Shown here: one piece after another, positions 1 through 64,000 of the stretch
Layout: every line of letters starts with the position of its first letter
How positions within the stretch are numbered: the stretch's first letter is position 1
From: Balaenoptera acutorostrata
Taxonomy: Eukaryota; Chordata; Mammalia; Artiodactyla; Balaenopteridae
DNA: 64,000 nt
Assembly: GCF_949987535.1 (NCBI RefSeq)
Contig: NC_080078.1
Location: 49,688,207-49,752,206 of the forward strand
Direction of reading: 5' to 3'
Position numbers and translations under genes: made by a program
The notes under the pieces: generated by a model
Seen by the model: only the letters and a program-made list of their open reading frames with translations
The model's database searches: none
Told to the model about the DNA's origin: nothing

Positions 1-299
1 CCAGAGACCAGGACCTCTGGGGCGCTCATGTCTGGATTTACAGTCTTTTTTTTTTTTTTAAATCACCCATTGGTGATTCTCACAGGGATTGAAGCAGGAA
101 GAAAATATCAAAGGGCAGGTGGCAGTATAGATACAATCTTGACTATGGAATGAGAGAGATGTGTAGTTTTGTTAGTTATTATAGATGCTCGCCCCCTTGG
201 AGACTGTTACTTTATAGACATATGTGTGTAATCCTACCCCACGCATATACGATTCTGGGGAAGAGTAGAGGTGATGGCTGTAAAATACACCATTTCAAG

Positions 300-379
300 G
301 CACACTTCCCTGCCATAGCCTTATCTATGTACACAAGCACACACACATGCATGTACACACACGTGCACACACACACTTA
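300..379. repeat. CA-rich microsatellite
   Basis: Imperfect (CA)n/(CATG) low-complexity tract. The short open frames on both strands here are products of the repeat and not genes. Confidence 0.8.
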
Positions 380-2094
380 GCGTTTTCTTTCCAAATCGAC
401 CTTGGCTTTAGCCCCAGTGAGAGAATTCTTGTATCCAGGGAATGCAGACTGAGGGGATAGGTACTATAGTGGTTTAGCAGTGTGTCAACTAGACCAGGCT
501 GAACTACGTCCCAGAATTCCTTTTCCCGTATGGTTCTGGTGAGGATAAACCACACCAGAGACTCCCAGGTGAGAAGTGGGGTGAGGAGTGAGGTGGCAGA
601 CATGCTGTGGTCCACACCCCTGTCTCTGAGATGCTCTCTCAGCTCACAGGTAGAGGCGGCGGCCGGGCCCGCAGCTGCTTCCATGACCCTCCTGCTGCTT
701 CTCTGACTCAGGGGCTGGGCGTGTGTGTTTAGCAACATGACAAAGGGCTTTGGCTTCTGTGGGACACCAGCCTTCCAAGGTCAGAGGCAACAAGAAGACT
801 TCAGTCCATTCTCACGGCCTCCAGCTCACGCCCGTGGGTTCCATCTTGTTCCTGCTCTCCCCCACCTCGTAGTCATCTTCCCTCCACAGTGCCTGATGTC
901 CTGTGCACTTCCACCTCCAGCGTCAGACTCAGACCTGCAAAACACAGACACACCCCCGCCCCGAGAGGGTAAGTATCTCAGCAGGAAATGAAGAACAAGG
1001 CCTTCAGTCCACTTGAGCTCCATTTCATCACCTAAGCAAGGAATGATCTCTTGACTTGTAGTATTTCTACCCAAGTTAGAGGCACCCCAACCTGCCCAAA
1101 GTCCAGTCAATGGCTGGTGTCACTGCCCCTCCTTGTTTTCTGGTGGTGACAGGAGGGAATGAGTGTCACGGGCCACTTTGGGAAGTGAGACCCCAGTTCT
1201 GCAGAAACCCAGCATTGGCATCTGCCAGGGCTGGAAACCAGGGGCTTTCCTCCTCTCAGCACCAGTCTCTTGCTTTCCCTGCCTGGATGCCCGCCAGGGC
1301 CCAATGCTGGGGGCAGGATGAAAGCCCAGCTATGTATGGCAGGAGGGTGTTGTCTCCAGTTCTCAGGAGCAAACAAGCAGTGGGAACCTGGCCTTCTGCT
1401 GTTGAGTTCCTGACATTCTCAATTGCGTGTTAAGAACAGTCCTCTTGTTTAGGTAGGGCAGGCTGATATATGGAGATATTCACCTTTTAAAAAAAAATTT
1501 TTCTTCTTTCACTGGATTTCCCCCTTCCCCTCCAGTCATGCAAGTGATTGTTGCCTCAGAGGAGGGATGTCTAAGGCGAGGCCAGGAAACCAGAAATCAC
1601 CTACAGATCTCCCAGGTTTTGTGTTTTAAAGCCCTATCCTCTTAGGGAAGTTGAAGATTTGCAGGTAAGGTAAAGAAAGAGGACTAGAGCTTTGTTCCCA
1701 TCTTCAGAGTAGAAAGTAATTTCCTTGGTTCTGGAATGAGAGAGAGGAAAAATAGTGGGCAGAGTCTGCAATAGCTTTCCAAGGATACTTTTGGAAGGTG
1801 GCAAAGCCCTGGAGAGAAAGTGACCTTGTGTACATTTAGGAGACAGGCTCAGGGTTCCTGGATCCCTGGTCTGGCTTGTAGACAGTGGGCCCTTGACCTG
1901 AAGAACCTCATTGACCAAGGGGAAGACCTTCTCTGCATTAACCTGAGCACAAAGACCCCATCTCTTCCCTACCCTTCGCCATGTCAGGGCTCGACATAGA
2001 TGTAGTCAGCCAATATTTTTTGAATAATGATAAACCATGTCATTATACATATATCATATGTATGATATATATATCAAATAAAGCTAGCTCTTAG
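380..2094. other. No gene seen; unique non-coding sequence
   Basis: Mixed-composition sequence with several overlapping open frames of about 90-140 codons on both strands, none with a recognisable domain. I see no repeat I can name. A G+C-richer patch at about 600-1000 could be old regulatory or exonic sequence, but nothing supports a specific call. Confidence 0.4.
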
Positions 2095-2300
2095 AGTCTT
2101 AGATTGCAGGTACTGTGTGCTAGCCACAGTTCTTATTACTTTACAAATATTAACTCATTTAATCGTCACAAAAACCCTATGAGGTCACAATTTACAACCC
2201 ATTTTACAGAGGAGGAAACTGAGGCCACACAACCAGGGTTCAAACCTAGACACTTTAGCTCTAGGATACGTGCTTGAGTTGTGGTTGTCAAAGAAAGTGA
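2095..2300 (-). repeat. MIR SINE (old)
   Basis: MIR hallmarks are readable. There is a stretch resembling 'attaactcatttaat', then 'ccctatgaggt', the core 'acagaggaggaaactgaggc', and a terminal part reading 'gttcaaacc'. This is an ancient tRNA-derived SINE, diverged and non-functional. Confidence 0.75.
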
Positions 2301-2371
2301 TATTTCCTGTATGAATACCTGAGTTTTCAGGTGTAAATTTATACCGACTAAATAAGTAACCATGATTGCAA

Positions 2372-2549
2372 TTAAGGTTGCCCTTTGAACAACTCAGGGG
2401 TTAATCGGCATAAAATTTATTGTCAGTCCTCTGTATCTGTGATTCCTCCATGGACCATGTAACACCGTAGTATTTACTATTGAAAATATCTCTATGTAAG
2501 TGGACCCGTGCAGTTCAAACCCACATTGTTCACGGGTCACCTGTAATAT
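2372..2549. mobile_element. Short TIR DNA transposon (Tigger/mariner-like MITE)
   Basis: The left end (ggttgccctttgaacaac) is an imperfect inverted match of the right end (ttgttcacgggtcacctg). The interior has no coding capacity. The ends and size fit the non-autonomous pogo/Tigger-type elements common in mammals. The family name is not certain. Confidence 0.6.
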
Positions 2550-3734
2550 ATTTTATTTTGGCAATTCCACAGGGGGAGATTCAGTCATTCGTCTGGAGGT
2601 GAAAGCAAGTGATATATACTAAGATCTGCTCCTGATACTTTGGCAGCCTGGCAGGGGTCAGGAGTGAAGGTTTAAGATTCTCAAAGGAACCTGTCTGTGG
2701 CCTCCACAGTATCATGCTTTCAGCTAAATGTCTGGAACATAAATCTCCAAAAAATATCAGCTGCTTTAATGATTATGATAACAATTATGGTTATTATCAT
2801 CCCAGCAAAGGCTGCACAGAGCCACTTTGCCTGCACAGAATGGCTGTGCCCCCAGATTCTCATCCCCCTTCACAGGACTGGATTCATCTGAAGTCACCAC
2901 GGTGATTACCTCACTGCTGCCTTGGATGCTCAGTCCTACTTCATCTCTCCCTCCTGTAGAGGAGAAACACAATCTGATCCTCTAAATTAGGAATTTGTTG
3001 TACTAATCCTTTCAAAGGCATTTGTGTTTAAAAGGAGACGGTAGTGCTTAACAAAAATAAAGGTGTATTTAATGATCTAATCACAGGATTTCATAGGCTA
3101 TTTAATGATGGAATTCAGTAACTGTGACATATTGGGATGGTCAGGCTTATCATGGCCCCTCGGGTCTTCCCTGTGACCATGTGTCCTCCTTCTTGTCTGC
3201 CTTATAGGTAGGACACAGCAGGTGGCCCCAGAACTGAAACGTGGCTGCATAAATGGGGGCAACCAGGAGTGCTGAAGACAAAAGATTACTTTGGTGGTAA
3301 TACAATCTAAAACATCATGGCCTCATAAAGCCTGCTAGAAAGTAGCACTTTCCAAAGAGGAAAAAGGAGCTGGCCTGGTGTGCTTTTGAGCATAGGAGGT
3401 GCCAGTAGAGATAGTTTGCCAAGAGCAGCTATACCAGAAAATGCAGATGTGTGTTATGGAAAAGATGCTCAGAAGTGTCATTTTTGGAGAGGAAGGACAT
3501 GAATAAGCAGATGATTCTCAGGGATGTTAAATTCCTGGTGGGTAACCAAGTGTTTGGTACAGACTAGTTGATTTATTTTATCGAAAAGAGGACAAATGTT
3601 GTTAACTCATTCCCATGGAAGCTAGAACAATACCTTAATCACACCTAACAGTAGATATTTACGGGGTCAGTGAATGTAAGGCATGAGGCGAGGGTGGAAG
3701 AAAGATGGACACACAGGGATGCAAGAGGCCCCAA
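2550..3734. other. No gene seen; unique sequence
   Basis: No open frame over 70 codons and no repeat I can name with confidence. Confidence 0.4.
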
Positions 3735-3870
3735 GGTCTATTCGCAGTACAGTCCCTTAACAGCTGTGTGACCCTGGCTCAGTTTCTCAGTCTTTCAATC
3801 CTCAGATGCTTTCTTTGTAAAACGAAGGGACAAGCCTCAATAATATTTAGGGTCTTTTCCAGCTAGATAG
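3735..3870 (+). repeat. MIR SINE fragment
   Basis: Reads through the MIR-type core 'gctgtgtgaccctggctcagtttctcag', although the later part is heavily diverged. Confidence 0.6.
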
Positions 3871-3939
3871 TGATGCAGGACTGCATTCTGTGCTTGGGAA
3901 CCTCTGAGTGAAAATTGATGGCTATTCTTTGGAATGTCG

Positions 3940-4870
3940 TGCTTCACCTAGTTTTGCCTATTCTAGAACTTATTTAAATAGAATCATGCAGCACATAGAA
4001 TTTTATGTCTGATTTCTTGTGTCTCATATTCTTCTCAATAATATGCCTATGATATTTTTCTGTGCCTTTGTGTATAGCTGTAGTTATTTTATCATCATTA
4101 CAGTGTAGTATACCGTTGTATGAATAGACCACTATTTATACATATATTGATTTTACTGCTGATAGGCATTTGTGTTGTTTCCGGGTTTTGGTTATTGCAA
4201 GTAATGTTGCTATGAACATATCTGTTCCTGTCTTTTGGGGAAATAAGCACTCATTTCTCTTGGGTACTGGACTGGGAGTTATACTGTAGGTGTATGTTGG
4301 CCTTAATAGATACTTCCAAAAAATTTTGAAAATAATCTTAACCAATTTTCTCTCTCTATCAGTGTATGTAGGTTGCCCATCATTGCCCAGAATAGACATT
4401 GGTCAGTGGTTAGCTATTCTGGTGGTTGTATAGTGGTATCTTATTGTGGTTAGAATTTTCTTTTGGTACTTCATAGGTTTAATTTGTCATGTAGGTGTCC
4501 TCTTTTGTGAACATCAGTTGAAGTCTCTTGCTCATTTGAGTGTCTTTCTTATTCTTATTGATTTGTAGAAGTGGTTTGTCAGTTACACATGGTAAATATA
4601 TCTTTTCCCGCCATGTGACTCACCTTCTCACCTTTTAATTTTGTCTTCTGATGAACGGAAGTAATTTTTAATGTCATCCAATGTATTAGTTGTTTCCCTC
4701 TCTGGTCACTGTTTTTTTGCTCCGTTTAAGAAAATTTTCTGTGCCCTGAAGTAGAGAAGATGGTCTTGGATGTTTTCTTCTAGAAGTTTTCTTGTTTTCC
4801 CTTTCATATTTAGATCAACAACTTACATGTGATTGTTTTTTATGTATAATATCACACTGTATTTTAATTA
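3940..4870 (-). repeat. Old L1 (L1M) ORF2/3' fragment
   Basis: The plus strand reads as the complement of the L1 ORF2 end and 3' region: 'gaatcatgcagcacatag', 'tattgattttactgctgatag', 'gttgctatgaacat' and 'gcactcatttctcttgggta'. All frames are broken. Part of it (about 4100-4345) recurs at 6410-6665 with shared deviations. Confidence 0.7.
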
Positions 4871-6390
4871 CCCATTTAGTTGTCTGTCTCCCCAGCGAGG
4901 CTGTGAAGAGCTAGGAAAAAGGATGTCGTTTGCACCTTCCTAACCTTCAATGGGGGAACCATCTGTGTCATGTTTAGCGTCTACCAGTCTCAAACAGTAG
5001 AATTTTTTCTTACTTTTAGTTAACTTTCCTCTCTGGATTTTAAACATTTCTTTAGGTTTAACTAAAATTGAATCCTACTGTGTTCTTTGAGAAAATCTAT
5101 GCACCACTCTTTTGCCATCATAATGTTATTTTACTTTTGGAATATTTTCTCTATTGTACACGGTGTGCTTTCATTTTTGTGGCTGACGACGTCTCTTTCA
5201 AGTCATTATAAAAAAAATTTGGAGCAGAGAGGGAAACTGTGTGACATTAATTTAATGTATTTATTTCTATATTTATTTATTTCCCAGCAATTATTGATTT
5301 AACCTTTTCTCCTTTTAATTGTGTTTTTTTTAAAAAAATAGGTAATACATCTATTGTGTTCAAACATCAAATATGTACATTGAGAAGTCTCTCTTCTACC
5401 CCTGTCCGTATCTAGCCAATATTCTTAATCTCTCTTGGTTTAACCACTTTTATTTATTTCTTATGTACATTTCCGTGGTTTATTTATAAACCAAGGGAAG
5501 CTGCTTAGCAAACAAGGGCTAATGACCAGAGAGCATGCAAAGCAGGCCATCTAGAAAAGCATTTATTGGGAAAGAAACTCACAGAGACATAGCATTTAGC
5601 AGATATGTGGTCCTTCATTACTTATCACTCTCTGAGGTGGCAGACAGGGGTCTAGAAAGGCTGGTGGTCAGACTTGGGGAGAGGTCTCCAGCCCTTGGGT
5701 GTAGGCTGCATGACTCCCCTCCCCCGGCATGATTAGAGGGTTGGGGTTTAATATTGTGGCTGCAGCTATGTGACAATCCTTCAGTGTCCTCAGGACCAAA
5801 TACTCTACCTCAGTCTTCTCCAGAATCAATTGCCTTAAGCTAACAGTTTTTGTGCTGTCTTAAAGGAGACCATCACCTTTTCCTAGGGACCAGCCTACAG
5901 GGAATCAAAAAAGCTAAACTTCACTTTTCAGCTCACCCATTACATTATCTCAAGGGGTGGATGTTGTGTGTCATTACACACTCAGTCAGGAAACCATACC
6001 ATTTCAATCTATAAACTCAAGAGATTAGTCTCTGGTATTGCCATTGGAGACACTGGAGGATGAGGATGACTTGAATAGGAAAATGAAAGCCATAAATAAT
6101 ATTTGAAGCTTTCCCCTAACACAGATGCTCAGGGAGCCCAGATCCAGTCCAGAGGACAGTGATCAGGTTGCTGAGAGCTCTAGACAACCCTTCTTTCTGT
6201 TCCATATATGGGACACTGACTCCTCATTAATGTTGGTTCATATAGGGGTGGTGTATTGGTCCAGGCTAAGATGCTCCCTAACTGGCCAACAAATAATTTA
6301 GTGATTCTGTAGTCTAAGATGACATTAAATTTTAGGCTTATCTGCTTGGTCTTTGAATCATGGGGAATCTTGTTGTTTACTTAACCTAGA
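4871..6390. other. Degraded repeat sequence, possible LTR fragment
   Basis: AT-rich sequence. 5310-5460 resembles an old L1 3' end (short A-run, then 'ggtaatacat'). 5490-6390 has an antisense AATAAA (5559-5564) and no frame; it could be an old ERVL/MaLR LTR plus internal sequence in reverse orientation. I could not assign it, and there is no gene. Confidence 0.35.
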
Positions 6391-6700
6391 TGTTTGATGG
6401 AGTTATTTTGTCATTGTTTCAGTGTAATATACTGTTGTATGAACAGACCACTATGTATACATATATTGATTTTACTGTTGATAGGCATCTGTGTCATTTC
6501 CAGTTTTGGGTTATTGTTAGTAATGGTGCTAGGAACATTTTTGTTCCTGTCTTTTGGGGAAATAAGCACTCATTTCTTTTGGGTACCGGTCTAGGAGTTA
6601 TAGAGTAGGTGTATGTTTGGTCTTAATAAATACTTCCAAAAAATTTCCAAAATGATCGTAATCAATTTTGTCTATAGTTTTGTCATCAGCACAGTTATTC
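6391..6700 (-). repeat. Second copy of the L1M fragment at 4.1 kb
   Basis: Closely matches about 4100-4345, including a shared peculiarity: after 'ggagttata' both jump to 'gtaggtgtatg' where other L1 copies are longer. The similarity looks higher than expected for two independent old L1 insertions. Confidence 0.6.
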
Positions 6701-6739
6701 CTTACTCAGAAACAATCAAGGTTGTAGTGTGCTATGACT

Positions 6740-7195
6740 CCTCTTGGGGTAACCATGGATCCGTACAGCTCAGATCTCTCTTCAAGAAAGAAGCTGCAGC
6801 AAGAAATGCAGACCATCTGTGGCCAGTGGCCAGCTGAGATCTGCCGTGGCATCTGAGTTGAGCCACACTGTTCCTGGGCTGCTCCCAGCCAGTGCCTGAC
6901 CATCTTGGGAGTATTAAGGCCTGAGCTTTTCTACTCAATGTTGGACTCCGCAATGGCCATTCTTTGCACTGGAACTCCCCTTGGATAGCTGAGGCTTTCT
7001 CAGAGTTGCACTATAGTCTCTGTAACTTCCTGCATAATCTTTCTTTTCTCCATTCACCGGTGTCAGATCTGCATCATGGTCTGAAGGCTTTTCTCCACCC
7101 CTTCACATTTTACAGATGAAACCCTCAATAAATCTCTTGTACTTCTAACTCTGTCTTGGTGTTTGCTTCCTTGTGGTCCTGAACTGACAAACATA
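6740..7195 (+). repeat. Old LTR-like sequence with poly(A) signal
   Basis: A cysteine/serine-free, untranslatable stretch ending in 'ccctcaataaatctcttgtac' (AATAAA at about 7126-7133) followed by 'tcttggtgtttgcttcc'. This layout is typical of the R/U5 part of mammalian LTRs of the ERVL/MaLR kind. The family is not assigned. Confidence 0.45.
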
Positions 7196-9217
7196 CTCTG
7201 GGAATATTGTTTCTTCACACTTGGGCCAGAAGGCTAGATGACCACCTGCATACTAGACTTCGATTGTGTTCGACTGAGGCAGTAAGGGGATGTCTGTTGA
7301 TCCACTCAGGAATAACAGCCCAGGGGAGTGAATTACCCAGTGAGGAAAGTGTCATATATAGTCATTGGGGTCAAACAGTCAGTAGCCCTTCTTCCCATTG
7401 GTGGATATAAGCAGTGTGTGGAATTGGCCAAAATTGGCCTCTATGGCTGCAGTTCATGGGCCAAGAATATCTAATCCAGGCCTGCAGAATGGATCTCAAG
7501 CCTCTTGTACTAACTACGGAGATGATGTTATCTTAGAATAGGGGAAGATTCTACTAGCGTAGCATGCTTGGCCTTAGGACCTAGGATTCATATTAGACAC
7601 TTAGCTTCACTGGTAAGTACTGGGTGATGGTATTCAGTAGAATATGCCAGGATACTGGGGGTACAGAAAGCAGTATTTTAGGGGACATAGTAATGGCTAC
7701 CAGCTCTTCCAAAGGCCCAGCACAGTATGGCAGCTACGACAGCATAACATATTAGAGGTCTCCAACTGTTGGAAATGCAATCAAGAATGCAGGGTGGTCT
7801 GGATGACAATCGTACCAGAGGGATTTAGGTATAACAAGTGGGGAGCACCAGTCTTTTCACCACCAGCATCACTACAACTACCTGATGTTGCAGGTATTCT
7901 CATCCTACCGGGCAATGAGCTTCTTCTTTCAGGTATGTGAGACATTATGTCTCACAATAAGATTATAATACAAACATATTCTTATTTTTAGATGACAAAC
8001 CAAATTTGCTTTTTTTTTCATTTAGCAATATGTGTCCATGTAATTTAGATGAATAAACAGTACTTGTGTTTTCTCCATCCCTGTGGCAATTTCTGATAAA
8101 AATACTTGACAAGCATGCAGGGAATCTAAGGATGGCTGCCTTTACCCCTTCCCATTTTTAATTTTCAGTTTCCACGTGAAAAATAGATATTGGACAGGCA
8201 ATAAACTCTCAGTCTTTTCAAGTATGAGGAAACTGCTTTTAACATCAGAAAGGCTTACAGACATCTGCCTGATTAAAGTTGATCTTTTAGAACGGATGGA
8301 TTGACAAAATACCCAATGACCAATAGTTTCTATGAGTTCATGTGAATTTAGTTCTTTCTGATAATCTTTCTTTTATGAAACACAGTGATATACATATATA
8401 TAATAGATATGTACATATATGTATATATGTGTATATATGTATGAAAAATGTTAGCATATGTAAGGATGAGATATATTTATTCAGGTGGCAATATTTGGAG
8501 TCCATGTGGAATAATAGAGCCTCTCATAGCTTTAGAAGCAATAGATGTATCATCTTAACAGCTGGCATCAGACATTCTTTTAGAGAGAAGAAACTTTGTT
8601 TAGGAAAATGCCTTTAAGAGCTTTTGGGGATGGAAGGAGAGACCCTAAAGCATGAAGCCAGAAAGATGAAAAGCAAGAAGGGAGACGACTGAATTGTTCT
8701 GTGTGAAATGAAGAGAGGAGTTTGTTTTCACTCTGGAGAGTGTGATGTGGGGGAGTGATGGAGTAGAGCAGGGACGGGGAGGTTAGCGTGGTGTTAGGAA
8801 AACTTATAAGGTAGCGTGTTTATGAAAAACTCCTGTGGGATAGTGACTGAAGGCTTCTTAAGAAGAGTGTTTAATGTGTACTTCAAAGTTTTTCCTTACA
8901 AAGTCTCTGTAAAAACCTTGCCTTTTCCTGTCCATAAAACTTCAGTAAAGTTTACCAAACACCCAAGTTGGCTTATGTGAGATGGCTTTTCGTGGGGCAA
9001 AGATGGCACACATAAGATGGCAAGACGATTCACAAACTGAGAAAGCAAGCAGTCAAAACTAGAAGTGCCCTGAAAACAAAAGGCTTTAGAAATTCTCAGA
9101 AGTCTTGGGGAGAGTTCTGCAATTTATAAAATATGTGTAGGTTGTGCTGTGGTAGTAGGGGTACTTAAGAAATCCTTACCTAAATCTCAAAAGACTTTGA
9201 GTCCCCCATTAATACTT
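7196..9217. other. No gene seen; possible ERV internal remnant then unique DNA
   Basis: 7196-7950 has a 98-codon frame (7644-7940, +) without recognisable motifs and may be decayed ERVL interior following the LTR-like segment. 7950-9217 is AT-rich unique sequence, including a TA-rich microsatellite at about 8386-8445. Confidence 0.35.
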
Positions 9218-9950
9218 AGGTTTCCTTCATTCATTTACTCACCAAATATTTATTGAAGACCTACAATAAACTCTTTTAGATCCTGGAACTAGAGTAATGA
9301 ATATACCATAGTCCCTGCCTGTGTAGATCTTACAGTTTAGTGAGAAAGGCAGTTAATAAACAAAAGAGCAGAAAACAGATGCAATATGATGTCAGTTATT
9401 AAGAGGTGCTACATAAAATAAAGCAAGGGAAATAAGTCAAGACTTAGGAGATGCTTTTTCACATAGGATGGTCAGGAAAGTCTTCTCAGAGGGAGTAGCA
9501 TTTGAGCAGAGCCTGAAAAAAGATCTGAGGAAGAGCATTCTAGGGGAATAGCCAGTGAGATAGCCAGAACTAAGGTCCTGGGAAGGGAGTTTGCTTGATG
9601 TGTCTGAAGAACAGCAGGTAGACCAGGGTGGCTCTTGGGCACTGAGTCAGGGGAGGGGGAAGCTGTGAGAGCAGAGATGTGGCTCTGAGCCAGTGTAACT
9701 CTCGGAAAGGACTCTGAGTTTTATCCTAAATGTGGTGGGAATCTGTTGGAAGGCTCTAAGTAGGAGTGTGATGAATATTTACTGATTAGCATTTTCAAAG
9801 GCTCACTCTGGTTGCTATGTAGAGAATAGTCTGTAGGGAGCAAAGGTGGAGAAGGAGATCCATTAGGTCTACTGTCATTGTCTAGGAGACAGAAGACTGT
9901 ATCCTGACCCAAGACCGTAGTGGTGGAAGCAGTAAGAAGTTGTCTGACCA
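9218..9950. repeat. Ancient interspersed repeat (L2/CR1-like)
   Basis: Begins with 'ttcattcatttactcaccaaatatttattgaagacc', the antisense L2-type end. It continues with the familiar block 'ggatggtcaggaaagtcttctcagagg', 'aggaagagcattctagg' and 'tctggttgctatgtagagaatag'. Non-coding. Its first 70 bases are duplicated exactly at 10780-10849. Confidence 0.55.
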
Positions 9951-10184
9951 AGGCTCTGCTGGGATGGGTGATTCAGTAGGACTCAGTAGAGAAATCAAGC
10001 AAAGCTCTGCAGCTCTCCAAGGGCCATATTCCAAACAATAAGAATCACTCAGGTGGGAGTTTTGATTTGAGATGGTTTCTGTAAATTAACTGAAAAAGGT
10101 AAATTGGCACTACTTTCACTTGAAAATTATGCTTTTGATGATGGTGGTGGTTAAGGATGTAGTTTACAAGGTCAAAAGTACTTT

Positions 10185-10380
10185 TTATATAAAATAGATA
10201 ACCAACAAGGACCTACTGTATAACACAGGGAACTATGTTTAATATTATATAATAAGCTATAAGGGAAAATAATCTGAAAAAAATAGATATATTTGTATGT
10301 ATAACTGAATCACTTTGCTGCACACCTGAAACTAACACAATATTGTAAACCAACTCTACTTCAATAAAAAAATTTAAATT
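10185..10380 (+). repeat. L1 3' end fragment
   Basis: Contains the L1 3'-UTR end readable as 'ctactgtataacacaggga', 'tgaatcactttgctgcaca' and 'cctgaaactaacacaatatt', followed by an A-rich tail. 5'-truncated, so non-coding. Confidence 0.8.
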
Positions 10381-10432
10381 TTTGAAAAGAAAGAAAGAAA
10401 GACAGAGAAAGAAAGAAAGAAAAAGTACTTTT
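10381..10432 (+). repeat. (GAAA)n microsatellite at L1 tail
   Basis: GAAA/AAAG repeats grown from the poly(A) tail of the preceding L1 fragment. Confidence 0.8.
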
Positions 10433-10732
10433 AAAAATGTACACAGGATCCTACTACTTTTCTTAGTGGTTGAAGACTTTCTGAATAATTTATTTTTAGT
10501 GTTTGTGATGTGAATAATAAAGGCTCCTCAATTAAAATATTACATAAATGTTGGCTTATTTTCTATCTTGTCTGGTTTTCACAAATTTATATGTAAAATG
10601 AATACCTAAAAAAGCAGAATGGGAATGATTACAGTAATCAGGAATGCTTATAGATGCTATAACTACTCAAAGTTGATTTTAAGTTGGAGAATCTTGGTTC
10701 AAATCTCTCTTTTAACATAAGATATGCCTTCT

Positions 10733-11008
10733 TAGCAAAATTTTAAGTATACAGTACAGTGTTGTTTACTATAGACACTAGGTTTCCTTCATTCATTTAC
10801 TCACCAAATATTTATTGAAGACCTACAATAAACTCTTTTAGATCCTGGATCTAGATCCAGGAGATCTAGTACAGGAGATCACTAGAAAGAAAAATAATAA
10901 TAAACAAAAAGGGCAGTAGGAAACTTTTGGAGGTGATGGACATGTCTATGGCATAGATTGTTTTGATGGTTTCAAGGGTGTATCCAAAAACAAAAAACAA
11001 AACAAAAC
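10733..11008 (+). repeat. Older L1 3'-UTR fragment with A-rich tail
   Basis: Reads as an L1 3' UTR ('aagtatacagtacagtgttg', then 'ggtgatggacatgtctatgg' and 'tttcaagggtgtat') and ends in a (CAAAA)n tail. It is interrupted by the 70-bp duplicated segment at 10780-10849. Its A-rich tail was the target of the L1-A insertion. Confidence 0.65.
10780..10862. repeat. 70-bp exact duplication with 20-bp palindrome at junction
   Basis: 10780-10849 is identical, base for base, to 9218-9287. Its right end merges into a perfect palindrome at 10843-10862 (TCCTGGATCTAGATCCAGGA). The copy lies inside an L1 3'-UTR remnant, so it looks like a templated insertion and not an independent repeat insertion. Confidence 0.8.
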
Positions 11009-11059
11009 AAAACACAAGGCATATTTCCATACAAATAACCCAATGAAAGTTTAGTATTC

Positions 11060-11267
11060 GTTGTTTTGTTTGTTTTTTTATACTGCAGGTTCTTATTAGG
11101 CATCAGTTTTATACACATCAGTGTATACATGTCAATCCCAATCGCCCAATTCAGCACACCACCATCCCCACCTCATCGCAGTTTTCCCCCCTTGGTGTCC
11201 ATATGTCCATTCTCTACATCTGTGTCTCAACTTCTGCCCTGCAAACTGGCTCATCTGTACCATTTTT
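11060..11267 (-). repeat. L1-A 3' UTR (inverted)
   Basis: The whale-type young L1 3' UTR: minus strand ends '...actgatgtgtataaaactg' then 'aataagaacctgcagtat' and an A-rich tail at 11060-11079. Immediately beyond it (11022-11059) is the first piece of T1, identical in type to the sequence beyond the L1 end in L1-B. Confidence 0.8.
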
Positions 11268-13253
11268 CTACGTTCCACATACATGCATTAACATACGATA
11301 TTTGTTTTTCTCTTTCTGACTTACTTCACTCTGTATGACAGTCTCTAGATCCATCCACTTCTCAACAAATGACTCAATTTCGTTCCTTTTTATGGCTGAA
11401 TAATATTCCATCGTATATATGTACCACAACTTCTTTATCCATTCGTCTGTTGATGGGAATTTAGGTTGCTTCCATGTCCTGGCTATTGTAAATAGTGCTG
11501 CAATGAACATTCGGGTGCACGTGTCTTTTTGAATTACGGTTTTCTCTGGGTATATGCCCAGTAGTGGGATTGCTGGGTCATATGGTAATTCTATTTTTAG
11601 TTTTTTAAGGAACCTCCATATTGTTCTCCATAGTGGCTGTATCAATTTACATTCCCACCAACAGTGCAAGAGGGTTCCCTTTTCTCCACACCCTCTCCAG
11701 CATTTGTTGTTTGTAGATTTTCTGATGATGCCCATTCTAACAGGAGTGAGGTGATACCTCATTGTAGTTTTGATTTGCATTTCTCTAATAATTAGTGATG
11801 TTGAGCATCTTTTCATGTGCTTCGTGGCCGTCTGTATGTCTTCTTTGGAGAAATGTCTATTTAGGTCTTCTGCCCATTTTTGGATTGGGGTGTTTGTTTC
11901 TTTGATATTGAGCTGAATGAGCTGTTTATATATTTTGGAGATTAATCCTTTGTCCGTTGATTCATTTGCAAATATTTTCTCCCATTCTGAGGGTTGTCTT
12001 TTCGTCTTGTTTATGGTTTCCTTTGCTGTGCAAAAGCTTTGAAGTTTCATTAGGTCCCACTTGTTTATTTTTGTTTTTATTTCCATTACTCTAGGAGGTG
12101 GATCGAAAAAGATCTTGCTGTGATTTATGTCAAAGAGTGTTCTTCCTATGTTTTCCTCTAAGAGTTTTATAGTGTCCAGTCTTATATTTAGGTCTCTAAT
12201 CCATTTTGAGTTTATTTTTGTGTATGGTGTTAGGGAGTATTCTAATTTCATTCTTTTACATGTGGCTGTCCAGTTTTCCCAGCACCACTTATTGAAGAGA
12301 CTGTCTTTTCTCCATTGTATATCTTTGCCTCCTTTGTCATAGATTAGTTGACCATAGGTGCGTGGGTTAATCTCTGGGCTTTCTATCTTGTTCCATTGAT
12401 CTATGTTTCTGTTTTTGTGCCAGTACCATATTGTCTTGATTACTGTAGCTTTGTAGTATAGTCTGAAGTCAGGGAGTCTGATTCCTCCAGCTCCATTTTT
12501 TTGCCTCAAGACTGCTTTGGCTATTCGGGGTCTTTTGTGTCTCCATACAAATTTTAAGATGATTTGTTCTAGCTCCGTAAAAAATGCCATTGGTAATTTG
12601 ATAGGGATTGCATTGAATCTGTAGATTGCTTTGGGTAGTATACTCATTTTCACAATGTTGATTCTTCCAATCCAAGAACATGGTATATCTGTCCATCTGT
12701 TGGTATCATCTTTAATTTCTTTCATCAGTGTCTTATAGTTTTCTGCATACAGGTCTTTTGTCTCCCTAGGTAGGTTTATTCCTAGGTATTTTATTCTTTT
12801 TGTTGCAATGGTAAATGGGAGTGTTTCCATAATTTCTCTTTCAGATTTTTCATCATTAGTGTATAGGAATGCAAGAGATTTCTGTGCATTAATTTTGTAA
12901 CCTGCAACTTTACCATATTCATTAATTAGCTCTAGCAGTTTTCTGGTGGCAGTTTTAGGATTCTCTATGTATAGTATCATGTCATCCGCAAACAGTGACA
13001 GTTTTACTTCTTCTTTTCCAATTTGTATTCCTTTTATTTCTTTTTCTTCTCTGATTGCCGTGGCTAGGACTTCCAGAACTATGTTGAATAATAGTGGTGA
13101 GAGTGGACATCCTTGTCTCGTTCCTGATCTTAGAGGAAATGCTTTCAGTTTTTCACCATTGAGAATGATGTTTGCTGTGGGTTTGTCATATATGGCCTTT
13201 ATTATGTTGAGGTAGGTTCCCTCTATGCCCACTTTCTGGAGAGTTTTTATCAT
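11268..13253 (-). pseudogene. L1-A ORF2 C-terminal half (reverse transcriptase part)
   Basis: An uninterrupted frame of about 660 codons homologous to ORF2p, from just after the RT 'AFDKIQH' region to the normal C-terminus. The catalytic FADD box is encoded at about 12978-12990. The C-terminal Cys-rich motif (CWRGCGEKG...HCWWEC) is present near 11660-11720. The endonuclease domain and RT N-terminal half are missing because the element is 5'-truncated. The open frame continues about 22 codons upstream into the inverted T1 repeat (to 13319), which gives a 683-codon chimeric frame with a non-L1 start. It retains Trp where L1-B has a stop. A dead fragment, but hardly decayed, so the insertion is fairly recent. 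Confidence 0.9.
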
Positions 13254-13590
13254 AAATCTTATATTTGTATTTGTATGGAAATATGTATGGAAATATGTTA
13301 ATATAAAGGTTTCAGACATTACATGAAATTTCTAAAAATCTTATATTTGTATTTGTATGGAAATATGTATGGAAATATGTTAATATAAATGTTTCAGACA
13401 TTACATGAAATTTCTAAAAATCTTATATTTGTATTTGTATGGAAATATGTATGGAAATATGTTAATATAAATGTTTCAGACATTACATGAAATTTCTAAA
13501 AATCTTATATTTGTATTTGTATGGAAATATGTATGGAAATATGTTAATATAAATGTTTCAGACATTACAGGAAACGTCTAAAAATCTTAT
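13254..13590 (+). repeat. 82-bp tandem repeat, about four units
   Basis: The base C in 'aatctt' recurs at 13258, 13340, 13422, 13504 and 13586, an exact 82-bp period. Units are almost identical. The unit contains 'tatttgtatttgtatgg', 'gttaatataaa' and 'cagacattacatgaaatt'. The corresponding T1 region in L1-B (40337-40480) has little more than one unit, so copy number differs between the two insertions. Confidence 0.95.
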
Positions 13591-14275
13591 ATGTTCTGGT
13601 ATAATGTTATAAGTAATAATCCTAGTTATTACTTTAAAATGTATATCTCAGAAATAACTAATTTTCTTGTCAACTGCATTATTATGAACTTTCATCCAAT
13701 CTTTAACCATGGTCATTTTTAAGTCTTTTGTCATTTACAGACAGTTCTGGGTGTACTCTGATGATTTTGCAAATATGTTCCTATAAAAGAGTTTCATCTT
13801 CAAGAAATTCATGGAAAAGACTCTGACAAGTACAGGTTTCTGGTAACTGACTGTACTGCTGAACTGAATGAATAAGCATTTTCAGAACTCTAATGAAAAA
13901 CTGATGAACTCATAAAAGTGCTAACAAAAGATCAAGATGAAAAAAAAGAAATTAATTACATGGGACTGAGTGAACTGATGAGGATGAGTATAATTTTTGT
14001 GACTTTCTGTCTGAATTAAAAAAAAAAAAAATCCCACAAGGACTCAGAGGAAAAGAATATACAAATCAATTTTCACTGCAAAGTAAAGGAGCTGTTACAG
14101 TGGAGGATTACTGGACTGAATGTCAATATTATGATATAGTATAAGTGTGTTTCATGTTTGGTAATTGCAATCATTGTTGCTTTTGTTGTGGTCATCCATG
14201 TACAATGCTTGGTGTCAGTCTATCTATCTCTTGTAAAAATAAAATACAGTGTGTGTGTGTGGAAAAAAAAAAAAA
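13591..14275 (+). mobile_element. T1: shared transduced segment in L1-A
   Basis: Non-L1 sequence nearly identical to the reverse complement of 39663-40320. It shows a splice-acceptor-like pyrimidine-rich stretch ending '...tgtcatttacag' at 13740. A region without long frames follows, then AATAAA at 14238-14243, a (GT)n stretch and an A13 tract (14263-14275). It behaves like the 3' end of a transcript whose poly(A) was copied along with the L1. I do not recognise the source gene. No target-site duplication flanks this internal A-tract, so it is not the end of an independent insertion here. Confidence 0.75.
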
Positions 14276-14991
14276 TCCATATTACATATTACAAATTATA
14301 CCTAACAATACACTCTCACCTGCAGACAAGACTTTTTTGAAAGTCCATGGATTGAAGTAGGAAACGATCAGACTATCTGTGCTGGTCTCCAGGAGATAAA
14401 TTGCACAGCCAGTTAAACTCTAACTGGGTTCCCAGAATCTCACTGCTTCCATATTAAGGATTCAAGATAAAATTGCATTCTCGTAAAGCAGTGGGCCAGC
14501 CTGCTTACCCCAGCTCTGTCTATTACATTTTGATAATGCATTGCATTTAGATACTAACAAAATTAATTAAGTTAAACTCTGTTCATTTTTGGTTTTGCCC
14601 CCAAATTTTCCAAATAACTGCAGACACAGAAAACATTCCCCCTGTACAAACATACACGCACATGCACACAAATTACAGGAAAAGTTTCTCCTTAAAAACA
14701 ACAGGTTTTTTTGTTCATAAAAATTTGGAAAGCTCCCAAATTATTTCCATGAGTCAGACAGCTCTTATTTGGCAGTCAACAACCCCACCATATCGAATCA
14801 AATAATTCTTAATTTTTAACCCATAATAACTTAAAAATTGGTCAGGAAGACAGCTTTTGCTTATTTTTCACTTTGTAATATATTCGGTCAACAAACATAA
14901 GATATCATTTTAAAACTTATATGTTGATAAATTATGAGTTTTCTTAAATAATTAAGTTGAAATAAAAAAAAAAAAAAAAAAAAAAAAAAAA
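14276..14991 (+). mobile_element. T2a: second transduced segment, only in L1-A
   Basis: About 690 bp of AT-rich non-coding DNA between the internal A13 and the terminal A28 tail. Nothing comparable lies at the same point in L1-B. It is read as flanking DNA of the intermediate source copy, carried along in a second round. No strong canonical poly(A) signal is seen at the usual distance; candidates are 'gataaa' at about 14926 and AATAAA overlapping the tail start. Confidence 0.6.
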
Positions 14992-15358
14992 CACAAGGCA
15001 ATGAAATTTTCAACTGCTATCTTCAAAGCACAATGCAGTGGAATTCTTATAATAAAGATCCAGCTAACTAAAAAAAATCAATTTTGTGTCTTTTTATCTT
15101 TGAGCCTTTGAATAATTCACTTAACTGCAAAACAATTTCGACATCAGTTTGCATGAAATAATGATATCCGCCTGGCAGAGTAGTTCTAAGAATTAGAGGG
15201 TGATTAGCTAATGTCTACTGTATAAAAGGATGCAAGCAAGTTTATTTGAGTGCAAATTTATTTATATTTATATAGAAAATATTATAATACTGACATTTTC
15301 TATTTGGCCATATTATAATGTTTACCATGCCTTGAATGTTTGACTATTTCTCTAAAAT

Positions 15359-15570
15359 AGTGGTTCTAAATGCTGGCAATTTTGACCCCAAGGGAACATT
15401 TGGCAATGTTTGGAGACATTTTTGATTTTTATGACTTGGAGGTGCTATTGGCATCTAGTGAGTAGAGGCCAGGTTTGTGGCTAATTACCCTACAATGCAC
15501 AAAACAGCCCACTTCCCAAAAGAATTATCCAGTCTAAAATATCAATAGTGCCAAGGCTGAGAAATCATGC
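15359..15570 (+). mobile_element. MER5A-like hAT-Charlie DNA transposon
   Basis: Matches the MER5A layout: 'agtggttct' start, 'cccaagggaacatttggcaatg', 'ggcatctagtgagtagaggcc', 'cctacaatgcacaaaacagccc' and 'caatagtgccaaggctgagaaa'. Flanked by similar 8-bp sites (tctaaaat at 15351-15358, tctaagac at 15571-15578), as expected for hAT elements. Non-autonomous. Confidence 0.85.
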
Positions 15571-15739
15571 TCTAAGACATAGGTCAGAAAAATTGGTCTC
15601 AGTTGTAACAATATTTTTGCCTTGTCGGTTTAGGCATTTGAATATGATAAAATATCTCTAGAACATTTTTGTTGCCTTAAGGAAATATCAAAAAGAAGTT
15701 TGTGGTGTGTGAAATATTGGATTAGTGCTCAGAAAATAT

Positions 15740-16170
15740 GTACTACCCCACCCCACCCCCAGCAATGTGGGCATTTGTGGCCACATCATTGATGCTGGAA
15801 TAAGTCATGTGACTTGCATTGGCCAATGGAATGCTAGCAGATGTGATGCAAGTAGGGGCTTTAACTGGGCTTGGGTGGTTGGGCTTACCTTTTACTCTTC
15901 AGTCATTTGTCATTAGACCCATTCCTGAAAGTCTTTTGGTCCAAGGATGCAAGAGACACTTGGATCAGACCCAAAGCTAAGCCAAGCCAAGCTCAGATGA
16001 TGTGCAACCTAAAGCAGAACTGCCTGGCTGAGCCCAGCAAAGGTCAGCCCAGATGTGAATCTGTAGACATCTGAGCATGAGAATAAACGCTAGTCATTAT
16101 AAGCCACACAGTTTTGAGATAGTTGGTTATATATCATTATTGTGGCAATGGCAGTAGCTGACTTACATGT
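15740..16170 (+). repeat. Old interspersed repeat, family not assigned
   Basis: Shares landmarks with 26335-26700: 'catgtgac..gc.ttggccaatgga', 'tggtccaagga' and the end 'taagccacacagtttt', with 'tattgtggcaat' at the far end of this copy. Likely an old LTR or DNA repeat. Non-coding. Confidence 0.5.
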
Positions 16171-17174
16171 GATTCACGGCTGCTACATATTAAATGAACT
16201 TAAATAGATAAGGAAGATTAGCAGTTTGAATATGGGAATAAAACAGTACAATAAAGTGGAGATGTTTATAGTTAACAAGTGTCTCTAAAGATCCTGACAT
16301 TAAATCTGGTAACCACAGGGTCAAGGAATTCAGAGATGCATTTGCCATTTGCCATCAGGACAATATCATACACTAAATGTTTGAGCATTCTCTAAAACAG
16401 TCAGTTCAGAGAAAATGCTTCCAGCATTGATTACTTTTTTGATCAGTTGACAAAATTGTATGTGTGTATTTGATTGGGGTACAGGGCCCAAAACTTTCAT
16501 TCTATTCTCAATAGTGTTTGAGACATTTTCACTCCCTTCACACAAACAATAAAAACAAGAACAACAAACAAACACAATAAAACAAAACCTAAAGTTTCTT
16601 GATCCATATAATGGATGCTATAAAACTGACTCTCAGTTGGAACTTTTTGGAATTTCTCCATTTTCTGAGATCCCATTACGCAAGCAAACTTGCTGTCTTT
16701 TCCTCCCTGTTCCACACAATACTTATGTGCAACATGCTTACTGCTAGGTTTACTAGGCAGAACTTTGGGAACAAAAACCATGACTTGTGAGCCATCTGTT
16801 ATGGCATCTGTGCTGCTGTAGCTACTCAATGTTTGGCAGTGCCATAATTATGATTTAAAACTTTATTTGAGTGGAAAATAAGAATTGCGATGACTTTACA
16901 TTTATAAGTATGTATACATGACTTAGAATTTGTATGTATATTTAGGATCAGTGAAAGATCAAAATGAAGTGGTGAGTCAGAGATTTCTGGAATTTCTGGG
17001 TCTGGAAGGAAGACCAGAGTATGGGCAGCCTGGAGGATGATGTCTGTACAGATGGCAGAAGATCTGCTTCACGTACCAATCGAACTTGCAGAGGAGCAGC
17101 TTCTTCCCCTGACAGCTTATGGTAGAACTGAGCATGTACATTTTGAACACCAGCTACAGAACTCTAACAAGTCT
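16171..17174. other. No gene seen
   Basis: A 110-codon minus-strand frame (16497-16829) has a hydrophobic run but no homology I recognise and ordinary AT-rich composition. I treat it as chance. The rest has no named repeat. Confidence 0.35.
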
Positions 17175-20020
17175 ATGTTGAGTTTTTTTTAATTAAACTT
17201 TTAATTTTGAGATAAGATGCATGTGTACTTGTGCATATAATAATAATAATACACAGAAATAATACACAGGTAAATATACCCTTTACTCAGTTTTCCTTAA
17301 TGGCAATGTCTCGAAAAACTATAGTAAAATATCACAACCAAGATGTTGATTTTGATACAGTCAAGATACAGAATATTTCCAACACCAAAGGATCCCTCAT
17401 TTTGCCTTTTATAGACACATCCACTTCCCTCCAGTCTCCACCCATTCCTTAACACTTGACAATCATTATCATGTGTTCCATTTCTATAATTTTGTCATTT
17501 CAAGGAGGTCATATAAATGGAATCATACAGTATGTAACCTTTTGGGATCAGGTTTTTTTCAATCAGCATCATTCTCTGGGCATTAATTTCGATTGTTGAG
17601 TGTATCAATAGTTGGTTCCCTTTTATTAGTAAGCTGTAATTATTGTATAGATGTACCACAGTTTGTTTAACCATTCACCCACTGAAGGATACCTGAATTG
17701 TCTTCACTTTTTTGGCTACTGTGAATAAAACTGCTATAAATATTCATGTACAGGTGTTTGTGTGAACTTGTTTTCATCTCTGTGTGATAAATGCCCAGGA
17801 GACCAATTTCTGAGTTGTGTGGTAGTTGCATGTTTACTTTTTAAAGAAATGGACAGTTGTTGTTGAGTGTGGCTGTATCATTTTCTATTCCCACCAGCAG
17901 TGTATGAGTGATCCAATATATCTACATTCTTACCAGCATGTATTATCACTTTTTCTAAACCATTCTGCTAAGTGGGTGGTGGGATCTCATTGTGGATTTA
18001 ATTTGCATTTCCCTAAAGGCTAATGATACTGAACATCTTTACATGTGCTTATTTGTCATTTACTTATCCTCTTCAGAGATATGTCTTTTTTCCATTTTCT
18101 AATTGGATTTTTGTGTTGATTTTTATGAGTTCTTTATATATTCTAGTTAAAGTCCTTTGTCAGATATGTGACCTGCAAATATTTTGTCGGTCCATAGCTT
18201 GCCTTTTTATCTTCTTAACAGTCCTTTACAGAGTGAAAAATTTTAATTTTGATGTAGTATAATTTATCAATTTTTCCTTTTACTGATTATGCTTTTGTTG
18301 TCAATTTTAACTCTTTGCCTATCCCTAAACTTGGAAGATTTTATCTTCTTATTATTGTTTTAAAAGTTTTATAGCTTTATGTTATATATTTAAGTCTGTG
18401 ACACATTTTTTTTAAAGATTTATTTATTATTTATTTATTTAATTTATTTTTGGCTTCTTTGGGTCTTAGTTGCAGCACGCAGGATCTTCGTTGAGGCCTA
18501 CAGGATCTTACTTTGCAGTGCATGGTCTTCTCTCTAATTGTGGTATGCAGGTTTTCTCTTCTCTAGTTGTGGCTCTTGGGCTCCAGGGCATGTGGGCTCT
18601 GTAGCTGTGGTGTGCGGGCTCCAGAGCGTGTGGGCTCTGTAGTTTGCAGCACCTGAGCTCTCTCGGTGAAGCACGTGAGCTCAGTAGTAGTGTCACACAG
18701 GCTTAGTTGCCCTGCAGAATGTAGGATCTTAGTTCCCTGACCAGGGATCGAACCCACATCCCCTGCATTGTAAGGCAGATTCTTTACCACTGGACTACCA
18801 AGGAAGTCCTCCTTGACACATTTTGAGTTATTTATTTTGTACCAAGTGTGAGACTTATGTCGAGTTTTTTTTTTTTTTTTTTTTTTTGGTCTATGAATGC
18901 CATTTATTCCACTACCATTTGTTGAAAAGGCTACTTTTTATCCATTGAATTATTTTTGTACCTTTGTCAAAAATCACTTGAACATATTTGTGTGGTTTTA
19001 TTTCTGGGTTCTCTGTTCTCATTCATTGATTTATGTGTCTATCCCTCTGTCAGTACTACACAGTCTTGACTACTGTGGATGTATAATAAGTCTTGTAATC
19101 AGGAAAACAGATTCCTAACACTATATTATTATGTTTCAGGGTTTTTGTTTTTTTTTAGCTATTTCCACTTTTGTCTTTCCATGTGAATATTAGAATTATC
19201 TTTATAGGTACAAAAATTGTTGTTTATATTTTGACAGTAATTGTGTTAAAGTTATATATCAGTTTGAGGAGAACTGACTAGCATTTTTACCATGATGAGT
19301 ATTCCAGTACATGAACATGATATGTATCTCCACTTTTTAATCTCTTCTTTATTTCATCAGTGTTTTGCAGTTTTCAGCAAATGAGTCCTATACATGTTTT
19401 GTTAGATTTATATCTAAATATTTCATTTTTGAGCACTTGAAAATGGTATTGCCTATATCATTTCAGTGTACACATACCTTAGGTAGCATATAGAAATACA
19501 ATTTATTTTTGTATATTTATCTTTTATTCTGTGACCTTGCTGAAATCACTTATAAGTTTTTCTAGAAGAGATTACATAAATTTGATATTAATTCTTCTTT
19601 AATCATTTGGTAGATTTCTCCAGTGAAACCATCTGATCCTAGAGATTTCTCTTTTTGGAAATTTTAAAATGATATAGTCAAATAACTTAATATTTATAGG
19701 ACTACTCCAACTACCTATTTAATATTTAGTAATTTGTTATAGTTTATGTTTTTCAAAGAATTGGGTTGTATTCATATCCCCTGTGTCATTCCTGATACTG
19801 GTAATTTGTGTCCTCTTTTAATTAATATTTGCATGATATATGTTTTTCCATCCTTTTACTTTCAACCTGTCTATAATGCTGTATTTGTTTTTTTTTTTGT
19901 TTTTTTGTTTTTGTAGGCAGCAGCCTATAGTTGGGTGATACTTTTAATCCACTCTGCCAATCTATGTCTTTTAATTGATGTAGTTGGACTATTTACATTT
20001 AATGTACTTACTGCCATGGG
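17175..20020 (-). repeat. Old L1 (L1M), ORF2 and 3' end, interrupted by a SINE
   Basis: The plus strand is the complement of a degraded L1. The 3' end at 17190-17700 reads 'ggaatcatacagtatgtaac' and 'accattcacccactgaagg'. ORF2 continues through 'attcccaccagcagtgta', 'gagttctttatatattct' and 'accatttgttgaaaaggct' to the ORF2 N-terminal region near 19960 ('ccaatctatgtcttttaattg'), matching the equivalent part of L1-B at 44811-44835. Many stops and indels. A T24 run at 18866-18888 and a T-rich tract near 19890 lie inside it. Confidence 0.8.
18410..18813 (-). mobile_element. tRNA-derived SINE (CHR type), antisense
   Basis: The antisense tail is the T-rich 'tttatttattatttattt' start. The B box complement lies near 'gggatcgaaccc' at about 18743-18755, and the end 'ggaagtcc' is at about 18803-18810. 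Flanked by an 11-bp duplication tgacacatttt (18399-18409 and 18814-18824). It is inserted in the old L1, so it is younger than that L1. Diverged from the copy at 41963, so it belongs to an older subfamily. Confidence 0.85.
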
Positions 20021-20409
20021 TGGGTTTACAGGTTTTTTTTTCTGGGTTATTTGGCTGCAGAAATGTGGTTACTGTCTAAAATTTTTCTGTCTTGCTAGGC
20101 TTTTCTTTTCCTGGTCCTTTAGCTAGAAGAGCAGGCTTTTATTGGGGGACTTCATCGGTCTGTGCCCATTGAGATTTCTATTTTGCCACCTTCTTCAGCT
20201 CCAAGTTTGGAATATATGAGGCAAAAAGAATATCCAGGGAACTGTTCCCTTGTTTATCTGCCTTATTCTCTCTGCATTTCAGAGTCCTTTTATTTTTTAA
20301 AATTATTTTAATATCTAGGGATTTTAATTGTATCTAGCAGAAGAAATGGGCCACAGTATGTCTAATCCTTCTTCCTACAAGTGAAAGTCCTCATTTATGT
20401 TTTAAAGGC

Positions 20410-20670
20410 CCCATATTCAGACTGACTTTGATTCTAATCTCGCTCCAGCCTTTACTAATTGTAGATCTTTAGACCAGTAACTTAACTCTGTGACTCACTT
20501 TCCTCTCCTGCAAAATGGGTGAAGCAGAATTGTGAGGATTAAATGAGTTATTCTAGGATAAGCAAATGCAACACAGTGAAAGCACAAAGTAAGCTCTCAT
20601 TAAATATGACTATTACAACTACTATTACTACTTTTACTGCTTTTGAAACTATTATTATTATTATTATTAC
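20410..20670 (+). repeat. MIR SINE plus (ATT)n
   Basis: MIR core: 'cagtaacttaactctgtgac', 'cctctcctgcaaaatggg', 'gtgaggattaaatgag', 'agtaagctctcattaaat', followed by short ATT repeats at about 20650-20670. Confidence 0.75.
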
Positions 20671-21814
20671 CACCACTGTTTCTACTTACAAATACTGTCC
20701 TTGTCACTCTCTCTCTGAGCACAAAAAGTCTTCAGTGACTTCCAGTGCAGAACATGGTTTACTGAAATAGCAATCAATGGAGAGGTCAAAACGATACCCT
20801 TTGGGAAATGAGGGTGATGGTAAAGATGTTAGAACCTTTGGCCTCTCTGGTCAAGGACTATGATATGTTCAAGTAGACCTAAGACCAACTGGGTATACAC
20901 CAGACTTAGTGATTAGACTCTGATAATTGCCAGATTTGCTTCTGAATTACTTTTGTTCCACAGCTTTGTGCCTCCTTGCCTCTGCCCTACTTTGAACCTT
21001 ATCTCTCTTTGTCTTGACTTGCTTTCTCTCTTTATCATGACTTATTTCTTCCTCCTTGGATTGTTCTCACTCTCTCAGGCTGGGGCCTCTCTCTCTGAAA
21101 TGAACATCCAGGGTTGTTCTGCCCAGAACTGCCTTGTGTTCTCTCAAGATATCGCTCCGTCTTGACTCTGGACTGGTTGGCTGGAAGTCGGGTAGTGCCA
21201 ATAATAACAACAGGTCATTTCTAAATTGCCAGCAGGAACAGTTAAGGAGAGAAAGCAGAGATCTAAGAAGTGCGTCTTGGTAGGCTCTTACTCTAGACTC
21301 TTGAATTTAAAAGCATAGACTGCTTATTCAGAAATAGACACAATTCTTTGGAAAAGTTTATAGCCTCTTGCATTTTTTTAGTCATTTTTTTAAACAAAAA
21401 TTTAGAAAATGCGTGGGAAAAGAAACATATTTAATTCCACCTCCCACTCCACTAAGGTTGCCACTTTTACCTCTTGGATGCATATTCTTCTAGACCCATT
21501 CCTTAATATTTTCTGTTCTCCAACTTCTGCATCTAATGATGCTGTTGAGAAGGTTTTCTTGTGACTAGAATTGTTGTTCTTCAAAGACAATTCAAAATAG
21601 AACTAGACAAAGGTAATTAACTGTTCTACTTTTATCTGGTTAAAACCTATTGAATTTCTAAATACTGGAAAACCCTCTCTGGCTATGCAAGTAGCCCACA
21701 TTCCATATTATTCTTATATTTTTGTTATGGTAAATCAAATAATTCGAAGTTTTAATTTTAGTTTTTTTGAGCATTGAATGCCACCCACCATTTTAAACCA
21801 ATGTGGGAATTTCC
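20671..21814. other. No gene seen
   Basis: Unique-looking AT-rich sequence. Frames are under 75 codons and have no recognisable product. Confidence 0.35.
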
Positions 21815-21960
21815 TGATTTGTGAAGTGGGGATAATAAATGTCTCCACTTCACAGGATTGCTTTGAAGTAAAATAATGACAACATTTACAATAAAGAGCA
21901 GAGCCTTTCTCACAGTGGTAGCTATCATTATTTTTGTTGCTATTGTTATTTGTCCAATCT
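21815..21960 (+). repeat. MIR SINE fragment
   Basis: 'ttgtgaagtggggataataa', 'ttcacaggattgc' and 'gtggtagctatcattattt' follow the MIR 3' half. Confidence 0.65.
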
Positions 21961-23240
21961 ATGTCCTTTAGACAACCAGCATGACAAGAGAAATAAGGTT
22001 AGCAGAATTGCTCCAAATTCAATGATTATTTCTCCTATCGTGTAAGAATTCTCAAATCTTTGGTGATATTGTTCCCAAAGACTACAACTATGTGAGATAC
22101 AGGGGACAAAAAATTATTGATTGGATTTCATGGTTTATGTCTGACTGGGAAAATCTTTCCTGCAATAGATCAAGAGCAGTAAGGGGTCTTGCAGGGTAGT
22201 TCTTGCTGGTTTTACCTGATGGGGTTCAAGTTGGAGGCGGGAAGCTACGGAGCAATTTCACCCCAGTCAGAGAGCTAAAAGGATTCAACCAATGGGATGG
22301 GGGCTTGGTGAAATACCTTAGAACAAGGAAAAGGAGACTATGTCCCTGAAAGACTTGCAGTATTCTTAAAATCTAGTAAAACTTGCAATACTTTAAAGTC
22401 AAGATATGGGTTGACTTTTTTTTTTAACCCTTGATTTTAAGCTGACATAGAGACATGGCCATTCCTTTCCAAAACTAATCTATGCCAATGACTACAGAGT
22501 ACTAATTCCCATTTGTGCAAAGGGAATTCAATTCCTTCCTGACTTTGGCAGAAGACGAAAACTATGGGTGCCTTTTCAGAGTTTTTCCACAGGCAGCTCA
22601 TGTAAAGCTGACATTTCCCAGCAACAATCTCTGCCTCATCTTTTTATTGTGTGTCAGCCTGCGGTTAGGTCTAACAAATTGTCGGTGTTTCTGCTTCATT
22701 TCCCAGCACCCTGTATTCTCTACTTGATAGTCTCAGCAGTGACAGATTTCCCTTCCTTCTTTTCCTACCCCCAGATTGTTTTAATTACCACTTTTGTGTT
22801 TTGTTAGAGGGTAAACTGTGAAAATGGCCTCTGGTTGTTTAGGTTGCTTAGCTTAAAAATTAAAAAAAAACCCAAAAAACAACACTTGCTTGGAGTAAAA
22901 AGGGGTGCCTAAGACCTAAGGATCTATTGATTTACTCATTTATTCTTTAGGAAGAGAAGCGGAACTAAAGATAAGGGATAATTCAACTGCTGTGTACACC
23001 CCATTTTGACTACAGTGATTTTTCTTTTTGTTGACAGTGTCTCATAGGGAAGGGAGAGGAGCTGGGGCTTTGTCCTTTACTGGGAACTATTAGTCCCAAA
23101 GTCACCCCATTTCCCTGAACTGTTTCCTTTGTAGAGTCCTGAGAAAGGGAAGAGAAGGTCAGCAACCCCTTGAATGAGGTGTGAGTACAGATTGGACATC
23201 ACAGTACCTTCCTTGAGTCCTGAAGGCAGAGTGCCTGAGG
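21961..23240. other. No gene seen
   Basis: Two overlapping plus-strand frames at 22515-22807 are short and motif-free. No repeat assigned. Confidence 0.35.
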
Positions 23241-23244
23241 CAGA

Positions 23245-23510
23245 TATTCCCTCCTCTAAGCCTCAGTTTCCTCATATGTAACATGGAGATAATAACAAAA
23301 ACGATTTAACATGTGTGTGTGCTTATTAGTGTGTGATATACTGGAGATAGTTGTATTTATGGTAGTTCTTTTCATTCATGACAGAAAATCCTTAAAGTCC
23401 TTTATTGACATCTCTAGGCAACCTAGTCTATCACAATGCCTGGTTCATTAGAGGAGCTTGATACATTAAAAGAGCTTTTTAAAATGCATGCATGAATGAA
23501 TGAATGAATG
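23245..23510 (+). repeat. MIR core and L2 3' end
   Basis: 23250-23300 reads 'aagcctcagtttcctcatat' then 'catggagataataac' (MIR). 23420-23510 reads 'atcacaatgcctggttcatt' and ends in (GAAT)n, typical of an L2 3' end. Confidence 0.65.
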
Positions 23511-23749
23511 AACTAAACTGATGACATTAAGAAAATGGGGGGAAAGGAAAAAGTAAGAGGTGTTTGAAAGAATGCCGCCTATTTTTTGACCTCTTAAACA
23601 CAGGAAAAATCTTTAGAGAAAGAAATTATCTCCTTCAGAAACAGAAGGACCATTTAACTAACACTATAAATGGTGTTCAGCTTAGCATTTAGGTTCAGTT
23701 TAGTGATACCTATACAAATGATTATACCTCACACTTCCTTAGGTGAGAA

Positions 23750-23930
23750 AAAAAATCCATCAATAATAATATTAATAATGATAACAACCAATATTTATTG
23801 AGAGCTTACTCCTTAATCTTAATTTAATTCTCAGAAGGTGGCAAATTAGGTGCAATTATTATCCTATAATATATTACAGATGAGAAAACTGAGAGACAAA
23901 GGTGACAGTGACAAATTGACAGTGCCTGAA
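23750..23930 (-). repeat. MIR SINE fragment
   Basis: 'aatatttattgagagcttac', 'aattattatcctataata' and 'cagatgagaaaactgagag' are the antisense MIR order. Confidence 0.7.
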
Positions 23931-25164
23931 TTGGTAACCTCTGAAAACAAACCCAATTTAAGAATTTTACTTTGGACATTTTCAGTTTTTTTTCCCTTCC
24001 TTTTTATCCCCCCATATGGTGATGGAGTTTTTTTTGACTAACTGCACACACACCCAGACACCTTTGCCACCCAGGCAATCTAAATATGTCACTGTTCATT
24101 AGTTTTTTGTACCAACGATCATGCTGCATTTTTAGAATGCCATATTTGACAATGTGCTAAATAGCCTTCTGCTATGAATAGACCACTTTGTGAATCAGCT
24201 TGCAGACTGGCGGGCTTGTTCTTGTCAAATCAGTTCTCATCTAAACTTGCCTAATCACAAACCTTCTTCTTTTTCTTCCTCTGTAACTCTCAGGCAACTT
24301 TGGATAAATAGTGCTTCAGCTAACGAAAGCTCCTGCCTGCAGCTGGGTATTGCTACCTCCTTTCCTGGCTTGAAGCATGGTTACTCTGCTGTTAAACAAC
24401 AAACAGCAGTTTCAGCACTAGGGACAGTGTATTTTAATGAAGTGGTAATGCGATGTAGAGTTGGACATGCCTTGATTAAAATGGAGCACTCTTCTTAAAG
24501 ATTACAGTCTATTCCCATTTCCTCATGCAATTCTGATTTTTCTTCTGGTTACCAAGCTTCCTTCCCAGCCCTAGAAGACTGCAATGCAGTTTATGTATGC
24601 GGTGCCTTCAAATAACTTTTAATTAGACATTTAAATTAGACTGGTGCTGGTTCACTGAATCCAGCATTTTTATATTTCTCCAATCCAATTATTAGGTGTT
24701 TTAATTCCCGAATTCAGAGCTTGCCATTTATTTTAATATTACTTACTATGACGTTAATACTATAATTCCTAGATTTTCTCACACAGAAAATGAGATATAA
24801 ATGTCCAAAATTAAGAACAACAATTCTAAGCTGTCAAATTCATAATAAAAAATAAATAAATTGGCTTAAGTCACCAAAATCCATAATCAAAAACTAGCTA
24901 TCTTCTAGACAGGTGTTGATGAAAGAGAATGAACAAAAATTCTCCAGTGTGAGAGAGAAGGGATTTTGTTCTTTTTGTCAAGGTGGGAGTGAGTATGGAC
25001 CTTCTTGATGAGATGGTACAGACCCATCTGTACAGACACATTCCAGTCTCCACGGACCAGAATTATGTCTCAGTCTCAGCCATGGGAGTCAGTCCTCGAT
25101 GGGGGAAGACTGGGCCATGAGGTCAGGAGCCAAGCAGATGGATGGAGGGTCAAGGGTCCTTCCA
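23931..25164. other. No gene seen; candidate conserved non-coding stretch
   Basis: A 102-codon plus frame (24190-24498) has no motifs. 24540-24880 is repeat-free, AT-rich sequence with homeodomain-type cores. I can offer no function. Confidence 0.3.
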
Positions 25165-25400
25165 AACATTTATCAAATGCTTGTAGTGTTTCAGGCATTG
25201 TTCTGGGTGCTTTTGCCCACCCAATACTGACAACACTGCTTAAAGTTAAGTGATATTACAACATCCATGTAGAAAAGGAAACTGAGGCACTCAGAAGTTA
25301 AGTATCTTGTTCAAGGTCACACAGATAGTACAGGTTGAGAGTAAGATTTGAACCCAAGCTGTCTGGTTCCTGAATTTGCACTTTCAACACTCACACTTGT
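25165..25400 (-). repeat. MIRb SINE
   Basis: Well-preserved order: 'caggcattgttctgggtgct', 'aaaaggaaactgaggcac', 'caaggtcacacagatagtac' and 'gatttgaacccaagctgtct'. Confidence 0.85.
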
Positions 25401-26334
25401 ATACCTCTCCAACAAGGCAAATAGTGCAGAACAAGCAAAGTCCAGGCTGAGCTGCCAAGCAAAGTGGTCACAAATGGTAATGGTTCTTGCCTAATGTAGA
25501 AGTTGTGAGGACTAAATATGGTAATTCGTGTTAAAATTAGTACCTGGCACAGAATATTATTTATGGCAAACATTAATTGAGAGCATACTACGTGCCTTCA
25601 AGAAGGAAAAAGCAATATAGTAACAACAACAATGATGTTGAGACAGAAGTACAAAGAAGACGAAACTTGAAGGAACTTCTTAAACATGATGTAGGCATTC
25701 CCTTCATTTATGGAGTGCCTTCGACCTTGACTGGCAGTGGATGGAGTCAGGAGTTGGGGGGATAAGGGGCCAGACATGAGATTTGAGGAGGTAAATGACT
25801 TGTCTTTCCTTCATGCTGGGCTTCATGAAAACTAGGTGTTAAGTCTAAACAAACTTTGACCCAAACCACTGGTTTTGCCCTAGACCATAGACGGCCACCT
25901 TCTTCTCAGGCTGGGGAGCCCTATGAGACCAGTGACTGGCAAAAATCCCATAAGACCCACTTTTTCATTCACCAGCAATTCAAGGAAAACAACTACAAGC
26001 CAAGCATCTGCAAGAATCCTCACAAAGATACATGCTTTGCCCTAAAGGCATTCATTATCTAAAAGTGAAAATAAAACACATTTATAATTAGCCAAGAAAG
26101 TGGAACTGAGATCTGAAGGACACATCTGAAGGATCTGTAGGGACAATTAGTGTGTATCCTCCAGCAACAGTGACCGAGATCTTTTTCATGAATTTTTATC
26201 TGAGGATTTAGATCAGACACAAAATGGAGGCTTTGGGGAGTTAACAGTGAGGTGACTAAGGTGTATGTGTAGAGGATGCTTGCTTAGCATCTGTGTGAGA
26301 TTGCACTATTGTTACCAATATTATTCACTTTCCT
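25401..26334. other. No gene seen; MIR trace
   Basis: A short MIR-like trace lies at 25505-25575 ('gtgaggactaaatatggtaa', 'tacctggcacagaatatt'). Otherwise unique. Confidence 0.35.
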
Positions 26335-26700
26335 CCTGCTCTCTCTTGGGGTGGAGTAGACTTGGCTGCCCTACTGAATTTGGGTTTGAGCATGTGATGG
26401 GCTTTGACCAAAGGAATGTGAGCAGAGATGAAGCAAACAGCAATTTACCCTCCTGTGCTGTTGTGATTTTCCTTGAGAAAATAACATGCTTGGAGTAGCC
26501 GTTGGTCCAAGGAGGACGTGGAAAGGTGTGGAGCAGATCTGGATATGCTCTGTGGTTTAGAGGCAGCCCCAGTCAATCTGTCACCTGAAGCAAAGCCATC
26601 CTAGTCTACTCACAGACCCATGAGCAAGAAACATAAATGATGGTTGCTGTAAGCCACTGGAGTTTGGAATGTTTGTTACTTGACATAAGTGAATTAAAAA
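26335..26700 (+). repeat. Old interspersed repeat related to 15740-16170
   Basis: Shares 'catgtgatgggctttgaccaa', 'ttggtccaaggaggacgtgg' and 'gtaagccactggagttt' with the copy near 15.9 kb. Family not assigned. Confidence 0.5.
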
Positions 26701-28114
26701 ACTGACCCATACAGCATCCATTTCTTTCCCTAAGAGCCCATTTATAGCCTTGGTGGGAGAGGAAGTTCAAGTACCCAGTGTCTATTTTTTAAACTGAGTA
26801 GGGCCATATTCCATCTCTCTTGTCTCCTTTGTAAGTTTATTTAGGAGGGAGGGAGATTACCTATGACTCAAACTTAAGCAACCAGGTGGTCTCTTCTGGG
26901 ACTAAATCTTGAGGCAGTGACCCGAGAACACAGTGACTGAAGATTGTACATGATAAGGTGGTATCTTGGCTAGGGTTTTCCAGACAGGAAACTATCGGTG
27001 TGCCTCTTGCTTCCTGCTTCTTGCACTGGGCTCCTACATCTTTCAAAACCCAACCACCCACTCATTCTTTGAGCCGCCAATATTTTTCAAATATATTCCC
27101 CATTACTTAAGTAAGTCAGAGTCAGTGTCTGATACCTGTAATGAATAACTCTAACTCACTAATACTTGTACTGCTAGTACTGCCTTAGAACATGATTTAG
27201 TCATGGAAACAGTTAGATAAGGGTCCTTTTCAATGGTGTTATTATGCCATCTTGGAAACTGCACGTCTGTGTTTCTTAAAATTTCTCCTTTACGCCCCAC
27301 ATTGGACAGGTATTTGTGATGAGTAACCACTCTGGCTTTTAGTTCTACTAAAGTGCATCAATAAGATTTTTGAAGCCATAGGAACCTTTGAATTTCCTAT
27401 GGTGTGAGATAAGGCTCTTTCTCATTACTCTAAGAATAGCCCAGCTCCCAGAGCCATCCAGAAACCCACAAAGGGAGATCTGGCTTGCAGGCCTTGCAAT
27501 AAACTCTTATTAATGCTATCAAAAGTAATCTGCTTTTGTCTTGACCTCACTTTAGATTCTCGGCAGGTATAATGGAGGAATTTGTAGGGTTTCCTTTTCC
27601 ATGTTAAAAGATTAGATAAATGCACCTTTTCTCTCATCAGATTATAAAAGTCCAGGGTAAATGGAAAGTTCATTGCTTTCCTTGATAACAGACATAATCT
27701 TCCCAACTGATGCCCCTCTGTCAGCAGACAAACGAGAAAGTCCTAGAGATTGTTTTCCGTGAAAGCAGGCTGAGAATAAGCTTAATTTCCCAGACTGTGT
27801 ACTTTAACCTCTCTCAGGATGATGCATTGAGAAAATGTTTTGTATCAACTTTCAGTAAAGAAAAGATGTATGCTTTCTGCTGCTTCCAGTTACATTTGGC
27901 TGGTTTGGGCATAGGCAGCTTGGTTATAATTGGCTCCAATGTGCAAGCTTTCCAATTAGATTAATCTCTCTATTATTTATTTATTTTGGTGGGTGGATGG
28001 GTGGAAGCCTTGAGAGGAGGAGAGAGAGGTACTCGCATCAATGCTGATTTAGCACTGACAGTTAATTCAGCTCAGGCTCAAAGCATAGGTCAAAGTACAT
28101 CAAAACAGCACCCA
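26701..28114. other. No gene seen
   Basis: Contains an 84-codon plus frame (27710-27964) and a 93-codon minus frame (27425-27706) without motifs. No repeat I can name. 27700-27980 is a repeat-free candidate for conservation testing. Confidence 0.3.
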
Positions 28115-28350
28115 TTACATTTGTGTAGCATTTTTACACACATTTCAACATGAGTGCATTTCTGTCATCTGTCTTCACCCTCATGAAGTTCTTTGCAGAA
28201 TAGGAAGTCTTCGTGTCCCTTTAACAGATGGGAAAACCAAGGCATACAAACATCAGGGAGTTTGACTCAGGTCACAGAGTCAAGCAGTACTAGCTATGGG
28301 TGGAATTTTAGATTGTCAAGCTCTCTGCTCATTTTCCTTCCATTAACCAA
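28115..28350 (-). repeat. MIR SINE
   Basis: 'ctttaacagatgggaaaacc', 'actcaggtcacagagtcaag' and 'tgggtggaattttag' are in antisense MIR order. Confidence 0.7.
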
Positions 28351-28389
28351 CATGGCAGATAGAAGTCTAGAAAACAGGGTTGAGATTTG

Positions 28390-28600
28390 AAACCAGAAGA
28401 CCAGAGTTGTGGTTCCAGCTGTGCTCTAACCTGGTTGAGCGTGTGTGTATGTGTGTGTGTGAAGATTAAACTTTAGTTTTCTCATGTGTGAAATAGCAAT
28501 AATAACAATGCCTGGGTTAAAATGAGGTGATTTTTGTGAAAAACACTTTGTAAAGTACAAAGGAGGATAAAAGTAAAGTTAGCATTATCATGTGTTTATG
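28390..28600 (+). repeat. MIR SINE with (GT)n
   Basis: 'gttttctcatgtgtgaaatag' then 'caataataacaatgcctggg', and 'aaaaacactttgtaaagtac', with a (GT)n tract at 28441-28462 inside it. Confidence 0.7.
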
Positions 28601-28654
28601 ATGATAATAATTGATATTTATTGAGCACTTACTAAGTACCAAACACGACACACA

Positions 28655-29790
28655 TTATTTTAATTTTTATATTGTGGAATAAAATATATATAGAAAAGTC
28701 CCTAAAACACTGTTACACAGCGTGAGAATTCATTGTGAAGGTTACCACCAGGTCAAGAAGGAGAACATTGCCAGAAATCCAGAAACTGCATTGCATACCT
28801 CTTCCTCACGCTAGAGGTCGCCACTGTTCTAGTGTTTAGGCTGTCACTTCCATGCTTTTCTTTACATTTTAATAATCCGTAAATAAAATAGTCCAGTTTT
28901 GCCTGTTTTTGGATTTTATGTCAATGGAATCAAATAACATGTATTCTTTCACATTTGGTTTCTTTAGCCAGCCTCATATTTTAAAGATTCATCCATCTTC
29001 TTCCATATAACTTTAGCCATTCATTTTCATTACTGTATAGTACTCTCTGTATGAATACATAATATTGAATAATTTATCTTGTACTATTCACAGGCATTTA
29101 AGTTGTTTCTAACATTTTGTTTTAGAGAATAATGCACCTATTAACAAGTACACAGGTTCTGGTGCACATATGTATGCATTTCTGTAGGTTGTTTTTTTGA
29201 ATACAATTACTGAGTCACAGATTTTATGTATCTTTGATCTTTAACCATAGTAGATACTCCCAAGCTGTTTTGTTTGTTTGTTTGTTTGTTTGTTTTTTAC
29301 TGGATGTTCTGATTTACACTTCCACTAGCTAGGTATGAGATTTTTATATTGTTCTATACCTTCATCAACATTCAATACTGTGATATGTTTAAATACTAAC
29401 TAGTCTGGTGTGCATGCCGTATCTCTTTGAAATGTTAATAGGCACTTTTCTGATTACTAAAGAAGTTGTATCTGTTTATGAATTTATCCTCTTTTTGTCA
29501 GTGTTTGTTCAAAGCTATTGCCTATTTTTCATTGGGTAACTGTCAAAAGACATTGATTTATAAGTTTTCTTCTTAATATAATCTGGATACAAGAACTTCA
29601 TTTGTTATACATGTATCAGATATCTTTTCCCACACTGTGCCTTGCCTTTTCATTCTCTTAATCGTGTCTTTGGATGAACCTAAATTCTTAATTTTAACGT
29701 CTAATTTATTAATAATTTCTTCTATGCTTAGGGGTTTTTGCATCTTATTGTGTGAAATCTTTTCTCTGAGGTTGTGAAAGCATTTTTTAT
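28655..29790 (-). repeat. Old L1 (L1M) 3' region
   Basis: Complement of an L1 3' region: 'tcaatggaatcaaataacat', 'aaagattcatccatcttctt', 'cattactgtatagtactctc' and 'tatcttttcccacactgtgc'. A (GTTT)n tract lies at 29267-29297. No open frame survives. Confidence 0.75.
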
Positions 29791-30769
29791 ATTAGTTTCT
29801 ATATGCTGGAAGTTAGAATGAGGCCAAAACAGAGCTTATCATCTGGCAGCTGGAGCTAAGCTGCTAGTGAGAAAGGGAAAGAAAGAGACGTAGGTTTCAG
29901 GCTTGTGGTACCTGCTTTACCTTAGATGCTTATGAGGGTCTGTTAATGGAAGTAAAATTGCAGAGAAAGGAGGGCAGATGCAACAGCCTGGTCTTGGGAG
30001 AAGGCGTACGATTGGGTCACAGGAGATAACAAGTGTTTTCTCTTAGCTCCATTTCACACACACACACACACACACACACAAAACCAAGAAATTTTGGTTT
30101 TTTGGCTTTTTTGGTTTTTATTAGTCAATTCTGATCTAGGTACTATTTTCCATAAAAGAAAAGAGGAGAAGGAGAAACAGAGCCTGTTGATATAAAATTT
30201 CTCTTCCTTTAACATGGAAAACTCACAATTCAGGAAAATTTAAAACATGCAAGAGCGTGGAAGAAATGATGAAATTAAGGTTAGAATGTTTGCTGTCCTT
30301 TTAATTTTAAAGCAGAACTTACCAATTTTGTGGAAATTGTGTAAGTTTCTAGTCTCCTTTTTCCCTGTTCTTCACTCCTCCAAACTATAGACCTTATTGG
30401 TATTTTATAGATTCTTAGAATTGGCAGATCTCAGATCCAAATTTTTTATTTTTCAGATGAGGATACAAAGATTTGCCTATGGTCACAGAGCTATCCAGTG
30501 AAATAACCAAACCAGGTTTCTGATTGTCCATACATTGTTTCTCAGAGTGCTATAGGGTGCCTTTTTTGAACAAAATTATATTGCTTAGAGAAATTTCTGA
30601 CAATTAGAGACACCATTAGAGATGACTGGAGACATCTATAGTTATTGTAAAGTCAAGATGAGTGCTAGAAAAGCTCATAAAAGTGTGACCAACTCTCTAA
30701 CTTTAGTCTCATGTAAAACCTTAAATCTTTGAATCAGTAAGAAAAAGACAGTAACAACATTTTTAAAAT
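29791..30769. other. No gene seen; (CA)n and MIR trace
   Basis: A (CA)n microsatellite at 30055-30081 and a MIR-like trace at 30440-30525 ('ttcagatgaggatacaaag', 'ggtcacagagct'). The rest is unique. Confidence 0.4.
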
Positions 30770-31550
30770 ATATAAGAGATTTGAATAGACATTTCACAAA
30801 AGATAATACCCAAGTGGCCAATAAATATGTGAAAAGGTGCTCGACTTCATTTTTCATTTGGAAAAAGCAAATTAAAACCATAGTGAGGTACAACTACACA
30901 TCCACCAGAATGCCAAAAAACAAGCAAAAGGAAAACAAAAAACATCACAGATGATACCAAGTGTTAGTGAGTATGTACAGTAACTGGAACCCTTATACCA
31001 TTATGATGGGAAGATAAAATGACCCAACCACTTTGCTGGTAGTCTGCTGCAGTTGAATGTATGGATACCTAGGACCCAGCAATTCCACTGCTAGATGTGT
31101 ACCCAAAGGAACACATATGTGCACCAAAAGACGTGAACCATAATCTTCATAGCGTAACTTCTCATAAGAGCCTTACTTTGGAGACTTCCCCAAATGCCCA
31201 TTGACAATAGAATAGATAAAGAATTGTGTCATATTTATACAGAAGAACACTACCCAGCAATGAGAAAGCATGAACTACTATGACATAAAGCAGATATGAA
31301 AAAATCTCATAAATAATATTTAAGGAATGAAGGCAGACAGAACAGAGTACAGCAATGTGTGTGGTTTCATCCACACAAAATTCAAGAACTAATTTATGCT
31401 GCTAGAAGTCAGGATAGTGGTAACCCTTGTGAGGGTGATGATGGGCAGGTAAGTGGAGTTCTGGCAATGTTGTCTTACTTGATCTGGGTACTGGTTACCC
31501 AGGTGTGTTCAGTTTGTGAAATTCATCCAGCCATGCAATCCTGATGCGTC
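30770..31550 (+). repeat. Old L1 3' end, sense
   Basis: Degraded ORF2 end and 3' UTR: 'gaatagacatttcacaaaag', 'tatgtgaaaaggtgctcgac', 'gacccagcaattccactgct' and 'tacccagcaatgagaaagca'. It ends in the weak-tail region before a T-run at 31552-31571. Confidence 0.8.
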
Positions 31551-32269
31551 CTTTTTTTTTTTTTTTTTTTTCTTCTTAGGTGTTATGCTTCAGTAAGATG
31601 TTAAAAAAATCTTAACTTTCAACCAAGTTTCAGGGCCAGAGGTCTTCAGGAAAATAACACTACCATCCCCATGACAACCTGAATACATTTTCCATTTGAC
31701 ACAATGCTCCTTCCACTTAGCCTGGCATCTGCTGCACATCTGTATCCCCCGTGGCATGCAGTAAGTTAAACAACTCAGATGCTGAAGGAAAATCATAGCA
31801 GTGGGAGATTGAATTTAAGACGAACTGATTGGGGAGGAAAAGGTAAGTTTGCAATTGACATCAGGAAAGAAAAGGAGAGTCCGTAAGGGAGCAAGGAAAG
31901 AGAAAATTATCTTTTGGGGCAGGAAGCAAGGCAGATTTTGCAGTGGAGTCTGGCAGATCGTGAATGGGTAGATACAGCACAAAAATGAGCAATGGCTAAG
32001 ACCAATGTGTGGACAAGGTCCGGGGAACAGGGGCGTTCTCTGTCCTTGATAAAACATATTGCTGTTACCAGCTGACTCTGCCGAGGAAGGTTTGTACGGC
32101 TGTCTCATACAATACTTCTGAAAAATATGTAAGCCAGAAAGATAGATTGAGAGAGAGAGAACCCTGATCTCAAAATATTTTTTTTCTGTACTAGAGTGAT
32201 AGTGGGGACTTGCTTTGATAGCAAGAAAAGAAAAATGACTTTGACTGATCATGCACGGTGTGCAAGAAA
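31551..32269. other. No gene seen
   Basis: A 156-codon minus frame (31815-32285) is the longest non-repeat frame of this half. It has Cys/Ser-rich, low-conservation-looking composition, no start context support and no recognised domain. I regard it as probably chance. Confidence 0.3.
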
Positions 32270-32450
32270 CCTCTGCAGGTATCATAACACTTAATCCTCA
32301 AGGCAGCCTGTGAAGTGGTGAGAGTTATTCTCACGTACACATGGGGCTTGATGCTCAGAGAGTTTGACACACAAGCCCATTGTCCTATTGGTAGTTCAGG
32401 ACAGAGCCTAGTTTGGAGCACACAGCAGTCTGACTCAAACTCCTTGCTCT
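32270..32450 (-). repeat. MIR-type SINE (diverged)
   Basis: 'aacacttaatcctcaaggca', 'agagttattctcac' and 'agcagtctgactcaaactcc' follow antisense MIR/MIR3. Confidence 0.55.
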
Positions 32451-33244
32451 TAACCTGAAAACATGCACCCTCTTCTGGAAATAACTCCCATTGTCCTACT
32501 CTGCATTGCTTTCCAAGAAGGATGGAAATTCTCTAAGGAGACAACTGGCCTGTAGTGTCTGGTTAGCATGTCTGTCTGCGGAATCCACAGGCAGGGCTGT
32601 GACTGTATTGATATTAAAAGGGGAGGGGGCACACTGAATCCCAAACATCGTGGCAGGGGCCTCGGATGTGTCCCCAAGCACACTGAGGGCATGCTGGTCT
32701 TCACTGTGGGCCAGTAGTCTTGGTTCCTTAGGGCAAACCACTCTCCTGGTAGGTGGGACCCGAGGCTGAGCCTAGCCACAGGCTGAGTGGGTGGACATGT
32801 GTTTATATGATGTGATTAGACTACACCACAAATCCCCAGAGGAACCCCAATTCTCCTATGCCTCCTCAATGACCGAAATTCCCACCCCAGCTGCCTCTCT
32901 GCAGTAAGGCCTCATCCTCTGAGGGTAAGTCCAGCCATTAATCACACAAGCCCCCTATTGTTACATTGGGAGAACCCATTGTCCCTTTGGTGGCAGGTCA
33001 TAGGCTCTGGAGGCTGGGACCCCAAGGAAGGGCATTTTGATGGAGGAGAAGGACATAGACAGGACTGCTGATTTGAGGTTGGTCTCACTGCATCAGGCAG
33101 TGGCGCCTCGGGTCAGGGATGGGTACGGGAAATGGAGGGCTGGTCACTGGATTTGGGAGTAGGAGTGGAGGTGGGGAGGAGAACACGCGCGTGCGACACA
33201 CACACACACACACACACACATACACACACTTCTTTCCTCCCAGG
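32451..33244. other. No gene seen; (CA)n microsatellite
   Basis: Two overlapping minus-strand frames at 32450-32779 are motif-free. A (CA)n tract occupies 33196-33228, preceded by a small CG-repeat 'cacgcgcgtgcg'. Confidence 0.4.
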
Positions 33245-33440
33245 CACTCTGTGAATGAAGCGTTATACTGGAGTCACATATTCTGTGTTTGAACCTCACT
33301 TCTCAGTGTACGATCTAGGCCAAGTTACTGAACTTCTGAGTCACACTGACCTCATCTGAAAATTGTCATGGTGAAGATTGAATGAAAGATAAATCCATCT
33401 ACCACGTCCATGCTGTAAACACAGTGTCTGGTTCAAGGCC
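33245..33440 (+). repeat. MIR SINE (diverged)
   Basis: 'tgtgtttgaacctcacttct', 'aagttactgaacttctgag' and 'gaagattgaatgaaagataa' follow the MIR order. Confidence 0.6.
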
Positions 33441-34463
33441 CTTGTGCATGTATCTGCAGAGGTGGGAACAGAGTACAGGACAAGCACAGGAAGGCTGATG
33501 GGCCAGAGAGCAACAGAGAGGAACACAGAGGAAGTCATATGGATGCAGAATTCAATTATCTTAAAATTATGTGCAATAACGTTGCCATCACTCTGTGCAA
33601 GCATATTTAAAAGATTTTAATAATACATTTGCCAAGGCAGATGCATCTTCTCCTTGCATAGCCCGTGACTTGCAATCAAGTAGAACAATTAGATTTCTGC
33701 CCAGTCCTCTAAACCACAGTCAGAGTTTCTTGGAGATAGGGAATCTGTGAGGAGGTGAAGTAGAAATTTTTATTTTCTTATTACGCTTCAGTTTTCAGTT
33801 TATATTCCAAGGTGATTTTAAAAATAATTCTTAGATTCTTAGAAGAGTATAGGATCTGTATAGATAAGAAGAGACCTTCTTATTTTTCAGATTTTGCCTT
33901 AATTATACACATACACTGCAGTGCCCCAAAAGCTTGTAAATGGTCCCTTTGACAAGGAACCCTATGAGATTTTTGCTGAAGGAAGAAAAATCCAATTTTT
34001 TACTTAGGAAATAACGAATTCTTAGCCATCCATTGAGACTTGAGTGTATATCCCCCAATTACGATAATTCGTAGAGGGATACGGTCAGTGCCAAGCTATC
34101 TTCCATTTTTATCAAAAAGCCAATGTCTAAAAACAAACCTTCAAAACCTCAAAAAATAGCTAAAGCAATTAGAAAAAAGAATATCAGCCACAATTCCCAT
34201 TGTGGAATTCCCATGTCAGTTGATGTTCAAAACTCATTTCAAAATGTTAAAGGATTAACAGATTTAAAACTAAAACAAAACAAACAAAAAACTTATAAAA
34301 ATATCACATGGCTAATGTGTGCAATGGAAGTATTGACTGACCTGGAAATATTAAATTTGTGATTGGAGAAATTGGGGGAAATTAAATGGAACCTCACTTA
34401 TTAGGGAATCATTTTCAGTTGCTACTAGGTATTTCCTCACATACACACACAGACAAAGATTCA
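33441..34463. other. No gene seen
   Basis: AT-rich. A lysine-rich 79-codon plus frame at 34123-34362 reflects base composition and is not a recognised gene. Confidence 0.35.
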
Positions 34464-35502
34464 CAGTATATTCTCATTATTTGCAGTAGTTATATTTTGT
34501 AAGGTGCCATGGACACTGAATTAGCAGATATTGAACTCTTTGCTCCTAGAGAAAAGATGGGGGGACCTTCCTGCATGCCTCTGGCAACAACATTACAGTC
34601 AACCAGATGGCCATTCGTGTTATACAGGTTCGTTTGCGGGTATTCTTGTAAAACAAGCCAGTCTCATCATCACTGAAAACCTACTCTCCCACTTACCCCT
34701 TTTCCTGTATAACACCTAGCAAAAAAAAAAAAAAAATTTTTTTTCTTTCACAGCCTCTGCAAATGTAACACTTTTTATGTGGCGTTGCTTTTTGAAATGA
34801 ACAAGCCCCCAGCACTAGCTGAGAAGGGTTTGACATTTTCCTGACCGTGGGTGACAGTACCATTAATTCCTTTGGCTCTCAGCCTCACAACAATGCCGTC
34901 CACTCCGCATGTTTTATCGGTCATCAGCACGTGAATCCACAAATCTATATAGTTACTTTTCCATCTTTTTCCATAGCACCATAAATGTTAGCTTTAAAAT
35001 CTTCTGGAATGGCCTCATGTACAGACTGGTGAATTTCCTCTCCTTTTTTCTGGATGGACCAGGCTGTTGATTGATTGACACTGAACTCACAGCCAACAGC
35101 ACCGTGATTCATACCTGAATGAAGCTTATCTAAAACGTGTATTTTCCCTGCAGGGCTTATCACAGCCATCTTGCACTTAGGAACACTTGACAGCGCTCCA
35201 GCGCTATGTTGGGGGGCATTTTAACAGCAAAATGATCAACAAAAAGCACAAAAATGTGAAAAAAAAACGACACTAAATAGACTGTAGACGAGACACTTGT
35301 TTACAGGATGAGAACTGAGACAGGAAAGCAGAGTTATCTTGCTCAGCCTCAGTTGGAAACGTGCACGTCAGGCAGCTTAAATTTTACACCACTCTGTGCA
35401 TGTCTGTGAATTTTCCATAAGTATTGATTTTAGAATTACAAATACATTTTAGTGAATAGGTGAATTTGCAAATATGGTATTCATGAGTAATGAGGACCTG
35501 CT
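34464..35502 (-). mobile_element. Tigger (pogo-type) DNA transposon remnant
   Basis: Imperfect inverted ends (both include 'tctcatta'/'cctcatta' and 'tatttgca'-type blocks) enclose about 1 kb with a decayed minus-strand transposase start. An A15 run at 34722-34737 sits inside. No intact frame survives, so the element is dead. Confidence 0.7.
34945..35169 (-). pseudogene. Tigger transposase N-terminal fragment
   Basis: 74 codons resembling the CENP-B/Tigger N-terminal helix-turn-helix. Readable are 'VLDKLHSGMNHGAVGCEFSV' and 'NQSTAWSIQKK', where pogo-family transposases have the DNA-binding HTH with its conserved 'STI..I.K' segment. The family protein is several hundred residues long. Here the frame closes after the first domain, and the next region (34750-34900) matches in shifted frames only. 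It served cut-and-paste transposition in the past and is now a pseudogene. Confidence 0.7.
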
Positions 35503-35639
35503 CTTTTTTTGGTTGTTCTGCTGCTTGCTTTTATTTAACTCAGTGCTATACATTGGAAGTCTTGTGGTGTCAACTAATATAAACCCATCTTATATAAAGT
35601 GTTGCCTAATAATTCAATAACCTAAGTACACTATTACCG

Positions 35640-35890
35640 AGCCCTTCCACTATTGGTAAACACGAAGTTCCCTTCCAATTCTCTGTTATTATGAACAATG
35701 CTGCATTGGCCACCCTAGTACCATCCTCCTGGTGTTTGTGGATGAGTGTTTCTCTAGGCAAGATATTGAGAAGTACACTTACTGGGCACAGAGTGTGTAC
35801 GGTCACAATTTTAGTAGATTCCGGCAAGCTGCTCTCCAGTGTGGCTCTATCCGTTCACGTTCCCACTGGCCATGAGAGGGCTTGTTTCCC
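35640..35890 (-). repeat. Old L1M ORF2-end fragment
   Basis: Complement of L1: 'tattatgaacaatgctgcat', 'gatgagtgtttctctagg' and 'aagctgctctccagtgtgg'. Lies directly before the L1-B target site. Confidence 0.65.
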
Positions 35891-36017
35891 TGGCAGCAGG
35901 AATGTAGCAAGTGCTGGGGGAAGTGACAAGGGAGAGGAAAGGCCCGGAGAACCACCGGAGACTCAAGGCAAGTGTCTGCTCCTTTGTAATTCCCATTGGG
36001 CCTCCTGCATGCATTTT

Positions 36018-36739
36018 TTTTTTTTTTCAGGTTTTAGAAAACTATTTATTAATATGGAAAAAACCTTCATAACATATTATTTAAAGGGGGGTTTTAAAAT
36101 AACATAGAATGCAGAAGTTCACTGTTGTGGGAAAAAACAAACATATACATATGCAATAAAACCAGATGAAGATACTCCAAAATTTAAATAGTGGCTATTA
36201 CTGAGCTGTGATATTATGGGTGATTTTTATTTTCTTCTTGGTGATTATCTGCATTTCTAAAATTCATGAAAATAGTAGACAATGTGCTAATAATACATGG
36301 AATGACCTCATTAAATCTGTGTAACTTTTAAGAACTCTTATAGAAGACCTGAGTTCAAATTCTAGCAACTTCTGTCTTACTGAATTTTGAGAAAGATTCT
36401 AAACTTTCATTTTCTTATCTGTCAAACCAAGATAATAACACATCTACCTCAAATGATTATTATTAGGTTAAACTATGTAATAACTAAGTTCCTGGTATGG
36501 ACCCATGTACCCATTAGGCATTCAATCAATGGCTTTTTAAATTCAATGATAAGGAGTTTGTCCCAAATTTTCAAACACAATCAGAATGAGCATTTGAAAC
36601 AAATATCTGTAGCTCCCAATTGAATAAAGAACATAAAGGTTTGACCTTGTGTTTCACCACTCATCTAAAACAAGTGGGATTTGGCCAAAGTGCAAACCAC
36701 TGCGGCAAACTACTGTGTCTCTCAAGTGCCACAAGTTGC
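36018..36739 (-). mobile_element. T3b: outermost transduced segment
   Basis: About 0.7 kb of non-coding genomic sequence with an MIR at roughly 36380-36530 on the complementary strand ('cattttcttatctgtcaaac' on plus). Its end has AATAAA (complement at 36046-36051) 18 nt before the terminal poly(A). A pre-existing MIR inside it shows this was ordinary genomic flank before capture. Confidence 0.7.
36046..36051 (-). terminator. Terminal poly(A) signal AATAAA of L1-B
   Basis: TTTATT on plus, 18 nt from the T-run that is the poly(A) tail of the insertion. Confidence 0.8.
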
Positions 36740-36764
36740 TTTTTTTTTTCAGAGACATCAATGG

Positions 36765-36770
36765 TTTAAT
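36765..36770 (-). terminator. Internal poly(A) signal ATTAAA closing T2b
   Basis: TTTAAT on plus, followed toward lower coordinates by a T10 run at 36740-36749. Spacing is that of a used polyadenylation site. Confidence 0.65.
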
Positions 36771-37524
36771 GGATGGGGGAGCTTACACGTCTGAATCAGG
36801 GTCCTGGAGCGACACCCTACTGTTTGTAGCAGACGGCGGGCAGGACATGGTGATAGTCATCCCTCCGGGGGAAGGGGAGATTACCAGTTATAGGGGAATT
36901 GATGTCAGGTGGGCTCATTAGTTACCAGGGAAACCAGTAGAAGGGCAAGCCCCTCACCGCCCCTTTGATGAGAACAATCACCAGCTGGCGCCTGGGACAA
37001 GTAGGTAGAAGGTCAGTCGAGTGCTTAGGGTATAGGTGAAGAGGCACTGGTAGGGTGGGGGGATGTACAGAGAGCAAGACAACAGCCATCTTGAGAGGCC
37101 TGACCATACACTCTACCCCTCCATACCCTGCACGACCCTTACCATCTGGGTCCGCCCCTCTTCCGCGATTCCCTGGGGTCACTGCCACCAGACGCCACAA
37201 TACAGTACAGACAGCAGCAGCCGGAGAGCATCAAGAGTTAAGATACCTAGTATACTCAGCACAGTCATTTTTCCAGGATGTGGGCACGTTTTGGAGCCAA
37301 GCATTTACCGGGTCAATGGAAAGGGAGTCAACAGCAGCAGTGCTCTGTCCAGTTATAAGGAAGGTAAGGCCACCCCTAGTTTTCACAAACCCATAGCCAC
37401 CCCCATGGGGAGGGGAAGGCTTGGTTTTAAAAGAAACATTCTGGTGGCCTATCCAGGAGTCAGAGCAGTCAAAGTTTAGGTCTGCTGCCCCATGTTATGT
37501 TGGGTGCCATTAGGGGTGGACCCA

Positions 37525-37880
37525 TTACATCTTTCCAAACAAAAAACAGTTAATCCCAATAGTTGGACTTGCGTATCCAGAAGCCAGCCTGTTCCACTCT
37601 GCGCACATAGCATAGCCCAGGGGGGGCTTGTGAGCAGTCAGTTGTACAGTAACGTTCACCAACAGGGGTCCTTCTGATGTGTTGGCATGTGGAACGGGAA
37701 GGTGGTGAAGTCTTCCCCCATGGTCAGTGGTCTCCACATAGTCACAGTAGCTGGGGCAGTTTTTCATGGAAGTCCAGAGGAGGACAGTGGCATCTCGCTG
37801 TAAACCCAGCAGTCAGACTCATTTCCCAGTGTGGTCAGTGTTGCGGCTGAGTCCTCAAATAGATTTCCTCCCTCAGACGA
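37525..37880 (-). pseudogene. Possible decayed endogenous-retrovirus envelope fragment
   Basis: Two adjoining minus-strand frames. The upstream one (about 37770-37880) contains an Asn-Glu-Ser site followed by CWVY, resembling the CWxC surface-subunit motif of gamma-type envelopes with the second Cys changed. The downstream one (37525-37767, 80 codons) has two more N-glycosylation sites (NTS, NVT) and evenly spaced cysteines. They are separated by a frame break, and stops follow. No polymerase or gag was found beside it. This could instead be an unrelated secreted-protein remnant. Confidence 0.35.
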
Positions 37881-38562
37881 AATGTAAGACATCTAACAGG
37901 CGCAACATGGGAAGATTATGACCATTAAGCAAAATACAAGCAGTAACCCCATGTGAGATAATGCCACACCCACCTGTGGTTTTGTCCTAGTCTGCAAAAC
38001 AGTTCAGAAAACTCAAGTTTTCAGTAATACAGGAACGTGTCCAAAATCACGTATACAATGGCCACCTCATTTTACCTTGGATGTCTGAACCACAGTTACT
38101 CCATTTTGACTTTCAAATGCATTCCCTTCCTCAATGGCCAAAGCAGATGTACAATACATGTCTGAAAGGCCACAAAACAGGCTGCTCTGGTCAGTAAAAT
38201 TTAAGTTAAACCATGTATAAGCCAGAATGACTTCCCCAAACCTCAATATGTGCAGATTTTTCCATCATTTCTCCTTTTGATTGCAAATCTTCCAGTAGAA
38301 AGCACTGATGATCAAAATATTTGTCCCGCGATGCTGGGGTGCTGACTCCTACCCCAGGTTCAGATCATGTTCCTTGGTGCTAGGCCTCCTTTATATTCAC
38401 CTAGTCATTCATGGTGGGGGAAAACTAATCAGATCCCGCTAACAGGCTCAGAGGTATGTTAATGGGGAAACACTATATAGGCCATACATTTTATCACTTC
38501 TACCCAGTTTTCACACAAGCATTGTACACGTGCTTTTAGCAGCAGACTTAAAGCAAGTAGTG

Positions 38563-38754
38563 TCATACTTCAAGAGTAGTTATATCTGTGACAAGTTCAC
38601 TAGATAATTTTCTTTCCATCCAGAACATCAGAGCAGAAGCATGGCTAACACAAGAACTTTCATAAATACAAGTAACAGAACGAGAATTTAACATCCACTG
38701 AAACATAATATTGTTCTCTCTAAAATTACCCTCATCTCCACCAAACACAGCCAA
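38563..38754 (-). pseudogene. Unassigned short open frame in T2b
   Basis: About 63 codons without a clear ATG start and with a plausible protein-like composition (two Cys, two Trp, segments 'MFQWML' and 'MFWMERKL'). No family recognised. It may be part of an exon of the source locus or a chance frame. Confidence 0.25.
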
Positions 38755-39189
38755 TCAAAGCTAATTTGTTTGCAAAATAAGACTAGTCAACTGACCATAT
38801 AGACTCCTGCAAACTGGCTGAGCGGGAACTCCTCAGGAGTCTCAGACTGAATTCCCAAAAGGCCTGTCAAGGCCAGGAAAGCCATGCCAAAGCCCTGTCA
38901 TAAGGCTTCACCTTGGTGCATTTCTCTCTCCTAGAGGTCTCCAAAATATCAAGATTCCAGCACATGCCAGGAGACAGTCTTTCCCATCTGCCTGTTAAGG
39001 CTGCTTGGAACCCAAGAGTCCATTTTCTGGAGGGACCAGGCAGAGAGAAAAGAAAAATATTTCAATTCTCCCCACAGGTGTGGTTTACCCAATTGCTGTA
39101 AGTCAAAACTAAATTGAGGGGAAGGGCTTCCCTCTATCTGGAAAACACAGATCAAAACCAGTAACATTCCAGACAAAACCCATAAAAAT

Positions 39190-39510
39190 TGTAACCATAT
39201 TCACCAGTTCACTCAGTAACCAATCCTTTTGTTAACTTTTTATGAAGCCATCAGTTCTCCCAATAGGATTCTCTAAGTTCTTACCCGGTTCAGCAGTATA
39301 ATCTGAAATTTATCAGACACCTGTTATGGTCAAAAGGTCCTTCCTATGAATCTTCTTGAAGATGAAGCACTTTTGCAAAAGCATCAGAGTATAACAATAA
39401 CTGTCTATAAATGACAAAAGACTTAAAAAGTCACAGTTAAACACCTGATCACAATGTAATTGATAAACAAACTTGGTAACAGAAATTATAACCAATTATA
39501 ATCCTAACCC
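39190..39510 (-). repeat. Diverged relative of T1 inside T2b
   Basis: Aligns in the same orientation with about 39935-40330. Shared are 'caccagttcactcagt'/'catcagttcactcagt', 'gttcagcagta', 'cttgaagatgaa', 'gcatcagagta' and the exact stretch 'aaatgacaaaagacttaaaaa'. The two are clearly paralogous but substantially diverged, so the source locus held a tandem duplication. Confidence 0.75.
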
Positions 39511-39662
39511 TTGAAAACCTTAATCTCTAGCAAAAAACAAGAAGCAAGTAACTGTGATTTCCTGATTGGAAAACTTGATGCTTTAGTCTTCCTCTCCTAA
39601 GCAGGCAAAGGTAGGTAAACTGAGACCCACTCAGCAATTAGTGTTCCAATATTTTTTTTTTT

Positions 39663-40501
39663 ATCCACACACACACACTGTATTTTATTTTTACAAGAGA
39701 TAAATAGACTGACACCAAGCATTGTACATGGATGACCACAACAAAAGCAACAATGATTGCAATTACTAAACATGAAACACACTCATACTATGTCATAATA
39801 TTGACATTCAGTCCAGTAATCCTCCACTGTAACAGCTCCTTTACTTTGCAGTGAAAATTGATTTGTATATTCTTTGCCTCTGAGTCCTTGTGGGATTTTT
39901 TTTTTTAAATTCAGACAGAAAGTCACAAAAATTATACTCATCCTCATCAGTTCACTCAGTCCCATGTAATTAATTTTTTTTTTCATCTTGATCTTTTGTT
40001 AGCACTTTTATGAGTTCATCAGTTTTTCATTAGAGTTCTGAAAATGCTTATTCATTCAGTTCAGCAGTACAGTCAGTTACCAGAAATCTGTACTTGTCAG
40101 AGTCTTTTCCATGAATTTCTTGAAGATGAAACCTTTTTATAGGAACATATTTGCAAAATCATCAGAGTACACCCAGAACTGTCTGTAAATGACAAAAGAC
40201 TTAAAAATGACCATGGTTAAAGATTTGATGAAAGTTCATAATAATGCAGTTGACAAGAAAATTAGTTATTTCTGAGATATACATTTTAAAGTAATAACTA
40301 GAATTATTACTTATAATATTATACCAGAACATATAAGATTTTTAGAAGTTTCCTGTAATGTCTGAAACATTTATATTAACATATTTCCATACATATTTCC
40401 ATACAAATACAAATATAAGATTTTTAGAAATTTCATGTAATGTCTGAAACATTTATATTAACATATTTCCATACAAATAACCCAATGAAAGTTTAGTATT
40501 A
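39663..40501 (-). mobile_element. T1: shared transduced segment in L1-B
   Basis: Nearly identical to L1-A 13254-14262 plus 11022-11059, but with about one 82-bp unit where L1-A has four. It starts right at the A-rich end of the L1 and closes with AATAAA (complement 39684-39689), (GT)n and an A-tract (T-run 39652-39662). On the minus strand it has a splice-acceptor-like 'tttgtcatttacag' (near 40183-40196). This suggests it derives from the last intron and last exon of a transcript. The source is not recognised. Confidence 0.75.
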
Positions 40502-40709
40502 GTTGTTTTGTTTGTTTTTTTATACTGCAGGTTCTTATTAGGCATCAGTTTTATACACATCAGTGTATACATGTCAATCCCAATCGCCCAATTCAGCACA
40601 CCACCATCCCCACCTCACCGCAGTTTTCCCCCCTTGGTGTCCATATGTCCATTCTCTACATCTGTGTCTCAACTTCTGCCCTGCAAACTGGCTCATCTGT
40701 ACCATTTTT
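40502..40709 (-). repeat. L1-B 3' UTR
   Basis: Follows the ORF2 stop and ends in the A-rich stretch 40502-40521. The L1's own end lacks a strong AATAAA here, which would favour read-through into T1. Confidence 0.8.
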
Positions 40710-41315
40710 CTAGGTTCCACATACATGCATTAATATACGATATTTGTTTTTCTCTTTCTGACTTACTTCACTCTGTATGACAGTCTCTAGATCCATCCAC
40801 GTCTCAACAAATGACTCAATTTCGTTCCTTTTTATGGCTGAGTAATATTCCATTGTATATATGTACCACAACTTCTTTATCCATTCGTCTGTTGATGGGC
40901 ATTTAGGTTGCTTCCATGACCTGGCTATTGTAAATAGTGCTGCAGTGAACATTGGGGTGCATGTGTCTTTTTGAATTACGGTTTTCTCTGGGTATATACC
41001 CAGTAGTGGGATTGCTGGGTCATATGGTAATTCTATTTTTACTTTTTTAAGGAACCTCCATATTGTTCTCCATAGTGGCTGTATCAATTTACATTCCCAC
41101 CAACAGTGCAAGAGGGTTCCCTTTTCTCCACACCCTCTCCAGCATTTCTTGTTTGCAGATTTTCTGATGATGGCCATTCTGACTGGTGTGAGGTGATACC
41201 TCATTGTAGATTTGATTTGCATTTCTCTAATAATTAGTGATGTTGAGCATCTTTTCATGTGCTTCGTGGCCGTCTGTATGTCTTCTTTGGAGAAATGTCT
41301 ATTTAGGTCTTCTGC

Positions 41316-41318
41316 TCA
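41316..41318 (-). other. Premature TGA in L1-B ORF2
   Basis: TCA on plus. The equivalent codon in L1-A is TGG (Trp). Downstream frame is unchanged and continues to 40710. Confidence 0.9.
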
Positions 41319-41962
41319 TTTTTGGATTGGGGTGTGTGTTTCTTTAATATTGAGCTGAATGAGCTGTTTATATATTTTGGAGATTAATCCTTTGTCCATT
41401 GATTCGTTTGCAAATATTTTCTCCCATTCTGAGGGTTGTCTTTTCGTCTGGTTTATGGTTTCCTTTGCTGTGCAAAAGCTTTGAAGTTTCATTAGGTCCC
41501 ACTTGTTTATTTCTGTTTTTATTTCCATTACTCTAGGAGGTGGATCAAAAAAGATCTTGCTGTGATTTATGTCAAAGAGTGTTCTTCCTATGTTTTCCTC
41601 TAAGAGTTTTATAGTGTCCAGTCTTATATTTAGGTCTCTAATCCAATTTGAGTTTATTTTTGTGTATGGTGTTAGGGAGTATTCTAATTTCATTCTTTTA
41701 CATGTAGCTGTCCAGTTTTCCCAGCACCACTTATTGAAGAGACTGTCTTTTCTCCATTGTATATCTTTGCCTCCTTTGTCATAGATTAGTTGACCATAGG
41801 TGCGTGGGTTAATCTCTGGGCTTTCTATCTTGTTCCATTGATCAATGTTTCTGTTTTTGTGCCAGTACCATATTGTCTTGATTACTGTAGCTTTGTAGTA
41901 TAGTCTGAAGTCAGGGAGTCTGATTCCTCCAGCTCCATTTTTTTGCCTCAAGACTGCTTTGG

Positions 41963-42315
41963 GGGCTTCCCTGGTGGCGCAGTGGTTGAGAATCTGCCTG
42001 CTAATGCAGGGGACACGGGTTCGAGCCCTGGTCTGGGAAGATCCCACATGCCACGGAGCAACTGGGCCCGTGAGCCACAATTGCTGAGCCTGCGCGTCTG
42101 GAGCCTGTGCCCCGCAACGGGAGGGGCCGCGATAGAGAAAGGCCCGCGCACCGCGATGAAGAGCGGTCCCCGCACCGCGATGAAGAGTGGCCCCCGCTTG
42201 CCGCAACTGGAGAAAGCCCTCGCACGAACCGAAGACCCAATACAGACAAAAATAATAAACAAATAAATAAATAAATTTAAAAAAAAAAGAAAATCCTTTA
42301 AAAAAAAAAAAAAAA
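41963..42315 (+). mobile_element. CHR-type tRNA-derived SINE inside ORF2
   Basis: RNA polymerase III A box tggcgcagtgg (41975-41985) and B box ggttcgagccc (42018-42028) are intact. The body is cetacean-like ('catgccacggagcaactggg', 'cgcaactggagaaagccctc') and the tail is an AAAT/A-rich run. Flanking duplication aagactgctttgg at 41950-41962 and 42316-42328. A short internal duplication ('ccgcaccgcgatgaagag' twice at 42150-42190) is present. Inserted opposite to L1 transcription, hence after L1-B arrived. Confidence 0.95.
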
Positions 42316-44952
42316 AAGACTGCTTTGGCTATTCGGGGTCTTTTGTGTCTCCATACAAATTTTAAGATGATTTGTTCTAGCTCCGTAAAAAATGCCATTG
42401 GTAATTTGATAGGGATTGCATTGAATCTGTAGATTGCTTTGGGTAGTATACTCATTTTCACAATGTTGATTCTTCCAATCCAAGAACATGGTATATCTCT
42501 CCATCTGTTGGTATCATCTTTAATTTCTTTCATCAGTGTCTTATAGTTTTCTGCATACAGGTCTTTTGTCTCCCTAGGTAGGTTTATTCCTAGGTATTTT
42601 ATTCTTTTTGTTGCAATGGTAAATGGGAGTGTTTCTATAATTTCTCTTTCAGATTTTTCATCATTAGTGTATAGGAATACAAGAGATTTCTGTGCATTAA
42701 TTTTGTAACCTGCAACTTTACCATATTCATTAATTAGCTCTAGCAGTTTTCTGGTGGCAGTTTTAGGATTCTCTATGTATAGTATCATGTCATCCGCAAA
42801 CAGTGACAGTTTTACTTCTTCTTTTCCAATTTGTATTCCTTTTATTTCTTTTTCTTCTCTGATTGCCGTGGCTAGGACTTCCAGAACTATGTTGAATAAT
42901 AGTGGTGAGAGTGGACATCCTTGTCTTGTTCCTGATCTTAGAGGAAATGCTTTCAGTTTTTCACCATTGAGAATGATGTTTGCTGTGGGTTTGTCATATA
43001 TGGCCTTTATTATGTTGAGGTAGGTTCCCTCTATGCCCACTTTCTGGAGAGTTTTTATCATAAATGGGTGTTGAATTTTGTCAAAAGCTTTTTCTGCATC
43101 TATTGAGATGATCATATGGTTTTTCTTCTTCAATTTGTTAATATGGTGTATCACATTGATTGATTTGCGTATATTGAAGAATCCTTGCATCCCTGGGATA
43201 AATCCCACTTGATCGTGGTGTATGATCCTTTTAATGTGTTGTTGGATTCTGTTTGCTAGCATTTTGTTGAGGATTTTTCCATCTATATTCATCAGTGATA
43301 TTGGTCTGTAATTTTCTTTTTTTGTAGTGTCTTTGTCTGGTTTTGGTATCAGGGTGATGGTGGCCTCATAGAATGAGTTTGGGAGTGTTCCTTCCTCTGC
43401 AATTTTTTGGAAGAGTTTGAGAAGGATGGGTGTTAGCTCTTCTCTAAATGTTTGATAGAATTCACCTGTGAAGCCATCTGGTCCTGGACTTTTGTTTGTT
43501 GGAAGATTTTTAATCACAGTTTCAATTTCATTACTTGTGATTGGTCTGTTCATATTTTCTGTTTCTTCCTGATTCAGTCTTGGAAGGTTATACCTTTCTA
43601 AGAATTTGTCCATTTCTTCCAGGTTGTCCATTTTATTGGCATAAAGTTGCTTGTAGTAGTCTCTTAGGATGTTTTGTATTTCTGCGGTGTCTGTTGTAAC
43701 TTCTCCTTTTTCATTTCTGATTTTATTGATTTGAGTCCTATCCCTCTTTTTCTTGATGAGGCTGGCTAATGGCTTATCAATTTTGTTTATCTTGTCAAAG
43801 AACCAAGTTTTAGTTTTATTGATCTTTGCTATTGTTTTCTTTGTTTCTAGTTCATTTATTTCTGCTCTGATCTTTATGATTTCTTTCCTTCTGCTAACTT
43901 TGGGTTTTGTTTGTTCTTCTTTCTCTAGTTTCTTTAGGTGTAAGGTTAAATTGTTTACTTGAGATTTTTCTTGTTTCTTTAGGTAGGCTTGTATAGCTAT
44001 AAACTTCCCTCTTAGAACCACTTTTGCTGCATCCCATAGGTTTTGGGTCGTCGTGTTTTCATTGTCATTTGTCTCTAGGTATTTTTTTATTTCCTGTTTG
44101 ATTTCTTCAGTGATCTCTTGGTTATTTAGTAACGTATTGTTTAGCCTCCATGTGTTTATCTTTTTTACGTTTTTTTCCCTGTAATTCATTTCTAATCTCA
44201 TAGCGTTGTGGTCAGAAAAGATGCTTGATATGATTTCAATTTTCTTAAATTTACTGAGGCTTGATTTGTGACCCAAGATGTGATCTATCCTGGAGAATGT
44301 TCCGTGCGCACTTGAGAAGAACGTGTAATCTGCCGTTTTTGGATGGAATGTCCTATATATATCAATTAAATCTATCTGGTCTATTGTGTCATTTAAAGCT
44401 TCTGTTTCCTTATTTATTTTCATTTTGGATGATCTGTCCATTGGTGTAAGTGAGGTGTTAAAGTCCCCCACTATTATTGTGTTACTGTCGATTTCCTCTT
44501 TTATAGCTGTTAGCAGTTGCCTTATGTATTGAGGTGCTCCTATGTTGGGTGCATATATATTTATAATTGTTATATCTTCTTCTTGGATTGATCCCTGGAT
44601 CATTATGTAGTGTCCTTCCTTGTCTCTTGTAACATTCTTTATTTTAAAGTCTATTTTATCTGATATGAGTATAGCTACTCCAGCTTTCTTTTGATTTCCA
44701 TTTGCATGGAATATCTTTTTCCATCCCCTCACTTTCAGTCTGTATGTGTCCCTAGGTCTGAAGTGGGTCTCTTGTAGACAGCATATATATGGGTCTTGTT
44801 TTTGTATCCATTCAGCCAGTCTATGTCTTTTGGTTGGGGCATTTACTCCATTCACGTTTAAGGTAATTATCGATATGTATGTTCCTATGACCATTTTCTT
44901 AATTGTTTTGGGTTTGTTTTTGTAGGTCCTTTTCTTCTCTTGTGTTTCCCAC

Positions 44953-45858
44953 TTAGAGAAGTTCCTTTAGCATTTGTTGTAGAGCTGGTTTGGTGGTGCT
45001 GAATTCTCTTAGCTTTTGCTTGTCTGTAAAGCTTTTGATTTCTCCATCAAATCTAAATGAGATCCTTGATGGTTAGAGTAATCTTGGTTGTAGGTTCTTC
45101 CCTTTCATCACTTTAAGTATATCATGCCACTCCCTTCTGGCTTGCAGAGTTTCTGCTGAGAAATCAGCTGTTAACCTTATGGGAGTTCCCTTGTATGTTA
45201 TTTGTCGTTTTCCCCTTGCTGCTTTCAGTAATTTTTCTTTGTCTTTAATTTTTGCCACTTTGATTACTATGTGTCTCGGCGTGTTTCTCCTTGGGTTTAT
45301 TCTGTATGGGACTCTCTGCGCTTCCTGGACTTGGGTGGCTATTTCCTTTCCCATGTTAGGGAAGTTTTCGACTATAATCTCTTCAAATATCTTCTCTGGT
45401 CCTTTCTCTCTCTCTTCTCCTTCTGGGACCCCTATAATGCGAATGTTGTTGTGTTTAATGTTGTCCCAGAGGTCTCTTAGGCTGTCTTCATTTCTTTTCA
45501 TTCTTTTTCCTTTAGTCTGTTCCGTAGCAGTGAATTCCACCATTCTGTCTTCCAGGTCACTTATCCGTTCTTCTGCCTCAGTTATTCTGCTATTGATTCC
45601 TTCTAGTGTAGTTTTCATTTCAGTTATTTTATTGGTCATCTCTGTTTGTTTGTTCTTTAATTCTTCTAGGTCTTTGTTAATCATTTCTTGCATCTTCTCA
45701 ATCTTTGCCTCCATTCTTATTCCGAGGTCCTGGATCATCTTCACTATCATTATTCTGAATTCTTTTTCTGGAAGGTTGCCTATCTCCACTTCATTTAGTT
45801 GTTTTTCTGGGGTTTTTTCTTGTTCCTTCATCTGGTACATAGCCCTCTGCCTTTTCAT
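44953..45858 (-). pseudogene. L1-B ORF1 (RNA-binding chaperone), one premature stop
   Basis: ORF1p is the trimeric RNA-binding protein that packages L1 RNA. An N-terminal coiled coil (about residues 35-115, heptad-like 'MEAKIEKMQEMINKDLEELK') is followed by the RRM ('NNIRIIGVPEG') and the C-terminal domain ('RHIVIKVAKIKDKEKLLKAA', 'ADFSAETLQARREW'). TAA at 45073-45075 cuts the protein to 261 residues. The same frame continues as PSRISFRFDGE... to a natural stop at 44953, so the intact length would be 301 residues. The stop removes about 39 residues of the C-terminal domain. Confidence 0.92.
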
Positions 45859-46000
45859 CTTCTCTGTCTTTCTGTAACTGTGGTTTTTGGTCCACAGGCT
45901 GCAGGATTGTAGTTTTTCTTGCTTCTGTTGTCTGCCCTCTGGTGGTTGAGGCTATCTAAGAGGCTTGATGGGAGGCTCTGGTGGTGGGTAGAGCTGACTG

Positions 46001-46150
46001 TTGCTGTGGCGGTCAGAGCTCAGTAAAACCTTAATCCACTTGACTGTTGATGGGTGGGGCTGGGTTCCCTCCCTGTTGCTGTGGCGGTCAGAGCTCAGTA
46101 AAACCTTAATCCACTTGACTGTTGATGGGTGGGGCTGGGTTCCCTCCCTG
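46001..46150 (-). repeat. 75-bp exact tandem duplication in L1 5' UTR
   Basis: Units 46001-46075 and 46076-46150 are identical base for base. Each contains 'ggcggtcagagctcagtaaa' and 'gggtggggctgggttccctc'. The lengths, divisible by 3, leave surrounding frames open, but I see no coding role. Confidence 0.95.
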
Positions 46151-46803
46151 TTGGTTGTTTTGCCTGAGGCAACCCAACACTGGCGCCTACCCGTGCTCTT
46201 TGGTGGGGTTAATGGCAGACTCTGGGAGGGCTCACGCCAAGGAGAACTTCCCAGGACCTCTGCTTCCAGTGTCCTTATCCCCACGGTGAAACAGAGCCAC
46301 CACTTGCCTCTGCAGGAGACCCCCCAACACCAGCAGGTACGTCTGGTTCAGTCTCCCCCAGGATCACTGCTCCTTCCCCTGGGTCCCGATGCACACATTA
46401 CTTTGTGTGTGCCCTCCAAGAGTGGGGTCTCTGTTTCCCCCAGTCCTGTCACAGTCCTGCAATCAATTCCCACTAGACTTCAAAGTCTGATTCTCTAGGA
46501 ATTCCTCCTCCCGTTGCCGGACCCCCAGGTTGGGAAGCCTGACGTGGGGCTCAGAACCTTCACTCCAGTGGGTGGACTTCTGTGGTATAAGTGTTCGCCA
46601 GTCTGTGAGTCACCCACCCAGCAGTTATGGGATTTGATTTTACTCTGATTGCGCCCCTCCTACCGTCTCACTGTGGCTTCTCCTCTGTCCTTGGACGTGG
46701 GGTATCCTCCTTGGTGAAGTCCAGGGTCTTCCTGTCAATGATTGTCCAGCAGTCAGTTGTGATTCTGGTGCTCTCGCAAGAGGGAGTGAGAGCACGTCCT
46801 ACC

Positions 46804-46814
46804 CCGCCATCTTG
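46804..46814 (-). promoter_or_regulatory. YY1-like site at L1 transcription start
   Basis: CAAGATGGCGG on the minus strand, 11-21 nt from the element's 5' end. This is the place and sequence of the YY1 site that positions L1 transcription in other mammals. Confidence 0.7.
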
Positions 46815-46841
46815 GTTAATCTCCCCTCCTGCATGCATTTT

Positions 46842-47924
46842 GATTTCCAATTCTAGGGAAAAAATAATACAACAAAGTTGTTTTTTTTCCAAAAAAAAAA
46901 AAAAGGACAGAAAATTATTTCCCATTTGTCTGTGCTCAGAAAGCTTCTAAAATCTCACTTCTTTATTAAGAAGTAATGTGGGGTCTTTTGTTTAGAGCAG
47001 GGAGAACAATATTTTTTCCCCATCACCTAACTAGCCTCCTACACCCAGCCAGCACTATTGTAAAACCCTTCTCAGGATCCACTCACCCTCCTGGTTCTCA
47101 CATTACATCTCGAGGTACAACTCAATATGACAAATTTCAGTCCACTAAAGAAGTCTGGGTGACTCAAGAATTTTCAAAGCTGTAGGAAAAGTCTTTCCAA
47201 ATGGTCAAAAAAGCAAACAGAATTTATCGCGAGGCATTTTCCTTAACGGCAATTAATAGCAGGCTTTGTAACTACCTACAATAGTCAGCAGACAATTAGG
47301 AAAATGCTGTTCTGACAATTTAGAAAGTTCAGTCTTTGGAAATTGGACAGCAACGCTTGGTTCTAACCTGGTAACCAAAGCTAAATAATTAATTAGTTTC
47401 TGCGGGTTTCAGGCAGAAAATGGCGTTGTTGTGTTACAGTAAGAATCCTGGGTGTCGTCAAGTTATCAGCAAACTGCAGCTCCTCTCTTGGGGGAACAAA
47501 CCCTGTAATTTAACAAATCGCTGTATTTTGGGTTCTGACACTGCACACGCTTTTCAGTTTCCATCTGTTCCTCTGGTTCATTAGTATTTTATTGTTGCTA
47601 CAGTCAGAAACATTTTAATAGTTTTTTTCTCTCTCAAATAACATACCATCAACTATCTTCTGTCATCCCTTTGGACACCTAAAAATGGCATGTCCATTCC
47701 AATTTTAAATTGCTTTTAGGAAGTATTATTTTGGGCATTTTCCCAAAAGTCCAAGATGGCTGCCTTTGGCTATAATCTAGAATAACTGCTTTGTGTGTGA
47801 AAACAAATATTCAAAGTCTACTTCAAACACAGATTTTTAAAAAGGGAATAGAGCAGTATCCTCTTACATTCCTAAACTATCTCTTTATTAGATCAGAAAA
47901 TGGTCTAGAAATTCAGTGTGTGCC
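46842..47924. other. No gene seen; possible conserved non-coding element
   Basis: Continuation of the L1-B target locus. 47200-47560 is repeat-free, with homeodomain-type cores ('aataattaattag') and balanced composition; it could be an enhancer, but only composition supports this. A 107-codon frame at 46627-46950 starts in the L1 5' UTR and is a shadow. Confidence 0.3.
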
Positions 47925-48345
47925 CACAAGTGCGTATACACACAATTTTCACATACACACCCTACACTGTCCCAAACACAACATACATAGATACACACTA
48001 ACACACGCGAATTCCACGTATGCCACACCCCACACCCATTATGTATACCCATCCACACTCCATATACACACACAGTCCTCCAGATATAAGCCACACATAT
48101 CCCATGCACAAATACACATACTTCAGTGCACATGTGTACCACCAGACACAATCACATACACACTACATACACACACACAACCTCAAATACACACACATAC
48201 ACACACCGTAGTCACACGCATTTTACTCTCCCCAGAACACATCATACATATATATTCATGAATATACACATTCACTATATGCACGTGCATTTAACACACA
48301 CACACACACAATCCACAACTACACAAACCACACACACACATGATT
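47925..48345. repeat. CA-rich degenerate simple-sequence tract
   Basis: About 420 bp of diverged (CA)n with interspersed CAT/ACAT words. The overlapping His/Thr-rich frames of up to 156 codons are repeat-driven. Confidence 0.9.
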
Positions 48346-49410
48346 AGCCTGTGGTGTGAAGATGAATGATAATATTAACCCACCAAAAATAGTAGTGAAA
48401 AATATTTATGAATAAACACAAGTAAAAGTGTACATCAAGAAATAAATATTGGAACATATATAGGGAAATATTTTGGAATTTAAGATTATTGCAGAAATTT
48501 TAGTAACTTTATAGAAAGTCAGATTTTGGGGGCCAAGTGGTGGTTTTCCTTTGTTGGTCATGTGGGGCTGTGCTCACCTCAGACCCAGTCCTCTTCAAAT
48601 AAAACGAAAGGTCATGACCAAAAATTCAAAACTGAAATCAAGGTAGCTCACCAAAACACACACACATGTGCATAACAGACACACACACATGTGCACCAAT
48701 ATTCATGGAGTAGTGCCAGAGGGCAGTATTGATTCCAGAAGGTACTGGGGATAAGCTTATGAGAAGAAAGAGATCACTCTGAGAATGTGGTTGTCCATCG
48801 CTGGGGAGGATGTGACAGTCCTGCCTGGAATGCCCTCCAGAATAGATGACCCTGCTATTCTAGGGCTGCCCTTGGCTCTGCAGTATTTCTGGGCTGTGCA
48901 TGATCTCTAGTCTCCTGGCAACTGATTACTTGGAGATACCAGCACTGCCAGGAATGCTGCTCACTGGGAGACCAAGGGCTCTCACCCCTGGGAGTGGCCA
49001 GTGGGTCCCTGGGGAGGCCAGAGCACAGTGCCCATGAAAGCTCAAAGGACTGTCAACACACTCTAAGGGAGACCCTCCTCAACAGAAGCCCAGGCATCCC
49101 CTCGGGAACCAGAGCACATACTCATGTTCTGTTATGAAACAGCCTTTTCCCAGCATCACCTTCAGAAAAAGTTCTAAATGCACTGCAGACTGCTGTCAGA
49201 ACTGAGTGTGAAGGTCAAATGCAGAGGAGGCTTGAACTTAGAGTGACATCTGACTTCACAAGTTTAAGCACTATCTAAAGTCGGCTCTGATGGGAAATCG
49301 ATTCATGGAAAGTACTGAGAACCCTACTAGACTAGTTAAACAATTTCCCTGCACATCTTGGTCTCTGTACCCCTTGGATTTTTTCTTCCATTCTTACCCA
49401 CCTACTTGCT
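48346..49410. other. No gene seen
   Basis: Unique sequence with a short CA-rich patch at 48655-48695. Confidence 0.35.
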
Positions 49411-49530
49411 CTCCTTCCTCCCTTCCTCCCTTCCTTCTCCCTTCCTTCCTTCCTTCCTCCCTCCCTTCCTTCCTTCCTTCCTTCCTTCCTTCCTTCCTCC
49501 TTCTTTTCTTCTCTTCTATCCTCCTTTCCT
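49411..49530. repeat. (CCTT)n polypyrimidine microsatellite
   Basis: Strand-asymmetric tract of CCTT/CCCTT units. Frames reading as poly-Pro/Ser/Leu or Glu/Gly/Lys are artefacts. Confidence 0.95.
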
Positions 49531-49899
49531 CCCTCTGTAGTCTTTAGTCTTTCTAAATTAAGATCAGAAAAAGCTATTGTATTATATTCCACGAGGAAGA
49601 GTATAGGGCAGCCCTCTACTAAAATATAATATAATCCAAACCAGCTGGATGTCTACTTGTTTAGAGCAGGATTGTGTTTCAAATTTAGTACAAAATTTAT
49701 TCAGCCAACTAGCAGGCACTGAGGATTGACTTTTAACTAACTCACCCAGTTCTTCCCCAATAGAGAATTGTCTTTAACTATTAACAAGTGTATTACTGTT
49801 TGGGGCCACTGATAGCCAGTTGAAGTTAGTTTAGATATGAGCATGTAGGGTAGGGAACCTTGATTAGGGGTCATTAAACACATTTAAATTCATCCCTCA
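49531..49899. other. No gene seen
   Basis: AT-rich unique sequence. Confidence 0.35.
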
Positions 49900-50395
49900 T
49901 CCACTATTTTAATCCTTTCACAATGGTTTCCAAACTTATGTTCTTCTCAAAACACTCTCTGGGTGTCATTCTCCTCTTTAGACCTTTAGCAGATTCCTCT
50001 CTAATAAATAAAGTCTAAAGTCTTTAGCAAGTTCACATTCAAAGATGCCCTTTGCTATCTGGCTCCAGTTCCCCATTGATTCACTTCCTAAACTCTAAGA
50101 ATTGGTCACATGTCTCCAAACCTTAGCGTTTGCTTCCCTTTGGGCTCCATGTATTGGAAGCCCAGCCATTTTTGAAGCCCACAAAGCCCTTCCATGTGTG
50201 TAAAGCAGAATGAATCACTCCTTTCTCTAGAATCTATAGCACAGGGCTTGTGCTTCCATTTGGCTTTGCACAATAATTAGGGGTCTCCTATCCCTCTCTT
50301 TTGAGGACTGACACTATTCATCTTGATGTAACCCATAGTTCCTAGCAAGCCGTCTGACACAGAGTGGGACCTCAGTAAATGATGATAGAAATATT
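49900..50395 (+). repeat. L2 LINE 3' region
   Basis: Reads as an L2 3' end: 'gatgccctttgctatctggc', 'ccattgattcacttcctaaa', 'acacagagtgggacctcagt' and 'aaatgatgatagaa'. Confidence 0.65.
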
Positions 50396-52264
50396 AATTT
50401 GTAGGACACCAAAGTACTGGGTATCTGTTGTTGTTGTCGGTCTAGCAACCATTCCCTCTCCTTCAAGCAAGAGAATTTAGATTTTCCTTTGGAAATCACA
50501 TCTTCCTAACTCAAAGGTCACGGGAACTGACCTTACCCCATTGGCCAAGGGGCATGAATATGACCTGACCTGGCCAATCAGATTCAGAGTGATTGCTCCA
50601 GCCATGGATCCATGGCCCAATTGGGTTTACTAAAGTGAATCTTGGATTTTGGTGTTTTTTTTGTTTTTGTTTTTGTTTTTTTGATTAAATAATTGGAAGA
50701 GAAGTTTGTTCCTTTGCTACTATAGCAGAACTGCCAGGATACAAGCCTGGACTTGCTAATGGCCACATTTCCTACTAGCTCTTGAAAAAGTCTGCTTTCA
50801 TATGATATTTATGTCAGAGACGTTTCCAAGAGAATGGAAGAGACAAATTCCCAATGACAAATTCTAATTCAGCCAGGCCTGAAGACATATGCCCATGGAC
50901 ATTTTATCATATGATCTAATACAGTCCTATTTTTGCTTTAACCAATTTAACTTTTCTCTTATTTGTACTCTTTTTCTTTTTCATTTATTCTTTCATTCTT
51001 TTCCTTTTTTTCCCTGTCCTTGGCATTCAAAAGATTCTTGAGAGATACAGCCATTTAATGGAATAATACAAATAAGCAGATTCTGTCTCCCAGGGCCAAA
51101 TGATCAAGTAGGAAAATTTTGTTTTCTGTAACTTCCAACATCATGATTCCAAAGACAGCTTTCTGGAGCCCAATGATCCCAGGGGACCTAAGATACCACT
51201 TCTTAGTTTTCACTATACCCATGAATTCCCTGAGGTTCCTGTTAAAATGCAGATTCTGACTGAGCAGGTCTGGGGTGGACCTGAGGTCCTGAATTTCCAA
51301 TAAGCTCCAAGGAGACTGTAATGATGCTGGTTGATGGATCACATTTTGTGTAGCGGAGACCTAGAGTAGAGGGTCATTATTAGTGCCCAGATCCTCCCAC
51401 CCAAGAGAAATGATCTTTCAGCACGCCACATTTGCTTAAAGTGGTGATGGCTGAATATGCCACTCTTTTCCAGATAACATCCTCACTTTTAAACTGATTT
51501 TCTGAAGAAAAAGAAGCTAAGCCAAAAGCAGGATCACCGATGGGGAGGTGAGTGGGCAACATGTGAAGCCAGTGCAAAGGCAGGTAAAGTAACTAGCTTC
51601 AAATGCAACAGATACACAATGAACGTCTTGAAATCCTCTCTTCCCCTGCTCTTGAATCACACATTTGTCTTCCTAGAAGCATTTAGTGCAATATAGCCCA
51701 TCTCTGCTGGGACTCGGCAGAATTACGGAACACGCTCTCTTCCGAGGCCCATTCTGCTGCCCAGCAGAATGCCTGCACCACCTGGGCTGTGATCTAATTT
51801 ATTTCCTTCCCTCCGTGCCAGATTCCTGGGTACTGGCGTCGGGAACTGAAGCAACACCGTTGCTCACCCAGATCGAAGTTGGCTGCTTCCTGACAGCGCC
51901 GCGGGGCTCAGGATAAACCTTCGCATGTTATCTGGCCTGATGATGCAGTAACTTGGTTTCACTGTAGCTGAGACATATGCCTTGTGAGTTTGTGATGTTA
52001 GGGGATTATTAATAACCACACAGAAGTATTTCAACAGCTCATTTCCCGGTAAACATGTCACTTTCAAATCCAGATTCTGCCTCCACATATTCATAAACTC
52101 CTCTTGTCAGAATCACTTTTTGTGGGCAGACTGGGCCTGACTTCCATTTTCTAGCACCTCCTCTCTGAATCTCTCTGGTTTTCTTTCTCCTAATCAAGAG
52201 TTAATCAAGCAGAGGTAACATTACTTTGTCCCAAGAGCATCTCTTAGCAGCAGAGGTAATTTCT
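50396..52264. other. No gene seen
   Basis: Contains a small old-repeat trace at about 50530-50600 ('catgaatatgacctgacctg', 'gccaatcagattcagag') and a (TTTTTG)n stretch near 50655-50680. 51680-51910 is somewhat G+C-rich with a motif-free 76-codon frame. Confidence 0.35.
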
Positions 52265-52338
52265 TTTTTTTAAATTGAAGTGTAGTTGATTTACAATGTT
52301 GTGTTAGTTAGTTTCTGGTGTACAGTAAAGTGACTCAG

Positions 52339-52395
<57 letters not shown>

Positions 52396-52875
52396 CGCAC
52401 ACATATATATATATATATGTGTGTGTATATATATCCTTTTCCATTATGGTTTATTACAGGATATTGAATATAGTTCCCTGTGCTATACAGTAGGTCCTTG
52501 TTGTTTATCCATTCTCTATATATAATAGTTTGTATCTGCTAATCCCAAACTCCAATCCATCCCTCCCCCACCCACCTCCCCCTTGTCAACCACAAGTCTG
52601 TTTTCTATGTCTGCGAGTCTGTTTCTGTTTCATAGATAAGTTCATTTGTGCCCTATTTTAGATTCTACATGTAAGTGATATCATATGATATTTCTCTTTC
52701 TCTTTCTGACTTACTTCACTTAGTATGATAATCTCTAGGTCCATCCATGTTGCTGCAAATGGCATTATTTTACTCTCCTTATGGCTGAGTAGTATTCCAT
52801 TGTGTATAGGTACCACATCTTCTTTATCCATTCATCTGTCGATGGACATTTATGTTGTTTCCATGTCTTGCCTAG
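52265..52875 (-). repeat. L1 3' end, antisense, with (TA)n expansion
   Basis: Starts 'attgaagtgtagttgattta' (antisense L1 3' end) and runs through 'ccctgtgctatacagtagg' and 'cttagtatgataatctctag' to 'ttgtttccatgtcttgcc'. A (TA)n/(CA) microsatellite occupies about 52341-52434. 5'-truncated L1. Confidence 0.85.
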
Positions 52876-54419
52876 GTCTTGAATGAAGGGTGGAAGATAA
52901 GGATGGGAGCCTATTATTTGTGTTTTAAGAAGCAAATGTGACTTCAGATTTCAGGCACATTGGATTCAGTGTCCCATAACTTGAGACAGACACTTGTTAC
53001 TTCTTAGCTTCCAGAAAAGAATGTGATGACAAGGGTTTCAGAACTAAAGGAAAGAATAGGAAAGAATAATTGGAAAAACCTGTTAGGCTCAAGTTTGTTT
53101 TTCTGTTTTCAGTGTTGGGAGAGAGAGAGAGAGAGTTTGAACTTAGTCTTTGGAACAAAATATGATATTCAAAATAATACTTGGCATAAATGGGGCCCAT
53201 ATTAAAGTCACCGTGAAAGCTGAGTGAGCAGCTTTATGGAAGGAACAAAGCTGGCTTTGTGAAAAGACAGACTTCTTCCTGTCTCTCAGCAGGCTGCTGG
53301 AGGCTTCCCTGCTAGCTGATGGAGATATGCTCAGAGAATGCAAACATGATTCTATTACTAGACTAAGAAAAAACCAACCAGTCACCTAGATATTATGTAA
53401 AACAATTGTACACATTGCACTCTGTACACGAATATAAGATAAATTTGATTTGTTGGTGCTCCCATTAATTAAATTTGTCTAATAAAAGGGAGGAGGGAAT
53501 GCATCTCTGTGCCAGGGCATGGGGGACAGAAAATGGCCTTTCCTCCAAATTACTCTGGTTTCATTCCAGAGCCAGTGTCCTTAATTCGGCCCCATATGAG
53601 TAGAAAATCAGTCTTTAGGTACTTGTTCTGAGGTTTCTTTATAATACATATATAAAACAGGGGTGTTATTGGCAAAGATCCCTACTGACATCAAATTGAC
53701 CATGAGAAGAGTGGGGAACCAGGGTTTTGTTTCTTCAGGGTTTTGAGATCACCCAAGGGAGCCTTGCTGTTGACAGCCAAATGGCCCTGTAGACGTTATT
53801 AGAGGAGCAGGAGGTGCATTTGTGAGAAACGTCAAAGAGATAACAAAAGAGAGGTGAATGGAAGTTCCCATCAGCACATGCACCGTTAGCCTCATGAGAC
53901 GACCCCAAGATTTTACCAAGAGGGTAAAATCTGTAACCCAAGAGGGTTACTGTTTATTAACCCAGGTATCCATGAATTAAAAGGGAAGTCTGTTGTGCAA
54001 ACCTCCCATGAGAACAGGACTATTAGCTGGGGCTGGTACCTCTGCCAAGAACAATGTCACCGTTCTTAAGGGCTAAGGGGCAATGGTGGCAGGAACGAGG
54101 CCTGACAGGGGTGCACATGTCTTCCATGTCACTTATTCGTGGCCTCTCCCGGCGGGGTACTGACTGGCCTCCATCACTGGCAGGGAGGCAGGGGACACTG
54201 AAACTAGGAGTCCTGGCATGTCCTCCCAGCTCAGCTGTGTGTCTCTGGGCAAGTAACAGCTCTCTGAATTTCTGAGTTCAGATTCCCCAACTGTGACATA
54301 AGAGTCTGGGACGAGAGTCCTGGTCCCAAGGCTTTATGCTCTGTGACAGTCTATGATTTTCTCGTATGCCTTATGTAGACTTTCTGTAAATTCTGTCTAT
54401 AATCAAAATACGGCCAGAT
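52876..54419. other. No gene seen
   Basis: Unique sequence with a (GA)n run at 53118-53134. Frames are under 85 codons and motif-free. Confidence 0.35.
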
Positions 54420-55435
54420 TCTGTTCACCATCCCCACTGCTACCACCTGGGCCAGGCTCCCCAGTCAGCTCACTTGGATCACTGACTACAGCAGCCTCCA
54501 AACTAACCATTGCTCTTTCCCCCTCCAGAGCTTGCTCTCAACCAAGGAGACTGCTGATCTCCTTCAAATCCCACCTACTGCTCCCTCACGCTGTCTCCTG
54601 TTTTCTCCCTGTCCTTATAACACCCCCAAAAGCCTGAAGACCTGACCCAGGTTTGTGTCTCTGATCCCATTGCCTACCATCTCCCACGTGATTACAGTAA
54701 GTCCCCTACATACGAACCTTCAAGTTGAGAACTTTCAAAGATGCGAACATGCGCTCCATCAATGTTGTCAGTCATGAGTGAAATTGCATAAAAACTTGTT
54801 TTTTATGTATTATTTGTGTGAAAAGTATTATAAACTTATTATAGCACAGTACTCTATAGCCGATTGTGTTAGATGGGTACCTAGGCTAACTTTGTTGGAC
54901 TTAACGAACAAACCGGATTTATGAACGTGCTCTCGGAATGGAACTCTTTCGTATGTTGGGGACTTACTGTATTTCCATCCAGCCGCGTAACCACCCTTCT
55001 TCCTGATTGACCCTCCACCCATCTCCATGCACCAGCCGTTCCCCTCCTCCTAGAGTGCTCTTCTCACTCCCTCCCCACTGCCATCACACCCCAGACACCT
55101 GCAGGACTCACACTCACCTCCTTCTAATCTCTACGCAAATGTTACCTCCTCCAAGAGGCCTTCCCTGATCATCATATTTAAAATTGCATCAACCTCAGAG
55201 TGCTTTCCAGTCTCCTTATTCTGCTGTTTACTCCCCATAGCACTGAACTTCCAGCATATTATACAAGTCACTTATCATTTATATGTTTCTTGTCTCCCCC
55301 TAACAGAAGGTAAGCTCCATGTGGGCAAGAACCTTTGCTTATATACACATTTTTACTGTTGTATCCCCAGTGCCTGGAAGAGTTCCTGGTTCAGAGAGAT
55401 GCTCGATAGAAATTAGTTAAATGAATTAATGAGTC
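54420..55435 (+). repeat. L2 LINE split by a DNA transposon
   Basis: L2 sequence on both sides of the 54693-54971 element. The right part has the L2 3' landmarks 'ccaagaggccttccctgatc', 'ggtaagctccatgtgggcaa', 'tatccccagtgcctggaaga' and the end 'attagttaaatgaattaatg'. Confidence 0.75.
54693..54971. mobile_element. TIR DNA transposon (Tigger/pogo-type, non-autonomous)
   Basis: 279 bp with nearly perfect 24-bp inverted ends (tacagtaagtcccc... and ...ggggacttactgta; one mismatch in 24) and TA at both borders, the pogo/Tigger target. No coding capacity. It interrupts an L2, so it is younger than that L2. Confidence 0.85.
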
Positions 55436-56244
55436 CTTGAAACTCTTATTTTGTACTTAGCATGCTCTTGGATTTGAGTGATGCCCGTAACTGACAGCAG
55501 GGAAAGGCCAGGAAGAGAGAATGTCTCCATACTGGAGGGCCGGCATCTTCTGTGCACACAGAAGATGGCCTCACTGTTCCTAAGCAGATGAAATGTTCAT
55601 AAGTGGGTATCCACACCTTGCACTTTGTCGTGCATGTAGTCAGTGCCCTGGTGTATGCTGGCCCTCCTGCTTCAGCACCTGTGTCTCTGCTTGAAAGCTT
55701 TCTCTGCCCATAGAAGCATGCGCAGGACCTGTGGGCAGGTGTGGGCTCAAAGTGCCAGGGAGCTAATGCCCCCAGGAGTATCCTCAAATGGAAGCTGACT
55801 AAACATCCCAGCTTCCCCACCCTTGCGTGAGACTGTTCTCAACCATGTCTACCCTTGTCCCAGAGGTCTGTGGTGGGTTCGAGCCCCCTTTGTCTGGGTG
55901 GTGATCTGCTCATAAATGTATGTTTTCCTGATTTCCATCCCTTCCCTGTGTTACTCTCCCACTCTCTTGCAAAACCGTGCCCCCTGATCACCGTAGTTTC
56001 CTGTGATCACCTCCCATACTGCATTCTTGTTTCATAGACAACTTCCAGGGGAAACCAAATGCTCATCAACCTGTAACGGAGACCCTCGTCCTCCCTCATG
56101 TGTCTTTCAGGGCCTCTGCATGTCAAGCAGGTACATTCCCCATGCAATTTAAGTCTTGGCTAAGGATGTGGACAAGGTCACCCCAAAACCCTTTGCTATT
56201 TCAGGACCCAAGATTCCAGCTTACGGAGGCAGGCTGACGTGCAA
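55436..56244. other. No gene seen
   Basis: A 124-codon minus frame (55446-55820) has no recognisable domain. Unique sequence. Confidence 0.3.
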
Positions 56245-56485
56245 TGGTTAAAACCTCAGACTTTAGAGCCAAAGTGCCGGGGTTCAAGTTCTGACTATGA
56301 CTTGCCAGTTGTATGACCTTGGGCATGTTACTAACCTTTCTCTCCCCCAGTTTCCTGGTCTGCAAAACAAGTCTGCTAGTAGTGTTGGTCCTTGAGGTTG
56401 CCATGAGGATTAAATGAGTTCACATTTGCAAAGCACTCTGCCCAGTGCCTGGCCCAAAGCAGGTGCTATAGAATGTTAAATAATT
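56245..56485 (+). repeat. MIR SINE (near full length)
   Basis: Ordered landmarks: 'ctcagactttagagccaaag', 'gggttcaagttctgac', 'tgaccttgggcatgttacta', 'catgaggattaaatgagtt' and 'cccagtgcctggcccaaagc'. Confidence 0.9.
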
Positions 56486-58519
56486 AACTTCCCATCTTGC
56501 CAACAAAAGAAACTAAAACAAAAGGAGTTTAAATTCAGTGACCAAGATCACATAACGGAGACACTTTAGAACTGAAAACCCAAGCACAGTGTGATTTTCG
56601 TTACATTTGAATCAATTAAAAAAAAAAACTGAACACAAGTGCCCATGTTTTCTTGAGACATATTTTATAATGAAGATTAGAAGCTTTTTTTTTGTATAAT
56701 TACTATGAGCTAATTAGTGGAAAGGCATGAGCAATTAAATATGTGGTACAAGTTAATTTGAAACAATATTAGATCTATATATTTGGATTGCTTCATACAC
56801 TTCATAAAAGAAAGTCTGGTAGATAAACATTTCACTTGGATAATAAATCAATCTCTCCCTAACCCCCCCTTCCCCAGTACTATAATCCTCAAATATATGA
56901 AAAGTTTTTGTGTGGAGGAAAGCAATGCACTTTGCTCATTCTCCATGGAGCCGTGTAGGAAAAGATTTAAGTTAAATGTTGCTAGGAGGAATTCCATCCA
57001 GATGTAGGGCAGAGATTTTCTGATAAATCTGGAGAGTCAGAATTAAAGTTAGCTCTATGTGAGATTTAAGTTATACTTGGAAAACCTCTTTGTCCAAGAA
57101 TGTCTCCCCTACTGGCTTATATTGGTGCCTAAATTTCTACTATTAGAGATTTATTCCTTTGGTTAGTTGAATTCAAACAATACATCGAATATCATTTATG
57201 GAACAGTGCCTGGGTTATGCACGAGGTAAGTCTTGTCTGTTTCTAATCTAAGACCCCCTACAACGTGCAAATATCTCTGAGCAGGTGACACATTATGCTT
57301 TTGTCAATGATTAACGTTTTAGCAACTATGACAGGTACGTGAGAATACAACCCCGAGGGAGTAGGACACAAAACTCTAGTTATGAACAGGGAGGTGGTGG
57401 TGAGAGGAGCCAGTGTACAGACCATGGCTCTAAAGGAAGGTATTTAACATTCACTGGGCATGTGCCATGGACCAGCCACTATGCTAGGGATGCTGATCAG
57501 CCATTGTGATGGGCCTCTGAGGCAAGCTTGAAGGTACAAAGGGCAGGGAGGGGACAGGGGCATTGAAAAGACCCATTTTGTCTTGCTGCATGGTGGTTCT
57601 AAGGCCCCTTGTTGGGCCATAATGGAGGATAATGGATACTGACCTTCCTTGGCTCACTTTTGGGACAGGAGAATAACCCAGAGCATAGCAAGATGGAAAA
57701 TCTTCTGTTACCACATAGAATTCTTAATCAATGTGAATGGAAATTCTTCATAGGAATGAAGTTGCAGTGAGTGTTCAGGGTTACTAAATTTCTTTCTACC
57801 ATGAAATGCAAGTCCCATGACAATCGTAGGCTTATAAATATATCCTTGGTGGAGGAGAATATTTAATGATATAAAATGATATTTACATATCATTGTGTGA
57901 AGGTTTGTAACTTTTACTAAGCATATAGCGACTAGCTTACAAGTACAAATTGGCATTACTGAAGTTAAATACTAACAAATGTGGAAGAAACAAGAATTTT
58001 TTCATCTTCTTACAGCATGCACCTTGCCTCTCCTCCCTCCCCATTTCGTGGTCATTCATTCCATAGGCATTTATTGAACATTTACTATATGGCACTTAGC
58101 CTCCCTGGACACCTCCTTTATTCTGCCTCCTGTGCATTAAAAGGATGACACAATTTTAGCATCTGTTTGAGATGCTATTAGATCCAGCACCTGTTTCTTT
58201 ATCATTCAAAACAGTAGACAGTTTCTCTTCTGATGAAAAACTGAGATATGAGCCTTTACTAATCACCTTATAAAACTCATTCCTGATAGATAAAAGAAAA
58301 CGAATATCAATTCAAAAAATATTTAAGGCATTAGGGACTAATGCCAAACCATTACCTCCAATTAAACTTTTAATCTTCTAGTTTATTACACCCTTAATAT
58401 TTATTACACCAGCATTATTGCTACAGAGTCTACGATTTCTGTACCATGGCATATCTTACTGCATTCGCTCAGTTTTTTACAGGCCACTTCCTGTCAAGAT
58501 TCAAAATTGGAGCCTGCCA
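56486..58519. other. No gene seen
   Basis: AT-rich unique sequence with a short L2/MIR-type trace at 58055-58105 ('ggcatttattgaacatttac'). Confidence 0.35.
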
Positions 58520-58690
58520 CTTAACAGCAAAATGACTTCAGCCAAATTATCTCAATTTCTTCCTCTACAAAATGAAGATGATAATATTCAATACATGCCA
58601 TGCTAGGGGGCTGTGAAGAATATACTAATTAAATGAAATGATGTATAAAAGGTGCCTGGCCCAGCTCTAGATAGAGGGTCCATGCTCAAT
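58520..58690 (+). repeat. MIR SINE fragment
   Basis: 'caatttcttcctctacaaaa' then 'tgaagatgataatattcaat', and 'aaaaggtgcctggcccagct' follow the MIR 3' part. Confidence 0.7.
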
Positions 58691-59196
58691 CAGCACAGCT
58701 TACAATCCTGTCCCAAATTTTGGAGGTTCCTGGGAGCCCTGCGTTCTTGCTTGCTCTCTCTATGAGGCGTGGGTTGAGGCTGACACCTCAGCTAACCTCT
58801 CCTCTGAGATCATTTCCTACAGCTTTACAGGAGCTCCAAGGGCTGCTCTTTTACTTAAACTTCCCTCCGAGCCCCTCTCCTCAATTCCGTGTTTCTAAAT
58901 CAGAAGAGAAAAGCTGGAGGAACTCTCTCTCACCATTTTACCATGGCAACCAGCCGTTTCTAGAGAAGCCTTATCCCCTTTCCTCAACTGAAATTCCGCT
59001 GATCACAGCTGCTTCTCCCCACGGTCCCCACCCAGATGGGTTAGATTTTAGCCATTTGGCTGAATCTTCTCTAGTTTTTGCAAGAAATAAACAACTTTAG
59101 ATGGAAACCCTGTTTATATTTTAATGTATTTTTGATCTCTGCCTCCCTGTCCATAAATGAAAAATAAGAAAAATAAATAAATAAAGGCTTAGAGGC
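58691..59196. other. No gene seen
   Basis: A 126-codon plus frame at 58720-59100 has Pro/Ser-rich composition and no motif. An AAAT-rich run ends the interval at 59160-59186. Confidence 0.3.
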
Positions 59197-59600
59197 CGAC
59201 CAGGCTGTTGAAAGAAGCCCGTTGTAAATCTCCTCTCACAGTGGACGGTTCTCAGCCTCTTTGATTCCGACACCGTGCAGAGCCCCGACTGGACTTGCGT
59301 TCCAGGCGGGGCCAGGATGTCCCGCAGGACCCCATGCTTACAAGCGCCCTGGGCTTGATGTGCCTTTCGGCCATCACTCTCTTGAGAGTCTCCATCCGTT
59401 TCGCTCGAGGGCCCCGCATTTTCATTTTGCACCGAGCTCACGGATTAGGTAGCCGATACTGCTCCAGGGCTGCTCTCCTCTGCCTTGGGCACCCCCCTTG
59501 GTCACCACCTGACTACCTGCCACCTCTGTGAGCGCTTCCCAGCACCACCGTGACCACCACACCCGGCACTCCGCCAAGACAATGCTGGGATCAGACTCAA
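59197..59600. other. CpG-rich cluster, unassigned
   Basis: About 22 CpG dinucleotides in 400 bp, far denser than the surrounding AT-rich DNA. Overlapping frames of 63-106 codons exist on both strands. I recognise no protein. Could be a small CpG island, an old G+C-rich retroposed sequence or a conserved regulatory element. Confidence 0.5.
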
Positions 59601-60430
59601 ATACACTTTTACTGGAAACTCCTGTTGGAAAAAAAGCAGGGGAGTTTTCAGTGGTTACTCGGTGCCCTTCCTGTTTACCCTGTTTTCGTCTCTTTTAAAC
59701 CTTGTAGAATGAAAATGGGAATAAGCAATAAAATACCAAAGTATGTTTGGTCACCGCAGCTTTCCAGCTGTAGTTGATTTAGCCAGACCGGGCCGCCTTT
59801 GATAGACTTCCTTATGACGGAGGAGCATGTGAGATGGGTGCCGGGGTTTAGGTAAACGAAGAGAACTCATTGCCCCTCAGAGCTGCAAGTGCCTCTTGTT
59901 TTAAGTATGACGTTTATTATAAAACAAGCACGATATTTCACCTGCCAGCTGTGTAATAAAAGCACATTACTTGCATCTCACCAGTTAGCACTCCCTGATT
60001 AGAAGATGGAGGTGGAATAATTCAAGTATTCTGAGTTGATGTCTTCTGAGATCCTTTGTCAGAAAACTCACCAATCTAAAAAAGGGGAAAAAAAAGAGAC
60101 AACTGTCATGATTTACTGAATTGGAAATAAAGACATGTAATGTTAAGGCCCCAGGAATCAGAAACTTGCAGTGGGTAAACATCTGCTAATAAAGATCATG
60201 GTAATTTGATTCATCAACAAAAACTGGTAGGGAAGCATCTGTGAGAACCTGCAGAAGATCCATCTCAGCGAACGTGGAGGATCCCAGTAGGGGAGCTTTG
60301 GGGCCACCAGGAGGAGCAATCAGCCACATCCCTGCAAATGATAAAGCAAAGACTTAGTTAAAAATGAGATCCATCTTTTCCTTTAAATTATCTTTTGGTT
60401 AAAACGGGAAAGTTTGGGGTGGAGTTGTGC
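59601..60430. other. No gene seen
   Basis: Unique AT-rich sequence. 59890-60000 is repeat-free and could be tested for conservation. Confidence 0.3.
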
Positions 60431-60945
60431 TGTTATTGTAATAGGGGAGAAGAACTCTGACTCCATATTGGTTCTGTTTCTTTCACTTGAACCTTTGTAT
60501 TCTGTTGCTTTGCATTAAGAATGTTGCTTATAGCCTGAAATACACAGGATAGCCCATCCTCATGGTTCTGACCTTTAAAGATATAACAGTTTTCCATTCA
60601 TCTAGAGATAAAAAGTTGCAGAACAGAGAATAATATGTGTCTTGTTGGAGGTTTATAGGACCATCGTGGGAGGTTTATAGGAACATCGTGAGCTGCCTTG
60701 GGTGGACAGCTACGAGAACAAAGGATTCCGACACCAGAAAGGTTGCAACAACCAACCACGCCCCTCCCTTACCTTGCCTTTAAAAATGCTTTGCTGGAAC
60801 CCTTCAGAGAGTTCAGGGTTTGGCCGGCGTGAGCCACTCGTTCTCCTTGCAAGGCCTTGCAGTAGACCTTCCTCAGCTTCAAACTCCGTTTCAGTATTGT
60901 TTGGCCTCACTGAGCATCAGACCCACAAACTTGTGTTCGTTAACT
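60431..60945 (+). repeat. Solo LTR, ERV class I-like
   Basis: Begins TGTTATTG, has a TATA-like 'ctttaaaaatg' at about 60779, then 'cccttcagagagttcagggt', 'gagccactcgttctccttgc' and a degraded poly(A) signal ('agtaga' where AATAAA is expected), followed by a U5-like end. This layout fits class I LTRs of even-toed ungulates and whales. A 22-bp tandem duplication sits in U3. No internal ERV genes adjoin it. Confidence 0.6.
60647..60690 (+). repeat. 22-bp tandem duplication in LTR U3
   Basis: Units 60647-60668 and 60669-60690 differ by a single base (ggaccatcgtg vs ggaacatcgtg). Confidence 0.9.
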
Positions 60946-61184
60946 ATTAATATGATTCCATGTTAAACCGGTGGTGAACTGTGTTACTTGCTCCTTATGG
61001 ATGCAAGTTGTTCCTTGTTCATTATTTCCTAAGTATTGGGGATTAAATCATTTCAAGTTGAGTGTTGATGTTGCTTGTGTTTTATTACATTTTAATCCTA
61101 CGACTGTTGGAAAACCAGGTGTGGTTGGTGTAGGTTGGTCTCTTCAAATCCACTTGCTCTGCTGGTTTTTTAAATAACACAGAT
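60946..61184. other. No gene seen
   Basis: Short unique interval. Confidence 0.3.
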
Positions 61185-61495
61185 CTGATCAAGTGGCTTA
61201 GCTGTTGGAAACTCATCAGTGGCTTCACATTGCTCCTGGAATTAGTCTAGAATCCTCTATCTGCCAGCAATGTCCAGCAAGTTCAGGTCTGACTCCTTCC
61301 CTTAATTCTTAACGTCATTATTCTTTTTGCTTGTGAATCCCCAGTGAAGGCATCATGTATTTTCCTTTCCACTTCTAAAATTCCTATCTCCATTTGTGGT
61401 GCTGTGAGCAGGGACTGCATATGTTGTGTTCACTCCTTATCCACATGACCTAGCACCGTGTCTGGCAATAGGGGCTGCTCATTAAAATAATATTT
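61185..61495 (+). repeat. L2 LINE 3' region
   Basis: 'catcagtggcttcacattgc', 'cagcaagttcaggtctgact' and 'tagcaccgtgtctggcaata' follow the L2 3' order. Confidence 0.65.
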
Positions 61496-63081
61496 TTAAA
61501 AGAATCAGTAACTGAGTACAACAAAGAACCTTACACACTAATACTGGGAGCTGAAGTTCAATTATTATCCAGATAATAATCTACTATTAGATTGGATTAA
61601 GGTATATTAGATTAGAAGAGGAAACTGTGGGTCCATGGAAAGAATTTAATGTTAAAGACAGAGGATAGTCATTTTTTAAAATCTATTTTCCTCCAGCTAA
61701 CTAGCTAGCTTTATAAAATTAATATTTAATGGAACTTTAACTTTATGAAATATTTTATTTATGAAATATTATTTATGAAAGTTATACATGAAAACAGTTG
61801 CTTGTAAATGCTTTTAGAGGGGTCTGACATCTTTTGTGTCTACCTCCCCCAATCTCCAGAGGTAACCACTGTTACCAAGTTTTCTGTGCATTTTTCTAGA
61901 TTTTTCTGTTTGTGTGGGTTTCCTCTATGGTGAGCTACAGAAACTGCCCCCCGCAGGGTACCACTCCAGCCCTGCTCCTGCTACTGTGCAGCTGCAGAAC
62001 AGGGGCTGAGGTGTCAATTCTTTGGGTCCAGGGCAGTGGGTAACAACATCAAGGCACACACCCCACTGTCCTGAGGCAGCAGTGGAGCGTTGGGTACCAG
62101 GGACCTAGTCACCCTTGATTGAATAAGGAAACCACTGGGAGAGCTCCATGCAGCAGTCTGTCCACTCAGAGTCAAAGAGATTTAGCTGGGGATGGCCCAT
62201 TCCCGCAAAAGATCACACGCCACTTTCTAGAATTAACGCATGATTAGGGAACTATTAGGTTAATTTGATGAATGATTTGTGTTATGAGGTTAACATATTT
62301 CCTTTTATTCTCTAAACTAAATTGTAAGTATAAAAAAATCATAAACGATTGGAACACTGTTAATCAAATATACTCCATTATGAAATAAAAATTAAAAAAA
62401 AAAAAAAAAGAATGATGAAAACAAACACAAATCTACCTGGGAGAATTATCCTAGTCTGGGCATCAGGAAATAAGTTATGTTTCCACCTATCCATTTGGGG
62501 GCTGGGGGGAGGGCCGAGGTTGAAAATTTAAGACTGGCTAGGAAGGTTTTTTTGAGAAGAGGTCTTTGGAGAAAAAGCCTATAGGAAGTGAGGCAGGGGG
62601 CTTGGGGAGTTGTGGGAGGAGATGCAAGCAGAGGGAACATTGGCTGTGCAGTCTGGGCCACCTGGGAGCTCCTGGGAGCTGGGGTGAGCGATAGAGTGGA
62701 ACAGGCAGCCCCTGTAGGGCCAGAACTCACTGCCAAGCATGGGCTTCTATCTGAGGATTTTAAACAGAGAAAGAATGTGATCTAAGGGCTCAACGGAACT
62801 CAGGATCCTCCTGTCTGTACAGAGGCAGGAGGGTGAGGTGCAGGTGGGAAAACCAGGGAGGAAGCTGTTATAAAGCAAAGATGATACCTGGGAGAGGCTG
62901 GTAAATGTAAAGGAAAATTGATTTCATTTGTTGATTTTGTATACCAATATCTCATGTGCTTTATCATTAGGAATCAACATCCAGATCGTAAGCATTTAGA
63001 AACACCCACCCGATCCTACAGCAGGTATGACTTCTAAGCTAAGTGCTCCCTTGTGCAAGATGTAACTTGTTCTTTTATATA
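61496..63081. other. No gene seen
   Basis: AT-rich to 61850. 61930-62230 is unassigned and G+C-richer. 62470-62800 resembles the old block seen at 9470-9950 but is too diverged to assign. An A-run lies at 62394-62409. Confidence 0.3.
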
Positions 63082-63094
63082 ACTAACTTCAATT

Positions 63095-63475
63095 TCTTCT
63101 TTTTTATTTTACCTTTGTAAAAAAAAAGGAATTTATTTATTTATTTATTTTTGGCTGCGTTGGGTCTTCATTGCTGCGTACAGGCTTTCTCTAGTTGCAG
63201 CGAGTGGGGACTACTGTTCGTTGCGGTGAGAAGGCTTCTCATTGCGGTGGCTTCTCTTGTTGCGGAGCACGGGTTCTAGGCACGTGGGCTTCAGTAGTTG
63301 TGGCACTTGGGCCCAGTAGTTGTGGTGCGGAGGCTCTAGAGCGCAGGCTCAGTAGTTGTGACGCATGGGCTTAGTAGCTCTGCAGCATGTGGGATCTTCC
63401 CAGACCAGGGCTCGAACTCGTGTCCCCTGCATTGGCAGGCAGATTCTTAACCACTGTGCCCCACCAGGGAAGCCC
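63095..63475 (-). mobile_element. tRNA-derived SINE (CHR type), antisense
   Basis: T-rich antisense tail (tttatttatttatttat), body 'ggctgcgttgggtcttcatt', B-box complement 'gggctcgaactcg' near 63408, end 'accagggaagcc'. Flanked by actaacttcaatt at 63082-63094 and 63476-63488. Confidence 0.92.
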
Positions 63476-63488
63476 ACTAACTTCAATT

Positions 63489-63937
63489 CTGTATTAGGGA
63501 ACCATTAACCCCAGTTAAATTTAATCCCAGGGTAAATTTAAACAGGTAGCATTTTCTAAGGCAGGTCTGGACTTTCTCGTTCCATTTAGGGATTTTGCCT
63601 GCTTCTTCTCATGGTGGGTATTTCCTGCTGCACTTTCCTACCCTCGTGCTTGCATTATCGTGGATGCCCTTGTCTGTCACTGCTGTCCCACGCTAGTATC
63701 ATGAAAACTCTGGCTTTCTAGCTGGACTTCGGACACTGGTCCCCTGTATTCTGGGTCCTCAAACCTATCGGAGGATCCTCCCATCTGCTCCCATCTCACT
63801 TTGCCCTTGCCCCTGGGTGGAGAGAAACCACTGGTCTAATTCTCTCGATTTTCCTAGAGAGTTTTACTCATCATTGTCTATGGAAACTTTGCCCAGGCTG
63901 GTGAAGAAAGGAAAGGAAGCTTATACGGTTTTTATTT
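63489..63937. other. No gene seen
   Basis: Unique sequence without named repeats. Confidence 0.35.
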
Positions 63938-64000
63938 TTTTTTTAAACATCTTCATTGGAGTATAACTGCTTTACAATGTTGTGTTAGTTTCTGCTGTAT
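63938..64000 (-). repeat. Start of an antisense L1 3' end, cut by window edge
   Basis: T-run then 'acatcttcattggagtataa' and 'ctgctttacaatgttgtgtt', the antisense L1 3' end; continues beyond the window. Confidence 0.85.

Follow-up and report, generated by a model that had tools for sequence, protein, structure and literature searches.

The window (the whole stretch of minke whale DNA analysed, 64,000 nucleotides) contains two L1 insertions that carry the same 3′ extension, T1, and lie 21 kb apart (Table 1). One of them, copy A, is a single minus-strand L1 insertion at 36001-46841 with ~4.5 kb of non-L1 DNA on its 3′ side. The initial annotation had read this region as one L1 with about that much 3′ DNA inside a 17-bp target-site duplication (TSD), and both points were borne out: the TSD is exact, and Pfam domains of ORF1 and ORF2 identify the bracketed DNA as an L1 on the minus strand. 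As a control, 40-bp pieces of the window were paired at random; of 20,000 pairs, 16 had at least 17 bases in common, a count in which simple repeats and overlapping pieces are included. A single TSD encloses the L1 and its 3′ DNA, and the poly(A) follows a poly(A) signal, as in a 3′ transduction; the two internal A-tracts and the AATAAA ahead of the terminal tail were likewise found where they had been annotated. The SINE within ORF2 is absent from copy B and from a sibling copy on C1, the two copies compared. An Rfam scan gave 0 matches, and a tRNA scan gave one match with an undefined anticodon.

Table 1. Parts of the two L1+T1 insertions in the window.
Feature	Position	Strand	Remarks
Copy A: TSD, 3′ side of L1	36001..36017	.	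17/17 bp identical to 46825-46841
Terminal poly(A) tail	36018..36027	-	T-run where the match to native C2 ends; AATAAA upstream in T3b
T3b, flanking DNA native to the C2 source	36028..36739	-	full-length at the window, C2 and C1
A10 tract	36740..36749	-	present in native C2 DNA; likely tail of an older, processed retrovirus-like copy
LTR-like terminal unit, ~361 bp	36750..37110	-	many T2b matches span only ~query 1-361
Remainder of T2b, presumably the internal part of that retrovirus-like family	37111..39651	-	internal and terminal parts recur together
Poly(A) tract closing T1	39652..39662	-	first bases of the C2 source come next
T1 3′ extension	39663..40502	-	AATAAA and ~2 units of an 82-bp repeat; common to the young L1 subfamily
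Full-length L1 body	40503..46824	-	a stop truncates each of ORF1 and ORF2; a SINE additionally interrupts ORF2
SINE within ORF2	41963..42315	.	13-bp TSD 41950-41962 / 42316-42328
TSD, 5′ side of L1	46825..46841	.	17-bp exact partner of 36001-36017
Copy B: second L1+T1 insertion, twin-primed	11009..15000	+	13-bp TSD
Copy B inverted L1 and start of T1	11022-13253		
Copy B T1	13254-14262		then A13
Copy B T2a, own segment behind T1	14276-14963		then terminal A27

The genome has 3,749 exact matches to a piece of the T1 3′ end, and L1s of copy A's variant account for 3,480 exact 3′ ends. Because that piece is so frequent, T1 is not private to copy A and marks a young L1 subfamily. This agrees with the earlier proposal that L1+T1 is older than the addition of T2b, as does copy B, which pairs T1 with a different segment. 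The companion proposal, that T1 was a captured round of its own, was not upheld: T1 is the end of the subfamily, and a source of its own was not found. An exact-pattern search for a native founder locus of T1 came down to three candidates read among the matches listed, none of which qualified: a 111-bp T1 fragment without a tail, a T1 end cut by a SINE, and an L1+T1 copy. Titles and abstract openings of the literature on whale L1s held nothing relevant to T1, and we make no claim on T1 in print.

The DNA behind T1 in copy A, segments T2b and T3b, has one native source in the window's own genome. At C2 (T2b boundary at ~101,617,100), the two segments lie uninterrupted, with 9 mismatches in 3,629 positions and no gap, the A10 tract included; T3b continues past the poly(A) site without a poly(A), and other native sequence stands on both sides. 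Both T2b and T3b were found at three places each at 99-100% among the matches listed. T3b is full-length at three places among nine rows (the window, C2, and C1), and T2b adjoins it at all three. Because the segments are contiguous at C2 without a break, T2b+T3b is a single 3.6-kb capture rather than successive rounds. The initial annotation had instead proposed three rounds (T1, T2b, and T3b), each internal A-tract marking one capture, and had predicted two separate donor loci, one with L1+T1 before T2b and one with T2b before T3b. This history fails because T2b+T3b is uninterrupted native DNA at C2, a single contiguous source in place of the predicted pair; the A10 tract was already present there, and T1 contains two further T-runs (11 at 39896-39906 and 10 at 39974-39983). 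The three A-tracts, each after a poly(A) signal, do speak for three rounds, but such a history would need C2 itself to be an insertion, which we rejected because C2 has no tail and is flanked by unrelated native DNA on either side, and we give it next to no credence. Separate nested insertions at A10 are ruled out by the gap-free T2b+T3b at C2. A-tracts alone must not be tallied as captures, and an attractive three-step history is here corrected.

We take T2b to be retrovirus-like in view of its repeated LTR-like unit; internal and terminal parts of the family lie near each other at C15:76.63, C13:96.32, C2:166.78, and C28:26.41 Mb. Retroviral protein domains were not recognised in eight translated pieces of T2b (0/8 matched Pfam), and two pieces compared with the PDB gave best E values of 0.24 and 0.43. 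Of five relatives read at A10, three (L004-L006) show an A-rich tail at this point or shortly after it, and the other two (L007 and L008) run on into sequence common to both. An A-tail stands at the LTR poly(A) site and the remainder of the LTR is missing, as in a processed copy, and A10 is probably the tail of such an older retrovirus-like copy.

The C2 locus, as read in the assembly, has no L1+T1 and no terminal poly(A) at T2b+T3b. The nearest L1 in the stretch read lies 1,014 bp upstream; being 93% identical and without T1, it was rejected as the donor. The absent L1 may have been lost or may sit on another haplotype, and in this assembly loss looks the same as never having been present. 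Two L1 insertions at the identical C2 nucleotide were judged too unlikely. The same four bases, GGAT, precede the A-run at C2 and the T1 poly(A) in copy A, and the junction A-tract measures 11 in copy A, 9 in C1, and 4 in the C2 source.

The search for where cargo behind T1 came from gave eight sources in all, of which two contain a full-length L1+T1. At C28:18.56 Mb it has a 17-bp TSD, and five other places combine T1 with this cargo and an A-rich tail; at C2:56.13 Mb it has a 15-bp TSD, and a copy on C17 carries 2.7 kb of the flank followed by an A-tail. These filled donors show the ordinary transduction route in this lineage. The other six sources are empty, or “parentless,” copy A's C2 source among them. 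TT or TC precedes the cargo-start A-run in four of the six, against 19.1% of the A-runs in the window and the six loci (binomial 0.014), a pattern expected of L1 endonuclease sites, which the empty sources as a group appear to resemble. Copy A's own source falls outside these four, with AT before the A-run (TTTT/AT on the nicked strand), and this slightly lowers our confidence in the explanation preferred below.

The C1 copy, the only sibling with T2b+T3b, gave discordant divergences. Between copy A and C1, 96 of 5,847 positions differ across L1+T1 (1.64%), as much as between unrelated copies, against 14 of 3,623 (0.39%) across the cargo (Fisher 4e-9), whereas the control pair C2:56.13/C17 is concordant (21/5,382 in the L1 and 8/2,728 in the cargo; Fisher 0.56). 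The control siblings have a common history for L1 and cargo; copy A and C1 do not. The A/C1 differences are spread over 5.8 kb; a single 500-column bin stands out with 1 difference in 500, against 4 to 15 in the other full bins. The C1 copy also carries a 465-bp L1 3′ end, 98.9% identical to copy A's and joined at an A-run. The discordance concerns the A/C1 pair, not whether either one is an ordinary transduction. By these counts, the recent history of the L1 body is not that of the cargo, which would arise most simply by template switching at the internal poly(A); the sister copy suggests that new pairings of a mobile element with its cargo can form as it is copied. With the expected L1 missing from C2 and discordant histories of L1 and cargo in the sibling, there is more here than simple serial transduction can explain.

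The explanation we consider probable combines read-through capture from a former L1 on C2 with a re-pairing of the cargo by template switching. A young-subfamily L1 ending in T1 would have inserted into the old processed retrovirus-like copy on C2; its transcript would have passed the T1 signal, the retroviral end, and the A10 tail to end at an AATAAA in the flank; and the 3.6 kb of T2b+T3b would have been copied in one piece, landing at the copy A site with its 17-bp TSD. The L1 on C2, which we infer, would since have been lost or would sit on another haplotype, and so be missing in this assembly. A template switch of the reverse transcriptase at the poly(A) between T1 and T2b would, most simply, have also re-paired the cargo with a different L1+T1, and copy A and the C1 sibling would be the two pairings. 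Against this explanation stand the C2 source without L1+T1, as are five of the seven other sources, and the sibling's L1 body, which does not share the cargo's recent history. The GGAT coincidence also counts against it, fitting template switching more naturally than endonuclease insertion.

The empty C2 and the unrelated L1+T1 parts of copy A and C1 would also follow if C2 had never held an L1, target-primed reverse transcription (TPRT) having started on a polyadenylated C2 RNA and jumped at the A-run to the poly(A) of an L1+T1 RNA, with copy A and C1 as two independent jumps. The shared GGAT before the A-run and the 465-bp L1 end joined at an A-run in C1 point the same way, and switching of templates by L1 reverse transcriptase is a subject of PMC13174262. 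Such a chimera would, however, need two jumps at one identical nucleotide, in a lineage where two filled donors show ordinary transduction and where the source sites, taken together, look like L1 endonuclease sites; the junction A-tracts of copy A and C1, moreover, differ in length from that of the source. We regard it as unlikely. Less probable still is that a read-through transduction from C2 was followed by replacement of one copy's L1 body through gene conversion instead of template switching: partners are plentiful, given the exact 3′ ends of this L1 variant, but the A/C1 differences are dispersed with a single low bin, and nearly the whole L1 would have been converted while T2b+T3b was spared. 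Beyond the re-pairing inferred for the C2 cargo, and held more loosely, it is possible that once an earlier capture has placed a poly(A) within an L1, this tract serves as an exchange point, at which any polyadenylated L1 RNA may take over while reverse transcription is under way, so that cargo and engine reassort like modules. If so, captured 3′ cargo would be passed on regardless of which L1 body first acquired it.

Copy A belongs to a known kind, L1-mediated 3′ transduction, described in human, other primates, and dog, with which it shares an L1 plus downstream DNA, a poly(A) after a downstream signal, and a TSD around all. Somatic L1 transductions reach several kilobases. Among polymorphic human L1 insertions, 466 of 5,311 (8.8%) are reported to carry a transduction, 5′ or 3′ (PMC12350158). 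Against the 3.6-kb cargo of copy A, transduced lengths run from 8 to 997 bp in a human map built on short reads, the authors of which point to a limit of their method (PMC9311842), and from 51 to 1,570 bp in a set used for validation with long reads (PMC4862182). In dogs, parentless 3′ transductions likewise have source loci without an L1 in the assembly: PMC12458276 gives a LINE-1 no more than 50 bp away in the reference for 3 of 27, and one parentless case was explained by a segregating full-length L1 (PMC13103737). Here, by comparison, six of eight sources are empty within one lineage already carrying T1, in the one genome examined. L1 chimeras with U6, Alu, or mRNA also join an unrelated RNA and an L1 inside one TSD, and template switching or RNA ligation has been proposed for them (PMC13174262); in those, the foreign part is at the L1 5′ end, whereas here the L1+T1 body seems to have been swapped upstream of inherited cargo. 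If the discordance were general, a transduction tag need not identify the parent L1, an assumption in source-element tracing. A family with this many exact T1 ends lets donors and offspring be paired, so that read-through, source-element loss, and template exchange become measurable.

The minus-strand L1 insertion termed copy A is, as the initial annotation had proposed, a single L1 bracketed by an exact target-site duplication (TSD), with non-L1 DNA on its 3′ side. The L1 body is full length, with ORF1 domains as well as the ORF2 endonuclease and reverse transcriptase recognised by Pfam; stops shorten both ORF1 and ORF2, and a SINE with a 13-bp TSD additionally interrupts ORF2. Past the L1 3′ end (about 40502), the order is T1 (the 3′ extension directly behind the L1 body), A11, the non-L1 segment T2b, A10, a further non-L1 segment T3b, and the terminal tail.

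Target-site duplications of the two L1+T1 insertions in the window
Feature	Positions	Match	Arrangement
TSD pair, copy A	36001-36017 and 46825-46841	exact 17-bp match	L1 between on minus strand
TSD pair, copy B	11009-11021 and 14988-15000	13 bp	

We searched the window's own genome (2.77 Gb, 1,374 contigs) for pieces of the insertion and found T3b at full length in three places (the window, C1:198.43 Mb, and C2:101.61 Mb) among nine rows, the remaining six being short matches of 39-99 bases. At C2:101.61 Mb, T3b and T2b lie together, gap-free and with 9 mismatches over 3,629 bases relative to copy A; the match is bounded by the T1 poly(A) and by the terminal tail, and different native sequence lies beyond each of these limits. 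The A10 tract is present in this source. Since T2b, A10, and T3b are contiguous there, everything behind T1 forms a single piece with one place of origin, and the three successive captures (T1, T2b, T3b) previously read from the A-tracts must be abandoned: The internal tracts do exist, but A10 is native to C2 and marks no capture. Taken by itself, an A-tract argues only weakly for capture, because two further T-runs, of lengths 11 and 10, sit inside the T1 of copy A. We regard copy A as a genuine long 3′ transduction of a known kind, with one capture of its own (T2b and T3b) atop a subfamily end (T1), and as probably parentless, i.e., drawn from a source locus without an L1.

A BLAST comparison of the insertion pieces with the window revealed that L1 and T1 recur at 11020-14263 with 97.8-99.5% identity and in opposite orientations, which is a twin-primed insertion (copy B). 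Its T1 has four 82-bp units and is followed by poly(A), then by another segment (T2a), and finally by a tail of 27 bases; the single other place found for T2a was C1:32,895,291-32,895,975, without adjoining L1+T1. T1 and its poly(A) are common to copies A and B and the following DNA differs; therefore, L1+T1 was a unit before T2a or T2b joined. T1 is indeed a subfamily mark. A genome search with T1 yielded 468 candidates, the best 40 of which were scored, all at 99-100%. Exact 29-base pieces of the T1 3′ end and of the L1 3′ end of copy A's variant occurred 3,749 and 3,480 times (reversed controls, 0 each), and in the part of contig C1 covered by both listings, 42 of 87 variant L1 ends were followed on the same strand by a T1 end 0.77-1.59 kb on, while 42 of 100 T1 ends were preceded by a variant L1 end, all counts being lower bounds as they rest on exact matching. 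Such matching does not place T1 on every L1 of the variant, and some L1s end without T1. The 82-bp tandem unit in T1 (39663-40502; 13254-13592) occurs about 2 times in copy A and 4 times in copy B, and L1-end to T1-end distances at other loci, in that same part of C1, cluster in steps of ~82.

Thirty of the 40 scored T1 places were read, copy A among them; they were not sampled at random but represent the loci with the greatest similarity to copy A. The L1 5′ breakpoint was visible in 11 of the 29 other loci, where a TSD straight after the T1 tail was clear in five and probable in one, followed a few extra bases in two, lay ~296 bp beyond in one, and was not found in two. For 18 of the 29, the segment behind T1 was searched for a second place (the 11 omitted were repeats or already settled by the TSD). 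Five loci (L031, L034, L039, L040, and L048) have a further captured segment, one (L050) is a donor whose flank is carried by another copy, one (L047) is a repeat, and 10 had no other place for the segment among the 40 matches listed. At L036, the second place was 2.7 kb off (C23:6226839 and C23:6229530), with 101 identical bases on the L1 side, and may be a very long TSD of over 100 bp. The T1 tails of L031 and L040 consist of repeated AAAAC, letters also present at the start of the native source, a pattern that tail growth through slippage on the target sequence could produce. In both L018 (C1:198.43 Mb) and L037, an A-tract is followed by an L1 3′ fragment that starts at the same ORF2 A-run (GACACATGC and GATACATGC), a possible hot spot at which insertions or template switches occur.

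Two sources have full-length L1+T1 with open ORF1 (301 codons) and ORF2 (1,272 codons): C28:18.56 Mb (17-bp TSD, SINE within T1), whose flank occurs with T1 and an A-rich tail at five other places, and L050 at C2:56.13 Mb (15-bp TSD), with 2.7 kb of its flank in a copy on C17. In the 5′ region of its L1, copy A has an exact tandem duplication of 75 bp (45998-46153), and a matching repeat pattern is seen in both donors. Six sources are empty, namely those of copy A, copy B, L031, L034, L040, and L048. In four of these six, TT or TC precedes the A-run at which the cargo (the DNA captured behind T1) begins, versus 19.1% of A-runs in pooled sequence (binomial, 0.014); copy A's source, with AT before the A-run, is one of the two outside this pattern. 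In work on parentless transductions in dogs, an L1 adjoined 3 of 27 sources in the reference (PMC12458276); empty sources are frequent in dogs as well.

What merits further attention is the likely exchange of L1 bodies behind a shared cargo. The C1 sibling of copy A (L018) consists of a 5′-truncated L1, T1, T2b, T3b, an A-run, 465 bp of L1 3′ end (98.9% identity to that of copy A), and a second A-run, the whole enclosed by a TSD of 14 exact bases. Copy A and C1 differ at 14 of 3,623 sites in T2b+T3b (3 changes private to copy A and 11 to C1, while 6 set C2 apart from both), whereas they differ at 96 of 5,847 sites (1.64%) in L1+T1. From the C28 and C2:56.13 Mb donors, the L1+T1 of copy A diverges by 1.33% and 1.42%, and that of C1 by 1.45% and 1.49%. 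T1 alone displays 6 differences between A and C1 and 3 to 7 between A and 29 other loci; the two T1s have no special kinship. A control donor/offspring pair (C2:56.13 Mb and the C17 copy) was concordant, with 21/5,382 differences in L1 and 8/2,728 in cargo; the pair of C28 and L039, with 12/2,039 and 0/187, was uninformative. Copies A and C1 are thus close in cargo and as distant as unrelated copies in L1+T1, so the recent history of their cargo is separate from that of their L1.

If reverse transcription changed templates at the poly(A) that separates T1 from T2b, the cargo would be paired with a different L1+T1. Alternatively, two independent jumps from C2 RNA could have made A and C1, or gene conversion could have replaced nearly a whole L1 in one copy, and the arrangement at C1 may reflect an assembly joining error. 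We prefer the template switch, because one event suffices and the shared junction is explained.

The A10 tract itself may be explained by relatives of T2b, five of which were read at this point: Three (L004-L006) end in A-rich tails, and two (L007 and L008) continue past into sequence common to both. On the simplest reading, L1 would once have copied a retrovirus-like RNA, with A10 as the tail of this old copy. We call T2b retrovirus-like because a unit of about 361 bp that resembles an LTR occurs alone in many rows of its genome search and internal parts of T2b recur near this unit elsewhere in the genome; 0 of 8 translated T2b pieces matched Pfam. A native source of T1 was not found among the three candidate loci read in the genome. 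T1 (39912-40207) is collinear with T2b (39170-39429) in the same orientation, with 223 bp at 70% and 49 bp at 80% identity. The two may derive from related retrovirus-like DNA and, because it holds these stretches, T1 itself is probably captured DNA.
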